Positions 1 through 64,000 of a stretch of 64,000 nucleotides of DNA are shown piece after piece. The notes beneath the pieces are model-generated. The model saw only the letters and a program-made list of their open reading frames with translations. It did no database searches and was not told the DNA's origin. The DNA comes from Rhodobacterales bacterium HKCCE3408 (lineage in GTDB: Bacteria > Pseudomonadota > Alphaproteobacteria > Rhodobacterales > Rhodobacteraceae), in the NCBI GenBank assembly GCA_015689705.1, contig WVSN01000006.1:124001-188000 (forward strand), read 5' to 3'. The translations under genes were made by a program, and so were the position numbers. The first letter of the stretch is position 1. The number at the start of each line of letters is the position of its first letter.

Positions 1-301
1 GGTCGCCGCCTTTCGCGTCGTAGCCCGGGAAGCAGAAGGCCATCGGCAGAATGGCGATCCTGTCACGGTCGTAGAACGTCGCCTCATCGACACCCATCCA
101 GTCGCGAAGACGGTCGCCCGACGGATCGGTGAAAGGCCGCCCGCTTTCATGCACGCGCGCGCCGGGGGCCTGACCCGCGATCAGCACGCGCGCGCCCGGC
201 CGCACCCAGAGAACCGGACGCGGTTCGTGCGCGGTGGCTGTGGCGGCGAAGCGGTCGGCACAGATGCGGCAGGCGCGGATATCGCGGGCGAGATCGTCCA
301 T
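1..301 (-). CDS. Uracil-DNA glycosylase family protein, N-terminal part
   Basis: The reverse strand encodes about 100 residues of a uracil-DNA glycosylase superfamily protein before the window edge cuts off the C-terminus. An early CRIC pair (two cysteines) is followed by GQAPGARVHESGRPF, which matches the conserved first motif (GxAPGxxE...GxPF) of family 4/5-like glycosylases, and by a DPSGDRLRDWMGV segment. Later residues run into an AFCFPGYDAKGGD segment. The start is the ATG at 301, facing the ArsR gene with about 95 bases between. The family removes uracil from DNA, but this subgroup is poorly characterised, so activity is inferred only. Confidence 0.75.
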   Translation of the reverse strand, partial: MDDLARDIRACRICADRFAATATAHEPRPVLWVRPGARVLIAGQAPGARVHESGRPFTDPSGDRLRDWMGVDEATFYDRDRIAILPMAFCFPGYDAKGGD

Positions 302-377
302 GGGGCGCAGGCATAGCACCCTCGGCCGGGGTTTCCAGCCATCGCCTGCTGCTGAAGACTGGACAACCATTCGATAT

Positions 378-393
378 TTCTATAATCATAGAA
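378..393. promoter_or_regulatory. Candidate ArsR operator palindrome
   Basis: TTCTAT and ATAGAA form a perfect 6-base inverted repeat around a 4-base centre, inside an AT-rich patch that stands out from its GC-rich surroundings. It ends two bases before the ArsR start codon and lies between the two divergent genes. ArsR/SmtB repressors usually bind such AT-rich palindromes over their own promoter, so autoregulation is the simplest reading. Confidence 0.5.
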
Positions 394-395
394 TC

Positions 396-734
396 ATGGA
401 ACAGAAACTCGCCCCGCCCGATGTCACGCTCGCTGCCACGGCGTTCTCCGCCCTCGGGTCCGAGCAACGGCTGGCGATCCTGCGCCGGCTCGTCCGCGCG
501 GGACCGCATGGCCTGACAATCGGTGTGCTCGGCCAGGATGTCGGCATCGCCGGATCGGTCCTGACGCATCACCTGAAGCAGCTCGCCTCGGCCGGCCTCG
601 TGAAACAGGAACGGGATGGGCGGCGTATCCTCTGTTCGGTCGATTACGACGCGGTCCGCGCGCTGTCGACCTTCCTCATCTCCGAATGCTGCGCCGATCG
701 CGGCGGCCACGAAGGGACGCATCTCCATGACTGA
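396..734 (+). CDS. ArsR/SmtB-family transcriptional regulator
   Basis: A 112-residue winged-helix protein with the family hallmark LGSEQRLAILRRLV in the first helices and SVLTHHLKQLASAGLVKQERDGRR across the recognition helix and wing. Cysteines occur in ILCSVDYD and ISECCADRGG, so thiol or metal(loid) sensing is possible, although no classical CxCxxC-type arsenic site is present. The ATG is preceded directly by the palindrome and has no Shine-Dalgarno sequence, which suggests a leaderless message or a longer, unrecognised N-terminus. It overlaps the following permease gene by 8 bases, so the two are almost certainly co-transcribed and the permease is the likely target. Confidence 0.85.
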   Translation: MEQKLAPPDVTLAATAFSALGSEQRLAILRRLVRAGPHGLTIGVLGQDVGIAGSVLTHHLKQLASAGLVKQERDGRRILCSVDYDAVRALSTFLISECCADRGGHEGTHLHD

Positions 735-1752
735 TCTCAGCCAGTCCCCCGCCCCCGCGCTGCGCCTGTGGCGGCGCACAGACAAGGTCGCGGTCGCCTT
801 CATCGCGATCCTTGCGATCCTCGCGGCCACCGACCCATCCGCCCTGCCCGCCATCGTCGGCGAGATGCTTGCAAGCTTCGCCGGCACACTGCCCTTCATC
901 CTCCTCGCCGTCGCTGCCATCGCTTCGATGCGGGCCGCCGGGGCCGAGCGGCTGCTCGACGGCGCCTTCGTCGGGCACGAGGTACGCATGATTGCTATCG
1001 GCGCGCTTGCCGGCGGGTTGTCACCGTTCTGCTCGTGCCAGGTCATTCCGTTCATCGCGGCACTCCTGGCCGCAGGCGCACCCTTGTCGGCGGTCATGGC
1101 CTTCTGGCTCGCCTCGCCACTGATGGACCCGGCGATGTTCACCATCACCGCCGGCACGCTCGGGCTCGACTTCGCTATCGGCAAGACCGTGGCGGCCGTG
1201 GGTTTGGGCCTCTTCGGCGGCCTCGCCGTGATGGCCTTTGCCCGGACGCCGGTTTTCGCCGATCCGCTGCGCGAACAGCCGGCCCGCCGTGGCTGCTGCG
1301 GTGCGAAGAAGGCGACGACGCGCTGGCGCTTCTGGCAAGAGGCCGAGCGGCGCCAGGTCTTCGCACGGGAGGCCGGGTCGAACCTGCTCTTCCTCGGGAA
1401 ATGGCTGCTCTTCGCCTATCTCCTGCAGGCGCTCCTCATCCGCTATGTCCCGGCCGACCTGATCGCAACGGTCATCGGCGGCGACGGGCCGGGGCCGGTG
1501 ATCCTCGCAGCGCTTGTCGGCGCGCCTGCCTATCTGAATGGATACGCCGCCGTGCCGCTGATCGAAGGGCTTCTTGCCCAGGGCATGAGCCAGGGCGCGG
1601 CGATGGCCTTCATGATCGCCGGCGGCGTGAGCTGCATCCCCGCCGCCGTCGCCGTCTGGGCACTGGTCAAGCCGCGCGTCTTCGCCGCCTATCTCGGATT
1701 TGCAGTCGTCGGCGCGATGCTGGCCGGGTTCGCCTGGGGCGCGCTGACCTGA
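727..1752 (+). CDS. ArsP/DUF318-type permease
   Basis: This 341-residue integral membrane protein has about eight hydrophobic segments and the conserved GGLSPFCSCQVIPF motif of the ArsP_1 (DUF318) permease family. Members export organoarsenicals or are predicted to move other thiol-reactive or metal substrates. A central cytoplasmic loop carries a second cysteine pair (RRGCCGAKK). The start ATG lies inside the end of the ArsR gene in another frame, which sets the start by translational coupling. With its ArsR partner it forms a two-gene efflux and sensing unit; the substrate cannot be read from sequence. Confidence 0.8.
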   Translation: MTDLSQSPAPALRLWRRTDKVAVAFIAILAILAATDPSALPAIVGEMLASFAGTLPFILLAVAAIASMRAAGAERLLDGAFVGHEVRMIAIGALAGGLSPFCSCQVIPFIAALLAAGAPLSAVMAFWLASPLMDPAMFTITAGTLGLDFAIGKTVAAVGLGLFGGLAVMAFARTPVFADPLREQPARRGCCGAKKATTRWRFWQEAERRQVFAREAGSNLLFLGKWLLFAYLLQALLIRYVPADLIATVIGGDGPGPVILAALVGAPAYLNGYAAVPLIEGLLAQGMSQGAAMAFMIAGGVSCIPAAVAVWALVKPRVFAAYLGFAVVGAMLAGFAWGALT

Positions 1753-1776
1753 CCGGCCACGTTTGAATTGTGCCAT

Positions 1777-1796
1777 GGGATAGCATCGGTTATCCC
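1777..1796 (+). promoter_or_regulatory. Short hairpin in the nhaA leader
   Basis: GGGATA and TATCCC are exact complements. Adding a G-U and a C-G pair gives an 8-bp stem with an ATCG loop. It lies between the permease stop and the nhaA ribosome binding site and has no T-run. It could mark the permease transcript end or be a leader structure; the evidence is only the fold. Confidence 0.3.
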
Positions 1797-1821
1797 CTCC
1801 CGAGGACAAACGGAGGGGCTG

Positions 1822-3084
1822 ATGTATCGCGTCTGGGATTTCGTCTCGAACTATTCGCTGTTCCTGATCGGCGGCGCGATCGTCGCGCTGATCTGGGCGA
1901 ATATCGACCCGACCGGCTATCACCACTTCGTCGAGTTTGAACTGGTCCACGATTTTATCATTGGCCATCTGCATGTCGACGAGACGGGGCACGATGTCCG
2001 GACCCTGACGCTGCATTACCTCGTGAACGACGTGCTCATGGCCTTCTTCTTCGCCATCGCGGCGAAGGAAGTGTGGGAGGCCGTCATCCTCAAGAACGGC
2101 AGCCTGCGCGGACGTAAGGCGGCGACGCCGCTGGTGGCCACGGCAGGTGGCATGGCCGGGCCGATCCTCGTCTATCTCGGCATCGCGGCCTTTCTTGGGT
2201 CCGAGACCTACAGCGCCGTCGCAAACGGGTGGGCCATCCCCACGGCGACGGATATCGCGTTCTCCTACCTCGTGGGGCGGATGGTCTTCGGCGCCGGTCA
2301 TCCGGCTGTCCGGTTCCTCCTCCTGCTGGCCATCGCCGACGACGCGGCGGGCCTTCTGATCCTGGCGATCTTCTACCCCTCGGGCGAACTGGCACCGGAG
2401 TGGCTCCTGCTCAGCATCGGGGCCGCGGTGGCGGTGTTCGTGCTGTTCAACTGGCTGCCGCGGCGGCTCGACCGCGGAAACCAGCTCCGCCCGGCCTCCA
2501 CCTGGGTCCGGAAGTCGCTGTCGTTCTGGCCCTACCTGATCGCCGGCGCGCTGAGCTGGTACGGTTTCCAGGAATCCGGTCTGCACCCCGCGCTCGGGCT
2601 GCTGCCGATCGTTCCGACGATCCCCCATGCGGATCGCGCCTTCGGCATATTCTCGGCGGCCGAGGAACACCTGCACGACTTGCTGAACGAAATCGAGCAT
2701 GCGCTGAAGATCCCGGTCGAGATCATTCTCGGCTTCTTCGGCCTGCTGAACGCCGGCGTCGAGTTCAATTCGATGGGGGCGGCGACCTGGCTCGTTCTGC
2801 TCGGGCTTGTCGTCGGCAAACCCGTCGGCATCTTCGTCTTCGGATGGGTCGCGGCGGTTCCGATGCGGCTCGGAATCCCGCAGGGCATGCGGATCATCGA
2901 CCTCGTGGTCATCGGCTTCGTTGCGGCGATCGGCTTCACCGTGTCGCTTTTCGTGGCGTCGGTCGCCTTCGATCCCGGCCCGATCCAGGACGCCGCCAAG
3001 ATGGGCGCGCTGTTCAGCTTCTTTGCCGCGGTGCTGGCGATTGTCGCGGGACGGATCTGCCGGGTCGAGCGACAGGAAAGCTGA
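1822..3084 (+). CDS. nhaA: Na+/H+ antiporter NhaA
   Basis: A 420-residue inner-membrane antiporter that expels sodium in exchange for protons. It has roughly twelve hydrophobic segments, the ATDIAFSYLVG motif, the adjacent aspartate pair in LLAIADDAAGLLILAIFYP that binds the ion in NhaA, and the late GFTVSLFVASVAF motif. The start is set by the CGGAGGGG ribosome binding site just upstream; an in-frame upstream codon lacks one. It follows the permease by about 70 bases and may be read from the same or its own promoter. It is slightly longer than E. coli NhaA through an extended loop near residues 60-75. Confidence 0.92.
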   Translation: MYRVWDFVSNYSLFLIGGAIVALIWANIDPTGYHHFVEFELVHDFIIGHLHVDETGHDVRTLTLHYLVNDVLMAFFFAIAAKEVWEAVILKNGSLRGRKAATPLVATAGGMAGPILVYLGIAAFLGSETYSAVANGWAIPTATDIAFSYLVGRMVFGAGHPAVRFLLLLAIADDAAGLLILAIFYPSGELAPEWLLLSIGAAVAVFVLFNWLPRRLDRGNQLRPASTWVRKSLSFWPYLIAGALSWYGFQESGLHPALGLLPIVPTIPHADRAFGIFSAAEEHLHDLLNEIEHALKIPVEIILGFFGLLNAGVEFNSMGAATWLVLLGLVVGKPVGIFVFGWVAAVPMRLGIPQGMRIIDLVVIGFVAAIGFTVSLFVASVAFDPGPIQDAAKMGALFSFFAAVLAIVAGRICRVERQES

Positions 3085-3092
3085 CCGCGCGA

Positions 3093-3114
3093 GGGCGGCG
3101 GCGCGCCGCCGTCC
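3093..3114 (+). terminator. GC-rich hairpin after nhaA
   Basis: An almost uninterrupted 11-bp self-complementary stem (with GGCGGCG and CGCCGCC at its core) starts 8 bases after the nhaA stop. There is no T-run, so intrinsic termination is uncertain, but its place at the end of the nhaA unit fits a 3'-end structure. Confidence 0.45.
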
Positions 3115-3260
3115 CCTGGCCCCGGACCGGGAAAGCGCTGGAAGTGCCGACGCAATTCCGCCAAACAGCGCTCGTAGCCTGCGTCGGGGCCGGTTAACCT
3201 TGCCACAAAGTCGCGGCGATAGGCCGACGCGGAGAGCGGTAGTCGAAAGGCACCAGCCGA

Positions 3261-3914
3261 ATGCTGGAATTCGTCAATGTCTCGAAGTCCTTCTGGACCG
3301 GGACGCAGCGCAAGGTGATCCTCGACCGGGCCACGTTCGAGGTCCCGCTCGGGCAGTCGCTCGGGATTCTTGCCCCGAACGGCACCGGCAAGACGACGCT
3401 CATCAACATGATGGCGGGCCTCGAAAAGCCCGACGAGGGCGAGATCATCCGGAACTGCCGGATTTCCTTTCCGCTCGGCTTCATGGGCGGGGTCATCACC
3501 AAGCTGTCAGGGAACGAGAACGCCCGCTACATCGCGCAGCTTTACGGGCTGGACCCGGACTACGTTTCGGCCTTCAGCCGGTGGCTCTGCGGGATCGACG
3601 AATATTTCGACCGGCCGCTCGGCACCTATTCGGCGGGTATGCGTGCACGGTTCACTTTCTCGCTCCTGCTGGCGCTGGAATTCGACATTTACCTGATCGA
3701 CGAGGGGATGCCGGCCACGACCGACGTGGAGTTCAACCGTCGTGCCGGATCGATCCTGGGCGACCGGCTGAAGCATTCGACGGTCATCATCGTCTCACAC
3801 GACGCCAAGATCCTGGAAAAGTTCGTGCAACGCGCGGCGGTTCTCCGCCATGGTCAGCTCTACCAGTTCGACACCCTCGAGGAAGCGAAGAAGCTATATG
3901 ACTATGCGACCTAA
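3261..3914 (+). CDS. kpsT: Capsule polysaccharide export ABC ATPase (KpsT-like)
   Basis: A 217-residue ATPase that would power export of a group 2-type capsular polysaccharide or related Kdo-linked glycan across the inner membrane. Walker A reads LAPNGTGKTTL, Walker B FDIYLIDEGM, and the KpsT-specific signature is YSAGMRARFTF in place of LSGGQ. The switch histidine is in IIVSHDAKILEKF. The next gene overlaps its end by 17 bases. The membrane partner KpsM is not found in this window and must lie elsewhere. Confidence 0.88.
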   Translation: MLEFVNVSKSFWTGTQRKVILDRATFEVPLGQSLGILAPNGTGKTTLINMMAGLEKPDEGEIIRNCRISFPLGFMGGVITKLSGNENARYIAQLYGLDPDYVSAFSRWLCGIDEYFDRPLGTYSAGMRARFTFSLLLALEFDIYLIDEGMPATTDVEFNRRAGSILGDRLKHSTVIIVSHDAKILEKFVQRAAVLRHGQLYQFDTLEEAKKLYDYAT

Positions 3915-5628
3915 GGGACGGAAGTTCCGCATCCGGAAGGGCTTCGGCCCGGAGACCGATACGCAGGGCAACACCCCGCGGGACGGATCGGACGAGGACA
4001 ACGTCCCGGAGGATTACGAGCCGCGTGCGACGGGCCCCGCACAGGCGGACCAGCCCGCGACCGAACCGGCAGAGACTCCGGAGGAGAAAAGCGCTGACGC
4101 CAGTGCGCGGCCCGAGCCGAAACCCGATGCGACCCCCAATCCTGCGGCACCGGACAAGTCAGGCGCCGCGTCCGACGGGCCAAGCTCGGCCGATCGTGAG
4201 ATCGAGGCGATCAAGGCCGAGGGCCTGACCGGGCGCCAGTTGCGCATGGCCCGGCGCACCGCGATCAAGCACGGCATCACCTCCAGTTCGGACCACGACG
4301 CCGTGCGCCAGCTCCGCGCCCGCGGCATCGACCCGTTCGCCCGGTCGAACATGCTGGAACTGATCGTGAGCGACAGTGCAAAGGGCGAGGCCGAGCCGGG
4401 CGTGCCTGCGAACCGGCCCGGCACCGAACCCGCGATTCCGAAACCGGCCCTGCCGGCCGGCCCGATGGACGAGGCTTCCCGCGCTGCCGAGATCATGCGT
4501 GTCCAGCGCGACATCGCGCGCCGGCGCAAGCGGCGGCTCGCTCTTCTGGGCGTGCGTCTGTTCTTCTTCGTCCTGCTGCCCACCCTGATCGCCGGCGTCT
4601 ATTTCCACATGATCGCGACGCCGCTCTACGCCACGCACACGGCCTTCGAGATCGACAAGGCGGATTCGCCTGCCGCGTCGCCCGGCGGCGGGCTGTTCAC
4701 CGGCACCGGGTTGGCGAATGCGACGGACTCGATCACGGTGCAGGAATACCTGGAAAGCCGCGAGGCGATGCTGCGCCTCGACGAGGAACTGAACTTCCGC
4801 GAAGTGTTCTCCGACCCCGATATCGACCCGCTCACGAGGCTCGATCCGGACGCCTCGAACGAGGCGATGTACGACGTCTACCGCCGCAACCTGACCATCG
4901 GCTACGACCCGACCGAGGGTATCATCCGGATGGAGGTCCGCGCACCCGACCCGGTCGTCAGCCAGCATTTTTCCGAAGCGCTGATCCGGTATGCCGAAGC
5001 CCGCGTCGACCAGATGAGCCAGCGCGTCCGCGAGGACCAGATGTCCGGCGCACGCGAAAGCTACGAAGAGGCCGAGCAGCGGATGATCCAGGCGCAGCAA
5101 CGCGTGATCGATCTGCAGGAGCAGCGCGGCGTGCTGTCGACCGAGGCCGAGGTCTCGACGGTGTTCAACCAGATCTCGACCTTCGAGCTGCAATTGCAGG
5201 AAGAGCGCATCCGCCTGCAGGAGCTTCTGTCGGTTGATCGCCCGAACGAGACCCGGGTCGAGGTGTCGCGCCAGTCGATCGACCGGCTGGAACGCACCAT
5301 CGCCGATCTCCGGTCCGGTCTGACGACGGCCGAAGGCGAGGGTGACGTGTCGCTCGCCCGGGTGTCGTCGGAACTGATCGTCGCTCAGGCCGATCTCGAA
5401 ACGCGCCAGACGATCCTCGCCCAGGCGCTCCAGCAGATGGAGACCGCGCGGATCGAGGCGAACCGCCAGTCGCTCTACCTGTCCATCGGCGTCTTCCCGG
5501 TCCCGCCGGACGAAGCCGCCTATCCCAAAGCGTGGGAGAATACGCTGCTGACCTTCTTTGTCTTCGCTGGCATCTACCTGATGCTGTCCATGACCGTCGC
5601 CATCCTGCGCGAACAGGTTTCGGCCTGA
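3898..5628 (+). CDS. KpsE-like capsule export inner-membrane/periplasmic protein
   Basis: A 576-residue co-polymerase/export adaptor of the Wzz/KpsE superfamily. About 210 N-terminal residues are a disordered, Pro/Ala/Glu-rich cytoplasmic tail. A membrane segment follows ([17 protein letters not shown]), then a periplasmic Wzz-like domain with [17 protein letters not shown], a long heptad-rich coiled coil around residues 385-500, and a last membrane segment near residues 545-568. The family bridges the KpsMT transporter and the outer-membrane porin. The ATG at 3898 is preferred over the one two codons later because relatives begin with a similar MTxxPKxxKFRIR sequence (from memory). The long tail is unusual compared with E. 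coli KpsE. Confidence 0.8.
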
Positions 5629-5630
5629 CC

Positions 5631-6464
5631 ATGGCGGACGTATCGACAGGCGGCGTCACCTTCGGCAACGACCGTCCGCTGACGGTCATCGCCGGGCCGT
5701 GCCAGCTTGAGTCGGCCGACCACGCGCTGATGATTGCAGAAAGGATGGCCACCGCCTGCGAAGCGGCGGGCGCGCAGTATGTCTTCAAGGCGAGCTACGA
5801 CAAGGCGAACCGGACAAGCCTGTCCGGCAAGCGCGGGCTTGGTATGGAGGCGGGGCTCAAGATCCTGTCGCAGGTCCGCGCCAAGGTCGGCTGCCCCGTC
5901 CTGACCGACATCCATGGTCCGGACCAGTGCGCGCCGGTGGCCGAGGCCGTCGACATCCTCCAGATCCCCGCCTTCCTCAGCCGGCAGACCGATCTCCTGC
6001 TCGCCGCTGGCGAAACCGGCGCAGTCATCAACGTGAAGAAGGGCCAGTTCCTCGCGCCGTGGGACATGCCGAACGTCGTCTCGAAGATCGAGAGCACCGG
6101 CAACACCCGCATCCTCCTGACCGAACGCGGGGCCTCTTTCGGCTACAACACGCTGGTCGCCGACATGCGGAGCCTGCCGATCATGGCGCAGACCGGATAC
6201 CCGGTGGTGATGGACGCGACGCATTCGGTCCAGCAGCCGGGCGGTCGCGGCGGCTCGTCCGGCGGGCAACGCGAATTCGCGCCGGTCATGGCGCGCGCCG
6301 CCGTCGCCGTCGGCGTCGCGGCCGTCTTCATCGAGACGCACGAGGATCCCGACACCGCTCCCTCCGACGGGCCGAACATGATCCCGCTCGACCAGATGCC
6401 GGCACTGATCTCGACGCTCATGGCGCTCGACCGGATCGCCAAGGCCGCGCCGGTCACGATCTAG
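5631..6464 (+). CDS. kdsA: 3-deoxy-8-phosphooctulonate (Kdo-8-P) synthase
   Basis: This cytoplasmic enzyme condenses phosphoenolpyruvate and arabinose-5-phosphate to Kdo-8-phosphate, the precursor of Kdo for lipopolysaccharide and Kdo-anchored capsule. The 277-residue length is typical. Family motifs visible are [26 protein letters not shown] and [14 protein letters not shown]. The cysteine in AGPC marks the metal-dependent class; E. coli has Asn there. It starts two bases after the KpsE-like gene and is therefore in the same operon, linking sugar supply with capsule export. Confidence 0.93.
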
Positions 6465-6527
6465 CCGGCTCTTCCCCATCTCTGCCTCAGCCCCTAGTCT
6501 CCGCGCCGAACCCCGCCGGAGCCCGTC

Positions 6528-7820
6528 ATGCGCCGTCTGCTGATCCTCGTCTTTCTCGTCTTCGCGGCGCCGGCCGTCGCGCAGACGGGGCAGCCCTCGG
6601 GCGAGATCTCGGTCCAGAGCAACCGCGCGACCGATACCGCGATGGCCTCGCGCATTCGGGACATCCTGCGCCAGCTCGACGGTTACGAGAACGTCACGGT
6701 GGAAGTTGCCGATGGCATCGTGACGCTGAGCGGGACCGCCATCGACGCCATCCGGATCACCGAGCTGACCGAACTTGTCGGCCGTGTCGAGGGCGTCGTA
6801 GCGATCGAGAACGAGGTAACCGAGACGACCGACGTCGCCGAGCGCCTGAACCCGGCCGTCGACCGGATCCGCAATCGCGCCCTTCAGGCCGTGGCCTACG
6901 CGCCGCTCCTGCTCGTAGCGTTCGGGGCCGGGCTACTGGTCTGGGGCGCCGGTGTCCTGATCGCGCGCGCCCGCTACCCGTGGGACAGGATCGCGCCGAA
7001 CGCCTTCATCGCCGACATCTACCGTCAGATCATCCGGCTGGTCTTCGCCGCGGCCGCCATCGTCCTTGCGCTGGACCTTCTGAACGCGACAGCACTTCTC
7101 GGCACCTTCCTCGGCGCGGCGGGGATTGTCGGACTCGCCATCGGCTTCGCCGTCCGGGACACGGTCGAGAACTTCATCGCCTCGATCATGCTCAGTCTGC
7201 GTCAGCCGTTCCGCCCGAAAGACCTTGTGGAGATCGAGGGCGATACCGGCCACGTGATCCGCCTGACGAGCCGCGCGACCATCCTTCTCAGCCTCGACGG
7301 CAACCACATCCGGATCCCGAACGCGACCGTCTTCAAGGCCCGGATCGTGAACTTCACCCGCAACGACGAACGCCGGTTCACCTTCGATCTCGGTGTCGCG
7401 CCCGAAGCCGACCTGGCGCAGGCGCAGGCCGTGATCCTCTCGTCGCTGCGTGAATTGCCCTTCGTGCTCGACGACCCGACGCCGGCGGTCTGGGTCAACG
7501 AAATCGGCGACCATGCCATCCGGATGACCGCGGCGGGCTGGATCAAGCAGCATGTGACCGACATCGCGATGGCCAAAGGAGAGGCGATCCGGATTGCGAT
7601 GGCACGGCTGGAGGAGGCCGGGATCGGCCTGCCGGGCCCCGCGCTCCGGCTGATCCGCGATGACGCGGACCGCCCCGCACCGCCTCCACGGCCGGCCATG
7701 CCCGCCGAGATCCAGCCCGTCGACGCAAGCAAGGCCGAAGCGCTAGAACGGCTCGTCGATTCCGAACGCGAGGCGCTGGCCAAGGATGATCTTCTGACCC
7801 GCGAGGCGCCGCAGGAATGA
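6528..7820 (+). CDS. BON domain-containing MscS-type mechanosensitive channel
   Basis: A 430-residue protein beginning with a signal peptide (to about AVAQ, residue 19). A periplasmic BON domain follows (about residues 37-103, with VEVADGIVTLSGT and GVVAIENEV), then membrane segments and an MscS pore helix rich in Gly and Ala (FLGAAGIVGLAIGFAVRDTV). The MscS beta domain follows with LRQPFRPKDLVEIEG and IRIPNATVFKARIVNFTR. MscS channels release solutes at high membrane tension; BON domains bind lipid or envelope material. It follows kdsA by about 60 bases. Confidence 0.85.
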   Translation: MRRLLILVFLVFAAPAVAQTGQPSGEISVQSNRATDTAMASRIRDILRQLDGYENVTVEVADGIVTLSGTAIDAIRITELTELVGRVEGVVAIENEVTETTDVAERLNPAVDRIRNRALQAVAYAPLLLVAFGAGLLVWGAGVLIARARYPWDRIAPNAFIADIYRQIIRLVFAAAAIVLALDLLNATALLGTFLGAAGIVGLAIGFAVRDTVENFIASIMLSLRQPFRPKDLVEIEGDTGHVIRLTSRATILLSLDGNHIRIPNATVFKARIVNFTRNDERRFTFDLGVAPEADLAQAQAVILSSLRELPFVLDDPTPAVWVNEIGDHAIRMTAAGWIKQHVTDIAMAKGEAIRIAMARLEEAGIGLPGPALRLIRDDADRPAPPPRPAMPAEIQPVDASKAEALERLVDSEREALAKDDLLTREAPQE

Positions 7821-7838
7821 CCCGCGCCGGTTCGTACA

Positions 7839-9470
7839 ATGGCTGACCGCGTGGACGCCCTGTTCTCCCGGCTTGCCGACCGGCCCGCACTTGCGGGGCT
7901 TGCCGTGGCGCTGTTCGCGCTCGTGCTGATGCTGCCGGGCTTCACCAGTCTTCCCGTGACCGACCGGGACGAGGCCCGCTTTGCCCAGGCAAGCCGGCAG
8001 ATGGCCGAGAGCGGCGATGTCGTCGACATCCGCCTCGGTGAAGGACCGCGCTACAAGAAACCGGTCGGCATCTACTGGCTGCAGGCGGCGGCCGTGCGGC
8101 TGACCGGGGAAGCCCGCGAGATCTGGGTCTACCGCCTGCCATCGCTCGTCTCCGCCGTCGCCGCCGCGATCCTGACCTACCTCCTCGCACTCCAGCTCAT
8201 GGGCGGCCGCGTCGCGCTGGCCGCCGGCCTCCTCATGGCGTCGACCCTGATGCTCGGTGCGGAGGCCCGGATCGCCAAGACCGACGCCGCCCTGCTCGCC
8301 ACCATTCTCGCCGCGCTGTTGCCACTGGCGCGTCTGCACATGACAGGCGCGCTCCGGCGATGGTGGCCGTTCTGGGCGGCGCTCGGCGCATCGATGCTGA
8401 TCAAGGGGCCGATCGGGATCATGGTCGTCGGACTGACCGTTGTCGCGCTGTCCGCCCTGCGGCGCGAGGTCCGGTGGCTGGCACCGCTTCGCCCGTTGCG
8501 CGGCCTTGCCCTGTTCGCCGTGATCGTCCTGCCCTGGTATGTCGCGATCACGCTCCGCGCGGGATCGGGTTTCTGGGAAGAAGCGCTTCTGAACGACTTC
8601 CTGTCCAAGATCGGAGAAGGACAGGAGAGCCACGGCGCTCCACCGGGCGCGTATCTCCTCGCGGTCTGGCTTACCTTCTGGCCGGCGGCGATCCTGCTGC
8701 CCCGCGGCGTCGTCTTCGCCTGGACCCGGCGGAGCGACCCGGCGGTGCTGTTCTGTCTCGCATGGCTGGTGCCGTCCTGGATCGTGTTCGAGCTCACCGC
8801 GACGAAGCTTCTGCACTACGTCCTGCCGCTCTACCCCGCGCTGGCGATCCTGACGGCCGCCGGCTGGCTGGCGCTCGACCGGCGGCCGGGCAAGGCGCTG
8901 TCGGTCGGCGCGGCGCTGATCCTCGCGCTCGGTGGCGCCGCGATCTTCGCGCCGCTCGGCTTCACGATCTGGCTCGGCGGCTGGCCGGGGCTTCTCTGGG
9001 TGCTCGGTGCGCTTGTCACCTTCGCCGGGGCCGTCCTCGTCTGGCGGCAGTTCCGCGCAGGCCATCACGCTGCAACACTCGCCGCGTTCGGCGTGCTGAC
9101 GATCGGTTTCGCGCTTTCGTTCTACGGTAGCCTGTCCCGGTTCGCCCCGCTCTGGCCGTCCGAGGCGATGGCGGAGATGGTCACCGCCATGCCCTGCCCG
9201 GAGCCCGAGATCGTCACGGTCGGCTACGCCGAGGCGTCGCTGATCTTCCGGAGCGATCGCTGGCCGGTCTTCTCCGATGCGCAAGGCGCCGCAGCACTCG
9301 TGGATGCGGCCGACTGCGCGATTCTGTTCGTCGACAGCCGCTACCAGCTTGCGGTCGAAGCCGCGTTGGCCGACCCGCTGCCGGAACCGTCGGGAGAATT
9401 CGCCGGATTCTCGATGGGCCCCGGAGAGAACGTGACGATCCGCGCGTACCGCTTCGTCAGAGACGAGTGA
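7839..9470 (+). CDS. ArnT-like (PMT_2) lipid-linked glycosyltransferase
   Basis: A 543-residue polytopic membrane protein with the N-terminal acidic motif VTDRDEARFAQASRQM and the RYKKPVGIYWLQ segment found in ArnT/RgtA-type transferases. These take a sugar from polyprenyl phosphate and attach it to lipid A or core on the periplasmic face. Ten or more hydrophobic segments follow and a soluble periplasmic domain lies at the C-terminus. It starts 18 bases after the MscS gene and overlaps the convergent PAP2 gene by 14 bases. Together with the minus-strand genes it suggests an envelope glycosylation neighbourhood; the donor sugar is unknown. Confidence 0.82.
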   Translation: MADRVDALFSRLADRPALAGLAVALFALVLMLPGFTSLPVTDRDEARFAQASRQMAESGDVVDIRLGEGPRYKKPVGIYWLQAAAVRLTGEAREIWVYRLPSLVSAVAAAILTYLLALQLMGGRVALAAGLLMASTLMLGAEARIAKTDAALLATILAALLPLARLHMTGALRRWWPFWAALGASMLIKGPIGIMVVGLTVVALSALRREVRWLAPLRPLRGLALFAVIVLPWYVAITLRAGSGFWEEALLNDFLSKIGEGQESHGAPPGAYLLAVWLTFWPAAILLPRGVVFAWTRRSDPAVLFCLAWLVPSWIVFELTATKLLHYVLPLYPALAILTAAGWLALDRRPGKALSVGAALILALGGAAIFAPLGFTIWLGGWPGLLWVLGALVTFAGAVLVWRQFRAGHHAATLAAFGVLTIGFALSFYGSLSRFAPLWPSEAMAEMVTAMPCPEPEIVTVGYAEASLIFRSDRWPVFSDAQGAAALVDAADCAILFVDSRYQLAVEAALADPLPEPSGEFAGFSMGPGENVTIRAYRFVRDE

Positions 9471-10044
9471 GCCGAGTGACGCCGTCGCGCACGGTCCGGG
9501 CGCCGGAAACGATGCCCCGCCCCATCGCGGCGAACGCGCGGCGCGCCCAGGCATCGAAGGCGGTGAAGGCAACGACCTGGAAGATCCATCCGAGGATTGC
9601 GCCCCCAAGTACCTGCCAGACGTTGTGCGCACCGACGTCGATCCGGGTCCCGCCGACGAGTCCCGCGGCCATGCCGGCCGCGACCTGGGCGGGCGGGTTG
9701 GCGGCCAGACACGTCCGTGCAATCCCGGCCGCACCATAGGCCGAAACGCTGGTGTGGCCGGACGGGAAGCCTTCGAACCCGCCGTTCGGACGGGCGTTCA
9801 GGGCGGTTTCACCAAGCCCGTGCTTCGACAGGTTGTAGGTCACGGTCAGCGCGATGTAGCGCATCGTGTAGCGCGGCCCCTCGCCTGCCACGATGGCGCA
9901 GCCGAGCCCGGTAAGGGGCAGGACCACCTGGAGTCGGTCGCCCACGCCCTCGGTCGTCCGCGGCCCGACGAGCGACGTCACCACGACGAGGAGGATCATC
10001 GCGATCAGCCCGCGGTTCCAGTGAAGGTCTTTCAGCCAGTCCAT
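9457..10044 (-). CDS. PAP2-family membrane phosphatase
   Basis: A 195-residue membrane phosphatase with the second PAP2 motif EGFPSGHTSVSAYGAAG and a third motif GGTRIDVGAHNVWQVLGG that holds the catalytic histidine. The first motif is degenerate (KHGLGETALNARPNGG). PAP2 enzymes dephosphorylate lipids such as lipid A or undecaprenyl diphosphate at the periplasmic face. It is the last gene of a five-gene minus-strand operon, 12 bases after the other PAP2 gene, with a CGGAGA ribosome binding site before the ATG. Confidence 0.85.
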   Translation of the reverse strand: MDWLKDLHWNRGLIAMILLVVVTSLVGPRTTEGVGDRLQVVLPLTGLGCAIVAGEGPRYTMRYIALTVTYNLSKHGLGETALNARPNGGFEGFPSGHTSVSAYGAAGIARTCLAANPPAQVAAGMAAGLVGGTRIDVGAHNVWQVLGGAILGWIFQVVAFTAFDAWARRAFAAMGRGIVSGARTVRDGVTRLTRL

Positions 10045-10056
10045 CCAGTCTCCGAT

Positions 10057-10812
10057 CTATCCCAGAACCCGCATCACCGCCGCCCGCACATCGCGCCAGA
10101 GCAGCGCAGCATCGCGGCCGAAGGCGCGCAGGGTAATGAAGCGGTCCACCTCGCGCAGACGAAAGAGCCATGCCAGGCCCGCGGCGAGCGTCAGCATCAT
10201 CAGCACCGACCAGCTCACGTCCGACAGGAAATGCCGGCCCTTTGCCAGCCGCAGCCCCGCACCGACGACCACAAGAATGACGAGGGCCACGACCACGACC
10301 CGCCGCCTGTCGGCCGGAACGGAATGGCGCAGGAAGAGCCAGGACAGGATCGCCACACAGGTCACCGCGGCTGCCTCGCCCGAGACGAAAGAGCAGTTGT
10401 CGGCGCAGGCCCGCGATATCTGCCACGGCGGTGTGAACGTGGCGCCGCCGCCGAATTCCGCGATCTCGGCCGGGCGGGCACGGCCCCAGAACGTCTTCAG
10501 GATGCCGTTCACGAGCAGGACCGGCCCGGTCAGGATCAGGGCCAGCGCGAAGGCCCAGACCCGCGACGGCAGAGCGGTCTCCTGCCGGGTGAGCGACGCA
10601 TGCAATCCGAACACCAGCGCGGTCAGTGCGAACAGGTTGGAGATGTTCCAGATCAGCGTGCGGATGCCTTCGAGCGCCGGGCTGTCGTCAGCCGGGAATT
10701 GCCACGTACCGGCGTCGAAGAACAGGCGTGACACGGCGATGTCGAGGCCCGGCAGGATCGCGAAGACCAGCAATAGCGCGAGCCAGAGCTTCAGAAGTGT
10801 CCGGCCGGTCAT
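10057..10812 (-). CDS. PAP2-family phosphatase, LpxE/LpxF-like
   Basis: A 251-residue membrane phosphatase with all three PAP2 motifs: KTFWGRARP, CSFVSGEAAAVT and RLAKGRHFLSDV. This pattern resembles lipid A phosphatases of the LpxE/LpxF type. The ATG at 10812 is chosen because it forms an ATGA overlap with the stop of the preceding glycosyltransferase; an upstream in-frame ATG lies five codons earlier. The context (GT2, Lab_N, ArnT-like) supports removal of a lipid A or lipid carrier phosphate. Which phosphate is removed cannot be decided here. Confidence 0.83.
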   Translation of the reverse strand: MTGRTLLKLWLALLLVFAILPGLDIAVSRLFFDAGTWQFPADDSPALEGIRTLIWNISNLFALTALVFGLHASLTRQETALPSRVWAFALALILTGPVLLVNGILKTFWGRARPAEIAEFGGGATFTPPWQISRACADNCSFVSGEAAAVTCVAILSWLFLRHSVPADRRRVVVVALVILVVVGAGLRLAKGRHFLSDVSWSVLMMLTLAAGLAWLFRLREVDRFITLRAFGRDAALLWRDVRAAVMRVLG

Positions 10813-12257
10813 GACCCGCTCCAGCAATCGGCCGGAACGCGGTAGACCTGTAGCGGGATGTCCCGGTAGGCGGGTCCGCTCTGCAAGGCCGGCAGTTCCA
10901 CTGCTTCGCAGGGCGGAGCGCCGTTCAGTGTCACGAACAGCGCCGGGGAATCTCCCTCGAACGGAAGTTCCTGCGCGTAGTAATGCGGCGGCGGACCGTC
11001 GACCGGAACCGCCCGGACGGTCGCGCGGCCGTCGCGGGCACGGTAGACGAGATCGGCAAGCAGGTCGCGGTGATCCGAAACGATGGTGCCGAGCCCGGCC
11101 GTGCGGGCGACCTCGAGGATACGCTCGCTCGTCTCCGCCCGGCCCACGTAGCGGCGGAGGAGAAGTCGCTCTCCGTCACGAGCCATCAGCCGGTCCGCCT
11201 GCGTCACGACGACGGGCAGAGCGATCGTTACAGCGAGATTGAGGGCCAGCCCGGCCCAGAGCACCCATCGCGCCCGGTGCCACAGCGCCGGCACGGTCAG
11301 GAGCGTCGCGGCGACGAAGGCGGTGACAGCCCAGTTCGCGTAGGCCCGGCTCAGGACCGCCTGAACGAGGACGAGGACAAGGATGGGCGCCGACATTGCG
11401 ACCAGCCAGCGCGCCTGCCACGGCCCGTGCCGGAGACCGCGCCACGCGGCCCAGAGATAGGCGCCAAAGAGAACCGGCCCCATCACCAGAAACTGGCTGC
11501 CGAAGAATTCCGCAGCCCGGGCCGGATGAAGCGAGAGGCTCTCACGCTCGACCCAGTCGACGTTCTCGGCCGTATGGGTCAGCGTCACGAGGTCATTCTG
11601 CAGGTTCCAGACGATGTTGGGCGCGACAACCGCCGCCGCGACAAGGACGGCGATGCCGAGATCGCGCTTCGCGACCCGAGCCGCAGGCAGAAGCGCCCCG
11701 ATTGCCGCTCCCATCGCGAAGTAGAGACCGGCGTATTTCGCCATGATGCCGAGCCCGAGACACAGGCCGAGCAGGAACGCCTCGCCGACTGAGGGCCGCC
11801 GGGCCAGCCGCAGCCAGAGCCAGGTCGCGGCGGCAAAGAACGGCAGAAGCACCGTGTCGGTCGACATCAGCGCCGAGCCGACCGCCACGAAGGGCAGTGT
11901 AAGATACACGATGCCGCACAGTGCCGCCTCGGTCCGGCCGGTGATCTCGGTCGCCGCGCCGACGATCAGGAGCGCGGTCGCCCCGTGCAGCACTGCGCCG
12001 GGCATCCGGATCCAGAAGGCGCTGTCCGACCCGGCGAGGTCCGTCACCGCGCGGATCAGCCAGCCGATCAGCGGCGGCTTCGAGTAGTAGCCCCAGTCGA
12101 GCGCCTGGCCCCATTGCCAGTACTGGGTCTCGTCCACGAACAGGTCCGTGGTCGCCAGCGGCAGCAGGCCGAGGCGAAAGACCGTCAGACCCAGGATTGC
12201 GACAAGCCCGGGGACGAGGAGATCAGGCGCCGCGTCCGAGCGATCGCTTCTCAGCAT
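10809..12257 (-). CDS. ArnT-like (PMT_2) glycosyltransferase
   Basis: This 482-residue polytopic protein carries the family's acidic periplasmic motif LFVDETQYWQWGQ followed by GYYSKPPLIGWLIR, typical of GT39/PMT_2 enzymes that use polyprenyl-phosphate sugars. A further acidic loop, LMSTDTVLLPFFA, and many hydrophobic helices follow, with a small C-terminal soluble domain. The gene overlaps the Lab_N gene by 35 bases and the next PAP2 gene by 4 bases, so all belong to one operon. It probably transfers the sugar that the GT2 enzyme loads on polyprenyl phosphate. The start ATG lacks a strong ribosome binding site, consistent with coupling. Confidence 0.82.
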   Translation of the reverse strand: MLRSDRSDAAPDLLVPGLVAILGLTVFRLGLLPLATTDLFVDETQYWQWGQALDWGYYSKPPLIGWLIRAVTDLAGSDSAFWIRMPGAVLHGATALLIVGAATEITGRTEAALCGIVYLTLPFVAVGSALMSTDTVLLPFFAAATWLWLRLARRPSVGEAFLLGLCLGLGIMAKYAGLYFAMGAAIGALLPAARVAKRDLGIAVLVAAAVVAPNIVWNLQNDLVTLTHTAENVDWVERESLSLHPARAAEFFGSQFLVMGPVLFGAYLWAAWRGLRHGPWQARWLVAMSAPILVLVLVQAVLSRAYANWAVTAFVAATLLTVPALWHRARWVLWAGLALNLAVTIALPVVVTQADRLMARDGERLLLRRYVGRAETSERILEVARTAGLGTIVSDHRDLLADLVYRARDGRATVRAVPVDGPPPHYYAQELPFEGDSPALFVTLNGAPPCEAVELPALQSGPAYRDIPLQVYRVPADCWSGS

Positions 12258-12540
12258 GGATCAACCACAGGTTGCGGGCATAGATGAAGATGCCGAGCGA
12301 CTGACCAAGCATGAAGACCGGGTCGCCGCGATGGACGGCATAAAGGAACAGCGTTACGCCGCCGATGATGGAGAACCACCAGAACAGCTCGGGCACCACG
12401 ACGCGGCGCTGGCGTTCCGAGGCAAGCCACTGGATGACGAAACGCATCGTGAAGACAAGCTGACCGCACAGCCCGACCACGACCCAGACCAGTTCCGCCG
12501 TCGTATCGACCTTGAAGAATTCCAGGATCGTGTCGATCAC
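12223..12540 (-). CDS. Lipid A biosynthesis N-terminal domain (Lab_N) small membrane protein
   Basis: A 105-residue protein with three or so membrane helices and the Lab_N hallmark FTMRFVIQWLASERQRRVVVPELFWWFSI, given here as FVIQWLASERQR and PELFWWFSIIGG, followed by SLGIFIYARNLWLI. The domain is also fused to the N-terminus of some LpxB proteins; free-standing copies accompany GT2 and ArnT-like genes. The start is the GTG that overlaps the GT2 stop (GTGA). A role in making or flipping the polyprenyl-phosphate sugar donor is inferred from the neighbours only. Confidence 0.85.
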   Translation of the reverse strand: MIDTILEFFKVDTTAELVWVVVGLCGQLVFTMRFVIQWLASERQRRVVVPELFWWFSIIGGVTLFLYAVHRGDPVFMLGQSLGIFIYARNLWLIHAEKRSLGRGA

Positions 12541-13286
12541 TCCGCCGCCTCCCGGCCGGCGGCGCTGCGCGCGGGTTCGGTCGGCCGGACGGTCTTGGCC
12601 CGGCGGATCAGCCAGGCGACGCCGAACAAATCGTAAATGCCGACCAGCGCGCGCTGGAAGTTCGTGTATTTCGACGCCCCCGCGCCACGTTCGCGATGGG
12701 CCACGTCGACATGGGCGATGTCGTATCCGGCCCGGGCGAACAGCGCCGGCAGGTAGCGGTGCATGTGGTTGAAGAACGGCAGCTCGAGGAACGCGTCGCG
12801 GCGGAAGGCCTTCAACCCGCAGCCGGTGTCGCGCGTATCGTCGTTCAGCATCCAGGATCGCAGACGGTTCGCGAATTTTGAGGCCATGCGTTTTGACCAG
12901 GTGTCCTGCCGCCTGACTCGCTGCCCGGCCACCAGACCAAGCATCGCCGGCGCAGTCTCCGCCATCAGCGGGGCCACCAGTTTCGGAATCTCGGCCGGCG
13001 GGTTCTGCATGTCGCCATCCAGTGTGCAGACGATATCGCCCTTCGCGGCGAGTACGCCCGAATGGACAGCGGCCGACTGCCCCCCCGCTGTCGGATGAGA
13101 GACCATCCGCAGCCACGCCCGGTCGGTCATGAGCCCGTGGATCGCCTCCGCCGTCCCGTCGGTCGAGCCGTCATCAACGAGGACAAGCTCCCAATCGGGG
13201 AACCCGGCACAGGCCGTCGCGATCTCCGCCACGAGCGGCGCGACGTTGTCGGCCTCGTTGTGCATCGGAACCACGATGGAAAGCAT
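12537..13286 (-). CDS. GT2 polyprenyl-phosphate glycosyltransferase (DPM/ArnC-like)
   Basis: A 249-residue cytosolic-face glycosyltransferase of family 2 that would load a sugar on polyprenyl phosphate. Motifs are LSIVVPMHNEADNV, LVDDGSTDGTAE, CTLDGDMQNPP (metal-binding DGD), GCGLKAFRRDAF and HRERGAGASKYTN. No C-terminal membrane helices are present, unlike ArnC. It is the first gene of the minus-strand operon, with a GGAG ribosome binding site, and overlaps the Lab_N gene. The arrangement resembles rhizobial galacturonic-acid donor/transferase systems, but the sugar is not known. Confidence 0.87.
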   Translation of the reverse strand: MLSIVVPMHNEADNVAPLVAEIATACAGFPDWELVLVDDGSTDGTAEAIHGLMTDRAWLRMVSHPTAGGQSAAVHSGVLAAKGDIVCTLDGDMQNPPAEIPKLVAPLMAETAPAMLGLVAGQRVRRQDTWSKRMASKFANRLRSWMLNDDTRDTGCGLKAFRRDAFLELPFFNHMHRYLPALFARAGYDIAHVDVAHRERGAGASKYTNFQRALVGIYDLFGVAWLIRRAKTVRPTEPARSAAGREAAE

Positions 13287-13448
13287 GACGCTCCTGCCCT
13301 TGCCCGCCCGGACCTTCTTTTTGCGGGTCGAGAGTAGTCGATTGCACGGTCAGGTGCCACCGCCAAGGGCCGGTCTCCGGAACGGGCGGTATTTTGCACG
13401 TTGCACCCTTGATCCCGGTCGCGCCGCAGAGTATCCCGCGCCGCACGT

Positions 13449-13523
13449 TGGGGTGTAGCCAAGTGGTAAGGCAGCGGTTTTTGGTACCGTGTACCGTAGG
13501 TTCGAATCCTACCACCCCAGCCA
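13449..13523 (+). tRNA. tRNA-Gln (anticodon TTG)
   Basis: A full cloverleaf can be drawn. Acceptor arms TGGGGTG and CACCCCA pair over seven bases, with discriminator G and an encoded CCA. The D arm contains AGCCAAGTGGTAAGGC, the anticodon loop is TTTTGGTA with TTG, and the T loop has GGTTCGAATCC. The sequence is typical of bacterial tRNA-Gln. It sits between the lipid A-type operon and the lower-GC ROK/ABC block. Confidence 0.95.
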
Positions 13524-13629
13524 CACACTCTCCCGAGTACAGACGGTGCGAGGTGCGGATTGCCGCAAGAGCAGCAAACGTCTGTTATGAGCGCAGAGCG
13601 GACACGATCATCGATCAAAGCCGCAATGG

Positions 13630-14856
13630 CTAGCCATTTCGCAGCAGAGTATTTTGATCCACCGAGAATGTCCTGCTAAGGGGCAATGCTGCGGCACCGA
13701 TGGCTCGCGCGATCCCGCCAAAGTGACCTTCGGAAATGAGCGGGTCTACAATTCCCTGTCGGTCCACGCCCTCGAAGAGTTGCCGGACCCGTTCGACAAG
13801 TTTCGACCTTACTTTCTCAGGCATGTTTCCATCTATGATCACTGCCTGAAAGTCGATCACCGACAACGAAGACACGACAGTATGAGTGATGCTGCTCGCA
13901 GCCTCCTCAATCCATCGATGAACGATGTCTTGCTCAGTCTCCCATATGTCGTCCAGCGGCGGAAACTCAGCATCGTCGCCCGTCCGTTGAACGGCACGCT
14001 CCAGTTGAACCAGGGAGGCGCGGTCGATCAGGCGATCGGCGCCAGGCGTTCCGCCCGGTACGCGGAACGGGCCGAAGCCGCCAGCGGCACCGCTGCGTCC
14101 GAAGAACACGCTGCCATTCAGGATCACGCCGCCCCCGATCAGCGTGCCGATGAATAGATACATCGCCTCTTGCAGGCTCCCCCTTGTCCTGAAGGTCGTC
14201 TCGGCAAGGCAGGCCGCGGACGCATCGTTGGACACCAGCGGCTGCCAAGGCGAACCAGGGGGAAGAAGCTTCGCGAGATTTGTGTCTTGCCAGATGTCGA
14301 GGATGCCGGGCGACACGCCAATATCAGCGCTCCAGTTCCATATCTGGCTTGGCATCGCGATGCCGAACCCGTCCACCTTCGAACGCTTCAGTCCCGCGTC
14401 CTTCAGGACCAGCGGCATGGTCTCGACGAGAAAACGCCGCACCTCGTCTGGCATGGGATAGGCGTAAGTCGTGGAGCGACTCGCCAGAACGGTCCCGACG
14501 AAATCGATCGCCACCAGGTCGGCGCTTCGCCTCCCGATCTTCAGTCCAAGATAGTATCTTGCGGCGGGATTCAGCCTCACTGGCGTAGAGGGTTGTCCGA
14601 TCCGACCGCGGATCGGCGCGTCCTTCAAGATGAGTCCGGCCTGATCGAGCGACCGTATGATGACCGAAACCGCGTTGGCCGACAGGTTTGTTGCCCGCCC
14701 GATTTCGGACTTCGTCAATGACTCGTTCCATCGCAACAACTGCAGGATCAGCCGCTCGTTGTAGCCTCTGACATCAACCTGGTTCGTCCCGATATTTCGG
14801 CTTGTCGATGGGGAGCTCGATACCTCGGCCGCGTGTGGTTCTGGTGTCTTCCGTAT
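13630..14856 (-). CDS. ROK-family transcriptional regulator with non-canonical start
   Basis: An N-terminal winged helix (QVDVRGYNERLILQLL, then LTKSEIGRATNLSANAV) precedes a ROK sugar-kinase-like domain with GLKIGRRSADLVAIDF, SNDASAACLAE and FIGTLIGGGVILNG. The first HTH helix is encoded upstream of the only standard start (TTG at 14739). No ATG, GTG or TTG exists in frame between there and the upstream stop at 14935-14937. An ATA at 14854-14856, nine bases after GAGAGAGG, gives a 408-residue protein of normal family length, so it is used here as start. The ROK zinc motif (CxCGxxGC) is absent. It is divergent from a sugar importer, which it probably represses. Confidence 0.75.
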   Translation of the reverse strand: MRKTPEPHAAEVSSSPSTSRNIGTNQVDVRGYNERLILQLLRWNESLTKSEIGRATNLSANAVSVIIRSLDQAGLILKDAPIRGRIGQPSTPVRLNPAARYYLGLKIGRRSADLVAIDFVGTVLASRSTTYAYPMPDEVRRFLVETMPLVLKDAGLKRSKVDGFGIAMPSQIWNWSADIGVSPGILDIWQDTNLAKLLPPGSPWQPLVSNDASAACLAETTFRTRGSLQEAMYLFIGTLIGGGVILNGSVFFGRSGAAGGFGPFRVPGGTPGADRLIDRASLVQLERAVQRTGDDAEFPPLDDIWETEQDIVHRWIEEAASSITHTVVSSLSVIDFQAVIIDGNMPEKVRSKLVERVRQLFEGVDRQGIVDPLISEGHFGGIARAIGAAALPLSRTFSVDQNTLLRNG

Positions 14857-15007
14857 GGCGTCAAACCTCTCTCGACCGACTCCCGTCTTTGATAGCGGCT
14901 CTCGACAAAAAGAGGAACACTCTCCTTGCCGACTTCAAGCCGTTTCTTTTGGAAAACTCTCTGGGTGCGGCGAAAAAGCAAACGAAAACAGCCGTCTGTG
15001 ACATATA

Positions 15008-15026
15008 TTAATTCACTCGCTATTAA
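15008..15026. promoter_or_regulatory. AT-rich inverted repeat upstream of the sugar ABC operon
   Basis: TTAAT and ATTAA form an inverted repeat with a 9-base spacer in the most AT-rich stretch of the intergenic region between the divergent ROK and ABC genes. A TTGACC hexamer follows at 15030-15035. It is the best-placed candidate for ROK binding or promoter elements, though the arms are short. Confidence 0.3.
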
Positions 15027-15097
15027 GTATTGACCTGAGAACGGAGTTTCCGCAGGCTCGATCGCATCAAGCCGACATCAGGGAGGAGTTGTCTGGC

Positions 15098-17725
15098 ATG
15101 ACAAAAGTCAGTCCGTCATCCCGAGATGTTGAGCTCCTCCAGACCCCGGGAAGGCGTCCGGTCACCAGCAATCAGCACAATCCAGTTCTCCTGCGGCTCG
15201 AGAGTGCGACCAAGCGATTTGGTGGCACCGTCGCAATCCACGATGTCACGTTCAACATCTGTGCCGGTGAGGTCCTGGCGCTTCTTGGAGAGAACGGCGC
15301 GGGCAAGAGCACATGTGTGAAAGTTCTCGCCGGCGTCTACCCGCCCGATGACGGGTCGGTCGTCCTGGATGGCAAGCGACGCGTATGGTCCTCGCCCATG
15401 GAAGCGCAGGAAGCGGGCATAGCTGTCATGCACCAGCATCCAGGTCTCTTTCCGGACCTCAGCGTTGCAGAGAACATCTTCTTCGGCCGGCTGCCACTGA
15501 CTTCGACGGGACTCGTGGACAGTCAGCTGATGCATCGTCGGGCGGCCGAAGTTCTGGACGCGATCGGTTTGGAAGTCGCGCCATCACAATCTCTCTCGAC
15601 GCTCAGTGTCTCAGAGCAACAGCTGATTGAGATCGCCCGCGCGCTCTCAGCCGACGCGAGCATCCTAATCATGGACGAACCTACGGCCGCGTTGTCCCAC
15701 AGAGAGGTCCGCAAACTCTTCGCCGTCGTTGAAGATCTGCGCTCACGGGGTGTGGGCATCGTATTCGTCGGGCACCGCATGGACGAAATCTTCGAGATTT
15801 CAGACCGGGTGGCAGTCCTGCGGGACGGCGAACTTGTAGGTCTCGAACCCGCCGACGTCCTGACCCGTGAAAAGGCCATCAATCTGATGGCGGGACGGGA
15901 CGTCAGCACCGAATACCCGGCCCGTTCGAGCGTGCCGGGAGATGTAGTGCTTTCTGTCGAGGGGCTTTCCCGGGACAGTGAGTACCGCGATATCAGCTTC
16001 GACGTACGGGCGGGCGAAATCGTCGGCATCGGCGGCCTGGTGGGGAGCGGTCGGACCGAGGTGGCGCGAACACTGTTCGGCGTAACCCGGGCTGATGCGG
16101 GCGCGGTTCGCGTCGACGGACAACCCGTGCGGTTCTCATCTTCCGGAGATGCGATGCGTCACGGCATCGCTTATGTGTCCGAAGACCGCCTTTCCCGAAG
16201 CCTCATCCCCGATTTCTCGATCCGAGTTAACGGTTCTCTGACCGTTCTGGATCAGTGCACTCAGTTCGGGCTCCTGCAGTCCGAGCGCGAAATCGAGGTA
16301 GTCAAACCGACGCTCGAACGACTGAAGCTGCGCTACGCCAGTTTCGAGCAGCCAATCTCGGGGTTGTCTGGCGGCAACCAGCAGAAAGTCGTCCTGGCGA
16401 AATGGGTCGCGACGGCACCACGCATACTGATCCTGGACGAGCCGACGCAGGGCATCGACGTCCAGTCAAAAGCCAAAGTCCACGCGATGATCTCTGATTT
16501 GGCCGAGCAGGGTCTCGCCATTATTCTGATCTCGTCAGAAATGCCTGAACTCCTCGGCATGTGCGACCGGATCGTCGTCCTGAACGAGGGTCAGCAAGCG
16601 GCCACGTTCACACGCGCCGAGGCCACAGCTGAATCGATCCTGGAAGCCGCAACGCGAACGCTCCGCATAGCCGACGCCACCGAGCGACAGGACGCAGTGG
16701 TTTCCGAGACGCCGGCATTCCGTCAGGAGAGCGCGTTCTGGATCCGGACGCTTCGCCACCTGTTCCTGCGGCGAGAGTTGGGTCTTCTGATCGCCATCCT
16801 GGCCGTCGTGATCCCCGTCACAATTCTGAACCCTCGCATGTTGAGCGCGTCGAATCTCTATTCTTTGACGATGGACGCAGCCCTTCTCGGCCTTGTTGCA
16901 CTGGGGCAGATGCTCGTGATCCTGACGCGGAACATCGATCTTTCGGTCGCCTCGGTCATCGGCCTGACAGCCTACGCCTCAGCAGCCCTGATGTCGGCAA
17001 ACCCGGAGCTTCCCGCACTCGCCGGTGTACTCTTCGCTTGCAGTCTCGGCGCCGCGTTAGGCGTTATCAACGGCTTGATCATCGCATTCGGCCGGGTTCC
17101 GTCAATCGTGGCCACGCTTGGGACGATGTCGATCTTTCGTGGTGTCCACTCGCTATACGCAGATGGCGATCAGATCAGCGCCGACGAAGTGCCCGCTCAC
17201 TGGCTGGCCATGGTTGGGCGCGAGCTACTGGGACTACCGTTAATCGTAGTGGTATCGCTTGCGGTCCTGGCCGTGGCCGCGCTCGTCCTCTCGCGTACCC
17301 GCTGGGGCAGGGAATTGTACGGCGTTGGCTCGAACCCACACGGCGCGGACCTGATCGGCATTCCAGCGCGCAACCGCATCTTTTCCGCCTTTATCGCCGC
17401 TGGGGCTCTGGCCGGGCTGATGGGTGCTCTATGGGCCTCCCGCTATGCGACGGTCGATGCCCGCGTTGCCTTTGGCTATGAACTCACTGTTATCGCTTCG
17501 GTCGTCGTCGGAGGGGTTGCGATCCGTGGCGGCTCAGGGACGGTCCTGGGGATCGTTCTGGGCGTACTTGCGTTGCTCATCATCCGCAACGGACTCGTTC
17601 TCGTTCGGGTCGATCCACTCTGGCTTCAGGGCGTCTACGGCCTTGTGATCCTGGTGGCGATTACAGTCGACGCGCGCATCGCGGCACGGCGCGAACGTCG
17701 CCTGGCGAAAGCAGGCCGGGCATGA
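15098..17725 (+). CDS. Fused sugar ABC transporter ATPase-permease (rhamnose/AI-2 type)
   Basis: An 875-residue fusion. Residues 30-530 are a double-ATPase subunit of the RbsA type, with Walker A GENGAGKST at 64-72, a degenerate LSVSEQQ signature, Walker B ILIMDEPT and a second half with GLVGSGRTEVA and LSGGNQQKVVLAKW. From about residue 555 an RbsC-type permease follows (LVILTRNIDLSVASVIGL, GVVAIRGGSG-like loop). In most relatives these are separate proteins. The ATG at 15098 is chosen over the TTG at 15089 because GGGAGGAG ends directly before the latter. It overlaps the next permease gene by 4 bases. Confidence 0.9.
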   Translation: MTKVSPSSRDVELLQTPGRRPVTSNQHNPVLLRLESATKRFGGTVAIHDVTFNICAGEVLALLGENGAGKSTCVKVLAGVYPPDDGSVVLDGKRRVWSSPMEAQEAGIAVMHQHPGLFPDLSVAENIFFGRLPLTSTGLVDSQLMHRRAAEVLDAIGLEVAPSQSLSTLSVSEQQLIEIARALSADASILIMDEPTAALSHREVRKLFAVVEDLRSRGVGIVFVGHRMDEIFEISDRVAVLRDGELVGLEPADVLTREKAINLMAGRDVSTEYPARSSVPGDVVLSVEGLSRDSEYRDISFDVRAGEIVGIGGLVGSGRTEVARTLFGVTRADAGAVRVDGQPVRFSSSGDAMRHGIAYVSEDRLSRSLIPDFSIRVNGSLTVLDQCTQFGLLQSEREIEVVKPTLERLKLRYASFEQPISGLSGGNQQKVVLAKWVATAPRILILDEPTQGIDVQSKAKVHAMISDLAEQGLAIILISSEMPELLGMCDRIVVLNEGQQAATFTRAEATAESILEAATRTLRIADATERQDAVVSETPAFRQESAFWIRTLRHLFLRRELGLLIAILAVVIPVTILNPRMLSASNLYSLTMDAALLGLVALGQMLVILTRNIDLSVASVIGLTAYASAALMSANPELPALAGVLFACSLGAALGVINGLIIAFGRVPSIVATLGTMSIFRGVHSLYADGDQISADEVPAHWLAMVGRELLGLPLIVVVSLAVLAVAALVLSRTRWGRELYGVGSNPHGADLIGIPARNRIFSAFIAAGALAGLMGALWASRYATVDARVAFGYELTVIASVVVGGVAIRGGSGTVLGIVLGVLALLIIRNGLVLVRVDPLWLQGVYGLVILVAITVDARIAARRERRLAKAGRA

Positions 17726-18720
17726 GGCGACCGGACTGGATATCGGGTTGGGACGCCTTCATCTGCATCGTAACGCTGGTTGCGCTTGTTTTCGGCCTGA
17801 CGGCATTCGAGAATTTTGGCAGCGCTTTCAATATCAGTCAGATGATCGCGGGCGCGTCAGAACGGGCGCTGCTGGTTCTGCCGATGATGCTGTTGCTCAT
17901 CACCCGCGACATCGATCTTTCCGTCGCAAGCACCCTGGCGCTTACGAGCGTGGTGCTCGGGCTTCTTGTCCAGAGCGGTGTTGCACTTTGGCCTGCGATT
18001 GGCCTCACGATTATTGCCGGAGCAGCGCTTGGCGCGTTCAACGGGGTATTCGTCACGGTCGTGGGCCTGCCGTCGCTGGTCGTGACTCTCGGGACGATGG
18101 CTCTGTTTCGCGGCATCGGCTACATGGCGCTCGGCTCTGGTTCGGTCAACATTCTGCCGCAGGGCCTTTTAACCTTCGGCTTCACCAACGTTCCTGGAAC
18201 GTTCGTGCCCTGGACGATCGTACCGTTCCTGGTGCTCCTGCCGATCTTCGCCATCGTACTGCATCGGACGGTCGTGGGTCGCGAGATATTCGCGATCGGC
18301 GGCAGCCCACTTACTGCGCTCTATTCCGGCATAGCTGTGAACCGCATCCGCTTCGGTCTCTTTGTCTTCTCGGGCGTCACCTGCGCAATGGCAGGCATCG
18401 TCTACACCGCCAGGCTCGCGAACGCGCGAGCGAACAATGCGTTCATGATGGAGCTCGACGTCATCACGATAGCGATGCTTGGAGGTGTGAGTGTCTTTGG
18501 CGGCAAGGGTGGCGTCGTTGGCGTTGTCGGCGCTCTCAGCCTCATTGCGCTCATCCGCAACCTGCTCGGCATCAACGGAGTCGGAGGAGACGCCCAGAGC
18601 ACCATCATTGGGCTTCTGCTGATCGGCGCGCTCCTTGCCGGCACCTTCGCCCCCGGAATCGTCGCGCGGATCGGCGCGGCCAGGCGCGGCAAGACGGGCG
18701 CCGCCGCGGCGTCGGACTGA
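17722..18720 (+). CDS. Sugar ABC transporter permease (RbsC/RhaP-type)
   Basis: A 332-residue inner-membrane permease with about nine helices and the family segments LLITRDIDLSVASTLALTS, VTLGTMALFRGIGYMALG and LGGVSVFGGKGG, the last being the cytoplasmic coupling loop region. It pairs with the permease half of the upstream fusion to form a heterodimeric channel. The junction is an ATGA overlap. Substrate is inferred from the binding protein as rhamnose, AI-2 or a similar small sugar. Confidence 0.9.
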   Translation: MRRPDWISGWDAFICIVTLVALVFGLTAFENFGSAFNISQMIAGASERALLVLPMMLLLITRDIDLSVASTLALTSVVLGLLVQSGVALWPAIGLTIIAGAALGAFNGVFVTVVGLPSLVVTLGTMALFRGIGYMALGSGSVNILPQGLLTFGFTNVPGTFVPWTIVPFLVLLPIFAIVLHRTVVGREIFAIGGSPLTALYSGIAVNRIRFGLFVFSGVTCAMAGIVYTARLANARANNAFMMELDVITIAMLGGVSVFGGKGGVVGVVGALSLIALIRNLLGINGVGGDAQSTIIGLLLIGALLAGTFAPGIVARIGAARRGKTGAAAASD

Positions 18721-18768
18721 GCCGCCACCGCAAGAACCCAAGACCGTCCAACCAAGGAGGAGACGAAG

Positions 18769-19761
18769 ATGATGAGAACATTGATGTCGACAGTCGGCGC
18801 ATTCGCACTGCTGGCTTCCGCTGCTCAGGCCCAAGATTGCCTGACAGAACCCGGGACCATCGGGTTTTTACCGAAGCTCGACACCGACCCGTACTTCCAG
18901 GTGGCGCGGGAAGGCGCACAGGAAGCGGCCGATGAAATCGGAGGCACCGTGATTCAGGCCGCGCCGAGCCAAGCCACGGCCGAAGCGCAGGTCGAGTTCA
19001 TCAACAACCTCGTGGCCCAAGGGGTGGACGTCATCGCGATTGCGGGGAACGATGCCAACGCCGTCGCTCCCGCGCTGCAACGCGCTGCCGCCAACGGGGT
19101 CCGGGTCATCTCCTACGATTCCGATGTGGCGGCTCAGGCCCGCAGCGTCTTCGTCAATCAGGCGCTCGGCTCAAGCCTTGCAGAAATGATGCTTCAGTCG
19201 ATGGCGGACATGATCGAAGAGGGGCAGTTTGCGATCCTCTCGTCGACGCCGACCGCGACCAACCAGAATGCCTGGATCGCGCAGATGGAAGAGGAGTTGG
19301 CCAACAACCCCGACTATGCCGGCCTCGAACTCGTCACCGTCGTCTACGGCGAGGAAAGTGAGCAAATCAACCAGCAGCAGGCTCTGGCACTGGCGCAGAC
19401 CTACCCCGACCTCAAGGGTATCATCGTGCCGGCCGGGATCGGCTTGCCGGCCGCCGCCCGCGCGCTGGAGGAAGCCGGCCTTGTCGGTCAGATTCAGCTC
19501 ACTGGCCTGGCGCCGGCCTCGCTGATCCGCAGGTACATCGAGGAGGGATCGGTTCAGGATATCTGGTGGAACGTCAGCGATCTGGGTTACCTCGCCTACT
19601 ACGCCGCCCAAGCCATCGCGATGTGCGACATCACCGGCGAGACAGGAGAAACGTTCGAGGCCGGACGGCTAGGTATGTACGAGATCGGCGAGAACGGAGA
19701 AATCGTTCTGGGGCCAGCACAGATCGTCACGCCCGAAAACGTCGGCGAATTCGCGTTCTGA
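18769..19761 (+). CDS. Periplasmic sugar-binding protein (RhaS/LsrB-like)
   Basis: A 330-residue periplasmic binding protein with a cleavable signal ending near ASAAQAQ. Segments such as GFLPKLDTDPYFQVAREGA, INNLVAQGVDVIAIAGND, RVISYDSDV, TPTATNQNAWIAQMEEEL and GIIVPAGIGLPAAARALEEAG follow the pattern of rhamnose-binding RhaS and autoinducer-2-binding LsrB proteins. An AAGGAGG site precedes the double ATG. It is the last gene of the importer operon and is followed by a hairpin. No catabolic enzyme genes for the sugar are adjacent. Confidence 0.87.
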   Translation: MMRTLMSTVGAFALLASAAQAQDCLTEPGTIGFLPKLDTDPYFQVAREGAQEAADEIGGTVIQAAPSQATAEAQVEFINNLVAQGVDVIAIAGNDANAVAPALQRAAANGVRVISYDSDVAAQARSVFVNQALGSSLAEMMLQSMADMIEEGQFAILSSTPTATNQNAWIAQMEEELANNPDYAGLELVTVVYGEESEQINQQQALALAQTYPDLKGIIVPAGIGLPAAARALEEAGLVGQIQLTGLAPASLIRRYIEEGSVQDIWWNVSDLGYLAYYAAQAIAMCDITGETGETFEAGRLGMYEIGENGEIVLGPAQIVTPENVGEFAF

Positions 19762-19773
19762 ACCCCGCGAGGG

Positions 19774-19797
19774 CGGCGGGCGTTTCGTCGCCCGTCG
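19774..19797 (+). terminator. Hairpin after the sugar ABC operon
   Basis: CGGCGGGCG pairs with CGCCCGTCG (one G-U) around a TTTCGT loop, 12 bases after the binding-protein stop. No T-run follows. Position and stability fit a transcript end. Confidence 0.5.
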
Positions 19798-20195
19798 GCC
19801 TTGCATCCGAAAGCAAGGACGGCATCGCCTCAAGACCGGTGGCCAGCGCGGGACCTCGACCGACAGAACACTCTGCTGTCGGATCGGCCGTTTCCGAATG
19901 CCGGACATGTACTGACCTGGGCCGGTACGGTTGCACGCAAACCCTGTTCGCCGTCCAGCGTATCCTACCGTTTCCGGCGAGGACCGTGTTCTCCCGGTCG
20001 ATCAGGACAGGGTTTGCGCACGGAAATAAACGCGCTGTGCCCCTTCCCGCGGAAGCGCCGGTACGGCCACCTCGCGCGGACTTTCGGAACTAGACCGATC
20101 CGGACATCGCTGTTCACCGACGAGTCAGCATGGCCCGCCGTGGCGGCGTCGCCGTGGCACAGTGTGCCGGGCGAGCCGCCGCCCCGTCTCGCGGT
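19798..20195. other. Non-coding gap between ABC operon and helicase
   Basis: No convincing gene was found in these roughly 400 bases; the open frames present lack coding character and family motifs. The stretch holds a 12-base perfect inverted repeat (CGCAAACCCTGT at 19936-19947 and ACAGGGTTTGCG at 20007-20018). Nearer the helicase stop it also holds a small GGCAC/GTGCC hairpin (20156-20168) that could end the helicase message. Confidence 0.4.
19936..20018. repeat. 12-bp perfect inverted repeat with 59-bp spacer
   Basis: CGCAAACCCTGT is followed 59 bases later by its exact complement ACAGGGTTTGCG. The enclosed sequence shows no coding features. It could fold as a long RNA stem-loop or be the ends of a small degenerate element; nothing in the flanks indicates target duplication. 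Confidence 0.45.
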
Positions 20196-21401
20196 TCAGG
20201 CCGCGAGGCGGGCGTTGCCGCGGCGCGACCGGCGGCGCGGACGACGTTTGGGGCCGGCCTTGGGATTGTCCGAAGACGTGGACCAGGGTGTGCCGCCGGC
20301 GATCCCGACACGTGTGCCGAGAACCTTCTCGATCGACCTCAATTCCCCCATCTCCTCGGCCGCGCAGAAGGCGACGGCGCGCCCCGAACGCCCGGCCCGG
20401 GCGGTACGACCGATCCGGTGGACGTAGTTCTCGGGCACGTTCGGCAGGTCGTAGTTGTAGACATGGCCGACGCCGGGAATGTCGATGCCGCGCGCGGCGA
20501 CGTCAGTTGCGACGAGCACGCGAACGCTGCCTGCCCGGAACGCGTCGAGCGCGCGGTCACGCTGGCCCTGGCTCTTGTTGCCGTGGATCGAGGCCGCGGC
20601 GAAGCCGGCCCGGTCGAGCTGTTTCATCAGCCGCTCCGCACCGTGCTTGGTACGCGCGAAAACAAGCGCGCGTTCGTCCCGGTGGCCGTCGAGCAGGTTG
20701 ATCAGCAGGTCCTGCTTGGCTTCCTTCGCGACGAAATGCACCGCGTGGGTGACCTTGTCCGCGACTTTGCCCGCGGGTGAGACCTCGACCCGGACGGGGT
20801 TGGTCAGGTAGTCGCGCGAGAGTTCGGCCATCTGCTTCGACATCGTGGCCGAGAACATCATCGTCTGGCGGTCCCGGTTCAGCACCGGAGCGATCCGGCG
20901 CAATGCATGGACGAAGCCGATATCGAGCATCTGGTCGGCCTCGTCGAGTACGAGGAACCGGGTCTGCCCGAGATCGACCGCGTTGCGGTCCATCAGGTCG
21001 ATCAGGCGGCCGGGTGTGGCCACGAGGATATCGGTACCGCGCGCGAGACGGCCGGCCTGCGCGCTGATCGACTTGCCGCCGACCACGAGCGTGATGCGCA
21101 GATCGCCGGTCAGGCCTTCGAGCGTTTTCACGATCTGCCCGGCCAGCTCCCGCGTCGGCGCAAGCACGAGACCGCGGACACTGCGCGGCGTCAGCTTCCC
21201 GCGCCGCGGCGACAGGGCCGCCACGAGCGGGAGGCCGAATGCCGCGGTCTTTCCCGTGCCGGTTTGCGCGATGCCAAGAACGTCACGACCCTGCAGCGCG
21301 TATGGGATCGCCTTGGACTGGATCGGTGTAGGGTCTTTCAGTCCGAGGCCGTCGAGCCGCGAGACGAGATGGGCGTCGAGCCCGAGTTCAGAAAAATTCA
21401 T
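20196..21401 (-). CDS. DEAD-box RNA helicase (RhlE-like)
   Basis: A 401-residue ATP-dependent RNA helicase. The Q motif (FSELGLDAHLVSRL...PTPIQ), motif I AQTGTGKTAA, Ia APTRELAGQ, motif II LDEADQMLD, motif III FSATMSK, motif V ATDVAARGIDIPG and motif VI HRIGRTARAG are all present. A basic C-terminal tail ([16 protein letters not shown]) probably binds RNA. Such enzymes act in ribosome assembly, RNA turnover and cold adaptation. The ATG is preceded by AAGGA, and a 16-base palindrome lies directly upstream, suggesting post-transcriptional control. Confidence 0.93.
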   Translation of the reverse strand: MNFSELGLDAHLVSRLDGLGLKDPTPIQSKAIPYALQGRDVLGIAQTGTGKTAAFGLPLVAALSPRRGKLTPRSVRGLVLAPTRELAGQIVKTLEGLTGDLRITLVVGGKSISAQAGRLARGTDILVATPGRLIDLMDRNAVDLGQTRFLVLDEADQMLDIGFVHALRRIAPVLNRDRQTMMFSATMSKQMAELSRDYLTNPVRVEVSPAGKVADKVTHAVHFVAKEAKQDLLINLLDGHRDERALVFARTKHGAERLMKQLDRAGFAAASIHGNKSQGQRDRALDAFRAGSVRVLVATDVAARGIDIPGVGHVYNYDLPNVPENYVHRIGRTARAGRSGRAVAFCAAEEMGELRSIEKVLGTRVGIAGGTPWSTSSDNPKAGPKRRPRRRSRRGNARLAA

Positions 21402-21413
21402 AAGTGTCCTTGT

Positions 21414-21429
21414 CCGGACTCGAGTCCGG
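21414..21429 (-). promoter_or_regulatory. 16-bp perfect palindrome in the helicase leader
   Basis: CCGGACTCGAGTCCGG is its own reverse complement and lies two bases upstream of the AAGGA ribosome binding site of the helicase gene. As RNA it would fold into a hairpin beside the binding site; as DNA it could bind a dimeric protein. The sequence shows the palindrome; the role is inferred. Confidence 0.5.
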
Positions 21430-21909
21430 CTTGATTCCGAACGACCTTCGCGGTCGCCCGGCCCTGGGGTACACCTCGGCGAAGGCCTGCCGCGCCGGAT
21501 TGCGCTGCGAGCTGCCAGAGGCGGCGTCCCCCCTGCGTGATGTGGGAAAACTGTTCGTCACGGCCGGAGGCGGAAGCGATCCGCCTGCTCACGCGGCAAA
21601 GCGATGACGTCCGCGGCACATGGGGCTTCGCGGGGCTGGTGTCAATCATATTCTGGGTCGCGCTATCGGCCGCGAGAGTCCGAACCGTATGCCCGACGTG
21701 AGTGCCGGAGCACGATACCGGCCTGCCTGTCGCATTACCCTGCACCGTGGCACCGGCCTGGTCCGAACCACACCCCACGGCCCGGATCGCGATTGGAATA
21801 TCGTCTTGGAGAAATTGGACTATCCGCCCCAGGGCACATCCCGGCTTGGCCTGCCGGGCTTAACACCGTACATCTTTCGCATAACAGTTTGATCCAGGGA
21901 GGAACGATA
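21430..21909. other. Divergent intergenic region, helicase / TAXI operon
   Basis: This 480-base stretch separates the divergent helicase and TAXI genes. Frames open across it show no motif and read like chance. It ends with the GGGAGGAA ribosome binding site of the TAXI gene, so promoters for both genes should lie here. No clear operator was seen. Confidence 0.4.
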
Positions 21910-22872
21910 ATGAAACTCGTCAAGGCTCTCGCGGCCAGCGCCCTCGTGTCGCTTGCGGTCCCGGCCGTTGCGCAGGAACAGCTTTCCATCGCGACCGGCG
22001 GCACCGGCGGCGTCTACTACCCGATGGGCGGCGGACTGGCAGAGGTCATCAACAACCACATCGACGGCTACTCGGCCACGGCCGAAGTGACCGGCGCTTC
22101 GGTCGAGAACATGGGCCTTGTCGCAACCGGCGACGCCGACCTCGCCATCGGGCTCGCCGATACCGTGGCGCAGGCCTACAGCGGCACCGGCCGCTTCGAG
22201 GGCCAGCAGCTTCCGATGATCCGCGCCGTTGGTTCGCTCTACGCGAACATGGTCCAGATCGTCGCGCTAGAAAGCAGCGGCATCACCTCGCTCGAAGACC
22301 TGCGCGGTCGCCGCGTCTCCGTCGGTGCACCGGGTTCGGGCACCGAGGTCAATGCCGACGCCATCCTTCAGGCCAACGGCATCACCTACGACGACATCGA
22401 AGAGCAGCGCCTGAACTTCAACGAAACCGCCGACGCGCTCGCAAACGGCGACATCGACGCCGGCTTCTGGAGCGTGGGTGCGCCGACCTCCTCGATCCTG
22501 AACCTCGCCACCACCAACGACATCGTCATCATCCAGCTGACCGAGGAAGAGCTTGCGGCCGCCGCGGCGGCTGATCCGACCTTCGCCATCACCACGCTGG
22601 CGGGCGGAAACTACAACGGCGTCGACGAGGACATCACCGTGCTCGGCATCCCGAACGTTCTGGTCGCGTCCTCCGAGATGTCGGACGACCTGGCCTATGC
22701 GATCACCCGCGCGATGTTCGAGAACATTGCCGACCTGCAGGCCGTGCATCCGGCGGCGAACGAGACCACGGTCGAGTTCACCATGTCGGCCACGCCGATC
22801 CCGCTGCACCCCGGTGCCCTCCGCTACTATGAGGAAATCGGCGCCGAGATTCCGGACGACCTGCGTCCGTGA
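21910..22872 (+). CDS. TAXI-family TRAP transporter solute-binding protein
   Basis: A 320-residue periplasmic receptor with a signal peptide ending at about AVAQ and the TAXI family opening IATGGTGGVYYPMGGGLAE. Further family segments are VGAPGSGTEVNADAIL and GDIDAGFWSVGAP. TAXI receptors capture small organic acids or amino acids and hand them to a fused TRAP permease. The ATG at 21910 is fixed by GGGAGGAA. The next gene starts at a GTG inside its stop codon, so three genes form one operon. The substrate cannot be inferred with confidence. Confidence 0.9.
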   Translation: MKLVKALAASALVSLAVPAVAQEQLSIATGGTGGVYYPMGGGLAEVINNHIDGYSATAEVTGASVENMGLVATGDADLAIGLADTVAQAYSGTGRFEGQQLPMIRAVGSLYANMVQIVALESSGITSLEDLRGRRVSVGAPGSGTEVNADAILQANGITYDDIEEQRLNFNETADALANGDIDAGFWSVGAPTSSILNLATTNDIVIIQLTEEELAAAAAADPTFAITTLAGGNYNGVDEDITVLGIPNVLVASSEMSDDLAYAITRAMFENIADLQAVHPAANETTVEFTMSATPIPLHPGALRYYEEIGAEIPDDLRP

Positions 22873-23339
22873 CGGCACGGACCGGAGGGGGGCTCGCCGC
22901 CCTCCTCCTTTTCTCCGGCCTGACCGCCGCCAGCGCGGCCGACCTGGTCGCCACGCGCGAGGACGGCACCGTAATCGCCCGCCTGCCCGTGCCCGAAGGC
23001 GCGGGCTGGTGCGTCCTCTGGCATCATTCCGTCCAGGGTTTCGAGGTCTCCGACTGTTACGAAAACCGTGACGGGCGGATGGTGCTGGTGCGGTCTCGCC
23101 AGCCCGACTTCGCAGCCGGACTCGGCCATATTCCGGGCCGTGGACGGCAGGTTTCGGACGGGGAAGGCGGATACTGGATCCTCGACATTGACGAGCCGGT
23201 GCCGGGCAATGCCTACGTGCTGCGCCCGGGCGTCGGCTTCGTCGATCACAGGCTGCAGGTCGGCGACACCGTCGTGTCTCTGTCGGCCGCCGCCCCGCAC
23301 GAACGGGTGCGGATCGAACTCATGGGGGACGAGGACTGA
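22869..23339 (+). CDS. DUF1850 domain protein of the TAXI TRAP operon
   Basis: A 156-residue exported protein with an N-terminal signal (to about SAADL) and the DUF1850 pattern WHHSVQGFEVSDCYE, a conserved buried core with one cysteine, ending in beta-rich sequence. Its start is a GTG overlapping the TAXI stop and its stop overlaps the permease ATG, so it is translationally coupled on both sides. DUF1850 proteins recur in TAXI operons and are thought to be accessory subunits, but their role is unknown. Confidence 0.82.
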   Translation: MTARTGGGLAALLLFSGLTAASAADLVATREDGTVIARLPVPEGAGWCVLWHHSVQGFEVSDCYENRDGRMVLVRSRQPDFAAGLGHIPGRGRQVSDGEGGYWILDIDEPVPGNAYVLRPGVGFVDHRLQVGDTVVSLSAAAPHERVRIELMGDED

Positions 23340-25321
23340 TGGTCACAGATACCGAGGTTCGTATAGACGAGCCCGAGCAGCCGCGCATCGTACTGCGCGC
23401 CATCACCGTCATCGGCATCCTGCTGTCGCTGTTCCAGCTCTGGGCCGCCGGGCTTCAGCCGCTCGGACTGTTTTTTCAGCGCCCGATCCACCTCGGATTC
23501 ATCCTCGTCCTGTGTTTCCTCATCTACCCGGTCTGGGGCAAGTCGCGGCCGCGCGGCGTTCTCGGCTGGATCATCGATGGCACCCTGATCGTCTGCGGCA
23601 TTCTCGTCGGTGCCTGGTTGCCGGTGAACATCGACATCATCGCCAACCAGATCTTTCCCCGAACGATCGACGTGGTCGTGGGCATCATCACCGTTCTCGT
23701 CGTGCTCGAGGCGGCGCGGCGCGCGGTCGGCCTCGGCATGACGATCATCGGGGCGTTCTTCCTCGTCTACGCCTTTGCCGGCAGCCGAGGTGAACTGCCC
23801 TTCCTCGCCGACTGGATGCCCGGCATCCTGAACCATCGCGGCTATTCGCTCGACCGGGTCGCCAGCCAGATGACGCTCGGTGCCGAAGGGATTTTTGGCC
23901 TGCCACTCGGCGTGGCGGCGACCTTCATCTTCGTCTTCGTCCTGTTCGGCGCCTTCCTCGAGGTCACCGGTGCCGGCAAGTTCTTCATCGACCTCGCCTA
24001 CGCCTCGACCGGCAGGCAGCGCGGCGGCCCCGCGAAAGCAGCGGTGATCGCGTCGGCCGGCATGGGCTCGATTTCCGGCTCGGCCATCGCCAACGTCGTG
24101 ACGACCGGCGCCTTCACCATCCCGCTGATGAAGCGGCTCGGCTACCGGCCGGCACAGGCCGGCGGCATCGAGGCCGCCGCCTCGACCGGCGGGCAGATCA
24201 TGCCGCCGCTGATGGGCGCAGGCGCCTTCCTGATGTCGGAATTCACGCGGGTGCCGTATGTCGACATCGTGCTGGTGTCGATCTTTCCGGCCATCCTCTA
24301 TTTCGGCGCCGTCTACCTTCTAGTGCACATCGCCGCAGTGAAGCAGGGCATGACCGGACTGTCCGAGGACGAACTGCCGAGCGTGCGGGCGGTGCTCGCC
24401 GAGGGCTGGCATTTCCTCCTGCCGCTCGTGGCGCTGGTGGCGCTGCTGGTCGCCGGTTACTCGCCCATGCGGGTCGGCTTCTATGCCATCGTTTCGGTGG
24501 TCGCCGCCGCATCGGCGCGGGCGCTCTGGACCTTCCTCGCAAACTCGCCCTCCGCGGGCGGCTTCGTCGCGCTGTGTCGGCGCGGCATCGAACTCACGCT
24601 CGAAGCGCTCGAGATCGGCGCACGTAACGCGGTGGCGGTGTCGATGGCCTGTGCGGTCGCCGGTATCATCGTCGGCGTCGTCGGCCTCACTGGCCTCGGG
24701 CTGAAGTTCTCGGCCATGATGATCGCCTTCTCGGGCGGCAACCTCGTGCTGGCGCTGATCCTGGTTCTGATCGCAAGCCTTATCCTTGGCATGGGCCTGC
24801 CGGTCACGGCCGCCTACATCGTGCTCATCATCCTCGTCGGCCCGGCGCTGACCGAGGAGTTCGGTATTCCGCTCCTGATCGCGCACCTCGTGGTGTTCTG
24901 GTACTCGCAGGACAGCAACGTCACGCCGCCGGTGGCGCTGGCCGGATTCGCCGGCGCGGCCATCGCGGGATCGAAACCGATGGAGACGAGTCTGCAGGCG
25001 TGGAAATTCGCCAAGGGCCTCTACCTCATCCCGCTCTTCATGGTGTTCAACGAGTCCATCATCCTTGGCGGACCGCTCCCGCTGGTGATCTGGAACGGCT
25101 TCATCGCGATCGTCGCGCTGGTGGGGTTCGCCGCCGCGCTCGAGGGTTTCCTGTGGCGCGCCATGCCAATCTGGCAGCGCGCATTGATGGTGCCCGCCGT
25201 CATCGCCGTGTTCTGGCCGGATATCGCGATCGAGGCCGCTGGCACGGCCTTCATCCTTGCGTTGCTCGGGCTCAACTGGTGGGGCAGCCGTGGCGCCGCC
25301 TCCGGCCCGCAATCCGCCTGA
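23339..25321 (+). CDS. TRAP transporter fused permease (4TM/12TM), TAXI type
   Basis: A 660-residue polytopic permease in which the small DctQ-like and large DctM-like subunits are fused, the usual form in TAXI systems. The N-terminal part holds four helices including FPRTIDVVVGIITVLVVLEA. The large part has AAVIASAGMGSISGSAIANV, GGIEAAASTGGQIMPPLMG and LILGMGLPVTAAYIVL, which are signature loops. Transport is driven by an ion gradient using the upstream receptor. Confidence 0.93.
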   Translation: MVTDTEVRIDEPEQPRIVLRAITVIGILLSLFQLWAAGLQPLGLFFQRPIHLGFILVLCFLIYPVWGKSRPRGVLGWIIDGTLIVCGILVGAWLPVNIDIIANQIFPRTIDVVVGIITVLVVLEAARRAVGLGMTIIGAFFLVYAFAGSRGELPFLADWMPGILNHRGYSLDRVASQMTLGAEGIFGLPLGVAATFIFVFVLFGAFLEVTGAGKFFIDLAYASTGRQRGGPAKAAVIASAGMGSISGSAIANVVTTGAFTIPLMKRLGYRPAQAGGIEAAASTGGQIMPPLMGAGAFLMSEFTRVPYVDIVLVSIFPAILYFGAVYLLVHIAAVKQGMTGLSEDELPSVRAVLAEGWHFLLPLVALVALLVAGYSPMRVGFYAIVSVVAAASARALWTFLANSPSAGGFVALCRRGIELTLEALEIGARNAVAVSMACAVAGIIVGVVGLTGLGLKFSAMMIAFSGGNLVLALILVLIASLILGMGLPVTAAYIVLIILVGPALTEEFGIPLLIAHLVVFWYSQDSNVTPPVALAGFAGAAIAGSKPMETSLQAWKFAKGLYLIPLFMVFNESIILGGPLPLVIWNGFIAIVALVGFAAALEGFLWRAMPIWQRALMVPAVIAVFWPDIAIEAAGTAFILALLGLNWWGSRGAASGPQSA

Positions 25322-25381
25322 TCGCGCCGCTGGCCTGAGGAATCCCCGGTGCTGCCCTTCTGCGAAGCGGTGTGCTGATGT

Positions 25382-27040
25382 ATGCTGGCTTTCGCCATGC
25401 CCGCCGAGGTGCCGGATACGCTCGCGGCGGCCCGGGATGCCTATCGCAGAGGTGACTGGGCTGACGCCACCGCTCTTTTCCTGAGCGCCGATGCCGATAT
25501 CGGGTTGTCTCCAGACGATCTCGAGGACCTCGTCTGGGCGGCGGGAATTTCGGCAAACGACGCCCAGATGCTTACCGCGCTCGAGCGTCTCTATGCCCAT
25601 CATTCCGCAGCGGACGACCACGCCGAAAGCGCGCGGACAGCCTTCTGGAGCGGCCTGCGCAACATGATGATCGGCGAGGTCGGGCTAGGCTCGGGCTGGC
25701 TGCAACGGGCGGCAAAGCACGCCGAACAGACCGAAGAGACGTGCGTGCAGCGCGGTTATCTGCTTCTGCCGCAGGTCTTCATGCACCGCGCGAAAGGTGC
25801 GTACGAAGACGCCGTCGCTGTCGCCGACCGCGCCCTGCAGTTTGGCGAGACCTGCGGCGATCCCGACCTCGTCGCACTGGCCGGAAGCCTGAAGGGCGGG
25901 CTGCTGTTCCGGCTCGGCCGGATCGACGAGGGGTATCTGCCCATCGACGAGACCATGCTGCTGGCCAATGGCGGGAAGCTGTCGCCGATCGTCACCGGCG
26001 TCGTCTATTGCGAGATCGTCGCCTCCTGCTGCCGCGTGCTGGAGATGGTGCGCGCCCGCGAATGGACCGCAATCCTGAACGACTGGTGCCGCCAGAACCC
26101 GCAAGCCAAGGCCTTCAACGGCGTCTGCCAGATGCACCGCGCCGAAGTGCTTCAGCTCGAGGGCCACTGGACCGAGGCGTATTCCGAAGCCGAGCGCGCG
26201 GGTCTCGGCCTGATCGGAACGACCGAACGGACGGCGCGGGCCAATGCGGCCTATCGGCGGGGCGAGATCCTCCGGCTGCGGGGCCGTCTGTCCGAGGCAG
26301 AGACCGAATACCGCCTCGCAGGGGAAATCGGCATCGACCCGCAGCCGGGGCTGGCGCTTCTGAAGCTGGCGGAGGGTCGCGCCGCCGAGGCCGCGTCGAT
26401 GATCGAACGGGCGCTCCGGACAGCCGGGGACATGCCCCGCAAGGCCGCGCTTCTGCCGGCTGCAACGGATATCCGCATCGCTGCCGGCGACCTCGACGCT
26501 GCCGGGGCCGCCTGCGCCGAAATGGAGGACATCGCCCGGCATTACGGGACCGAAGTGCTGATGCGGGTGGCCGACCAGGGCGCCGGCCGGCTTGCCTCGG
26601 CCCGGGGCGATCATGTCGCGGGGATCGAGGCGCTGACCCGTGCGCGCCGCTACTGGTCGGATTTCGGTGCGCCGTATCTGGAGGGCTGCCTTCGCCTCGA
26701 CATCGCGCGCGCGCTCATCGAACTGGGCGACACGGAAAGCGCGCGGATCGAACTGGAAGCGGCCGAAAAGACCCTGGCCGACCTCGGCGCCGATCCGGAC
26801 CTGGCAGGTGCACGGGCCGCGCTGTCGGAGCTGACCGCGCCACGGGGCGGCGGTCTGACGCATCGCGAACGCGAGGTGCTGCGCATGATGGCGGAGGGCG
26901 GAACCAATCCGCAGATCGCCGCCGAGCTCCGACTGAGCCCGAAGACGGTGAACCGGCATGTCGAAAACATCTTCGGCAAGCTCGGAGTCGGATCGCGCGC
27001 CGCCGCGGTCGCGGTCGCACTGAAATCGGGCGACATCTGA
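25382..27040 (+). CDS. LuxR-type regulator with TPR-like sensor region
   Basis: A 552-residue protein whose first 480 residues are helical, TPR-like repeats (for example AARDAYRRGDWADATALFLSA and LRLRGRLSEAETEYRLAGEI). It ends in a LuxR/FixJ-type helix-turn-helix (LTHREREVLRMMAEGG, LSPKTVNRHVENIFGKLGV). There is no ATP-binding domain as in MalT. A second start at 25397 (MPAEVPDT) is equally possible; neither has a clear ribosome binding site. It precedes a flavin monooxygenase with a perfect palindrome between, so it probably controls that gene. Confidence 0.85.
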   Translation: MLAFAMPAEVPDTLAAARDAYRRGDWADATALFLSADADIGLSPDDLEDLVWAAGISANDAQMLTALERLYAHHSAADDHAESARTAFWSGLRNMMIGEVGLGSGWLQRAAKHAEQTEETCVQRGYLLLPQVFMHRAKGAYEDAVAVADRALQFGETCGDPDLVALAGSLKGGLLFRLGRIDEGYLPIDETMLLANGGKLSPIVTGVVYCEIVASCCRVLEMVRAREWTAILNDWCRQNPQAKAFNGVCQMHRAEVLQLEGHWTEAYSEAERAGLGLIGTTERTARANAAYRRGEILRLRGRLSEAETEYRLAGEIGIDPQPGLALLKLAEGRAAEAASMIERALRTAGDMPRKAALLPAATDIRIAAGDLDAAGAACAEMEDIARHYGTEVLMRVADQGAGRLASARGDHVAGIEALTRARRYWSDFGAPYLEGCLRLDIARALIELGDTESARIELEAAEKTLADLGADPDLAGARAALSELTAPRGGGLTHREREVLRMMAEGGTNPQIAAELRLSPKTVNRHVENIFGKLGVGSRAAAVAVALKSGDI

Positions 27041-27048
27041 CTTCCGTC

Positions 27049-27066
27049 ATGGGTCGAATGACCCAT
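27049..27066. promoter_or_regulatory. Candidate LuxR-regulator operator upstream of the monooxygenase
   Basis: ATGGGTC and GACCCAT form a perfect 7-base inverted repeat around GAAT. It starts 8 bases after the LuxR-type gene stop and ends about 90 bases before the monooxygenase ATG. Symmetry and placement suit a dimeric LuxR-type protein; a weak terminator is the alternative. Confidence 0.5.
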
Positions 27067-27158
27067 AGAGGTTTTCCGGCGACATGGGGTCTTCTCACGA
27101 TGAAGGGGTCCCGGCGCGGTCCTACGCTCGTCCTCGACACCAATCGAGGAGAGACGCA

Positions 27159-28382
27159 ATGCAATCCGACACGCTTCCCCGGTCCCGGTCCGGCCGCGAT
27201 CCCGCAGACCTCGTCGAGGCGGGCAACCTGATCCGAACGGGGGCTGACGCCTTCGATGGGACGGATACGACCGTCTCTGCCAGTAGCGGGCCGGAACGGG
27301 TGCCGGTCGCCGTGATCGGCGCCGGTCAGGCCGGCCTTTCAGTCAGCTACCATCTGAAACAGCACAGGATCGAACACGTGGTTCTCGACGCGGCCGAGCG
27401 CATCGGGGACGTCTGGCGCAACCGGTGGGACTCCCTGAAACTCTTCACTCCGGCGAAGTTTGACGGGCTCGACGGCTATCCCTTCCCCGCGCACCGCGAC
27501 ACATTCCCGACGAAGGACCAGATGGCCGACTATCTCGAGGCCTATGCGGCGAAGTTCCGGCTTCCGGTCAGAGTGGCGACGCCGGTCGTCAGGCTCAGCC
27601 GTTCCGGCGCGGGCTACCGGATCGAAACCACGCAGGGCACGATCGAAGCCGGGTCCGTCGTTGTCGCGGCGGCCGGCTACCAGGCGCCGAGGATTCCGGA
27701 TTTCGCGACCGGACTGGACGACGAGATCGTCCAGCTCCACAGCCGGGCATACCGCAATCCCTCCCAGATCCCGGACGGCCCCGTTTTGCTTGTCGGGGCC
27801 GGCAATTCCGGGGCGGAGATCGCCATGGACCTCGCCAAGACACACGAGGTCTGGCTGGCAGGGCGACCGGTCGGGCACATTCCGTTCGACATCGCCGGGT
27901 TCATGGGGCGGAAGCTTCTGGTCCGGGTCGTCGTCCGGGGCATGTTCCACCACCTGCTGACGATGCGGACGCCGCCGGGCCGCAAGTTCCGCGCCAAGAT
28001 GCAGAACCGCGGAATGCCGCTGATCCGGACACGGCCCGGCCAGCTCGAGCGTGCCGGGGTGAAACGCATCGGCCGGATCACCGGGTTGCAGGGCGGCCTG
28101 CCAGTGGCCGAGGACGGCAAGCGCATCGATTGCCGCACCGTCGTCTGGTGCACCGGATATCACCCCGGTTTCGACTGGATCGACCTGCCGGTTCTCGGCA
28201 GCGGCGGACATCCCCGGCACCGGTTCGGCAAGGCCACCGATATCGACGGGGTCTATTTCATGGGCCTGCATTTCCAGTACGCCGTCTCCTCGACCATGGT
28301 GTCTGGTGTCGGTCGGGACGCGCGCCGCATTGCCGGCTGGATCGCAGCCGATCAGCGGGTCCGGTCCTCCGCTTCGGGTTGA
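27159..28382 (+). CDS. NAD(P)/FAD-dependent monooxygenase (flavin-containing, CzcO/YUCCA-like)
   Basis: A 407-residue flavoprotein with an FAD-binding GAGQAG motif at residues 54-59, a middle sequence LKLFTPAKFDGLDGYPFP, and a second dinucleotide site LLVGAGNSGAEIAMDLA for NADPH. It ends with VVWCTGYHPGFDWI, a conserved late motif of these enzymes. Members oxygenate or oxidise small substrates. About 45 variable N-terminal residues precede the first motif; the ATG at 27159 is supported by GAGGAGAG. Regulation by the upstream LuxR-type protein is likely. The substrate is not known. Confidence 0.85.
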   Translation: MQSDTLPRSRSGRDPADLVEAGNLIRTGADAFDGTDTTVSASSGPERVPVAVIGAGQAGLSVSYHLKQHRIEHVVLDAAERIGDVWRNRWDSLKLFTPAKFDGLDGYPFPAHRDTFPTKDQMADYLEAYAAKFRLPVRVATPVVRLSRSGAGYRIETTQGTIEAGSVVVAAAGYQAPRIPDFATGLDDEIVQLHSRAYRNPSQIPDGPVLLVGAGNSGAEIAMDLAKTHEVWLAGRPVGHIPFDIAGFMGRKLLVRVVVRGMFHHLLTMRTPPGRKFRAKMQNRGMPLIRTRPGQLERAGVKRIGRITGLQGGLPVAEDGKRIDCRTVVWCTGYHPGFDWIDLPVLGSGGHPRHRFGKATDIDGVYFMGLHFQYAVSSTMVSGVGRDARRIAGWIAADQRVRSSASG

Positions 28383-28436
28383 GCGGCTCTGACCGAGGCC
28401 GCGGCCGGGACCCGGAACACAACCGTTACGGCCAGA

Positions 28437-28473
28437 CCTGCGCAATCTGGATAAATGGTGCGCTTTGCGGCTT
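28437..28473 (+). promoter_or_regulatory. Candidate AraC/XylS operator, copy 1
   Basis: Two 15-base direct half-sites, TGCGCAATCTGGATA and TGCGCTTTGCGGCTT, are separated by 5 bases. Both fit TGCG-N6-GG-like XylS-type boxes. The same 37-base layout recurs at 30477-30513 with 27 identical positions. It lies in the 355-base gap before the outer-membrane protein gene, about 265 bases ahead of its ATG. The rest of that gap shows no gene. Confidence 0.6.
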
Positions 28474-28737
28474 TCCCGGTATCCGGCCCGATCCTAACAC
28501 TCAGCCCGAGTAACGAGTGAACAGATTGCCGGCTTGGCTGGAACTTGAAGGTGCAAGGCGATGCCGGACCGCCGCGGATCCTGATAAAACTGGCCCGCTT
28601 TTGCCCAGGTCCCCAAACGAGGCAACGGCGGTGCAGAGGGTCCGCGGTATTTCGGTATGGCGGATTGTCCGGGTGGTGCCATGGCGACCCGTGACAGGAA
28701 ACCAGCGCCTGAACGAATGATTTTGAGGAGAAAACAG

Positions 28738-29355
28738 ATGAGCAGAATGGCACTCGCCGCCGCCCTTTCCATCGCCGCCGCACCCGCGCTGGCCGGAGGG
28801 CTCGACACCCCTGCCCCGACGCCTGTCGTCGTCGCACCGGCCGCCGCGCCTGTGACCGACTGGTCCGGCGCCTATGTCGGTCTGCAGTACGACACGATTG
28901 CCGACGGTTTTCTCGACAACGGTGTCGCCGGCTCTTTCACCGTAGAAGGCCAAGTCTACGGCATATTCGGAGGATACCGGTTCGATTTTGGCCAGTTGGT
29001 GGTCGGCGGCGAAGTCGATTACATGATGGGCGACGGCGACATCACCGCCGGCGCTGCGGTAACGGCCGTCGATTACGACCGGCTCCTGCGCGTCGGCATC
29101 GAAGGCGGTTTCGATCTTGGCCGGGCGCTCGTCTACGGGACCGCGGGCTATGCCGATATCGACATTTCCGCCGGAGCGGGCTCGCTGGACAGCAGCGGAT
29201 ACTTCTACGGCCTTGGCGTCGACATACTTGCGACCGACCGGGTCGTGATCGGTGTCGAGGCGCTGCGTCACCAGTTCGACGATTTCGACGGCCCTGCCGC
29301 CGGTGCGGAGCTCGAGGTGACGACGGTCGGCGTAAACGTCGGCTTCCGGTTCTGA
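28738..29355 (+). CDS. Outer-membrane beta-barrel protein
   Basis: A 205-residue protein with a signal peptide ending near PALAGG. A short Pro/Ala/Val-rich linker leads to a barrel with alternating strands, beginning DWSGAYVGLQYDT and including FGGYRFDFGQLVVGGEVDY, and a C-terminal phenylalanine (VGVNVGFRF), the usual signal for outer-membrane assembly. It resembles small OmpA-like/Opa-like barrels of alphaproteobacteria. GAGGAG before the ATG fixes the start. An AraC-type box lies upstream and the AraC gene downstream. Confidence 0.87.
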   Translation: MSRMALAAALSIAAAPALAGGLDTPAPTPVVVAPAAAPVTDWSGAYVGLQYDTIADGFLDNGVAGSFTVEGQVYGIFGGYRFDFGQLVVGGEVDYMMGDGDITAGAAVTAVDYDRLLRVGIEGGFDLGRALVYGTAGYADIDISAGAGSLDSSGYFYGLGVDILATDRVVIGVEALRHQFDDFDGPAAGAELEVTTVGVNVGFRF

Positions 29356-29398
29356 CCGGAAAGCGACGGCCCGTCACGCGGCCTGATCCGACAACTGC

Positions 29399-29423
29399 AC
29401 GCCCGTCGCAAAGCGGCGGGCGT
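29399..29423 (+). terminator. Hairpin after the outer-membrane protein gene
   Basis: ACGCCCGTCGC pairs with GCGGCGGGCGT over 11 bases (one G-U) around an AAA loop, about 43 bases after the stop codon. The T-run is poor. Its strength and location suggest the end of a single-gene transcript. Confidence 0.6.
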
Positions 29424-29515
29424 ATGTTCGATGTGACCGGTCGCATGTTCATGCTATCTTTCGGTTAGCTTCGGCCTCACATGAATTCTCAGGTTCAGAT
29501 TTCGGCATTCGGCCC

Positions 29516-30457
29516 ATGGGCAAGTTCACACTGATCGGACGGTACGGGCAGAACAGCTGCGGCTCGAAGCATCCGCTTTTCTCCAGTCAAAGCCCACTCC
29601 GGCTGCACGACAACGCGGGCGGTCGGGCCGAAGTGTCACGCGCGCTGCTCGGCGAGATGGCGGTCGGGCGCGTCTCCTCCAGCGGCCATGACGTTACCGT
29701 CCGGGAAAGCGTCCACCCCACGATTCTCGTGCCACGCTACGGGACGGTCAGGACGGAAATCGACGGCCGGTCTGTCGCGGCAGAGAACGGACAGGGGCTC
29801 GTGCTCGGCCGCGGTCGGCGCGACACACGGGTCGAGCCAGACTCCGAGGGCCGATTCCTCGCCTACGTTTTTCTTCTGCCCTCGGACTCCTTCGACGCCC
29901 TTCCGCTCGTCGAAAGCCGTCGCGGCGTGATACTGGAGTCCGGCCGGTCCGGGAACGTGCGCCAGGCGCTTGCGCTGTCCCGGATGCTCGCCGATCAGCT
30001 CGAGGACGGGTCCTCGCTGCTCGATCGCCCCGGCGCCTCGCGAAGCTGGTTCGAGCTTCTGTCCTCCGCCCTGTCGGACGGAGCGCGCGAGATGGCGGAC
30101 GAGCTGCAGGATCTCCGCGTCGACGGCACCGCCGCGCAGATCCACGTGCGACGGGCCGAGGAATTCATGACCGCCCATTTCGACGAGGTGTTCACCACGT
30201 CCGATGTGGCGCGGGTGCTCGGCATCTCGATCCGCACGCTGGAGACTGCATTCCGGCAGGTCCGCGACGAATCCCCCGCCCGGATCCTCAACCGGATCCG
30301 GCTGAACGCGGCGCGACGGGCCCTGCTGTCGCCCGATGGCCCGGCCACTGTGACCGAGGTCTGCATGGAGTGCGGCTTCGGCCATCAGGGCCGCTTCAGC
30401 GCCGCCTACCGCGCCGCTTTCGGCGAACTCCCCTCGACGACCATCAAGCGCCGGTAG
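29516..30457 (+). CDS. AraC/XylS-family transcriptional regulator
   Basis: A 313-residue regulator. The N-terminal 200 residues resemble the AraC_binding_2/cupin-like sensor (VHPTILVPRYGTVRTEIDG, GQGLVLGRGRR). The C-terminal domain carries two helix-turn-helix motifs, FTTSDVARVLGISIRTLETAFR and a second with TEVCMECGFGHQGRFSAAYR, where the usual F-x-x-x-S-x-F-x-R-x-F core is slightly changed. It lies between two matching XylS-type boxes, so it is the likely activator of the outer-membrane protein and of the envelope genes downstream. No obvious ribosome binding site precedes the ATG. Confidence 0.87.
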   Translation: MGKFTLIGRYGQNSCGSKHPLFSSQSPLRLHDNAGGRAEVSRALLGEMAVGRVSSSGHDVTVRESVHPTILVPRYGTVRTEIDGRSVAAENGQGLVLGRGRRDTRVEPDSEGRFLAYVFLLPSDSFDALPLVESRRGVILESGRSGNVRQALALSRMLADQLEDGSSLLDRPGASRSWFELLSSALSDGAREMADELQDLRVDGTAAQIHVRRAEEFMTAHFDEVFTTSDVARVLGISIRTLETAFRQVRDESPARILNRIRLNAARRALLSPDGPATVTEVCMECGFGHQGRFSAAYRAAFGELPSTTIKRR

Positions 30458-30476
30458 GCCGCACCAGCCGGAACGG

Positions 30477-30513
30477 CCTGCGCAAATCGGACAATCACTG
30501 CGCATAGCGGCTT
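30477..30513 (+). promoter_or_regulatory. Candidate AraC/XylS operator, copy 2
   Basis: Half-sites TGCGCAAATCGGACA and TGCGCATAGCGGCTT lie 5 bases apart, the same geometry as the copy before the outer-membrane protein gene. It begins 20 bases after the AraC gene and ends about 95 bases before the GlsB-like ATG, a position suited to activating that promoter. Confidence 0.6.
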
Positions 30514-30607
30514 GCGAGACATCCCCGCCAATCGCGAAAGATTATTTCAACGTGCTTTCCCGTCCGTCCGTTCGGGGAAAGCGCGGGGCGATCGGGGGAG
30601 GATCAAA

Positions 30608-30967
30608 ATGAAGCCAATTCTGTCAGCGCGCCTGCCAGCCATCGCGGCGCTTGCCGCTCTGCCGACGGCGGCATTCTCTCAGGATGCCGCGCAAGCCGTC
30701 GGAGCCGGCGTCGGCCTGGTGATCGGACTTCTCATCGCCATCGTCGTCGGCGCCGTGGTCGGCTGGATTGCCAGCCTGATCGTCGGCGGATCCGGCGGCA
30801 GCTTCTGGGTCGACGTCCTGGTCGGGATCGGAGGGTCGCTGATCGCCAGCTACCTCTTCCCGGCGATCGGCATCCCTCTTGGCGGTGGCGCGATCGGCGC
30901 CTTCATCGCCGCCGTGATCGGGGCCGTGATCCTTCTGCTCATCATTCGACTGGTCCGGCGCGCCTGA
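30608..30967 (+). CDS. GlsB/YeaQ/YmgE-type stress-response membrane protein
   Basis: A 119-residue protein. After a signal-like first helix (to about AAFSQ) it has three glycine-rich membrane helices: VGLVIGLLIAIVVGAVVGWI, a middle helix around ASYLFPAIGIPLGGG, and a last helix ending in basic residues. This is the Transgly_assoc (GlsB/YeaQ/YmgE) pattern, a family linked to stress but without a known activity. A GGGGGAGGA site precedes the ATG at 30608. The cleavable-looking N-terminus is an addition compared with E. coli YeaQ. Confidence 0.85.
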   Translation: MKPILSARLPAIAALAALPTAAFSQDAAQAVGAGVGLVIGLLIAIVVGAVVGWIASLIVGGSGGSFWVDVLVGIGGSLIASYLFPAIGIPLGGGAIGAFIAAVIGAVILLLIIRLVRRA

Positions 30968-31008
30968 CCCTCACTGCCCACGCCCCCGCCTATTCAGGAG
31001 ACATGGAC

Positions 31009-33066
31009 ATGCAAGACCGAAGCCCGTTGGGCCTGATCTGCCGACTCGCCCTCGCCGCGCTGTGCGCCACAGTCCTCGTGACGAGCGCATCCGCCCAGTC
31101 GGGCCTGCGTCGCGAACATGTCGAAATGGCGGGCTGGACCGGCAGCGTGATCGACGGTGTGGTCGAGGGCCGGGATACCGTCCTCTACGAGATCGCCGCG
31201 GCTGCGGGCGATCAGCTCACCGTGCGCCTGCATTCGCCCAACACGGCCGCCTATTTCAACGTCTACGCTCCGGGCCGGGGCCCCGGGGAAGAGGCGCTTG
31301 CCGTGGGCAGCCTGACCTCCGAGATGATGCCGGAGCTCAACGAGTTCGTGGCGACAGTGCCGGCCGCCGGAACCTACACGGTTTCCGTCTACCTGTTCCG
31401 GGCCGCCGCCCGCGCGGGCGAGGTCGCACCCTATTCGATCGAGATCGACCTGCTGTCGCCGTCGGACGACGCGGATTCGGCAGCACCGCTCGTTTTCCAG
31501 GTGCGGACCCGCTCTCCCGAGGGGCATCTGAACGTTCACACTGACCCATCGACGGACGCGCCGCGCATCGGTCGCTATCCCAACGGCACCATTCTCCGCG
31601 ATATCGGCGGCTGCCGCCCCGGCGACGGTCGCGACTGGTGCGAGGTCATGGCTGAAGGCGGCGGACTGGCGGGCTACGTGGCCCGCGAGTTCCTCGCCCC
31701 GGTCTTCCGCCGGGCCGGAACGCCCACGGCGCCCGTCCGCTCCTCCTCGGGGCTGCCGGCGCACCCGCCGTCGCCGACGATCCCGCCTGCCGTTTCGGCG
31801 GCTTCGGATCACTTCCACGTGCACCTCGACAATCCGCAGGGACATCTGGGGGTTCATGCCGGACCGTCCGTGCACACCGTTCGCGTCGGACGCCTGACCG
31901 ACGGGTCCGACCTTCGCAACATCGGCGGCTGCGTCCGGAACGAAGGCCGGACATGGTGCGACGTGATGCAAGCGGGCGGAGGCGTTTCGGGGTGGGTCGC
32001 GGCTGAATACCTGCGGGACGGGTACGCGCCCGCGGCCCATGTCACGGCGCCGGCCGCGGCACCGATGGCGGACTTCGCCGACGGTCTGTCGGGCGGGCCG
32101 GACTACTGGCGGGTCAGCGTGAACCGCAGCGGCAGCTCGCTCCGCATGCACAGCCAGCCTTCGACCGACGCGCCGATCGTCTCGCGTCTTCCGGATGGCA
32201 GCACGCTGAGGAACGCAGGCGGGTGCCGGATGAGCGATGGCGAACGGTGGTGCTTCGTCAGCTCGGTCTCGGGTCACGCAACCGGATGGGTCGCCGGTGA
32301 GTTCCTCGTCGAAGGGTCAGCGCCCGGCATCGCGCGACATATCCCGGCGCCACCGGTGGCATCGCCTGCCCCGCTTGAAGCGCCGACGACAGCCGCCGCC
32401 TCGGGCCCGCAATACGACGCGAGCGGGACACTTGCCTGCGTGCGCGACCGCGATGCGGCCGAGGCCCAGTGCAGCTACGGTGCCGTCCACGAAGGCAGCG
32501 GCAATGGATATGTCCTGATCAACTGGCCCGACGGCGGCAGCCGCGCCATCTCCTTCGAGGGCGGCATGCCGGTCTATTTCGATCAGTCGCAGGCCGACGG
32601 CGATGCCGAGATGACCGTGACCCGCTCGGGCGACGATTTCGTCGTCTTCATCGGCGAGTCCCGGTTCGTCATTCCTGCCGGTCTCTTCGCTGCGTCAGCC
32701 GCCGGGACGGCGACCCAACTGCCTCTGGTCCCGCCGCCGGCCGGACCGGATGATGACGCACTGGTCGCCGGTACGGAGTTCAACGCGACGGGACAGGTGT
32801 CCTGCATCCGCGACCAGGACGCGGCCGAAGCCATGTGCGACGCCGGTGTCACCCGCGACGGCGATGGCTCGGGCTTCGTCACGATTTTCTGGCCCGACGG
32901 CGGCAGCCGCGTCCTGTTCTTCGAGGACGGCACGCCGGTCTACTATGACGAGTCCGAGGCCGATGACGGCGCGGAGATGACGGTGACGCAGGTGTCGGAC
33001 ACCTTCGTCGTCTTCGTCGGTGCCGCTCGGTTCGTCATTCCCGAATTCTTCCTGACGGGTGGCTGA
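31009..33066 (+). CDS. Secreted multidomain protein: PPC-like, three SH3b-like and two C-terminal repeats
   Basis: A 685-residue exported protein. A signal peptide (to about SASAQ, residue 30) precedes a PPC-like beta domain (31-155). Three SH3b-like repeats follow (about 160-222, 265-330, 365-430), each with LNVH/LGVH/LRMH early and a GGC...WC cysteine pair that could form a disulfide. Proline/alanine linkers separate them. The last 220 residues hold two copies of a domain marked CVRDRDAAEAQC or CIRDQDAAEAMC, WPDGGSR and FVVFIGESRFVIP. SH3b domains often bind peptidoglycan or proteins. The ATG at 31009 is preferred because AGGAG lies 8 bases upstream. Confidence 0.75.
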   Translation: MQDRSPLGLICRLALAALCATVLVTSASAQSGLRREHVEMAGWTGSVIDGVVEGRDTVLYEIAAAAGDQLTVRLHSPNTAAYFNVYAPGRGPGEEALAVGSLTSEMMPELNEFVATVPAAGTYTVSVYLFRAAARAGEVAPYSIEIDLLSPSDDADSAAPLVFQVRTRSPEGHLNVHTDPSTDAPRIGRYPNGTILRDIGGCRPGDGRDWCEVMAEGGGLAGYVAREFLAPVFRRAGTPTAPVRSSSGLPAHPPSPTIPPAVSAASDHFHVHLDNPQGHLGVHAGPSVHTVRVGRLTDGSDLRNIGGCVRNEGRTWCDVMQAGGGVSGWVAAEYLRDGYAPAAHVTAPAAAPMADFADGLSGGPDYWRVSVNRSGSSLRMHSQPSTDAPIVSRLPDGSTLRNAGGCRMSDGERWCFVSSVSGHATGWVAGEFLVEGSAPGIARHIPAPPVASPAPLEAPTTAAASGPQYDASGTLACVRDRDAAEAQCSYGAVHEGSGNGYVLINWPDGGSRAISFEGGMPVYFDQSQADGDAEMTVTRSGDDFVVFIGESRFVIPAGLFAASAAGTATQLPLVPPPAGPDDDALVAGTEFNATGQVSCIRDQDAAEAMCDAGVTRDGDGSGFVTIFWPDGGSRVLFFEDGTPVYYDESEADDGAEMTVTQVSDTFVVFVGAARFVIPEFFLTGG

Positions 33067-33109
33067 TCCCTGCCGCCAACCGCCACAACTGCTACAGGAG
33101 TTGCCCAGT

Positions 33110-33754
33110 ATGTCGCCAAGATCGTTGCTGTTCGCGCTTGCGATCGCCCTGCCGGCGCCGGCCATCGCGCAGAACGTGGGTCCGCTTCTCGACCGGTGCG
33201 GCGCCGTCGCCCGCCAGTATTTCGGCGCGCCCTACGCTCAGTCGAACATGCGCTACAATGGCTCGCGCGTTGATGGGACACAGACGGTCGGCGGCGAGCT
33301 CTACATGTCCGGCCGCGCGCCCTACATCGCCTGCGCGTTCCGTGCCGATGGCCGCCAGACGGAGTTCTTCATCGATGGCCAGGACCAGACCGCCTACCTT
33401 CGCAGCTCCGGCGGATCGGGCGGCGGCACCTCGGCCGGGTCGACCGATACGGTCCGCGTCCAGTTCGCTGCCGGTACTTCCGGGGCGGAACTGAGCGACA
33501 GCCTCGCCCCGGGTGCGAGCCGCCGCTACGTCCTTGGCGCCGGGGACGGCCAGTTCCTGTACGTGCGCGTCGCGCCCTGGAACGGGTCGCTTGAATACCA
33601 GATCTTCAACCCCGACAATTCATTCCTGCTCGACCTGATCCCGGCCAATCGGGAGTATCGCGGGCAACTTTGGCAGTCCGGCGACCACGTCGTCGAGGTG
33701 GTCAACCGGACGAATGCCGTGGTGTCCTACAACGTGATCTTCGGCATCGACTGA
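33110..33754 (+). CDS. Secreted protein with a two-cysteine domain and PPC-like domain
   Basis: A 214-residue exported protein (signal to about PAIAQ). The N-terminal domain has LLDRCGAVARQYFGAPY and, about 47 residues later, a second cysteine in YIACAFRADGR. A Gly/Ser linker leads to a C-terminal beta domain (VRVQFAAGTSGAELSDSL, SGDHVVEVVNRTNAVVSYNV) like PPC domains. The first domain resembles the following lipoprotein, and the second resembles the N-terminal domain of the gene upstream. The start is set by AGGAG nine bases before the ATG. Function unknown. Confidence 0.7.
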   Translation: MSPRSLLFALAIALPAPAIAQNVGPLLDRCGAVARQYFGAPYAQSNMRYNGSRVDGTQTVGGELYMSGRAPYIACAFRADGRQTEFFIDGQDQTAYLRSSGGSGGGTSAGSTDTVRVQFAAGTSGAELSDSLAPGASRRYVLGAGDGQFLYVRVAPWNGSLEYQIFNPDNSFLLDLIPANREYRGQLWQSGDHVVEVVNRTNAVVSYNVIFGID

Positions 33755-33800
33755 TGCCGGGGCCCCAACCTTCACCCAGACCTCAACGAAAGGACCATCA

Positions 33801-34103
33801 ATGAAACCGATCCTAACGACCGTCTTCGCGATTTCGTCGCTTGCGATGTTGTCCGGCTGCATCGACGACAGCGCGCCGCCGCCGGCCGGCAACGATCCCG
33901 AGGCCGCCGCGCGCGCCGCCTGTGTGCGCGACGTCCGATCGACGACCGGGAACCCGGACGTCGTGGTGTCCAGCTCGTCCTTCTCGGAAGCCGGCACCGA
34001 GGTCATCCTGACTGTCGGCGGCACCGGAACCTGGCGCTGCATCGCCTACCGCGACGGCAGCACGGCCGGAATTGAATCGCTGACAAACGAGGGCTTCCTC
34101 TGA
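33801..34103 (+). CDS. Small lipoprotein with two-cysteine domain
   Basis: A 100-residue lipoprotein with a signal and lipobox LSGC at residues 17-20. After an acidic, proline-rich linker the mature part has AAARAACVRDVRSTTG and, later, GTGTWRCIAYRDGSTAGI. This C-x(about 55)-C pattern ending in W/Y-x-C-x-A-x-R-DG is also seen in the preceding protein. An AAAGGA site lies before the ATG. It is probably anchored in the outer membrane as part of the same envelope gene set. I do not recognise a named family. Confidence 0.75.
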   Translation: MKPILTTVFAISSLAMLSGCIDDSAPPPAGNDPEAAARAACVRDVRSTTGNPDVVVSSSSFSEAGTEVILTVGGTGTWRCIAYRDGSTAGIESLTNEGFL

Positions 34104-34375
34104 AAAAATGGCCGTGCAGGGCGGCGTTCTGGATCTTCGCGTTTCTCTACGCAGCCGCGCTCGCCCTTTTCGCAATCGGAACATTCGGCCTGTTCGGCCA
34201 GGAACGCGACCCTCTGTCGGGCGTGTTCCTGGTCCCGATCGGCCTGCCCTGGAACCTGCTCGGCGGATCGCTCCCCGAGGCGGCGTTGCTCTGGGTCGGG
34301 CTCCTGGCGCCTCTCGTCAACCTGCTGCTGATCGTCGGGCTCTGCCGGCTCCTGGCATCGCGGAAGGCGTCCTGA
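34100..34375 (+). CDS. Small membrane protein with CTG start, overlapping the lipoprotein gene
   Basis: A 91-residue open frame starts at CTG (CTGA overlaps the lipoprotein stop) and is preceded by GAGGG six bases upstream. The protein begins MKKWPCRAAFWIFAFLYAAA, has three hydrophobic stretches (the third APLVNLLLIVGLCRLL), a short acidic loop GQERDPLSG, and a basic tail. No ATG, GTG or TTG lies in frame between the upstream stop codon (34073-34075) and this point. The hydrophobic periodicity and codon bias argue that it is real. It is the last gene of the envelope run. No family assigned. Confidence 0.6.
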   Translation: MKKWPCRAAFWIFAFLYAAALALFAIGTFGLFGQERDPLSGVFLVPIGLPWNLLGGSLPEAALLWVGLLAPLVNLLLIVGLCRLLASRKAS

Positions 34376-34426
34376 CCATCGTGTCGCTTTCGTAGAGATA
34401 CGGACCGGTCGCCTTACGAGGCCGGA

Positions 34427-35647
34427 CTAGGCCCGTGCGGTCGCCCGCGGTCCAAGCGCCGCCATCGCGCCGCGAAGCTCGGCGAGCCCTCGCATCCGGC
34501 CGATCAGCGGGTAGCCGGGCATCATCGGGCGATCCAGATCGGACAGGAGCGACTGGCCGTGGTCCGGGCGCATCGGGATTTCGGCATCGTTGCGTCCGTC
34601 AGATTTTCGCCGGGCTTCTTCGTCCAGAAGCGCGGCGATCGTCGCAACCATGTCGGTGTCGCCGGAGAGATGCTCTGACTCGTGGAAACTGACCCGCATG
34701 CCATCCGCCGGATCCTCGCGTTTCGTATTGCGAAGATGCACGAAGTGGATGCGCGGTCCGTGCCGGGACACGAAGTCCACCGGGTCGAAATCCGCCGCCA
34801 CGCCGAGTGAGCCGGTGCACAGCGTCGCGCCGCTCGATGGAAGATCGACCGCTTCGAGAACACGGGCGTAGTCGTCCGTCGACGACATGACCCGCGGCAG
34901 GCCAAGCAATGCGAAGGGCGGATCGTCCGGGTGGCAGCAGAGACGCAGACCGAGGCGCTCGGCCTCGGGCGCGACTTCGGACAGGAAGTCGATCAGGTTC
35001 TGCCGCAGCCTGTCCGGCGTGATCTCGGCATAGCGTCCCAGATGGGCGCTGACGTCTTCCAGCGTCCAGCGCTCGTTCGCGCCGGGCAGCCCGGCGACGA
35101 TGTTTGAGACGAGGTCGGACTTCGCCGCGTCTCCGAGCGCAGACAGCCGTTCCGCAGCCGCATCCCGAATCGCGTCCCCGTAATCTTCCTCTGCCCCGCC
35201 ACGGCGCAGCAGGTGGATGTCGAAGACCGCGAAATCGACGAGGTCGAACGCCATCGCCGAGCCGCCGTTCGGGAGCCGCCGCTGAAGCTCGGTCCGGGTC
35301 CAGTCAAGCACCGGCATGAAATTGTAGCAGATCACCCGGGGGCCGCCCGACGCCGCGATGTTGCGCATGCTGGCGCGATACGCCTCGAGGTCCTCGCGCC
35401 AGCCGTCGGACTGGGTCTTGATCGCCTCGGAGACCGGCAGGCTTTCGATGACATCCCAGGTGAGACCGCTCGGCGCGTCGGGCGCGCCCTCGATCTCGCG
35501 TTGCCGCTTCGCGATCTCGTCGGTGCTCCAGACGGCCCCGGTCGGCACATGGTGCAGCGCCGACACGATCCCCGCGGCTCCGGTCTGGCGGATCTCCGCA
35601 ATCCGGATTTCGTCAGCCGGCCCGAACCAGCGCCACGTCTCTCTCAT
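34427..35647 (-). CDS. uxuA: Mannonate dehydratase
   Basis: This 406-residue enzyme dehydrates D-mannonate to 2-keto-3-deoxygluconate in glucuronate breakdown. Characteristic sequence includes MRETWRWFG at the start, GIVSALHHVPTGAVW, VICYNFMPVLDWTRT, LCCHPDDPP, CTGSLGV, VHLRNTK and FHESEHLSGDTDM, where the Cys and His residues supply the metal site. It is the last gene of the importer operon and overlaps the ATPase stop by 4 bases. With UxaC and UxuB some 9 kb away it completes a full glucuronate-to-KDG route; KDG kinase and aldolase are not in the window. Confidence 0.95.
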   Translation of the reverse strand: MRETWRWFGPADEIRIAEIRQTGAAGIVSALHHVPTGAVWSTDEIAKRQREIEGAPDAPSGLTWDVIESLPVSEAIKTQSDGWREDLEAYRASMRNIAASGGPRVICYNFMPVLDWTRTELQRRLPNGGSAMAFDLVDFAVFDIHLLRRGGAEEDYGDAIRDAAAERLSALGDAAKSDLVSNIVAGLPGANERWTLEDVSAHLGRYAEITPDRLRQNLIDFLSEVAPEAERLGLRLCCHPDDPPFALLGLPRVMSSTDDYARVLEAVDLPSSGATLCTGSLGVAADFDPVDFVSRHGPRIHFVHLRNTKREDPADGMRVSFHESEHLSGDTDMVATIAALLDEEARRKSDGRNDAEIPMRPDHGQSLLSDLDRPMMPGYPLIGRMRGLAELRGAMAALGPRATARA

Positions 35648-36726
35648 GCGGCGGACCGGAGGGACAGGGTGCTGTCGTTGTCGAACAGGTGGACGGCATG
35701 GGGCTGGTAGCTGAGGGCAACCCGTTCGCCGGCCTGCACCCGCGTCTGCCCGGGATTGTGGACCGTCAGGCGCGTGCCATCGGCCAGCTCGCCATAGAGA
35801 TAGCTTTCGGTGCCGAGCTGTTCGACGGCCGCCACGTTCAGGTGGATGGGTCCGGTTTCCGCCGGCTGCAGGTCGTTCGGCCTGATCCCCAGTGTCACGT
35901 TCTGGCCCGCACGGTGATCGAACCCCTCGACCGGCAGCGTCACCTCTTCGCCGGTATTCAGCGTCAGAAGCGACCGGTCGCTCATGCTAACCGCACCCTT
36001 GAGGAAGTTCATCTTGGGGCTGCCGATGAAGCCCGCCACGAAGAGGTTCCGCGGATAGTTGAAGAGATCGAGCGGCCGGCCGAACTGTTCGAGTTCCCCA
36101 AGCCGGAGCACCGCGATCTTGTCGGCCATCGTCATCGCCTCGATCTGGTCGTGCGTCACGTAGATCATCGTGTTGCCAAGCCGCTTGTGCAGGCCCGAGA
36201 TCTCGCCGCGCATATCGACCCGAAGCTCGGCGTCGAGGTTGGAGAGCGGTTCGTCGAACAGGTAGACCCGCGGTTCCCGCGCGATGGCCCGGCCGATAGC
36301 GACGCGCTGACGCTGGCCGCCCGACAGGTCCTTCGGCCGGCGGTCGAGCAGCATGTCGATCTTAAGCATCTTCGAGACCTCGTCGACCTTCGCCGCGATC
36401 TCGCCCTTCGGCGTGTTGATGTTCTCGAGCCCGAACGAGAGGTTCTGCCGCACCGTCATGTGCGGGTAGAGCGCGTAGGACTGGAACACCATGGCCAGCC
36501 CGCGATCGGCCGCCGGAATGTGATTGACCACGTCGCCGCCGATCTCGATGGCGCCACCGGTGATCGGTTCCAGTCCCGAGATCATCCGCAGAAGTGTGGA
36601 CTTTCCGCAACCCGACGGGCCGACGAAGACGCAGAACTCGCCGTGCCCGATGGCAAGGTCGATACCCTTGATGACCTCGACGGAACCGTAGGCCTTGCGA
36701 ACGTCCTTGAGCTCGATGGAAGCCAT
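35644..36726 (-). CDS. Sugar ABC transporter ATPase (MalK/UgpC-type)
   Basis: A 360-residue ATPase with Walker A GPSGCGKST, Q-loop VFQSYALYPHMTV, signature LSGGQRQRVAIGRAI, Walker B VYLFDEPLSNLD and switch YVTHDQIEAMT. The C-terminal regulatory TOBE-like domain (GIRPNDLQPAETG) is complete. It powers the MalFG-type permeases encoded upstream. It overlaps uxuA by 4 bases and follows the second permease by 10 bases. Confidence 0.93.
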   Translation of the reverse strand: MASIELKDVRKAYGSVEVIKGIDLAIGHGEFCVFVGPSGCGKSTLLRMISGLEPITGGAIEIGGDVVNHIPAADRGLAMVFQSYALYPHMTVRQNLSFGLENINTPKGEIAAKVDEVSKMLKIDMLLDRRPKDLSGGQRQRVAIGRAIAREPRVYLFDEPLSNLDAELRVDMRGEISGLHKRLGNTMIYVTHDQIEAMTMADKIAVLRLGELEQFGRPLDLFNYPRNLFVAGFIGSPKMNFLKGAVSMSDRSLLTLNTGEEVTLPVEGFDHRAGQNVTLGIRPNDLQPAETGPIHLNVAAVEQLGTESYLYGELADGTRLTVHNPGQTRVQAGERVALSYQPHAVHLFDNDSTLSLRSAA

Positions 36727-36736
36727 TGTCGTATCC

Positions 36737-37813
36737 TTACTTTCCGCCGGTCGAGGCGATGCCCGTCGCGATGTATTTCTGCAGGAACATGAACACCGCC
36801 GCGATCGGAAGGAGTGTCAGAACGGTCATGGCCAGCAGGCTCGGCCAGTCGGTCTGAAGCTCGCCCTGGAACGAGTTCAGCGCCAGCTGAAGCGTGAAGT
36901 TCTCGGTCCGCGTCAGCACGATCAGGGGCCACAGGAAGTCGTTCCACCGCCACATGATCGCGAGGATCGCGAGCACAGCGATGGCCGGAGCGGATAACGG
37001 CACGACGATGCGCCAGAAGATCTTCCACTCGCTCGCCTTGTCCATCCGCGCAGCGTCGAGGATCTCGTCCGGAATGGTGATCATATACTGCCGCAGCAGG
37101 AACACACCGGTCGGGGTCGCCGCGCCGGGAATGATGACGCCCCAGAGCGAATTGAACATGCCGAGTTCGGTGACGATCAGGAAGAGCGGCACAAGAACGA
37201 CCGTCTGTGGGATCATCAGCGTTCCGATCACCAGCAGAAGCACCGCGTTGCGTCCCCTGAACTGGTATTTCGACAGGGCGAAGGCGGCCATCGAGTTCAC
37301 CAGCAGCATCAGGAGCGTCGCCATCACGGTGATGAAGGTCGAGTTCCAGAAGAAGCGCAGGAAATTGAAGCGCTCGAAGAGCTGCGTGTAGTTCTCGGTC
37401 GCGAAGGCGATCCCCTCCACTGGCTCGAGCTGGTCGGTCGTCAGGCGGATCCGCTCGTCGGGATTGGCCGGCACCACGACCTCGGCGCGCCCGGCTGCCC
37501 GGCGCGTCTGCCCGACCAGCTCGCCGGCCAGATCGCCTTCGGTCACGCGGAAGGCCAGCAGCGGCTCGTCGAACCCGTCGACCTCGATCGTTTCCTGAGC
37601 GTAGGGCAGGAAGCGCGGCGGAAAGCGGTCAAGCTCGTTGCGGTCCTTGAAGCTGGACAGGACGAGCCAGACGACCGGGCCGAACATGAGGAAAATGCCG
37701 AGGCAGAGGTAGCCGTAGGACACCCAGTCGGTCCAGTGCAGTCGTTCGCGCCCGCGGGTCGCGGTGAGAAAGCCGAGAATGCCGGTGCGGCGGGAAGACG
37801 TGAGATCAGCCAT
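36737..37813 (-). CDS. Carbohydrate ABC transporter permease (MalG-type)
   Basis: A 358-residue inner-membrane permease. The EAA loop, the ATPase contact, is seen as IPDEILDAARMDKASEWKIFWRIVVP. Between the first and second helices there is a periplasmic insertion of about 90 residues (around residues 55-145) that typical MalG-type permeases lack at this length. The gene overlaps the MalF-type gene by 8 bases. It imports a sugar acid or oligouronide, judged from the linked uxu/uxa genes. Confidence 0.92.
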   Translation of the reverse strand: MADLTSSRRTGILGFLTATRGRERLHWTDWVSYGYLCLGIFLMFGPVVWLVLSSFKDRNELDRFPPRFLPYAQETIEVDGFDEPLLAFRVTEGDLAGELVGQTRRAAGRAEVVVPANPDERIRLTTDQLEPVEGIAFATENYTQLFERFNFLRFFWNSTFITVMATLLMLLVNSMAAFALSKYQFRGRNAVLLLVIGTLMIPQTVVLVPLFLIVTELGMFNSLWGVIIPGAATPTGVFLLRQYMITIPDEILDAARMDKASEWKIFWRIVVPLSAPAIAVLAILAIMWRWNDFLWPLIVLTRTENFTLQLALNSFQGELQTDWPSLLAMTVLTLLPIAAVFMFLQKYIATGIASTGGK

Positions 37814-38774
37814 CGACGCTTCTCCTGTTGGCCCAGAGTTGCGCGAGCGTCAGCACGACGAGCACGCCCGCCACCAGCAGCGAGGCCGCGGCAGCCAGTC
37901 CGAACAGCCGGGGCGCCCCGGCAAAGCCCTTCTCGTAGATGTACTGGATGATGAATGTCGTCGCCGTGCCCGGTCCGCCGCCGGTGAAGGCGTAGATCTC
38001 GTCGAAGGTCTGCACGCCCTTGATGAGCGCGAGGACGAGCACGACCAGCATCGTCGGTGACAGGAGCGGCAGGGTGATCCGCCGGAAGGTGCGCCAGGCG
38101 CCGGCGCGATCCATGATCGCCGCCTCGTAGACGTCGCGCGGGATCGCTTGCAGCCCCGCCAGCAGGATCAGCGTATAGAAGCCCATATGCGCCCAGACTG
38201 ATATGAAGACCGACCAGGCGAAGGCCCAGTGCGCATCGACCAGCCAGTTGAACCCGCCGATCCCGGTCCAGTCGAGAAAGGCGTTCAGCACGCCCTCGCG
38301 CTGGAGGATCCACTTCCAGATCAGCGCCACCACGACGGGAGACAGCAGGACCGGGAAGAAGAAGACGGAGCGGAAGAAGCCGCGGGCGCGGATGTCGCGG
38401 TTGAGGATCACCGCGGTCAGAAGCGAGAAGCCGACCATGATCCCGACCTGAAGCGTCACGAACCAGATCGTGTTCCAGACCGCGCGCCAGAACTTGTCCT
38501 CGCGGCAGGAATTCGGGTCGAGGAAGTCGCTGCAGTCGAGCAGCGTGCCGAAATTGCTGGCGCCGATGTAGGGCCGGTCCGAGAGCAGGACGTTGTCGCT
38601 GCCCGTCATCGAGTAGACGACGTTCAGGATCACGGGCAGGAAAGCAAAGAGTCCGAAAAGGATCAGGTTGGGCAGGAGGAATACCCAGGCCAGCCGGTTG
38701 ATCCCGAGCAGACGCTGGAGTGCGATCATGGGGATTTCGACGATCCGCATGACCGATGAAATGACGCTGAGCAT
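37806..38774 (-). CDS. Sugar ABC transporter permease (MalF-type)
   Basis: A 322-residue permease with six main helices. The EAA loop reads IPRDVYEAAIMDRAGAWRTFRRITLP. A periplasmic loop near residues 78-95 holds two cysteines (CSDFLDPNSC) likely to form a disulfide. The ATG is preceded by GGGGGAGGAGGGA. It pairs with the MalG-type protein. A stable hairpin separates it from the upstream binding-protein gene. Confidence 0.92.
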   Translation of the reverse strand: MLSVISSVMRIVEIPMIALQRLLGINRLAWVFLLPNLILFGLFAFLPVILNVVYSMTGSDNVLLSDRPYIGASNFGTLLDCSDFLDPNSCREDKFWRAVWNTIWFVTLQVGIMVGFSLLTAVILNRDIRARGFFRSVFFFPVLLSPVVVALIWKWILQREGVLNAFLDWTGIGGFNWLVDAHWAFAWSVFISVWAHMGFYTLILLAGLQAIPRDVYEAAIMDRAGAWRTFRRITLPLLSPTMLVVLVLALIKGVQTFDEIYAFTGGGPGTATTFIIQYIYEKGFAGAPRLFGLAAAASLLVAGVLVVLTLAQLWANRRSVDG

Positions 38775-38800
38775 GGCTCCCTCCTCCCCCTGAGCCGGAG

Positions 38801-38827
38801 CCCCCCGCGCCGGTCAGGCGCGAGGGG
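38801..38827 (-). promoter_or_regulatory. Intercistronic hairpin after the CUT1 binding-protein gene
   Basis: In the minus-strand transcript CCCCTCGCGCC pairs with GGCGCGGGGGG (11 bp, one G-U) around TGACC, beginning about 9 bases after the binding-protein stop. It has no T-run and lies just ahead of the permease ribosome binding site. Such hairpins commonly protect the binding-protein part of the message or cause partial termination. Confidence 0.55.
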
Positions 38828-38836
38828 CGGAACCGG

Positions 38837-40102
38837 TCAGTTCGACTCGGCCAGTGCCGCGCTCAGGTCTTCGGCGGCACGTTCCATTGCTTCTTCGACC
38901 GTGAGCTCGCCGACGATCGCCTGGCTCAGGCGCTCGACCGTGATGCCGAACATCGCGCGGTTGCCCGCGTAGCCCTGGTAGCGGAAGGCAATCGGCGACA
39001 CGTTCGACAGGTCCGACGCGAAGGCGTTCAGCGCCGCCTGTGCGGCCGGGCTCGCGCCCTCGAACTCCACGCCCGCGGATGCGACGCCGAGATGCGCCGG
39101 CAGGTTGCGGGTGCGGGCCGTGGCCTCGGCGTAGACGTCTTCCTGCGCGAGGAAGTCGATGATCTCCGCCACGATCTCGGGATGCTCGGTCTGCTCGAAG
39201 CCGACGACACCCGCGCCGCCCGGCATGCCGGAGCACGGCCCGGCCGGACCACAGGGCGAACCGACGACGCGCCAGTCGAAGAAGTCTCCGACCTGCTCGT
39301 CCATCCGGCCGACCTGCCACGAACCCGAATAGTAGAAGACGACTTCGCCGTTGATGAACTCCTGCGCGGCGTCCGCGTAGGTTGCGCCGCCCTGGCTGGC
39401 CCAGACGTCGCGCGCCATTGTGCCGTCGTTGTTCCACTCAACGAACTGTTCGGCGAACGGCATGAAGCCTTCGAACGATCCGTTGCCCTCATCGTCGAAA
39501 TACTGCGCCCCGTAAGAGATCGCCGGTCCCGCGACGCGGTGACCGGAACGGTCGATTGCCATCGGGAAGTCGGCCTCGGTCGCCTCGGCCACGGCGCGGG
39601 TCGCCTCGGCCCACTCCTCCCAGGTCGCGCCCGGTCCGGGCATGTCGACACCGGCCTGCTCGAACAGGGTCGCGTTCACGAACGGCCCGGTGATGGTGAG
39701 CTGCGTGTGCAGGCCGTAATAACCCTGCCGGTCGCCGACCCGGTACCAGTCGAGCGTGTCGCCGAACGACGCGTCCCAGTAGGCAGTGTCGATATAGGGC
39801 GTGAGGTCGAGGTAATACTCGTTCAGGCCGCCAAGGTCGGTGACCTTCGCCAGGTCCGGTCCGGTGCCGGCGGCAAGCTGCACCGGCAGGTTTTCGAGGA
39901 TGGCCTGGTAGGGCACCACGTCGACGATCACGTCAACGCCCTCGTGCTCGGCTTCGAAACGGGTCAGCAGGTCGTCATAGACCTCGCACTCGTTGCCGTC
40001 CGAGTAGCACATGAAGCGGATTTCCTGCGCCACCGACGGCGCGGCCACGAAGGCCGCCATCGTGCCGGCCAGGGCCGTCATCGCGAATCTCTTTTGTCTC
40101 AC
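38837..40102 (-). CDS. Extracellular sugar-binding protein (family 1, CUT1)
   Basis: A 421-residue periplasmic receptor with a signal peptide to about APSVAQE. Typical family segments are IRFMCYSDGNECEVYDDLL, FEAEHEGVDVIVDVVPYQ, FINGEVVFYYSGSWQVG and AGVVGFEQTEHPE. The start is a GTG with GGGAGGAA upstream. The first receptor gene of a CUT1 importer next to uronate enzymes suggests an oligouronide or uronate substrate, but specificity cannot be read. The upstream 192-base gap contains sequence related to the GntR-box candidates. Confidence 0.9.
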   Translation of the reverse strand: MRQKRFAMTALAGTMAAFVAAPSVAQEIRFMCYSDGNECEVYDDLLTRFEAEHEGVDVIVDVVPYQAILENLPVQLAAGTGPDLAKVTDLGGLNEYYLDLTPYIDTAYWDASFGDTLDWYRVGDRQGYYGLHTQLTITGPFVNATLFEQAGVDMPGPGATWEEWAEATRAVAEATEADFPMAIDRSGHRVAGPAISYGAQYFDDEGNGSFEGFMPFAEQFVEWNNDGTMARDVWASQGGATYADAAQEFINGEVVFYYSGSWQVGRMDEQVGDFFDWRVVGSPCGPAGPCSGMPGGAGVVGFEQTEHPEIVAEIIDFLAQEDVYAEATARTRNLPAHLGVASAGVEFEGASPAAQAALNAFASDLSNVSPIAFRYQGYAGNRAMFGITVERLSQAIVGELTVEEAMERAAEDLSAALAESN

Positions 40103-40201
40103 GTTTCAGTTCCTCCCGAAGTTGTCCTGACAGGTCAGGCCTTTATAGCTCGTGGTCGCCCACCGAACGGGGCCCCGGTGCAACAGTGCCGCTTTCCCGG
40201 G

Positions 40202-40226
40202 TATCGGTAAAGATCATTCCTGTATC
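40202..40226 (-). promoter_or_regulatory. Candidate GntR half-sites upstream of the uronate importer
   Basis: On the minus strand GATACAGGA and TACCGATACC occur within this stretch. They resemble TATACAGGA and TACCGGTATT found at the divergent GntR promoter about 3.2 kb away. The site is about 100 bases upstream of the binding-protein start. The resemblance is partial. Confidence 0.35.
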
Positions 40227-40294
40227 AATTTCCGCTCTCGAGTCTTTTTTCGCTTTTGTTCCATCAGGTTGCACCATTGCTTTCCGTTGCGCCC

Positions 40295-41350
40295 TCACGG
40301 CTGCCATCCACCGTAGTTCGGCGCGCCCGGCGCCAGTGGCAGAGCCACCCTCCCGCCACTGCGCGCGGCGGTATAAATCGCCGTCACCAGTTCGATCGAT
40401 CGGCGCCCGTCCTCGGGCAGCACGGTCCGGGACGGCCGGCCGTCGAGCGCGTCGGCGACAGCGTCGAGCAGGCCGGCAAAGCCCATGCGCTCGGACGCCG
40501 CCGATGCCACGATGGCGTCGATCTCGGCCTGCCTTGCAGGATCGCGGGCGACGAATGTCCACGGGCCGGTGGCGGGCGCGTAAGGCGCCGTTCCGGATGT
40601 CGCGGTCAGCCCCTCGAACACGAGGCGCACCCGGGTCTCGTCGCGCGCGGATCCGAGCGTGACAGACGAGGTCGCGAGCGCGCCGTTCTGGAATTGCATG
40701 AGGATCGCGGCGCAATCCTCGGTCTCGATCGGGTTGACCCGGGTGGCCAGCGCCGCCGAAACCTCGGCGACCGGTCCGAACAGGCAGCACAGCAGGTCGT
40801 GCACGTGGATCGCGTGTCCGAGTACGGCCCCGCCCTTCTCTCCGGCCCAGGTCCCGCGCCATGGCACGGCGTAATACGCGGCCGACCGGTTCCAGTGCGT
40901 CTCGAGCGCGGCAACCTGCGGCTGCCCGGCGAGCCCGGACTCGATCAAAGCGGCGAGCGCGGTCATGGCGGGACCGAAGCGATACTGGAACACCGGGTAG
41001 AAATGGCCCGGGGCGGCATCGATGGCGGCGATCAGCCGGTCGGCCTCTTCCAGCGAGGTGACGATCGGCTTTTCGCAGATGACGTGCTTGCCGGCCTCGA
41101 GCGCGTTAACCGAGACCGGGAAATGCAGGTGCGGCGGCAGGCAGACGTCGATCAGGTCGATATCCGGATCGGCGAGAACGCCATCGAGATCGGCCGTGAC
41201 CGCTATGGACGCGTCATCGCCGGCGGCCTTCCGGGCCCGCTCGGTGTCCAGATCACAGAGCGCCGCCACCGTGAACCGATCCGGCAGGGCACGGTAGCCG
41301 GCGAGGTGTTCCGCGCCAATGCCGGCGCCGATGATGGCGACGCGGATCAT
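40295..41350 (-). CDS. Gfo/Idh/MocA-family oxidoreductase
   Basis: A 351-residue NAD(P)-dependent dehydrogenase with Rossmann motif VAIIGAGIGAEH, the catalytic-lysine segment HVICEKPIVTS, and a C-terminal sugar-binding domain with GGAVLGHAIHVHDLLCCL. It is the third of three such genes joined by ATGA overlaps and is read toward the importer operon. The family oxidises sugars, inositols or sugar acids; in this locus it may prepare a derivative of a uronate for the uxu pathway. Confidence 0.87.
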   Translation of the reverse strand: MIRVAIIGAGIGAEHLAGYRALPDRFTVAALCDLDTERARKAAGDDASIAVTADLDGVLADPDIDLIDVCLPPHLHFPVSVNALEAGKHVICEKPIVTSLEEADRLIAAIDAAPGHFYPVFQYRFGPAMTALAALIESGLAGQPQVAALETHWNRSAAYYAVPWRGTWAGEKGGAVLGHAIHVHDLLCCLFGPVAEVSAALATRVNPIETEDCAAILMQFQNGALATSSVTLGSARDETRVRLVFEGLTATSGTAPYAPATGPWTFVARDPARQAEIDAIVASAASERMGFAGLLDAVADALDGRPSRTVLPEDGRRSIELVTAIYTAARSGGRVALPLAPGAPNYGGWQP

Positions 41351-42360
41351 GGCTGCGCCTGCTCGGCCATCGCCTGGGCTCGCAGCGCGAGGTCACAGAC
41401 GCGGAACACATGCTCCTGCGTCATCGCGGTCTCGGTCCTGTCACGGATGTCGTCGATCAGCCGCGCGAAATAGGGCAATCCCGCCCCCGATGCATCGATC
41501 CGCTCGCAGCGCGAACCGTTGACGAGGATCAGGTGGTCGGTGCCGTCGTGGCCGACATCGACGTACTTGCGAAGCTCGATATAGCCCTCAGTGCCAAGGA
41601 TGGTCAGCCGCCCGTCGCCCCATGTCGGAAGCGCATCGGGGGTGTACCAGTCGACGCGGATGTAACCGTGGCCACCATCGCCGCGCAGGACGATCTCGCC
41701 GAAATCCTGCAGGCCCTCGTCGCCCGGATTGGCATGGTTGGCGACGGCGGCGTGGCTCACCTCGGCCTCGGTGGATCCGGTGAAGAACAGGAACTGATCG
41801 ATCTGGTGGCTCGCGATGTCGGTCAGGATGCCGCCATAGGCATCGCGGTCGAAGAACCAGTCCGGTCGCGTGTCCCGGTTCAGCCGGTGCGGCCCGATGC
41901 CCAGGGTCTGGACGACGCGGCCGATCGCCCCTTCCGCGACCAGTTCTGCGGCGCGGGTCACGGCCGGCACCTCGAACCGCTCGGAAAAGTCGATGGACCA
42001 GATCCGGCCGGTGCGGGCCACCGTGTCGCGGATCTCGGCGAGCTGTTCTTGCGTGGTGCAGCCGGGCTTATCGCTCATCACGTCCTTGCCCGCCTCCATC
42101 GCCCGCACGGCCCAGGCGGCGCGGTCCCGCGGGATGCCCGACAGAAGGATCAGCCCGATCGACGGATCGTCGAGCAGCGCCTCGGCACTCTCCGCACGCG
42201 GCACGTCCGGGAAGCGCTTGACGAACCCGTCCTCGGTATTTGGGTGACCCTCGGTCCACCAGCCGGCGAATTCCGCGCCGGCGTCAATCATGTTGCCAGC
42301 CATGCCGAATACGTGGCGGTGGTCGATGCCGATGGCGGCGAAGCGCAGGCGCGCGGTCAT
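41347..42360 (-). CDS. Gfo/Idh/MocA-family oxidoreductase
   Basis: A 337-residue member with an atypical N-terminal motif AAIGIDHRHVFGMAGNM, in which GxGxxG is replaced by GIDHRH, and KDVMSDKPGCTT holding the catalytic lysine. The second domain has GGILTDIASHQIDQFLFF. The changed nucleotide motif suggests altered cofactor handling, and family relatives with this GIDHxH start form a subgroup. It overlaps both neighbours by 4 bases. The ATG at 42360 is fixed by the overlap with the upstream gene stop. Confidence 0.85.
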   Translation of the reverse strand: MTARLRFAAIGIDHRHVFGMAGNMIDAGAEFAGWWTEGHPNTEDGFVKRFPDVPRAESAEALLDDPSIGLILLSGIPRDRAAWAVRAMEAGKDVMSDKPGCTTQEQLAEIRDTVARTGRIWSIDFSERFEVPAVTRAAELVAEGAIGRVVQTLGIGPHRLNRDTRPDWFFDRDAYGGILTDIASHQIDQFLFFTGSTEAEVSHAAVANHANPGDEGLQDFGEIVLRGDGGHGYIRVDWYTPDALPTWGDGRLTILGTEGYIELRKYVDVGHDGTDHLILVNGSRCERIDASGAGLPYFARLIDDIRDRTETAMTQEHVFRVCDLALRAQAMAEQAQP

Positions 42361-43406
42361 TGCGCGATCTCCTCGATGCGGCCGGACCGGGCCGAGCGGA
42401 TGGTAGCGTCTATCAGGTCGTGCGCTGCAAGCGCGGCCTCTCCGGTGACGAGCGGTGCGCGCCCCTCGACGAGGGACGCGGCGAAATCCTCGATGATGCC
42501 TTGGTGCCATTCATGCGTGAACGCCATCGGGTCCGCGCCTCCGCCAGTGCCACCGGTGGCGCCTTCCGTCTCTTCCCGACCATCCCGCCAGCGCGTCAGA
42601 AGCTGGCCCGAGGCGAGATGAAGACAGGCCTTGTCGAAATGCAGCGTGATGGACTCCGCTCCGCCGGGATAGCTCGCAGTGCTTGCGACCATCGACCCGA
42701 CCGCGCCATTGGCGAAGGTCAGCCCGGCGACGGCGAAATCCTCGGCCTCCATTTTGTGAAACCGCGTCGTCGCCGCCATTGCGCGGACCGTGGTGACCGG
42801 GCCGGCAAGACTGAGCGCGAGGTCGATGGTGTGGATCGCCTGGCTGATGAGAACACCGCCGCCGTCGCGCGCATACGTGCCGCGTCCGGGCTCGTCGTAA
42901 TAGCTCTGCGGGCGCCACCAAGGGACGCTGATCTCGACCAGACCGAGCTCGCCAAGTTCTCCCGATGCGACGCGGGCCGCCGCGCGGCGGGACGCTTCTC
43001 GCATGCGGTGCTGGAACACGACGCCGAGACGGACGCCGGCGTCGCGGCAGATCCCGATGACATCGCGCGCCTCGGACGCGTTCCGACCCATCGGCTTTTC
43101 CAGAAGGATATTCTTGCCCGCCTCGGCCAGCGGGCGGATCAGCGCGGACCGTGCGTCGGGCGGAGTGAGGATGATAGCGAAATCGATCTCGGGATCGCCG
43201 GCCACAGCGTCGAGATCGGTGGTCGCAGCAACCTCGCCGCCGGTGAGATCACGCGCCTCGGCGGCCAGCGCCTCGGCACGGTCGATCCCGCGCGAGCAGA
43301 TGGTCCTGAGGCGGACGGTGTCCGACGCGGCGATTGCGGCGACATGGGTCCGCGCGACCATTCCCGCGCCGATCAGCGCTGCGGTCTTCGGAATCGCTTC
43401 GGCCAT
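42357..43406 (-). CDS. Gfo/Idh/MocA-family oxidoreductase
   Basis: A 349-residue dehydrogenase with AALIGAGMVARTHVAAI at the N-terminus, the conserved NILLEKPMGRN lysine motif and GGGVLISQAIHTIDLALSL in the C-terminal domain. It leads the three-gene set and is divergent from the GntR gene across a 121-base region that contains two operator-like repeats. Substrate is probably a sugar or sugar acid; no closer assignment is possible. Confidence 0.87.
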   Translation of the reverse strand: MAEAIPKTAALIGAGMVARTHVAAIAASDTVRLRTICSRGIDRAEALAAEARDLTGGEVAATTDLDAVAGDPEIDFAIILTPPDARSALIRPLAEAGKNILLEKPMGRNASEARDVIGICRDAGVRLGVVFQHRMREASRRAAARVASGELGELGLVEISVPWWRPQSYYDEPGRGTYARDGGGVLISQAIHTIDLALSLAGPVTTVRAMAATTRFHKMEAEDFAVAGLTFANGAVGSMVASTASYPGGAESITLHFDKACLHLASGQLLTRWRDGREETEGATGGTGGGADPMAFTHEWHQGIIEDFAASLVEGRAPLVTGEAALAAHDLIDATIRSARSGRIEEIAQ

Positions 43407-43443
43407 TCCAGGTGATCCCCTCCAGTCGGGACAGACTAATGCA

Positions 43444-43489
43444 TACCGGTATTCAGGTTGTCAATAATCTTGAACACCGGTATACAGGA
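43444..43489. promoter_or_regulatory. Tandem candidate GntR operators
   Basis: ACCGGTATTCAGG at 43445-43457 and ACCGGTATACAGG at 43476-43488 differ in one base and are 31 bases apart, about three helical turns. Each contains the ACCGGT palindrome. They sit between the divergent dehydrogenase and GntR genes. This is the expected place and form for autoregulation by the GntR protein. Confidence 0.6.
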
Positions 43490-43527
43490 TTTGTATTGAC
43501 GAGCCGATGACGGGAGGAACGACCGCC

Positions 43528-44256
43528 ATGACGCGCAGAACCGGCGTCGCAGATCCCGCCCCGTTCGACGTGCCGCCGCTCGACTACGCACGCCCGGCCA
43601 ACGAGCAGATCTCGGCTGCGCTCAAGTCCGCCATTCTCGCGATGCAGCTCTCCCCCGGCCAGATGATCTCGGAAAACGAGGTCGGACAGATGTTCGGCGC
43701 CAGCCGCACGCCGGTGCGCGAGGCCTTCGCGCAGCTGCGGGAGGAAGGGCTGATCGTGACCTGGCCGAGCCGGGGCACCTTCGTCTCTCGGCTGTCGGTA
43801 CGCCAGATCCGCGGCGCCCAATTCCTGCGCGAAGCGGTCGAGGTTTCGGTCGTCGAGCGTCTGGCCGCGACCGGACTGCCGCCGGACGCTGAAGCCGAAC
43901 TCGCCGACAACCTCGCGCGCCAGCGCCAGGCCGTCAGCCGCAGCGACAAGACCGGCTTCCAGCGGCTTGACGACCGGTTCCATGCGATTCTCGCGGACGC
44001 CACCGGCCTCGACCGGATCGGCCCGGTGCTGGTGCGCGAAAAGGCCGTGCTGGACCGGCTTCGCGTCCTGTCGCTGAACGATGCGGCCTATATGGAAAGC
44101 CTGTTGGGCGAGCACGAGGCTATCGCGGGCGCGCTGCGGGCGCGCTACACCTCCGGGGCTGTCGACCATACCCGGCGGCACCTGCGCCGCGTGCTCGACA
44201 CGCTCTCCGATCTCGTGGCAGCCAACCGCGACTATTTCGATCAGCCCGAGGCCTGA
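43528..44256 (+). CDS. GntR-family regulator, FCD type
   Basis: A 242-residue repressor-like protein. The winged helix covers about residues 20-90 with NEQISAALKSAILAMQLSPG, ISENEVGQMFGASRTPVREA and LREEGLIVTWPSRGTFV. The FCD effector domain has LREAVEVSVVERLA, FQRLDDRFHAIL and HEAIAGAL, in which Asp and His residues bind a metal. FCD regulators of uronate genes respond to uronates or pathway intermediates. The ATG at 43528 has GGGAGGAA upstream; an earlier ATG at 43507 does not. It precedes uxaC by 9 bases. Confidence 0.92.
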   Translation: MTRRTGVADPAPFDVPPLDYARPANEQISAALKSAILAMQLSPGQMISENEVGQMFGASRTPVREAFAQLREEGLIVTWPSRGTFVSRLSVRQIRGAQFLREAVEVSVVERLAATGLPPDAEAELADNLARQRQAVSRSDKTGFQRLDDRFHAILADATGLDRIGPVLVREKAVLDRLRVLSLNDAAYMESLLGEHEAIAGALRARYTSGAVDHTRRHLRRVLDTLSDLVAANRDYFDQPEA

Positions 44257-44265
44257 GACCGCGCC

Positions 44266-45651
44266 ATGCCCGACATCCACGGCCCTGCCCTCCCCTCCCG
44301 CGCCATGGCGCTCTACGAGACGATGCGTGATCTGCCGATCGTGTCTCCGCACGGCCACTGCGATCCGCGCTGGTGGGCCGAGGACGCGCCGTTCCCGGAC
44401 CCCGCCGCGCTTCTGATCCAGCCCGACCATTACGTTTTCCGGATGCTCTATTCGCAGGGCGTCGCGCTGTCCGATCTCGGGATCGGGCCGGAGGGAAAGG
44501 GACGCGACCCGCGCGAGGTCTTCCGGCTGTTCGCGCAGCACTGGCACCTCTTTCTCGGGACGCCGAGCCGGCTGTGGCTCGAGCACACGTTCCGCCGCAC
44601 GGTCGGGATAGACGTCCCGCTCGGCCCCGATACCGCAGACGCGATCTACGACGAGATCGCCGCGAAACTGGCCGACCCGGCCTTCCTCCCGCGCGCGCTG
44701 TACGTCCGGATGGGCATTTCCGCGCTTGCCACGACCGATCCCGCGACTTCCACGCTGGCCGACCACAAGGCCATTGCAGCCTCGGGATGGGACGGCCGGA
44801 TCGTGCCGACCTTCCGGCCCGACGATCTGCTGAACCCCGCCCGTCCGGGGCATCGCGCCGCCATGGCCGAACTGGCGCAGCTGACGGACCGCGATGTGTC
44901 GAGTTACGCCGCCTTCCTCGACGCGCTGCGCGACCGGCGCGCGGCGTTCCGGGCGGCGGGCGCCACGGCAACGGATCACGACGTTCCGCACATCGCCACC
45001 ACATGGCTCGACCGCGACAGGATCGAGCGTCTTCATGCTGCTGCTGTCACTGGTACGCTCTCACCGGACGAGGCCCACGCCTATTACGGCCACATGCTGA
45101 CCGAGATGGCACAGATGTCGGCCGAGGACGGCCTCGTGATGCAGATCCACGCCGGGTCGAGACGAAACACCAATGCTGCGCTTTTCGAGGCGATCGGCCC
45201 CGATATGGGCGCGGATATCCCCGGACCGACCGACTGGGTCGGCGGCATGGCGGCGCTGTTGAACCGGGTCGGCAACGACCCGCGCCTGCGCGTCATCCTG
45301 TTCACGCTGGACGAAAGCACGTACGCCCGCGAACTGGCGCCGATGGCCGGGCACTGGCCCTGCCTGCGGATCGGCCCGCCCTGGTGGTTTCACGACAGTC
45401 TTAACGGCATCCGGCGTTACTTCGACAGCGTCGTCGAGACGGCAGGTTACAGGAACCTTGCCGGGTTCAACGACGACACGCGCGCCTTCCTGTCTATTCC
45501 GGCGCGGCACGATCTCTGGCGGCGCGGGGTAGCACTGCACCTCGCCGGACAGGTCGAGGCTGGCATTCTGTCCCGCGACGAAGCCGGGGACATCGGGCGG
45601 CTCCTCGCCCATGACCTTGCGATCGAGACCTACCGGCTCGGCGGGGACTGA
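44266..45651 (+). CDS. uxaC: Glucuronate (uronate) isomerase
   Basis: This 461-residue enzyme isomerises D-glucuronate to D-fructuronate and galacturonate to tagaturonate. Family motifs are VSPHGHCDPRWWAED (metal-binding His-x-His), FRRTVGID, ISALATTDP, MQIHAGSRRNTN, RVILFTLDESTYARELAPMA and GPPWWFHDSLNGIRRYF. Its length and domain order are normal. It lies between the GntR regulator and uxuB in one operon with very short gaps, giving the first two steps of hexuronate catabolism. Confidence 0.95.
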   Translation: MPDIHGPALPSRAMALYETMRDLPIVSPHGHCDPRWWAEDAPFPDPAALLIQPDHYVFRMLYSQGVALSDLGIGPEGKGRDPREVFRLFAQHWHLFLGTPSRLWLEHTFRRTVGIDVPLGPDTADAIYDEIAAKLADPAFLPRALYVRMGISALATTDPATSTLADHKAIAASGWDGRIVPTFRPDDLLNPARPGHRAAMAELAQLTDRDVSSYAAFLDALRDRRAAFRAAGATATDHDVPHIATTWLDRDRIERLHAAAVTGTLSPDEAHAYYGHMLTEMAQMSAEDGLVMQIHAGSRRNTNAALFEAIGPDMGADIPGPTDWVGGMAALLNRVGNDPRLRVILFTLDESTYARELAPMAGHWPCLRIGPPWWFHDSLNGIRRYFDSVVETAGYRNLAGFNDDTRAFLSIPARHDLWRRGVALHLAGQVEAGILSRDEAGDIGRLLAHDLAIETYRLGGD

Positions 45652-45654
45652 GCG

Positions 45655-46947
45655 ATGCCGCGCCTCCTCCACCTCGGCCTCGGGAACTTCCACCGCGCGC
45701 ACCAGGCCTGGTACACGGCCCATGCCGGCGGGGACTGGCGCATCACCGGCGTCGCGATGCGCAACGCCGCGTTGTGCGAGGCGATGCGCGACGGTAAGGG
45801 CTACACGCTTGGTATCCGTGGCGCGGACGGGTTGCGGACCGAGCGGATCGGGATCCACGACCGCGTCATCCTTGCGGGCCACGACCCGGAGGCGGTTATC
45901 GCGGCGTTCGCCGACCCCGATCTCCGTGTCGTCACGCTCACCATCACAGAGAAGGGCTATTGCCTGTCGCCGACAACCGGCGGGCTTGATCTGAGCAACC
46001 CGACCGTGGTGGCGGACCTCACCGGAGAGCCGCGCGGCGCGCTCGGGCTGCTGGCCCATGGTCTGGCCAGGCGGTACGGCGCGGCGCTTCCGCCCCTGAC
46101 CGTGCTCAGTTGCGACAATCTCTCGGGCAACGGTCACCGGCTGGCAAAAGCGATGGCAGATTTCGCCGCGGCGGCCGGCCTCCGGATCCACCCGGACACG
46201 CGCTTCCCGAATTCCATGGTCGACCGGATCACACCGGCCACGACCGATGCGCTGTCAGCCGAGATCGCAGCTGCATCCGGCCACGATGACGCCGCCCCGG
46301 TGATGACCGAGGCGTTCACTGAATGGGTGATCGAGGACGACTTCGCTGGACCCCGCCCGGAATGGGAGAAAGCCGGGGCCGAGCTTGTTCCGGACGTCGC
46401 GCCCTACGAGATGCGGAAGCTGCGTCTCCTGAACGCCGCGCATTCCTGGCTCGCCTACGCGGGGCAGCTGGCCGGCCACGCTTACGTGCACGAGGCGATG
46501 GCCGATCCGGCGCTCAGGGACGGGGTGGAGCGCCTGTGGGACGAGGCGCAGGCCACTCTACCGGAGGTCGTGCTCCCCTCCACTCCGGCCTATCGCGACG
46601 CGCTGGTCGACCGGTTCGCCGTCGCAGAGATGCGCCATTCACTGGCCCAGATCGCCGTCGACGGCAGCCTCAAGCTGCGCGAACGGGTTGCGCCTCTGAT
46701 CCGACCCGACGCGCAGACGCCGCAGGCGACCGAGGCGGTCGCTGCGTGGATCGCCTACGTGCTGCGCATCCATGCCGGCGGAGGTGAGCTGAGGGATGCG
46801 AATGCGGAGCGGATAGCGGCCGCGATCGACCCGGCCGACGGGCTCGGCGCCGTTGCCATCGCGCTGTCGGGCATGATCGGCCTCGGTCATGCGCCGGACG
46901 GCTGGCACACCGCACTGGCTGCCCGGGTCTCGGCGCTAGCCGGCTAG
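45655..46947 (+). CDS. uxuB: Fructuronate reductase (mannitol dehydrogenase family)
   Basis: This 430-residue NADH-dependent enzyme reduces D-fructuronate to D-mannonate. It begins HLGLGNFHRAHQAWYT, the canonical nucleotide-binding opening of this family, followed by ITEKGYCLSP, LSCDNLSGNGHRLAKAM, FPNSMVDRITPAT and the C-terminal catalytic segment KLRLLNAAHSWLAYAG with the active lysine. E. coli UxuB is longer, by roughly 50 residues. It starts 3 bases after uxaC, and its end overlaps the convergent hydrolase gene by 12 bases. A mannitol dehydrogenase is less likely given the linked uxuA and uxaC. Confidence 0.9.
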   Translation: MPRLLHLGLGNFHRAHQAWYTAHAGGDWRITGVAMRNAALCEAMRDGKGYTLGIRGADGLRTERIGIHDRVILAGHDPEAVIAAFADPDLRVVTLTITEKGYCLSPTTGGLDLSNPTVVADLTGEPRGALGLLAHGLARRYGAALPPLTVLSCDNLSGNGHRLAKAMADFAAAAGLRIHPDTRFPNSMVDRITPATTDALSAEIAAASGHDDAAPVMTEAFTEWVIEDDFAGPRPEWEKAGAELVPDVAPYEMRKLRLLNAAHSWLAYAGQLAGHAYVHEAMADPALRDGVERLWDEAQATLPEVVLPSTPAYRDALVDRFAVAEMRHSLAQIAVDGSLKLRERVAPLIRPDAQTPQATEAVAAWIAYVLRIHAGGGELRDANAERIAAAIDPADGLGAVAIALSGMIGLGHAPDGWHTALAARVSALAG

Positions 46948-47847
46948 CTCGCGCTGCAAAAAGGCGAGGACGGCGTCGCGCATCGCCGGCGTTTCGACGT
47001 GGCCACTGTCCGGCTCGACATGGAACGACAACCGGTCCGCCGCACCCGCCGCCGCATAGGCCGCTTCGAGATCGGTGCGGCCGCGCGCGAAGGCTTCCGG
47101 TGGCGTGGACCAGTCCTGAAGTCCGACTCCGATCTGCAAGGCCCGTGGCGCGGCCAGACCCGCGATCTGCCCGGTCCGGGCGACAGGCAACAGACCCGGC
47201 ACCATCATGTAGATCCCGTGGCCGTCATGCGCGCCGGCAGAAATCAGTCCTTCCAGATCAGCGAACGAACAGAGCGCCGAGGTCGCCCGGATTCGTCGGT
47301 CGAGGGCGGCGAGCCAGAACGCCAGCGTGCTGCCCATCGAGAAGCCGAGCGCCCCGGTCCGGCCTGCATCGACAGCCGGGTGCCCGGCGAGATAATCGAC
47401 CCCCGCTGTCAGCTCGGCCAGCATCTGCCCGAACAGCGTCCGCCCCTGCCACAGCAGCGCCTTCGCCCGCGCGCTTTCGCCGGGTTCGCGCCGTGCCCCG
47501 AAGGCCGGCAACTCCAGGCAAAGCGCGGCGAGACCCAGACGCCGCAGATCCTCGGCATAGGGGCGCTGTAGCGCCGGGCGACCGGCAAGAAGCTCGTCGC
47601 GCCCGGTTTCGTAGCGGTTGCCGTGGGCGTGCATATAGATCACCGCGCCGACCGGGGCTGCGCCGTCGGGCGGCCGGAGGAAGAAGGCCGGGATCTCCTC
47701 GTTCGTCTCGGCACTGCGGAAGCGCAGATCGTCGATCTGCCAGCCGAGGAAATCGCTTTCGCCGACGCGCTCTGCACCGGCGAAACCCGGCCCGGGAAAT
47801 CCAGGACCGAGCAGACGGAGGACCGCGTCCCTCATGGGCGCATCCAT
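46936..47847 (-). CDS. Alpha/beta hydrolase (dienelactone hydrolase/esterase-like)
   Basis: A 303-residue protein with an alpha/beta-hydrolase core. HAHGNRYETGRDELL shapes the oxyanion side, TGALGFSMGSTLAFWLA holds the nucleophile serine, and DSGHVETPAMRDAVL the catalytic histidine. No signal peptide is present. It is read 95 bases after the aldehyde dehydrogenase gene and convergent with uxuB, so it could serve either locus, for example by cleaving an ester or lactone. Start at 47847 is preferred; an alternative is MRDAVLRL at 47835. Confidence 0.75.
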   Translation of the reverse strand: MDAPMRDAVLRLLGPGFPGPGFAGAERVGESDFLGWQIDDLRFRSAETNEEIPAFFLRPPDGAAPVGAVIYMHAHGNRYETGRDELLAGRPALQRPYAEDLRRLGLAALCLELPAFGARREPGESARAKALLWQGRTLFGQMLAELTAGVDYLAGHPAVDAGRTGALGFSMGSTLAFWLAALDRRIRATSALCSFADLEGLISAGAHDGHGIYMMVPGLLPVARTGQIAGLAAPRALQIGVGLQDWSTPPEAFARGRTDLEAAYAAAGAADRLSFHVEPDSGHVETPAMRDAVLAFLQRELAG

Positions 47848-47942
47848 CCGCTTTTGGCTGGAGTTATCGTGTAACGACCCATCGGCCCCTCGCATTCAGG
47901 GCCAGCGATACCCGAGCCCCGCGGACTTGGGAACCGCCCCGG

Positions 47943-49367
47943 TCAGTGCGCGATCATCACGTGCCGTACGGCGGTGTAATCCTCGAGCGCATACATCGAC
48001 ATGTCCTTGCCATAACCCGACTGCTTCAGCCCGCCATGCGGCATCTCGTTGACCAGCATGAAATGCGTGTTCACCCAGGTGCAGCCGTATTGCAGCGCGC
48101 CCGAGACCTCCAGCGCCCGGCCGACGTCGCGTGTCCAGACCGAGCTGGCGAGGCCGTAGTTGCTGTCGTTGGCCCATCCGACCACGTCGTCGTCATCGGT
48201 GAAGCGCGTCACCGAGACGACCGGACCGAACACCTCGCGCTGGACGATCTCGTCGCTCTGGTGCGCTCCGGCTATCACCGTGGGGCGGTAGTAGAACCCC
48301 GAGCCATCGCCGACCGAGCCGCCCGTCGTGATCTCCATGTGCTTCAGTTCGGCCGCGCGCGCGACGAAGCTGGCCACACGGTCCCGCTGGCGCGGCGAGA
48401 TGAGCGGCGGGATCTCGTTTTTGGTGTCGTCGGGATCGTCGAACACGATGCTGGCCGCCGCCGCCGTCAGGTCCGCGACGAACTTGTCGTAGATCGATGC
48501 GTGGGCGTAGACCCGGCAGGCGGCTGTACAGTCCTGCCCGGCGTTGTAGTAGCCGAAGGCCTTCAGCCCGTCGACGACGCGGGCCAGGTCTGCGTCGCCA
48601 TAGACCAGGACCGGCGCCTTGCCGCCAAGTTCCAGGTGCGTGCGCTTCACGCTCTTGGAGGCCGCCATCAGAACCTTCTTTCCCGTCGCGATGTCGCCGG
48701 TAAGAGAAACCATATCGACGCCATCGTGGTTGATCAGCGCGTTGCCGACCGACCCGCCCTGCCCGACGATCACGTTGACGACGCCTTCGGGCAGGATGCC
48801 GGACAGGATGCGCGCGAAGGCGAGTGCCGTCAGCGGCGTCTGTTCGGAGGGCTTCATCACCACCGTGTTGCCGCCGGCCAGCGCGGGCGCCAGCTTCCAC
48901 GCCATCATCATGATCGGGTAGTTCCACGGCGCGATCGAGGCGACGACCCCGATCGGATCCCGGCGGATCATGCTGGTGTGGCCTTCCATGTAAGTGCCCG
49001 CGACCGGCCCGGTCATGTTGCGCACCGCGCCGGCGAAGAAGCGAAAGCAGTCGGCCACGGCGGGGATCTCGTCCGACTTCACGCCCTCGATCGGCTTGCC
49101 GCAGTTCAGCGCTTCGAGTTTGGCGAGGTCCTCGAGGTTTGCCTCGACCGCGTCGGCGATGGCAAGAAGCGCCGCGCTCCGTTCCGCCGGCGTCGTCCGG
49201 GACCACGCCGGGAAGGCCTTGCGGGCAGCCGCCACGGCGCGGTCGATCTGGTCGGGGCTGGCCTCGGGCATGGCGAGGATCGTCTCGCCCGTGCGCGGGT
49301 TCAGCACCTTCTCCTCGGTCTCGGTCCCGGCTTCGAACGCGGCGCCGATCAACATCTGGGTATCCAT
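47943..49367 (-). CDS. patD: Gamma-aminobutyraldehyde dehydrogenase-like aldehyde dehydrogenase
   Basis: A 474-residue NAD-dependent aldehyde dehydrogenase. The nucleotide and active-site motifs are [39 protein letters not shown] (general base Glu), [11 protein letters not shown] (nucleophile Cys) and [12 protein letters not shown]. The overall sequence and length match PatD/ABALDH, which turns 4-aminobutyraldehyde into GABA in putrescine degradation. Linkage to YdcSTUV-type transporter genes, as in E. coli, supports this. Other betaine-aldehyde-type dehydrogenases remain possible. Confidence 0.85.
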
Positions 49368-49416
49368 GTCTGTCTCCCTCTGTCAGTGCCCCGCCGCAAC
49401 GCCGCGGGGTCGCATG

Positions 49417-50223
49417 TCATTTGCCCTGCCCCGCGACGGTGTCCGTCCCGCGGGTGAGATAGTAGGCGCCGAGGATCGGCAGGAACGTGACCAGCACCAC
49501 GACCATGGCGACGACATTCGTCACCGGCCGCTGACGCGGACGCACGAGTTCCTCGAGCATCCAGATCGGCAGTGTCTGCTGCTGGCCGGAGGTGAAGGTC
49601 GTCACGATCACCTCGTCGAAACTGAGCGCGAAGGCGAGCATCCCGCCGGCCAGAAGCGCGGTGGCGATGTTCGGAAGGATGACCAGCCGAAAGGTCTGGA
49701 AATAGGTCGCACCGAGGTCCATCGAGGCCTCGATCAGGCTGCCGCTGGTGCGCCGGAACCGGGCCACGGCGTTGTTGTAGACGACGACCACGCAGAAGGT
49801 CGCGTGACCCATCACGATGGTCCAGAAGCTGAACGGGATCTCGGCGAGGTTGAAGGCCGAGCGCAGCGAGATGCCGGTGATGACGCCCGGGAGCGCGATC
49901 GGAAGGATCACGAGGAGCGACACCGTCTCCCGCCCGAAGAAGCGCGACCGCGCGACCGCCGCCGCACACAACGTGCCGAGCAGCAGCGCGATGGCCGTCG
50001 AGATCGCGGCGACGCGGATCGAGAGCGACAGCGCTTCCCAGACGTCCGGGCGGTTCCACGTCACAGCGAACCAGCGCAGCGTCAGACCCGGCGGCGGCCA
50101 CTGGTAACTCGTGTCCTCGGTCGTGAACGCGTAGACGAAGATCAGCAGGATCGGCAGATGCAGGAACAGCAGGCCCGCAATGGCGGCGATCTTCAGGCCG
50201 AGGCTGGCGCGGTCAGAGTGCAT
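49417..50223 (-). CDS. ydcV: Polyamine-type ABC permease (YdcV/PotC-like)
   Basis: A 268-residue inner-membrane permease with six helices. The ATPase-contact EAA loop appears as [22 protein letters not shown]. The opening [16 protein letters not shown] and late [13 protein letters not shown] are typical of PotC-class proteins in putrescine/spermidine-type importers. It overlaps the partner permease by 11 bases and precedes the aldehyde dehydrogenase by about 50 bases. Confidence 0.88.
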
Positions 50224-51139
50224 CGAAGGCCCCCAACCTGCGGGCGACGGTCAGGTAGATCCCCATGATGACGATCGGCACGACGGCGAAGGCTGCGGCG
50301 AGCGGGATGTTCCCGGCCGTGCCCTGGAACTGGTACACCGCCTGCCCGATCATCCGGGCCGAAGTGCCGATGATCTGGGGGATGATGTAGTCACCCAGTG
50401 TCAGCGAGAAGGTGAAGATCGATCCCGCGACGATCCCCGGAAGCGCGAGCGGCAGGATCACGTAGCGCAGCGTCTGGCCACGGTCCGCACCCAGATCGCC
50501 CGCCGCTTCCAGCATCGAGGGCGGGATCCGTTCCAGCGCGGCCTGGATCGGCAGGATCATGAACGGCAGCCAGACATAGAGGAAGACGAGGAAGGTGCCG
50601 GTCCAGCTGACCGACAGGGAATTGCCGCCGAGAACGGGCAGCGACAGATAGGCGGCCAGCAGCCAGTCGAGATGCAGCGTCTCGAGAAGCCAGTTCAGGA
50701 TCCCCTCACGCGCCAGGATCAGCTTCCATGCATAGACCTTGACCAGATAGCTCGACCAGAGCGGCAGCATGATCCCGAGATAGAACAGCGCCTTCCAGCG
50801 TCCCCGGGCATAGCGCGCGGCGTAGAAGGCAATCGGGAAGGCGATCACGGCCGCCGCGATCGTGACCGCCGCCGCGATGACCAGCGTGCGCAGAATGATG
50901 TCGAGGTTCGCAGCCCGGAACAGCTCGCCATAGGTGCGGAGCGTGAACTCGTAGTTGATGAGGCCGGAGAACTCGTCGATCGAAAAGAAGCTCTGCGCCA
51001 GAAGTGCGAAGAGCGAGCCGAGATAGACGATGCCGAGCCAGAGCAGCGGCGGGACGAGCAGGAGGAGCAGCAGCACTCTGGGCCGCCGCCACAGGGCGTC
51101 GGACAGGCGCATCGGCAGGCTCATCACCGCGTCAGCCAT
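50213..51139 (-). CDS. ydcU: Polyamine-type ABC permease (YdcU/PotB-like)
   Basis: A 308-residue permease with PotB-class features: the [19 protein letters not shown] first helix, a periplasmic [19 protein letters not shown] loop and the EAA loop [26 protein letters not shown]. It pairs with the YdcV-like protein to form the membrane channel. It overlaps the ATPase stop by 8 bases and is therefore translationally coupled. Confidence 0.88.
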
Positions 51140-52124
51140 CCTGCGCCCCGGTCATCACGTGAAGGGCGTCGGCGTCCCAGTCGAGGCGCACCTCGGACCC
51201 GGTATCGGGCACCAGCGCGCCCTTGGGTAGAAGAACGGACATGCGCGCGCCTTCGGCCTCGACAAACAGCCGCGTCGCGGCGCCGAGGAAGGATGCGCCG
51301 GTCACTGTCGCGGCCAGGCCCGCTTCGGCCAGCCGGATACGCTCGGGCCGGAGCGATGCCGGATGCCGGTGGCCCGTCAGCCGCGCCACGATGGACGATG
51401 GCAGCACGTTCGAAGATCCGACGAAATCGGCGACGAATGGCGTGGCCGGGCTGTCATAGACCTCGACCGGCGTGCCGACCTGCTGGATGCGCCCTTCGTT
51501 GAACACCGCGACGCGGTCAGCCATCGACAGCGCCTCGCCCTGATCGTGGGTGACGAAGACGAAGGTGATCCCGAGGCTGCGCTGAAGGCTCTTGAGTTCC
51601 TCCTGCATCTGCTCGCGCAGCTTCAGGTCGAGCGCGCCGAGCGGCTCGTCCAGAAGAAGCACTTTCGGCTGGTTGACGAGCGCGCGGGCCAGCGCCACGC
51701 GCTGCCTTTGCCCGCCCGAAAGCTCGGATGGCTTGCGGTCGGCGTAGCCGGGAAGCTTCACCATCTCGAGCGCCGCTTCGGCCGCCCGGTACCGCTCGGG
51801 CCGCGGCTTGCCGGCGACGCGCAGACCGAAGGCCACGTTGTCCCGGACGTTCAGATGCGGAAACAGAGCGTAGTCCTGGAACACGGTATTGACCGGACGT
51901 CGATAGGGCGGCGTCGCGCCGGCATCCTGCCCGAAGATGCGGACCCGGCCGGCGCTTGGCCGCTCGAACCCCGCAACCAGCCGGAGCGAGGTCGTCTTGC
52001 CGGATCCCGACGGCCCGAGCAGGGCGAAGAACTCGCCCTCGGCGATCTCGAGGTCGAGCGAGTCGACGGCGCGCACGGTGCCGAACTGGCGGGTGACGCC
52101 TTCGAAGCTGATCGCCGATGCCAT
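51132..52124 (-). CDS. ydcT: Polyamine-type ABC ATPase (YdcT/PotA-like)
   Basis: A 330-residue ATPase with Walker A GPSGSGKTTS, Q-loop VFQDYALFPHLNV, signature LSGGQRQRVALARAL, Walker B VLLLDEPLGALD, switch FVTHDQGEALS and a C-terminal TOBE domain (SLRPERIRLAEAG). The ATG at 52124 begins right at the ABC fold; upstream in-frame codons fall in the hairpin region and are not used. It follows the receptor gene after a strong hairpin. Confidence 0.9.
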   Translation of the reverse strand: MASAISFEGVTRQFGTVRAVDSLDLEIAEGEFFALLGPSGSGKTTSLRLVAGFERPSAGRVRIFGQDAGATPPYRRPVNTVFQDYALFPHLNVRDNVAFGLRVAGKPRPERYRAAEAALEMVKLPGYADRKPSELSGGQRQRVALARALVNQPKVLLLDEPLGALDLKLREQMQEELKSLQRSLGITFVFVTHDQGEALSMADRVAVFNEGRIQQVGTPVEVYDSPATPFVADFVGSSNVLPSSIVARLTGHRHPASLRPERIRLAEAGLAATVTGASFLGAATRLFVEAEGARMSVLLPKGALVPDTGSEVRLDWDADALHVMTGAQDG

Positions 52125-52140
52125 GGAGTGCCTTTCCTGT

Positions 52141-52165
52141 GCACCCGCCCGCGTGGGGCGGGTGC
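52141..52165 (-). promoter_or_regulatory. Intercistronic hairpin after the YdcS-like gene
   Basis: GCACCCGCCC and GGGCGGGTGC pair perfectly over 10 bases around a 5-base loop. The structure lies 17 bases after the receptor stop and 16 bases ahead of the ATPase start. It has no T-run. It probably sets a higher level of receptor than of channel subunits. Confidence 0.6.
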
Positions 52166-52182
52166 CTGTCGCAGAGACGGGG

Positions 52183-53346
52183 TTACCGTCCACCAATCAC
52201 CCCGATGTAGTCCGAGACCCACCGGTAATAGGGAACGCACTGGCCGTCCTGGCTTTCGCAGTTCGTGACCGGCGTGGTCCAGAACCGGATGCGCTCGAAA
52301 TCGTCCATGCCATTCAGGGTGCAGCCTTCGGCGTTCTGCATGCCCCGTCCGTCGGTGCAGGCGGCCGGAACGGCCGGGTTTGCGCCGAACCAGACCGACA
52401 GGTCGGACATCAGGTTCGAGCTCAGCGTGTGTTCCATCCAGAGATACGAGCAGGTCGGGTTCGGAGCGTCGGCGTGCATCATCGTCGTGTCGGCCCACCC
52501 GGTCGCGCCTTCCTCGGGGATGACGCTGGCGATCGGGGCTCCGTCGGCCTGCAGCAGGTTCACCTGGAACGGCCAAGAGCCAGAGGCCGCGATGCCCTCG
52601 TTCTTGAAGTCGTCGATCTGGATGAACGCGTCATGCCAGTACCGGCTGACCAGCTGACGTTGCTGGCGCAGCAGGTTCAGCGCCGCATCGTACTGGGTCT
52701 GGTTCAGTTCGTACGGCGAGGTTATGCCGAGATCGGGCTGATGCGCCATCAGATAGAGCGCCGCGTCGGCAACATGGATCGGCCCGTCATAGGCCTGCAC
52801 ACGGCCCGTGTTGGACTGTCCGTCGGGAAGCGTCTGTTCCTCGAACACGACCGACCAGCTGGTCGGGGGCGAGTCGCCGAAGACGTCGGTGTTGTACATC
52901 AGAACGTTCGGGCCCCACATGTAGGGCACCCCGTAATGAACCCCGTCCACCGTATGCCAGGGTGCGTCCTGCAGGCGCGGATCGATATCGCCCCAACTCG
53001 GGATGAGGTCGATATTGATCGGCTGCACCCGTTCGCCCGCCACGAGACGCAGCGAGGCGTCGCCGGAAGCGGTCACGAGGTCGAAGCCGCCTTCGTTCAT
53101 CAGCGCGACCATCTCGTCGGAGGTGTTTGCCGTCTGCACGCGGACCATGCAGCCCGTTTCTTCTTCGAAGGCGGTGACCCAGTCGAACTCCGCCATGGTC
53201 TCGCCGCGTTCGATATAGCCCGGCCACGCCACGATGCGGACTTCGCCTTCGGGCGTGCCAAGTTCCGTGACCTGTGCGGCGAGCGGTTGAGCGACGACGA
53301 GCGCGGCCGCACATAGGGCCGTCGTGGATTTCAGTACGTGCTGCAT
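52183..53346 (-). CDS. ydcS: Polyamine-type periplasmic binding protein (YdcS-like)
   Basis: A 387-residue receptor with a signal peptide (to about PLAAQ). It then reads EGEVRIVAWPGYIERGE, FEEETGCMVRVQTANTSDEM, FDLVTASGDASLRLV, YGVPYMWGPNVLMYN and IPEEGATGWADTTMM, matching the PotD/YdcS group. Extra cysteines near the C-terminus (NAEGCTL, NCESQDGQC) could form disulfides. It is the first gene of the transporter operon, following a LysR gene and a palindrome. Putrescine is the expected ligand, inferred from PatD. Confidence 0.88.
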   Translation of the reverse strand: MQHVLKSTTALCAAALVVAQPLAAQVTELGTPEGEVRIVAWPGYIERGETMAEFDWVTAFEEETGCMVRVQTANTSDEMVALMNEGGFDLVTASGDASLRLVAGERVQPINIDLIPSWGDIDPRLQDAPWHTVDGVHYGVPYMWGPNVLMYNTDVFGDSPPTSWSVVFEEQTLPDGQSNTGRVQAYDGPIHVADAALYLMAHQPDLGITSPYELNQTQYDAALNLLRQQRQLVSRYWHDAFIQIDDFKNEGIAASGSWPFQVNLLQADGAPIASVIPEEGATGWADTTMMHADAPNPTCSYLWMEHTLSSNLMSDLSVWFGANPAVPAACTDGRGMQNAEGCTLNGMDDFERIRFWTTPVTNCESQDGQCVPYYRWVSDYIGVIGGR

Positions 53347-53427
53347 GGGATCCCCCTGTTGGTCCTGAGCGCCTGCACGAAGCTTCCGCCAGCGGGACCT
53401 GATCTCACAAATTCAAACTTCAGGGGC

Positions 53428-53452
53428 GTGATATCGGAAAAACCGATATCAC
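53428..53452. promoter_or_regulatory. Candidate LysR-type operator
   Basis: GTGATATCGG and CCGATATCAC form a perfect 10-base inverted repeat with a 5-A centre. It contains ATC-N9-GAT, a T-N11-A pattern typical of LysR sites. It overlaps the lysR-type stop codon by 4 bases and lies about 80 bases upstream of the YdcS-like start. A terminator for the regulator gene is the alternative. Confidence 0.55.
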
Positions 53453-54357
53453 CGCAGGCGCGGGCTGTAATAGCTGTGCGCAACGGAGAGGAAGGCGCGC
53501 GTCGCCTCGGTCATGCCCGCGCCGCGGCGCCAGACGAGGCCGACCTGCACCACCGGCAGCTTGCCCGAGACGTCCCGGCTTTCGATCCGGTCGCCCTCCA
53601 GCGACCACGGCCGATAGACCAGATCGGGCAGCAGCGCCACGCCGGCACCGGAGGCAACGAGCGAGCGGACCGCCTCGACCGACCGGGTGCGGAAGGCGAT
53701 CTTCAGGTTCGCCCGGTATGCCGATGTCAGCCGCATCGTTTCGGTCTGCATCTCGTCGACATCGAGCAGGATCTGCGGCTCGTCCCTCAGGTCTTCCGGC
53801 GCAATGCTCTCGACCGCGCTGAGCCGGTGGCCGATCGGCAGCCACAGGCGGAACGGCGAAACGGCGAGGATCTCGGAATGCAGTGCGTCGTGGTTGCGCA
53901 GGTTCGAGACGACCATGACGGCGATATCGAGTTCACCCCCGACGATCAGGTGCTCGAGATATTCACTCGTGTCCTCGACCGCGTTCACTTCTATCTCCGG
54001 ACAGGCGCGCCGGAACCGTGCCAGAATGTCGGACAGGACGTAGCCTGCGGTCAGCGACGTGACCCCGACGTTGAGCCGCGTGCCCTCCGGCACGGGCGTG
54101 CTGTCGAACACCGTCTGGGCGCTGGACACCTCGGTCAGGATGGCCTTGGCGTGGCGCAGGAAGACATGGCCCTGGTAGGTCGTTTCGAGCCCCCGGCTGC
54201 GGCGCTCGAACAGTTTCACACCAAGCCGCTGCTCGAGGTCCTTGATGGCCTCGGTGATCGCGCTTTGTGAAATCGCAAGCTCGCGCGCCGCCCGGCTGAC
54301 CGAGCCGAATTCCGCGACGCCGACGAAGTACCGGACCTGTTTGAGCGTGAAGGACAT
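53449..54357 (-). CDS. LysR-family transcriptional regulator
   Basis: A 302-residue LysR-type protein. The N-terminal helix-turn-helix reads FTLKQVRYFVGVAEFGSVSRAARELAISQSAITEAIKDLE, shown by VSRAARELAISQSAIT, followed by LGVKLFERRSRGLETTYQG. The effector domain starts at RLNVGVTSLTAGYVL. It is co-oriented with and directly upstream of the YdcS-like operon rather than divergent, with the palindrome in between. It probably activates putrescine uptake and catabolism; the inducer is unknown. Confidence 0.92.
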   Translation of the reverse strand: MSFTLKQVRYFVGVAEFGSVSRAARELAISQSAITEAIKDLEQRLGVKLFERRSRGLETTYQGHVFLRHAKAILTEVSSAQTVFDSTPVPEGTRLNVGVTSLTAGYVLSDILARFRRACPEIEVNAVEDTSEYLEHLIVGGELDIAVMVVSNLRNHDALHSEILAVSPFRLWLPIGHRLSAVESIAPEDLRDEPQILLDVDEMQTETMRLTSAYRANLKIAFRTRSVEAVRSLVASGAGVALLPDLVYRPWSLEGDRIESRDVSGKLPVVQVGLVWRRGAGMTEATRAFLSVAHSYYSPRLR

Positions 54358-54432
54358 GGCGCGCGCGACATTTGGACTGCGGCGCCGAGTGTAGGGACGA
54401 AGGTGCGGTGCCGCCAGATGCCGCGGCAGTCC

Positions 54433-55440
54433 TCAGCCGGCCGTCGTATCGTTGCAGTATTCGAGGATGCAGGGCACGAGCACCGTGTCACCCGGCTTGC
54501 CCCCGTCCTCGAGCACCTGGAACACCGCGTCCAGCATGCGAGGCACGTCCTGCCGGGCCATGCCGACATTGCCGGGGATGAGCGCGGCGAACGGGTCCCA
54601 GTCGAAACAGGCGAACCGGGTCGAGCCATCGTCCAGCCGGCCGTTCTTCTTCAGCCAGCGCACCACACCTTCGAGCGAGATGGTGGAGTTCACGAACAGC
54701 CCCGCCGGCTCCGGCCCCCGGAACGCGTCGAGCGCGGCGAATGCCTTTTCTCCGGCATAGCCACAGGCGAGGATCAGATCGTCCGGGACGTCGATGCCCG
54801 CCTCGGCATGCGCTTCGAGAAAACCGTCGATCCGGGCCGAGGTGTTGGCGTCGCTCGGACGGCCGCCGACGAACATCATCGGACGCCCCTGTGCCGTCTC
54901 ATTGCAGGTCCGCAGCAGGAGCGCCGTCAGTTCCTTCGCGCCGCCGCGGTTGTCGGAGATCACCGTAGGCGCGGCGCTGCCCGGAAGGTCGAGATTGATG
55001 CTGACGACGCCCGCCGCCCGGCAGATCTCGGTGATCCGGTCGGGGTCGGTCGCGCCGGTCGCGATGATCGTGTCGACCTGGTAGGAGACAAGCTCGCGCG
55101 CCGCCCGGGCCTCGAGATCGCCGTCGCGCTGCGTGCAGGTGATCACCGGGAACAGGCCGCGGTCCCGCGCGAGTTGCTCGAATCGCTCGGCGATCATGCC
55201 GAAGTAGCGGTCGTCGTATTTCGGGATGACCATCCCGACGATGTTCGACCGCGACCGACGCAGCAGGCTGGCCTGGATGTTGCGCTCGTAACCGTGCTCT
55301 TCGGCGACGGCCATCACCCGGTTGGCCGTGTCGCGGCTGATGCGCCGTTTTTCCCAACTGCCATTGAGCACGGCGCTGACCGCGCTCGGCGACGTGTTCG
55401 CAAGTTCCGCGATGTCGTAGATCGTCTTGCGGCGTCCCAT
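54433..55440 (-). CDS. LacI-family transcriptional regulator
   Basis: A 335-residue repressor. The helix-turn-helix TIYDIAELANTSPSAVSAVLNG and hinge (RISRDTANRVMAVAEEHGY...RNIQASLLRRSRSN) lead into a periplasmic-binding-protein-like effector domain with VGMVIPKYDDRYFGM and MMFVGGRPSDANTSARIDGF. The ATG at 55440 lies just before GRRKTIYDIA; an upstream in-frame ATG adds only basic residues. It is divergent from the pentose/polyol importer operon, with operator-like repeats between. Confidence 0.92.
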   Translation of the reverse strand: MGRRKTIYDIAELANTSPSAVSAVLNGSWEKRRISRDTANRVMAVAEEHGYERNIQASLLRRSRSNIVGMVIPKYDDRYFGMIAERFEQLARDRGLFPVITCTQRDGDLEARAARELVSYQVDTIIATGATDPDRITEICRAAGVVSINLDLPGSAAPTVISDNRGGAKELTALLLRTCNETAQGRPMMFVGGRPSDANTSARIDGFLEAHAEAGIDVPDDLILACGYAGEKAFAALDAFRGPEPAGLFVNSTISLEGVVRWLKKNGRLDDGSTRFACFDWDPFAALIPGNVGMARQDVPRMLDAVFQVLEDGGKPGDTVLVPCILEYCNDTTAG

Positions 55441-55517
55441 GACGCGATGGATCCTCCTGAACCGGCTTACTCGTCTTAGCATCGGGGGTTGACGAAAGAA
55501 ACGCTCCTGATGTAACC

Positions 55518-55554
55518 ATGCTCAATCGGTTGCGCAACAATGCTCAACCGATAG
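55518..55554. promoter_or_regulatory. Candidate LacI operators
   Basis: ATGCTCAA occurs at 55518-55525 and again 22 bases later. CAATCGGTTG at 55523 is matched by the inverted CAACCGATAG at 55545 (nine of ten). GTTGCGCAAC at 55529-55538 is a perfect palindrome with the central CG usual for LacI-type sites. The set sits between the divergent repressor and importer operon. Confidence 0.55.
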
Positions 55555-55670
55555 AGCGGCCCAAGTGTCGCGTGGGGAGGAGATCGAAATGCCACCGGTC
55601 GGGACAGGGTCCGACCGGGCAGGATCCTCTGTCGCCGCGCTTTGGGCCGGGATCGTGGAGGATAAACCAG

Positions 55671-56714
55671 ATGACCAAAAACCTGACACTGACGGCCGTC
55701 TCCGCACTGGCCGCTTCGACCCTTCTGACAGGTGCGGCGGCCGCGCAGACCGTCGGCTTCCTGATGCCCGACCAGGCATCGACCCGCTACGAAGAGCGCG
55801 ACTACCCCGGCTTCCGGGACGCCATGGCAGAGCTCTGCCCGGATTGCGATGTCGTCTACCAGAACGCCAATGCCGACGTGCAGCTGCAGCAGCAGCAGTT
55901 CAACTCGCTCATCTCACAGGGCGCCGAGGTAATCGTGCTGGACCCGGTCGACAGTTCGGCCGCCGCGTCGCTCGTGAACCAGGCGCAGGCGCAGGGAGTC
56001 CGCGTAATCGCCTATGACCGGCCGATCCCGGACATCCCGGCCGATTTCTACGTCTCCTTCGACAACGAGGGCATCGGCCGCGCCATCGCGCAGTCGCTCG
56101 TCGACCATCTGATGGCCGAGGGAGTCGCGGATGGCTCGGGTGTCCTGCAGGTCAACGGCTCACCCACGGATGCGGCTGCTGGCCTGATCCGGGACGGCAT
56201 CGACTCCGCCCTCGACAACTCGGTCTACGCGACGCTGGCCGAGTTCGACACGCCGAACTGGGCCCCGCCCGAGGCGCAGCAGTGGGTGGCAGGCCAGATC
56301 CAGCGGTTCGGCCCCGAGATCGTCGGCGTCGTCGCCGCGAATGACGGAACCGCCGGCGGCACCATCGCCGCCTTCAACGCAGCTGGCGTCGATCCGATCC
56401 CGCCGGTTACAGGCAACGACGCGACGATCGCAGCGCTTCAGCGCATCATTGCCGGCACCCAGTACAATACGATCTCCAAGCCGTCCGAGATCGTGGCCGA
56501 GGCCGCCGCGCAGATCGCCAACGCCTTCCTCCACGGCGAGGAGCCCGAGGCGACGACCACGCTCTACGACACGCCCTCGCAGCTTTTCGTGCCCGAGGTG
56601 GTGACACGCGAGAACATCGTCGAGATCATCTTCGAAGGCGGGATCAACACCGTCGAGGAGATCTGCACCGACGAGTTCATGGCCGATTGCGAGGAGCTCG
56701 GCGTGATCGACTGA
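55671..56714 (+). CDS. Sugar-binding protein (D-xylose/ribose-type)
   Basis: A 347-residue periplasmic receptor with a signal peptide to about AAAAQ. It then reads TVGFLMPDQASTRYEERDYP, VVYQNANADVQLQQQQFNSL, EVIVLDPVDSSAAASLVNQ, RVIAYDRPI and NDGTAGGTIAAFNAAGV, the pattern of XylF-type proteins. It has two cysteine pairs (LCPDCD; ICTDEFMADC). GGAGGA before the ATG at 55671 sets the start. The linked SDR and FGGY kinase suggest a pentitol or pentose ligand rather than xylose itself. Confidence 0.88.
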   Translation: MTKNLTLTAVSALAASTLLTGAAAAQTVGFLMPDQASTRYEERDYPGFRDAMAELCPDCDVVYQNANADVQLQQQQFNSLISQGAEVIVLDPVDSSAAASLVNQAQAQGVRVIAYDRPIPDIPADFYVSFDNEGIGRAIAQSLVDHLMAEGVADGSGVLQVNGSPTDAAAGLIRDGIDSALDNSVYATLAEFDTPNWAPPEAQQWVAGQIQRFGPEIVGVVAANDGTAGGTIAAFNAAGVDPIPPVTGNDATIAALQRIIAGTQYNTISKPSEIVAEAAAQIANAFLHGEEPEATTTLYDTPSQLFVPEVVTRENIVEIIFEGGINTVEEICTDEFMADCEELGVID

Positions 56715-56728
56715 CGCGATGACGGATT

Positions 56729-56754
56729 GGCCGTCCCGCCACCGCGGGGCGGCC
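56729..56754 (+). promoter_or_regulatory. Intercistronic hairpin after the sugar-binding gene
   Basis: GGCCGTCCCGC pairs with GCGGGGCGGCC over 11 bases (one G-U) around CACC, 14 bases after the binding-protein stop. The ATPase gene starts 22 bases later. This is the third such structure after a receptor gene in the window and probably stabilises the receptor message. Confidence 0.6.
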
Positions 56755-56776
56755 GCACGCAAGGGGAGGATGCGGC

Positions 56777-57583
56777 ATGGATGGGCCGTCGACGGACAAG
56801 GAGCTGATCCTGAAGCTCAGCGGCGTGTCGAAACAGTTCGGCGCTGTCACCGCGCTCGACGGGATCGACATGGAAGTTCACAAGGGCGAAGTCGTGGCGC
56901 TCGTCGGCGATAACGGCGCCGGCAAGTCGACGCTGGTGAAGATCCTCGCCGGCGTTCATGCCAAGACCTCCGGGACCGTGGAGTTCGGCGGCAAGGAGGT
57001 GGAGATCGGAACACCCGGCCGCGCGCTCGAGCTCGGCATCGCGACCGTCTTCCAGGATCTTGCGCTCTGCGAGAACCTCGATGTGGTCGCGAACCTCTTC
57101 CTCGGGCAGGAGGTCAATCCCTGGCGCCTGAGCGAGATCGAGATGGAGGTCCGCGCGTGGAAACTCCTCGGTGAACTCGCCGCGCGCATCCCGTCGGTCC
57201 GAGAACCCATCGCTTCGCTGTCCGGTGGACAGCGGCAAACCGTGGCCATCGCGCGATCGCTGCTGCTCGACCCGGAAATCATCATGCTCGACGAGCCGAC
57301 AGCCGCGCTCGGCGTCGCGCAGACCGCCGAGGTTCTGAACCTGATCGAGCGGGTGCGAGACCGCGGTCACGGCGTGATCCTGATCTCCCACAACATGGAA
57401 GACGTCCGGGCGGTCGCCGACCGGATCGTCGTGCTCCGCCTCGGGCGGAACAACGGCACCTTCGGACCCGACGCCACGCAGGAGGAACTGGTCTCCGCCA
57501 TCACAGGGGCGACCGACAATTCGGTATCCCGCCGGGCGGCCAAGCGCCGTGGCGACACCGTCGAAGAGGGAGCGGGGTCATGA
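56777..57583 (+). CDS. Sugar ABC transporter ATPase (single-domain, CUT2)
   Basis: A 268-residue ATPase with Walker A GDNGAGKST, a Q-loop TVFQDLALCENLDVV, signature LSGGQRQTVAIARSL, Walker B IIMLDEPTAALG and switch histidine LISHNMEDV. Unlike RbsA/XylG it has a single nucleotide-binding domain, so it must act as a homodimer, as FrcA-type proteins do. AAGGGGAGGA precedes the ATG; the stop overlaps the permease ATG. Confidence 0.92.
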   Translation: MDGPSTDKELILKLSGVSKQFGAVTALDGIDMEVHKGEVVALVGDNGAGKSTLVKILAGVHAKTSGTVEFGGKEVEIGTPGRALELGIATVFQDLALCENLDVVANLFLGQEVNPWRLSEIEMEVRAWKLLGELAARIPSVREPIASLSGGQRQTVAIARSLLLDPEIIMLDEPTAALGVAQTAEVLNLIERVRDRGHGVILISHNMEDVRAVADRIVVLRLGRNNGTFGPDATQEELVSAITGATDNSVSRRAAKRRGDTVEEGAGS

Positions 57584-58815
57584 CCGACACACAGAAATTC
57601 GACCGCGCCGATACCCGCGTCCGCGAGGATGAGGGCCTGGCCGGCGCCGCGCGCGCCTTCTTCGACCGCGTCCGGTCGGGGGACCTCGGCATGCTGCCGG
57701 TGATCCTCGGACTGTTCGTCATCGCGGTGGTGTTCACATCCCTCAACCCGGTCTTCATGCGGCCGCAGAACCTGACGAACTTGCTCTTCGACGCCGCTGC
57801 CGTCGGCCTCATCTCGCTCGGCGTCATCTTCTGCCTGATGCTCGGCGAGATCGACCTGTCGATCGGCTCGATGTCGGGCGTGGCCTCGGCCATCCTCGGC
57901 GTGCTGTGGGTCAATGTCGGCGTGCCCTGGCCGCTCGCGATCCTCGCGGCGCTGGCCGCCGGCGCCATCACCGGCGCGATCTACGCCTCGCTTCTCAACC
58001 GCTTCGGGATGCCGAGCTTCGTCTCGACCCTCGCGGGCCTTCTCGCGCTTCTCGGCCTGCAGCTCTACCTTCTGGGCAATTCCGGCTCGATCAACCTGCC
58101 CTTCCAGTCGTTCCTGATCCGGTTCGGCCAGATCCTGGTGATGCCGGGCTGGCTGTCCTACCTGCTTGCCGTCGTGCCCGGTGCCGTGATCTTGGTCTTC
58201 GGCGCACAGAACCGGCGCGAACGGGCAGCGGCGAACCTTTCCGCTCCGTCGTCGAGCGTCGTCATCGCCAAGGCGGTGAGCCTGACCGCCGTCCTACTGA
58301 TCGCGGTCTGGTACCTCAATCTCGGCCGCGGCGTGCCCTACATGTTCGTCTTCTTCGTCCTGATCATCGCGGGCATGGAATACGTCCTGACCCGGACGAA
58401 GTTCGGCCGCTCGATCTTCGCCGTCGGCGGCAATCGCGAAGCCGCGCGCCGGGCCGGCATCAAGGTCGAACGCATCCGGATCTACGCCTTCATGATCTGT
58501 TCGACCTTCGCTGCGGCGGGCGGCATCCTCGCCGCCTCGCGCCTCGCCTCGGCCAGCCGGCAAGCGGGCACGGGCGATGTGAACCTCAACGCCATCGCGG
58601 CGGCCGTCATCGGCGGCACCTCGCTCTTCGGCGGGCGTGGATCGGCGTGGTCGGCGGTTCTCGGCGTCCTCGTGATCCAGTCGATCTCGAACGGGCTGAC
58701 GCTTCTGAACCTCAGCTCCTCGCTGCGCTACATGATCCTCGGCGCCGTCCTCGCGCTCGCGGTCATCGTCGACAGCCTCGCGCGCCAGTCCCGCGCCAGC
58801 CACGGCCGCGCCTGA
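57580..58815 (+). CDS. Sugar ABC transporter permease (XylH-type)
   Basis: A 411-residue permease, longer than RbsC through an N-terminal tail of about 45 residues and a cytoplasmic loop ([18 protein letters not shown]). Family segments include [35 protein letters not shown] and [15 protein letters not shown]. About ten helices are visible. It forms the homodimeric channel for the upstream receptor. An ATGA overlap couples it to the ATPase. Confidence 0.92.
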
Positions 58816-58831
58816 GGAAAGGAGACCGATC

Positions 58832-59560
58832 ATGACAAACACCTTGTCCGGAAAGGTTGCGGCGGTGACCGGCGCCGCCTCGGGGATCGGCCTCGAATGC
58901 GCGAAGATCCTGCACGAGAACGGCGCCTCGGTCGTCTTCGTCGACCGCAACGAAGCGGCGCTCACGAAGATCACCGGCGAGATCGGAGAGCGGGCGTATC
59001 CTCTCGCGCTCGATCTCTTCGACGGCGATGCGGTCATGGCCATGCCCGACCGCATCGCCGAAATGGCCGGGCCGCTCGACATCTTCCATGCCAATGCCGG
59101 CGCCTATGTCGGCGGCGCCGCGGCCGAGGGAGATCCCGATCAGTGGGACCGTGTGCTGGAGCTCAATTGCAACGCCGCTTTCCGATGCGTCCGCGCCGTC
59201 CTGCCCGGCATGATCGAACGCAAGTCGGGGGACATCCTGTTCACGTCGTCGGTCGCCGGCGTGACGCCCGTGGTGTGGGAGCCAATCTATACGGCCTCGA
59301 AATACGCCGTTCAGGCCTTCCTGCACGCCACCCGCCGTCAGGTCGCGCCACACGGCATCCGGATGGGCGCGGTCCTGCCCGGCCCGGTCGTCACCGCGCT
59401 TCTCGACGACTGGCCGAAGGAGAAGATGGAAGAGGCGCTGGCCAACGGCTCGCTGATGCAGCCGCGCGAAGTGGCCGAGGCCGTCCTCTTCATGGTGACC
59501 CGCCCGCCGGGCGTCGTCGTGCGCGACCTCGTGCTTCTGCCGAACAGCGTGGACCTCTGA
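58832..59560 (+). CDS. SDR oxidoreductase (ribitol 2-dehydrogenase-like)
   Basis: A 242-residue short-chain dehydrogenase with NAD-binding [14 protein letters not shown], the NAG motif in [11 protein letters not shown], and the catalytic Ser-Tyr-Lys in FTSSVAGV and [11 protein letters not shown]. Its sequence resembles ribitol 2-dehydrogenases, which oxidise ribitol to D-ribulose. The adjacent FGGY kinase would phosphorylate the ketose, which supports a pentitol pathway. AAAGGAGA precedes the ATG. Another polyol is possible. Confidence 0.82.
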
Positions 59561-59561
59561 C

Positions 59562-61160
59562 ATGGCGGACTACGTGATCGGCGTCGATATCGGCACCGGG
59601 TCCGCGCGCGCAGGCGTCTTCGACCTGTCGGGCACGCTCGCCGGAACCGACAGCGCGCCCATCCGGGCGCATCGCGAGGGGAGCCACATCGTCGAACAAT
59701 CGTCCGAGGACATATGGCAGGCCGTCTGCGCTTCTGTCCGCGGCGCGGTGACGGCGGCGGGGATCGACCCGTCGGACGTTGCCGGAATGGGCTTCGACGC
59801 GACCTGTTCGATGGCCGTCGTCGCCGACGACGCTGGCACGCCCCTGCCGATCGGCGACCCGTCGGTGCCCGAGCGCAACGTCATCGTCTGGATGGACCAC
59901 CGCGCAACGGAACAGGCCGAGAGGATCAACGCGACCGGACACGACGTGCTGCGCTATGTCGGCGGCCGGATCTCGCCCGAGATGCAGACGCCGAAGCTCC
60001 TCTGGCTGAAGGAGAACCGGCCGGAGATCTTCGACGGCGCCTGGCAGTTCTTCGACCTGACCGACTATTGCACGTGGCGGGCCACCGGCAGCACCGCCCG
60101 GTCGGTCTGCACCCTGACCTGCAAATGGACCTACCTCGCCCATGAGAGCCGGTGGGACGAAAGCTATTTCCGTGAGGTCGGGCTAGGGCGACTGGCCGAC
60201 GAAGGCTTCGCCCGGATCGGAACGGAAATCGTGGAGCCCGGCACCGCCGTCGGTGACGGCCTGTCGGCGCGGGCAGCCGAGGATCTCGGACTGCCGGTCG
60301 GGATGCCGGTCGCCGCGGGACTGATCGACGCCCATGCCGGCGGGATCGGCAGCGTCGGCGCAACCGGCGATCCGTCCGAAAACCTCGGCTACGTCTTCGG
60401 TACCTCGTCCTGCACAATGACGACGACCGCCGATCCCTCCTTCGTGCCCGGCGTCTGGGGCCCGTATTTCTCGGCGATGATCCCGGGCATGTGGCTGAAC
60501 GAGGGTGGACAGTCGGCAGCTGGTGCCGCGATCGACCAGCTGCTCGCCTACCACCCGAACGCCGCTGAAGCGCGGACCGAGGCAGGCGAAACGGGCCTTC
60601 CCGCCTTTCTCGCGAAAACGGCTGCCAGCGCGGTCGGGACCGCTTCGGACGCGGTGACCCTCGCCCGCGGGCTGCATGTCGTGCCCGAGTTTCTCGGCAA
60701 CCGCGCGCCGCATGCCGATCCCGATACCCGGGCCGTGGTCTCCGGCCTCGGGATGGAACCCGGCCGAGACGGGCTCGTCGCGCTTTACGTCGCGGGGCTG
60801 TGCGGGCTCGGCTACGGGCTGCGGCAGATCTGCGAGGCGCAGAAGGCAGCAGGCGTCGCGCCGGAGCGGATTGTCATTTCCGGTGGCGCCGGGCGAAGCG
60901 ACCTCGTCCGCCAGATCCTCGCGGACACGACCGGGCTCGAGGTCGCGGCGCCGGAAACAGGGGAACCGGTGCTTCTCGGCTCCGCCATGCTCGGCGCCGT
61001 CGCGGCGGGCCGGCAGGCCTCGGTCGGGGACGCCATGGCGAACATGACCAGGCTGTCACGGCGCTATTCGCCGTCGACGGCGGTGCGGGACACCCACGCC
61101 GCCCGATACGAAATCTTCAAGGCGCTTCAATCGGTCGCCCGCGACGCGAAAGCGGTCTGA
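59562..61160 (+). CDS. FGGY-family carbohydrate kinase (ribulokinase-like)
   Basis: A 532-residue kinase with phosphate-binding GVDIGTGSARAGVFD, catalytic-region IVWMDHRATEQAE, the LIDAHAGGIGSVG adenosine-side segment and a late GGAGRSDLVRQILAD motif. Length and motifs fit D-ribulokinases of the FGGY family. It begins one base after the SDR stop, and the pair would convert ribitol through D-ribulose to D-ribulose-5-phosphate. This is the last gene of the operon. Confidence 0.88.
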   Translation: MADYVIGVDIGTGSARAGVFDLSGTLAGTDSAPIRAHREGSHIVEQSSEDIWQAVCASVRGAVTAAGIDPSDVAGMGFDATCSMAVVADDAGTPLPIGDPSVPERNVIVWMDHRATEQAERINATGHDVLRYVGGRISPEMQTPKLLWLKENRPEIFDGAWQFFDLTDYCTWRATGSTARSVCTLTCKWTYLAHESRWDESYFREVGLGRLADEGFARIGTEIVEPGTAVGDGLSARAAEDLGLPVGMPVAAGLIDAHAGGIGSVGATGDPSENLGYVFGTSSCTMTTTADPSFVPGVWGPYFSAMIPGMWLNEGGQSAAGAAIDQLLAYHPNAAEARTEAGETGLPAFLAKTAASAVGTASDAVTLARGLHVVPEFLGNRAPHADPDTRAVVSGLGMEPGRDGLVALYVAGLCGLGYGLRQICEAQKAAGVAPERIVISGGAGRSDLVRQILADTTGLEVAAPETGEPVLLGSAMLGAVAAGRQASVGDAMANMTRLSRRYSPSTAVRDTHAARYEIFKALQSVARDAKAV

Positions 61161-61172
61161 ACCCGGCGCGCG

Positions 61173-61186
61173 TTGATCCGCGTCAA
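61173..61186. promoter_or_regulatory. FnrL/FNR-type box
   Basis: TTGATCCGCGTCAA matches the FNR consensus TTGAT-N4-ATCAA in nine of ten defined positions, in the form common in alphaproteobacteria. Its centre is about 68 bases before the flavodoxin ATG, placing it near the usual activating position if the start of transcription lies about 27 bases before that ATG. Confidence 0.65.
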
Positions 61187-61247
61187 GGCCTGGCCCGAAA
61201 GGCCGTGGCAGGGTTCCGCCATCGCACCCATGCCGGGGAGACCTCCG

Positions 61248-61772
61248 ATGAAGCTTCTGATCGTCTACGCCACGACGGAAGGGCAGACCCGCAAGATCGC
61301 ACGCCACCTCGCCGACCGGGCCTGCGATGGCGGTCACAGTGTCGAGCTTCTGCCGCTGTCCGACGCCGGGGACATCGACCTCGACCGCTTCAGCCAGGTG
61401 CTCGTCGCGGCCTCGGTCCATATCGGCCACTATCAGAGGGCGCTGATCGACTGGCTCGAGACGCGGGGCGCCGATCTCAAAGGGCGCACCACGATGTTCG
61501 TCTCGGTCTCTCTCGCTGCTGCCGGCCACGAATCCGACGACTGGCGGGGGCTTGAACAGATCGCGGAGGATTTCGTCGCGGCGACAGGCTGGACGCCGGA
61601 GAAGATCCTGCAGGTTGCCGGCGCCTACACGCCGTCGCGATACGACATGTTCCGCCGGTTCGCCATGCGCCGCATCCTTGCCGCGAAGGACCCGGAAGCC
61701 GATCCCGATGCGGACAAGGAGTACACCGACTGGGATGCGCTCGACGCGGCTTTCGACGACTGGATGGCGTGA
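61248..61772 (+). CDS. Flavodoxin-domain protein, HemG-like protoporphyrinogen oxidase
   Basis: A 174-residue flavodoxin-fold protein with the FMN phosphate loop LIVYATTEGQTRKIARHLAD and family segments VLVAASVHIGHYQRALIDW, TTMFVSVSLAAAGH and TPSRYDMFRRFAMRRI. The last resembles E. coli HemG, which oxidises protoporphyrinogen IX using quinones in heme synthesis. The ATG at 61248 has GGGGAG upstream. An FNR-type box precedes it, consistent with oxygen-linked control. It is not part of the sugar operon by function. Another flavodoxin role is possible. Confidence 0.8.
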   Translation: MKLLIVYATTEGQTRKIARHLADRACDGGHSVELLPLSDAGDIDLDRFSQVLVAASVHIGHYQRALIDWLETRGADLKGRTTMFVSVSLAAAGHESDDWRGLEQIAEDFVAATGWTPEKILQVAGAYTPSRYDMFRRFAMRRILAAKDPEADPDADKEYTDWDALDAAFDDWMA

Positions 61773-61784
61773 CCCGGCCAGAGA

Positions 61785-62798
61785 TCAGAGCGCGACCGGC
61801 TTCCCGGTCCGTACGCTCTCGTCCGCGGCGAGGCAGATCCGCAGCGACGTGACCGCGTCGGCGACGTGCCGGTCGAGATCCGTATCCTCGGCGATCGCCC
61901 GAAGGATGAAGGCCTGCTCGGCGTCGCACAGCTCCTGGTGGCCGGGCTCGTCGGGCAGATCGATCATCTCATCACCGCCCAACCGGTGCACGAGAAGCCC
62001 GCCGACCTTCGAATGCCCGTCGATGTCGGAGGACGCGCCCTTGTCTGCATCGGAGATCGACACCGAGCCGTTCGGGCTGATGATGTCCTTCACGAAGAAC
62101 GCCGTCTCCGACATCATCGGGCCCCACCCGGCCTCGTACCAGCCAACCGACCCGTCCTCGAACACCACCTGGAACTGGCCGTAATTGTACATGTCGGGCG
62201 CGATCTCGTCCGAGAGCCTGAGCCCCATCCCCTGAACGCGAACCGGCCGTGCATCGGTCACCTGGCACCAGACATCGACGTAGTGAACACCGCAATCGAC
62301 GATGGGCGAGGCGGTTTCCATCAGCGACTTGTGCGTCTTCCATTCCGGCCCGGTCGATTGCTGGTTCAGGTTCATGCGGAAGACATAGGGCGGCCCGAGC
62401 TTCCGGGCCTCGGCGATCAGCCGGATCCATGACGGGTGATGGCGCAGGATGTAGCCGATCGCGAGTTTCCGGCCGGTGGCCTTCGCGACTTTGGCCACAC
62501 GTTCGGCATCGGCGACGGTCGTGGCGAGTGGCTTTTCCACGAAAACATGGGCGCCGGCTTCCATCGCCCGGATCGCGAGGTCCGCGTGGCTGTCGGGATA
62601 TGTCGCGATCACGACAAGGTCGGGATTGGTCTCCATCCCCGCCTCGAAACTGTCGAAACGCGGATAGCCCTGCAGCGCCTCGGGCAGGTCTCGCGGCGAG
62701 CGGTTCACGAGACCCACGATCTCCGATCCCTGTGCATGGTGAGCGAGCGCGTGGCTCTGTCCCATGTTGCCCATGCCGACGACGAGAACGCGCGTCAT
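61785..62798 (-). CDS. Gfo/Idh/MocA-family oxidoreductase
   Basis: A 337-residue dehydrogenase with VLVVGMGNMGQSHALAHH, the lysine motif HVFVEKPLATT, and a C-terminal domain with VDCGVHYVDVWCQV. The ATG at 62798 sits before MTRVLVVGM, with GGGAGGGAGA upstream. It is the last visible gene of a minus-strand sugar operon, 10 bases after a CUT2 permease gene, and probably oxidises the imported sugar or inositol. Confidence 0.87.
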   Translation of the reverse strand: MTRVLVVGMGNMGQSHALAHHAQGSEIVGLVNRSPRDLPEALQGYPRFDSFEAGMETNPDLVVIATYPDSHADLAIRAMEAGAHVFVEKPLATTVADAERVAKVAKATGRKLAIGYILRHHPSWIRLIAEARKLGPPYVFRMNLNQQSTGPEWKTHKSLMETASPIVDCGVHYVDVWCQVTDARPVRVQGMGLRLSDEIAPDMYNYGQFQVVFEDGSVGWYEAGWGPMMSETAFFVKDIISPNGSVSISDADKGASSDIDGHSKVGGLLVHRLGGDEMIDLPDEPGHQELCDAEQAFILRAIAEDTDLDRHVADAVTSLRICLAADESVRTGKPVAL

Positions 62799-62808
62799 CT
62801 CTCCCTCC

Positions 62809-63825
62809 CTACCGGCTGCCGGTGATGCGCACATACAGCGCCGTCACCGCCAGGATGATGAGCCCGAAGAGCACGATCCGCGCACCTTCCGGCATCTGCA
62901 ACAGCGTCAGCATCGTGTTCAGCACGCGCAGGATCAGCGCGCCCACGATGGCGCCGGCGAAACTGCCGCGTCCGCCGAAGATCGAGGTGCCGCCGATCAC
63001 CGCCGCGGCCACCGACGGCAGGAGCAGCGGGTTCGCGAGGCTGAGCGACGGCTGCCGGATCATGCCGAGATAGAGCAGCCCGGTCAGCGCCGCGATGACC
63101 CCTGACAGCGCGTAGAGCGCAAGGAACACCTGCCATGACCGGACGCCCGACAGTTTCGCCGCGTTTTCGTTCGAGCCGAGCGCGAAGAGGATGCGCCCGA
63201 ACCCGGTGAACCGCATCAGCCAGAGGATGAACGCGGCGAAGGGCACGAAGACGAATAGCGCGTTCGGCATGCCCCAGGTCTGGCCGATGCCAAGCCATTC
63301 GAGGAAAGCCGGGATCTCGACGCCGACGCTGATGACGAGGCGCTGGTAGACCTGAAGGCAGCCCGTCGCGATCAGCCCGGTACCGAGCGTCATGATCAGC
63401 GGGTGGACCCGTGCGAAGGCGACACCAAGCCCGTTCACGATCCCGACCACCAGCCCGCAGGAGATGGCCACGAGGCAGGCGGGGACCGGGCCGATGGTCG
63501 AAGTCATCGTGGCGCAGACGAAGGCTGCGACCGTCGCCACGATCCCGACGCTGAGATCGATCCCCGCCGTCAGCATCGTCAGCACCTGGCAGGCGGCCAG
63601 CATGGCGAGAGGGATCGCGAATTTCACCAGGTTGCTGACCCAGAAGGTCGAGATGAAACCATCCCGTCCCGTCCGCACCGGCATGACGATGCCGGGCCGC
63701 ATCACCTCGAGTGCCGCGATGAGCAGGAACAGGAAGACGATCAGCGGCACCATCGGGTTGTCCGCCAGCCAGCGGCCGAACCGGGTCAGCGCCGGGACCG
63801 GGCGCGTGTCGGTCGCGTCGGTCAT
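62809..63825 (-). CDS. Sugar ABC transporter permease (RbsC-type, CUT2)
   Basis: A 338-residue permease with family segments VLTMLTAGIDLSVGIVATV, HPLIMTLGTGLIATGCLQV, GSNENAAKLSGVRSWQVFLA and VIGGTSIFGGRGSFAGAIVG. About nine helices can be drawn. It overlaps the stop of another permease gene by 4 bases, so the transporter has two different permeases. The ATPase and receptor lie outside the window. Confidence 0.92.
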   Translation of the reverse strand: MTDATDTRPVPALTRFGRWLADNPMVPLIVFLFLLIAALEVMRPGIVMPVRTGRDGFISTFWVSNLVKFAIPLAMLAACQVLTMLTAGIDLSVGIVATVAAFVCATMTSTIGPVPACLVAISCGLVVGIVNGLGVAFARVHPLIMTLGTGLIATGCLQVYQRLVISVGVEIPAFLEWLGIGQTWGMPNALFVFVPFAAFILWLMRFTGFGRILFALGSNENAAKLSGVRSWQVFLALYALSGVIAALTGLLYLGMIRQPSLSLANPLLLPSVAAAVIGGTSIFGGRGSFAGAIVGALILRVLNTMLTLLQMPEGARIVLFGLIILAVTALYVRITGSR

Positions 63826-64000
63826 GCCGTCCTCCGTCCGCGGGTGGTGACGAGTGCGCCGAAGATCACCACGCCGACCATGATCGTGCCCTCCACGATC
63901 GTCGTCACGTTCGGATCGACCGCCATGAGCGTCAGGATCGTGCGGATGATCCGCAATATGAAGACGGCCACGATCGGCCCCAGAAGCCCGCCCTTGCCAC
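63822..64000 (-). CDS. Sugar ABC transporter permease, C-terminal end (partial)
   Basis: The last 58 residues of a second RbsC-type permease are encoded here. They run GKGGLLGPIVAVFILRIIRT, then LTLMAVDPNVTTIVEGTIMV, and end in a basic tail RGRRTA. The KGG loop with the following GPIVAVFILRIIRTIL segment is the standard ending of these permeases. The start is beyond the window edge. Its stop overlaps the next permease ATG (ATGA). Confidence 0.85.
   Translation of the reverse strand, partial: GKGGLLGPIVAVFILRIIRTILTLMAVDPNVTTIVEGTIMVGVVIFGALVTTRGRRTA

Follow-up and report, generated by a model that had tools for sequence, protein, structure and literature searches.

The question raised by this locus is whether two similar 37-bp elements on either side of an AraC-family regulator gene serve as operators of that regulator and, if so, what kind of regulon they would define. 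The elements lie in a stretch of 64,000 nucleotides, here called the window, at the following positions:

28437-28473, + strand: predicted operator 1, with half-sites at 28439-28453 and 28459-28473, sequence CCTGCGCAATCTGGATAAATGGTGCGCTTTGCGGCTT
30477-30513, + strand: predicted operator 2, with half-sites at 30479-30493 and 30499-30513, sequence CCTGCGCAAATCGGACAATCACTGCGCATAGCGGCTT

The initial annotation had described them as sharing 27 of 37 bases without a gap, each composed of two direct 15-bp half-sites of the form TGCG-N6-GG separated by 5 bp, and both the coordinates and this architecture proved exact, the half-sites starting 20 bp apart in the two elements. The next-best ungapped match to either element, searched on both strands of the whole window, reached 23 of 37 identities, and over all 47 contigs of the genome (3.9 Mb) the pattern TGCGCAN4GGN8TGCGCN5GG was matched with zero mismatches at operators 1 and 2 only. 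The similarity between them stops at the element edges, so they did not arise by recent duplication of a longer segment. The comparison with XylS made at the outset was apt, since XylS half-sites are 15-bp direct repeats of the form TGCA-N6-GGTA (PMC5481539) and the BenR promoter carries TGCG-N6-GGATA plus TGCA-N6-GGATA, 5 bp apart and just upstream of -35 (PMC1360089). The window elements present the paired direct 15-bp half-sites, 5-6 bp apart, that define operators of this type; the proximal half-site in the window ends in GGCTT, which deviates from TGC(A/G)-N6-GG.TA.

The genes around the elements, as identified by Pfam, were those initially proposed, with an outer-membrane barrel gene after operator 1, a run of envelope genes after operator 2 and the AraC-family gene between. 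On the + strand the order is operator 1, barrel, regulator, operator 2 and a tight co-directional run (30608-34375):

28738-29355, + strand: outer-membrane beta-barrel protein gene (Pfam OMP_b-brl, 3.1e-14)
29516-30457, + strand: AraC/XylS-family regulator gene (HTH_18, 3.5e-22), conserved in relatives
30608-30967, + strand: gene for a small membrane protein of Transglycosylase-associated type (Pfam Transgly_assoc, 3.2e-11)
31003-33066, + strand: gene for a 687-aa protein, predicted to be exported, with PliG and SH3_3 domains and two C-terminal repeats (phmmer, 4dzg; SH3_3, 1.3e-18)
33110-33754, + strand: gene for a protein, predicted to be exported, that ends in a divergent PliG domain (profile search against PDB)
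33801-34103, + strand: small lipoprotein gene of the cassette (56% homologue in L053; lipobox-like N-terminus)
34100-34375, + strand: gene for a small membrane protein, probably starting at CTG (57% identity to an L053 cassette protein, 8.8e-26)

The end of operator 1 is 264 bp from the likely ATG of the barrel gene, and operator 2 starts about 20 bp past the stop codon of the regulator. Homologues of the 30608-30967 product (53-64%) are found in the related loci L054, L096 and L173. The CTG of the last gene overlaps the preceding stop (CTGA) and is its sole plausible start, which explains why this gene is absent from standard, mechanically produced ORF lists. Consensus promoter and terminator scans of the locus gave nothing useful. 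Adjoining operator 1 on its upstream side is a LuxR-type regulator gene with an ArsO-like flavin monooxygenase gene after it (window 25382-28382), a pair that was not noticed in the cassettes of relatives.

A paralog 95% identical to the barrel gene lies on contig C34 of the same genome (L002, 1501-2118) without an operator and with an upstream region unrelated to that of the window copy, so that each copy is probably controlled differently. In the other genomes examined the cassette does not include the barrel gene, which seems to have been recruited behind operator 1 in the window genome specifically. A strong hairpin without a T run (29398-29424) separates the barrel and regulator genes; transcription from operator 1 reaching the regulator past this hairpin would give positive feedback.

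The operator proposal had been tied to conservation of the 37-bp element in orthologous loci and, when this was examined, the element recurred across relatives. Tandem elements of the same form were found in the loci of six of the eight first-round relatives, with the consensus TKCGCAWWNCGGATA-N5-TKCGCAWWNCGGATAG within the same bacterial family, and in L052, L054 and L057 the element is just behind the regulator and in the same orientation. First-round loci L056 and L059 showed no recognisable site, though L056 carries PliG/SH3 genes. A weight matrix trained on 16 half-sites from the first loci was then run on another 15 regulator loci, which a profile search had turned up and which were all outside the training set, and 12 of them contained a half-site pair of at least 20 bits, the chance expectation being 0.004 per 20 kb in first-order Markov sequences, or about 0.05 over the 15 loci. 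One of these 12 sites (L103) is within coding sequence and probably spurious; no recognisable site was found in L089, L097 (a short contig) and L100. Sites were also present in L053 and L055, which did not belong to the training set either. For the most part, the sites of relatives precede cassette genes.

A degenerate version of the pattern was searched in 18 whole genomes (about 77 Mb) and yielded 13 zero-mismatch matches, 12 of them at regulator loci and the remaining one on a separate contig of genome G431, before a conserved cassette gene that is followed by a PliG/SH3 gene. An unlinked match with one mismatch in G107 precedes a PliG-like gene; other one-mismatch matches were near the level of the control pattern and were not counted. 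The operator code also predicts unlinked targets, as in these two genomes. None of 13 PliG/SH3-homologue loci in genomes with no regulator detected nearby reached 20 bits, absence of the regulator meaning here absence in a search at E<=1e-30; one of these genomes, G034, has a distant regulator homologue elsewhere (L059). The PliG/SH3 locus L170 of G180 did reach 20 bits and was considered as an exception to the link between site and regulator, and was dismissed as such because a regulator homologue adjoins its site. Within the window genome, no site was found at the C34 barrel paralog or at a cluster on contig C25 (L161, 7270-9622) made of a PliG-like gene, a lipoprotein gene whose product is 74% identical to a cassette lipoprotein of a relative, and a 63% barrel paralog; this cluster has no nearby regulator of this kind.

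These distributions bear on the idea that a different AraC/XylS-family protein occupies the operators, the neighbouring gene being a bystander. The half-site code is indeed widespread in the AraC/XylS family, but the sites accompany the locus of this regulator in diverged genera, and PliG/SH3 genes lack them where no regulator of this kind was detected, so that we regard a bystander gene as very improbable. The compact locus of regulator plus targets that had been put forward for the window is supported by the conservation of its sites, by their co-occurrence with the regulator and by their usual position before cassette genes.

The sequences behind the sites provide a property that was not used in finding them. 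When the 60 bp following 26 sites were aligned, A prevailed at +23 (17 of 26) and T at +27 (16 of 26), both signals exceeding the maximum of every shuffle (p_max 0/2000 position shuffles); C at +24 and G at +1 were also present. A(+23) and T(+27) correspond to positions 2 and 6 of a putative -10 hexamer. Such a fixed distance predicts an overlap between the second (proximal) half-site and the -35, amounting to about two bases of the -35 hexamer if the spacer is 17 bp long. Placement at -35 with a matching -10, as in XylS/BenR-type promoters, is seen over the 26 sites and is weak at operator 2 of the window, for which the candidates are:

28495-28500, + strand: candidate -10 of promoter 1, TAACAC, read from the sequence at a position conserved over the 26 sites
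30535-30545, + strand: weak candidate -10 region of promoter 2, with CGAAAG at the conserved distance and, 5 bp beyond it, the alternative GATTAT

Judged from these putative promoters, the arrangement is that of a XylS/BenR-type activator. Repression from the two operators is conceivable, given the predicted overlap of the proximal half-site with the -35. However, activators at Pm and Pben use this layout, in which direct repeats end at -35 and the promoter lies downstream, and the sites have poor-looking -35 hexamers, as activator-dependent promoters do, which makes a repressor improbable in our opinion. That the operator pair results from chance similarity or local duplication, which the presence of just two copies in the window might suggest, is ruled out by the conservation of the element, its uniqueness in the genome, the -10 spacing and the end of the identity at the element edges.

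The regulator itself has the C-terminal double helix-turn-helix of the AraC/XylS family, HTH_AraC (3.5e-8) being found in addition to HTH_18. The N-terminal ligand-binding domain AraC_binding_2 scored 17.9 bits in the window protein, below the cut-off of 27, and was found in 5 of 10 members (best 5.6e-8). Of 199 genomes sampled from the same family, nine, counting that of the window, have a close relative of the regulator, and a search of 385 genomes drawn from the whole class (E<=1e-45) found none outside this family. In the regulator tree, the site-bearing regulators do not all form one clade; that of the window has sites in 11 of 12 rows. The relative in G431 (L092, 9248-10152, - strand) is split into two frames with an internal TAG and may be broken or misassembled, and two strong sites remain in that genome. 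In G062 (L052, 9009-11112, - strand) there are two tandem diverged regulator copies with a large regulator-like gene adjoining. For the DNA-binding half, the closest curated family is AndR, the regulator of anthranilate 1,2-dioxygenase (NF041686), but the match (112.3 bits) covers the C-terminal half only and is far from the full-length cut-off of 350 bits for an equivalog, and the cassettes found here, unlike the AndR system, have no dioxygenase genes.

With regard to the targets, residues 48-149 of the 31003-33066 product match PliG, a periplasmic protein that inhibits g-type lysozyme (PDB 4dzg; phmmer, E=2e-12), and retain the R-x-x-A-R stretch of the sequences of the PliG structures; SH3_3 domains and then two repeats 56% identical to each other follow. 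For the C-terminal domain of the 33110-33754 product, a six-sequence profile (A2) gave the four PliG structures as its four best PDB matches (9.7e-6 to 0.022). This divergent domain is devoid of the R-x-x-A-R stretch, so that inhibitor activity may have been lost there. Homology to PliG is therefore found in both products; the 687-aa multidomain protein is not the small single-domain type, and a form of single-domain size exists in L053 (143 aa). A structure model of the C-terminal repeat (pLDDT 83) had no confident PDB match (lowest E-value 0.014, TM-scores no higher than about 0.5), PliC appearing among the matches at E 0.17, and a model of the divergent PliG domain (pLDDT 62) was too poor to use. 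In the cassettes of relatives, PliG, SH3, two lipoprotein types and small membrane proteins are recurrent in shuffled order. Several loci (L055, L057, L058, L094 and L167) also share, near the cassette, unannotated proteins of about 480, 310 and 240 aa, that of 310 aa being a calcineurin-like phosphoesterase. The operator code gives clues to the function of several conserved unannotated proteins.

Operators and regulator might be linked as proposed and the regulon still be unrelated to lysozyme, the PliG-like and SH3 domains acting as adhesive or surface-binding modules and the inducer being metabolic or aromatic, as for XylS and BenR. In line with this, the closest curated regulator families serve aromatic catabolism (AndR), the PliG domains sit in multidomain SH3 proteins, one of them being strongly diverged, and a barrel gene is predicted to be co-regulated. 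On the other hand, no catabolic genes recur in the cassettes of relatives; the recurring combination is one of two PliG-type domains with SH3 domains and small envelope proteins. We consider such a regulon a serious alternative, though an unlikely one.

We believe that the most plausible explanation, to which we give a probability of about 0.7, is that the locus encodes a dedicated AraC/XylS-type activator with a local PliG-domain regulon for peptidoglycan protection. From the sites and their conservation, the linkage of regulator and genes, the promoter geometry and the PliG homology, we infer that the regulator (29516-30457) would bind the two tandem half-site operators, each abutting and slightly overlapping the -35 of a promoter facing downstream. 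Operator 2 would then switch on the operon 30608-34375, with its PliG-domain proteins (one fused to SH3), lipoprotein and small membrane proteins, and operator 1 the outer-membrane barrel recruited in the window genome. Once exported, the PliG-domain products would inhibit lysozyme or the cell's own lytic transglycosylases, the likely purpose being protection or control of peptidoglycan against such activities. A wider reading, to which we would give slightly less than even odds, is that of a regulon in this bacterial family in which an attack on the cell wall, or a cue from a host or competitor, is sensed by the activator, which then deploys modular PliG-SH3 proteins, lipoproteins and membrane proteins to shield peptidoglycan from foreign lysozymes or to restrain the cell's own lytic enzymes. 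In either case, what began as the observation of two sites becomes a testable regulon with one regulator family, an operator code, a promoter geometry and recurring PliG-domain envelope proteins.

Compared with known systems, the regulator and the operator type are already known, and the regulon appears undescribed as far as could be checked: in the open-access literature, which is weak evidence of absence, no paper linked PliG with an AraC-type regulator or a lysozyme inhibitor with Rhodobacteraceae. The locus resembles XylS/Pm and BenR/Pben in having a local AraC-type regulator and, at -35, a direct repeat of a 15-bp half-site (TGCA or TGCG-N6-GG(N)TA) with 5-6 bp in between, but differs in that T or G is allowed at position 2 and in that the targets are PliG/SH3 envelope genes instead of benzoate-induced aromatic-degradation operons. 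The known PliG structures (4dxz, 4dy3, 4dy5 and 4dzg) are single-domain proteins of about 110 residues, whereas here the domain is fused to SH3 and other modules and encoded in an operon. Transcriptional control of lysozyme-inhibitor genes has precedents, since pliG of E. coli is repressed by Zur (PMC4219657), and Ivy and MliC, which are also weak inhibitors of lytic transglycosylases, belong to the Rcs regulon (PMC10139938). Zur and Rcs, however, are global regulators of zinc or envelope stress, whereas a dedicated neighbouring AraC-type activator is predicted here; if this is true, the cell would sense a specific cue before deploying its lysozyme inhibitors.
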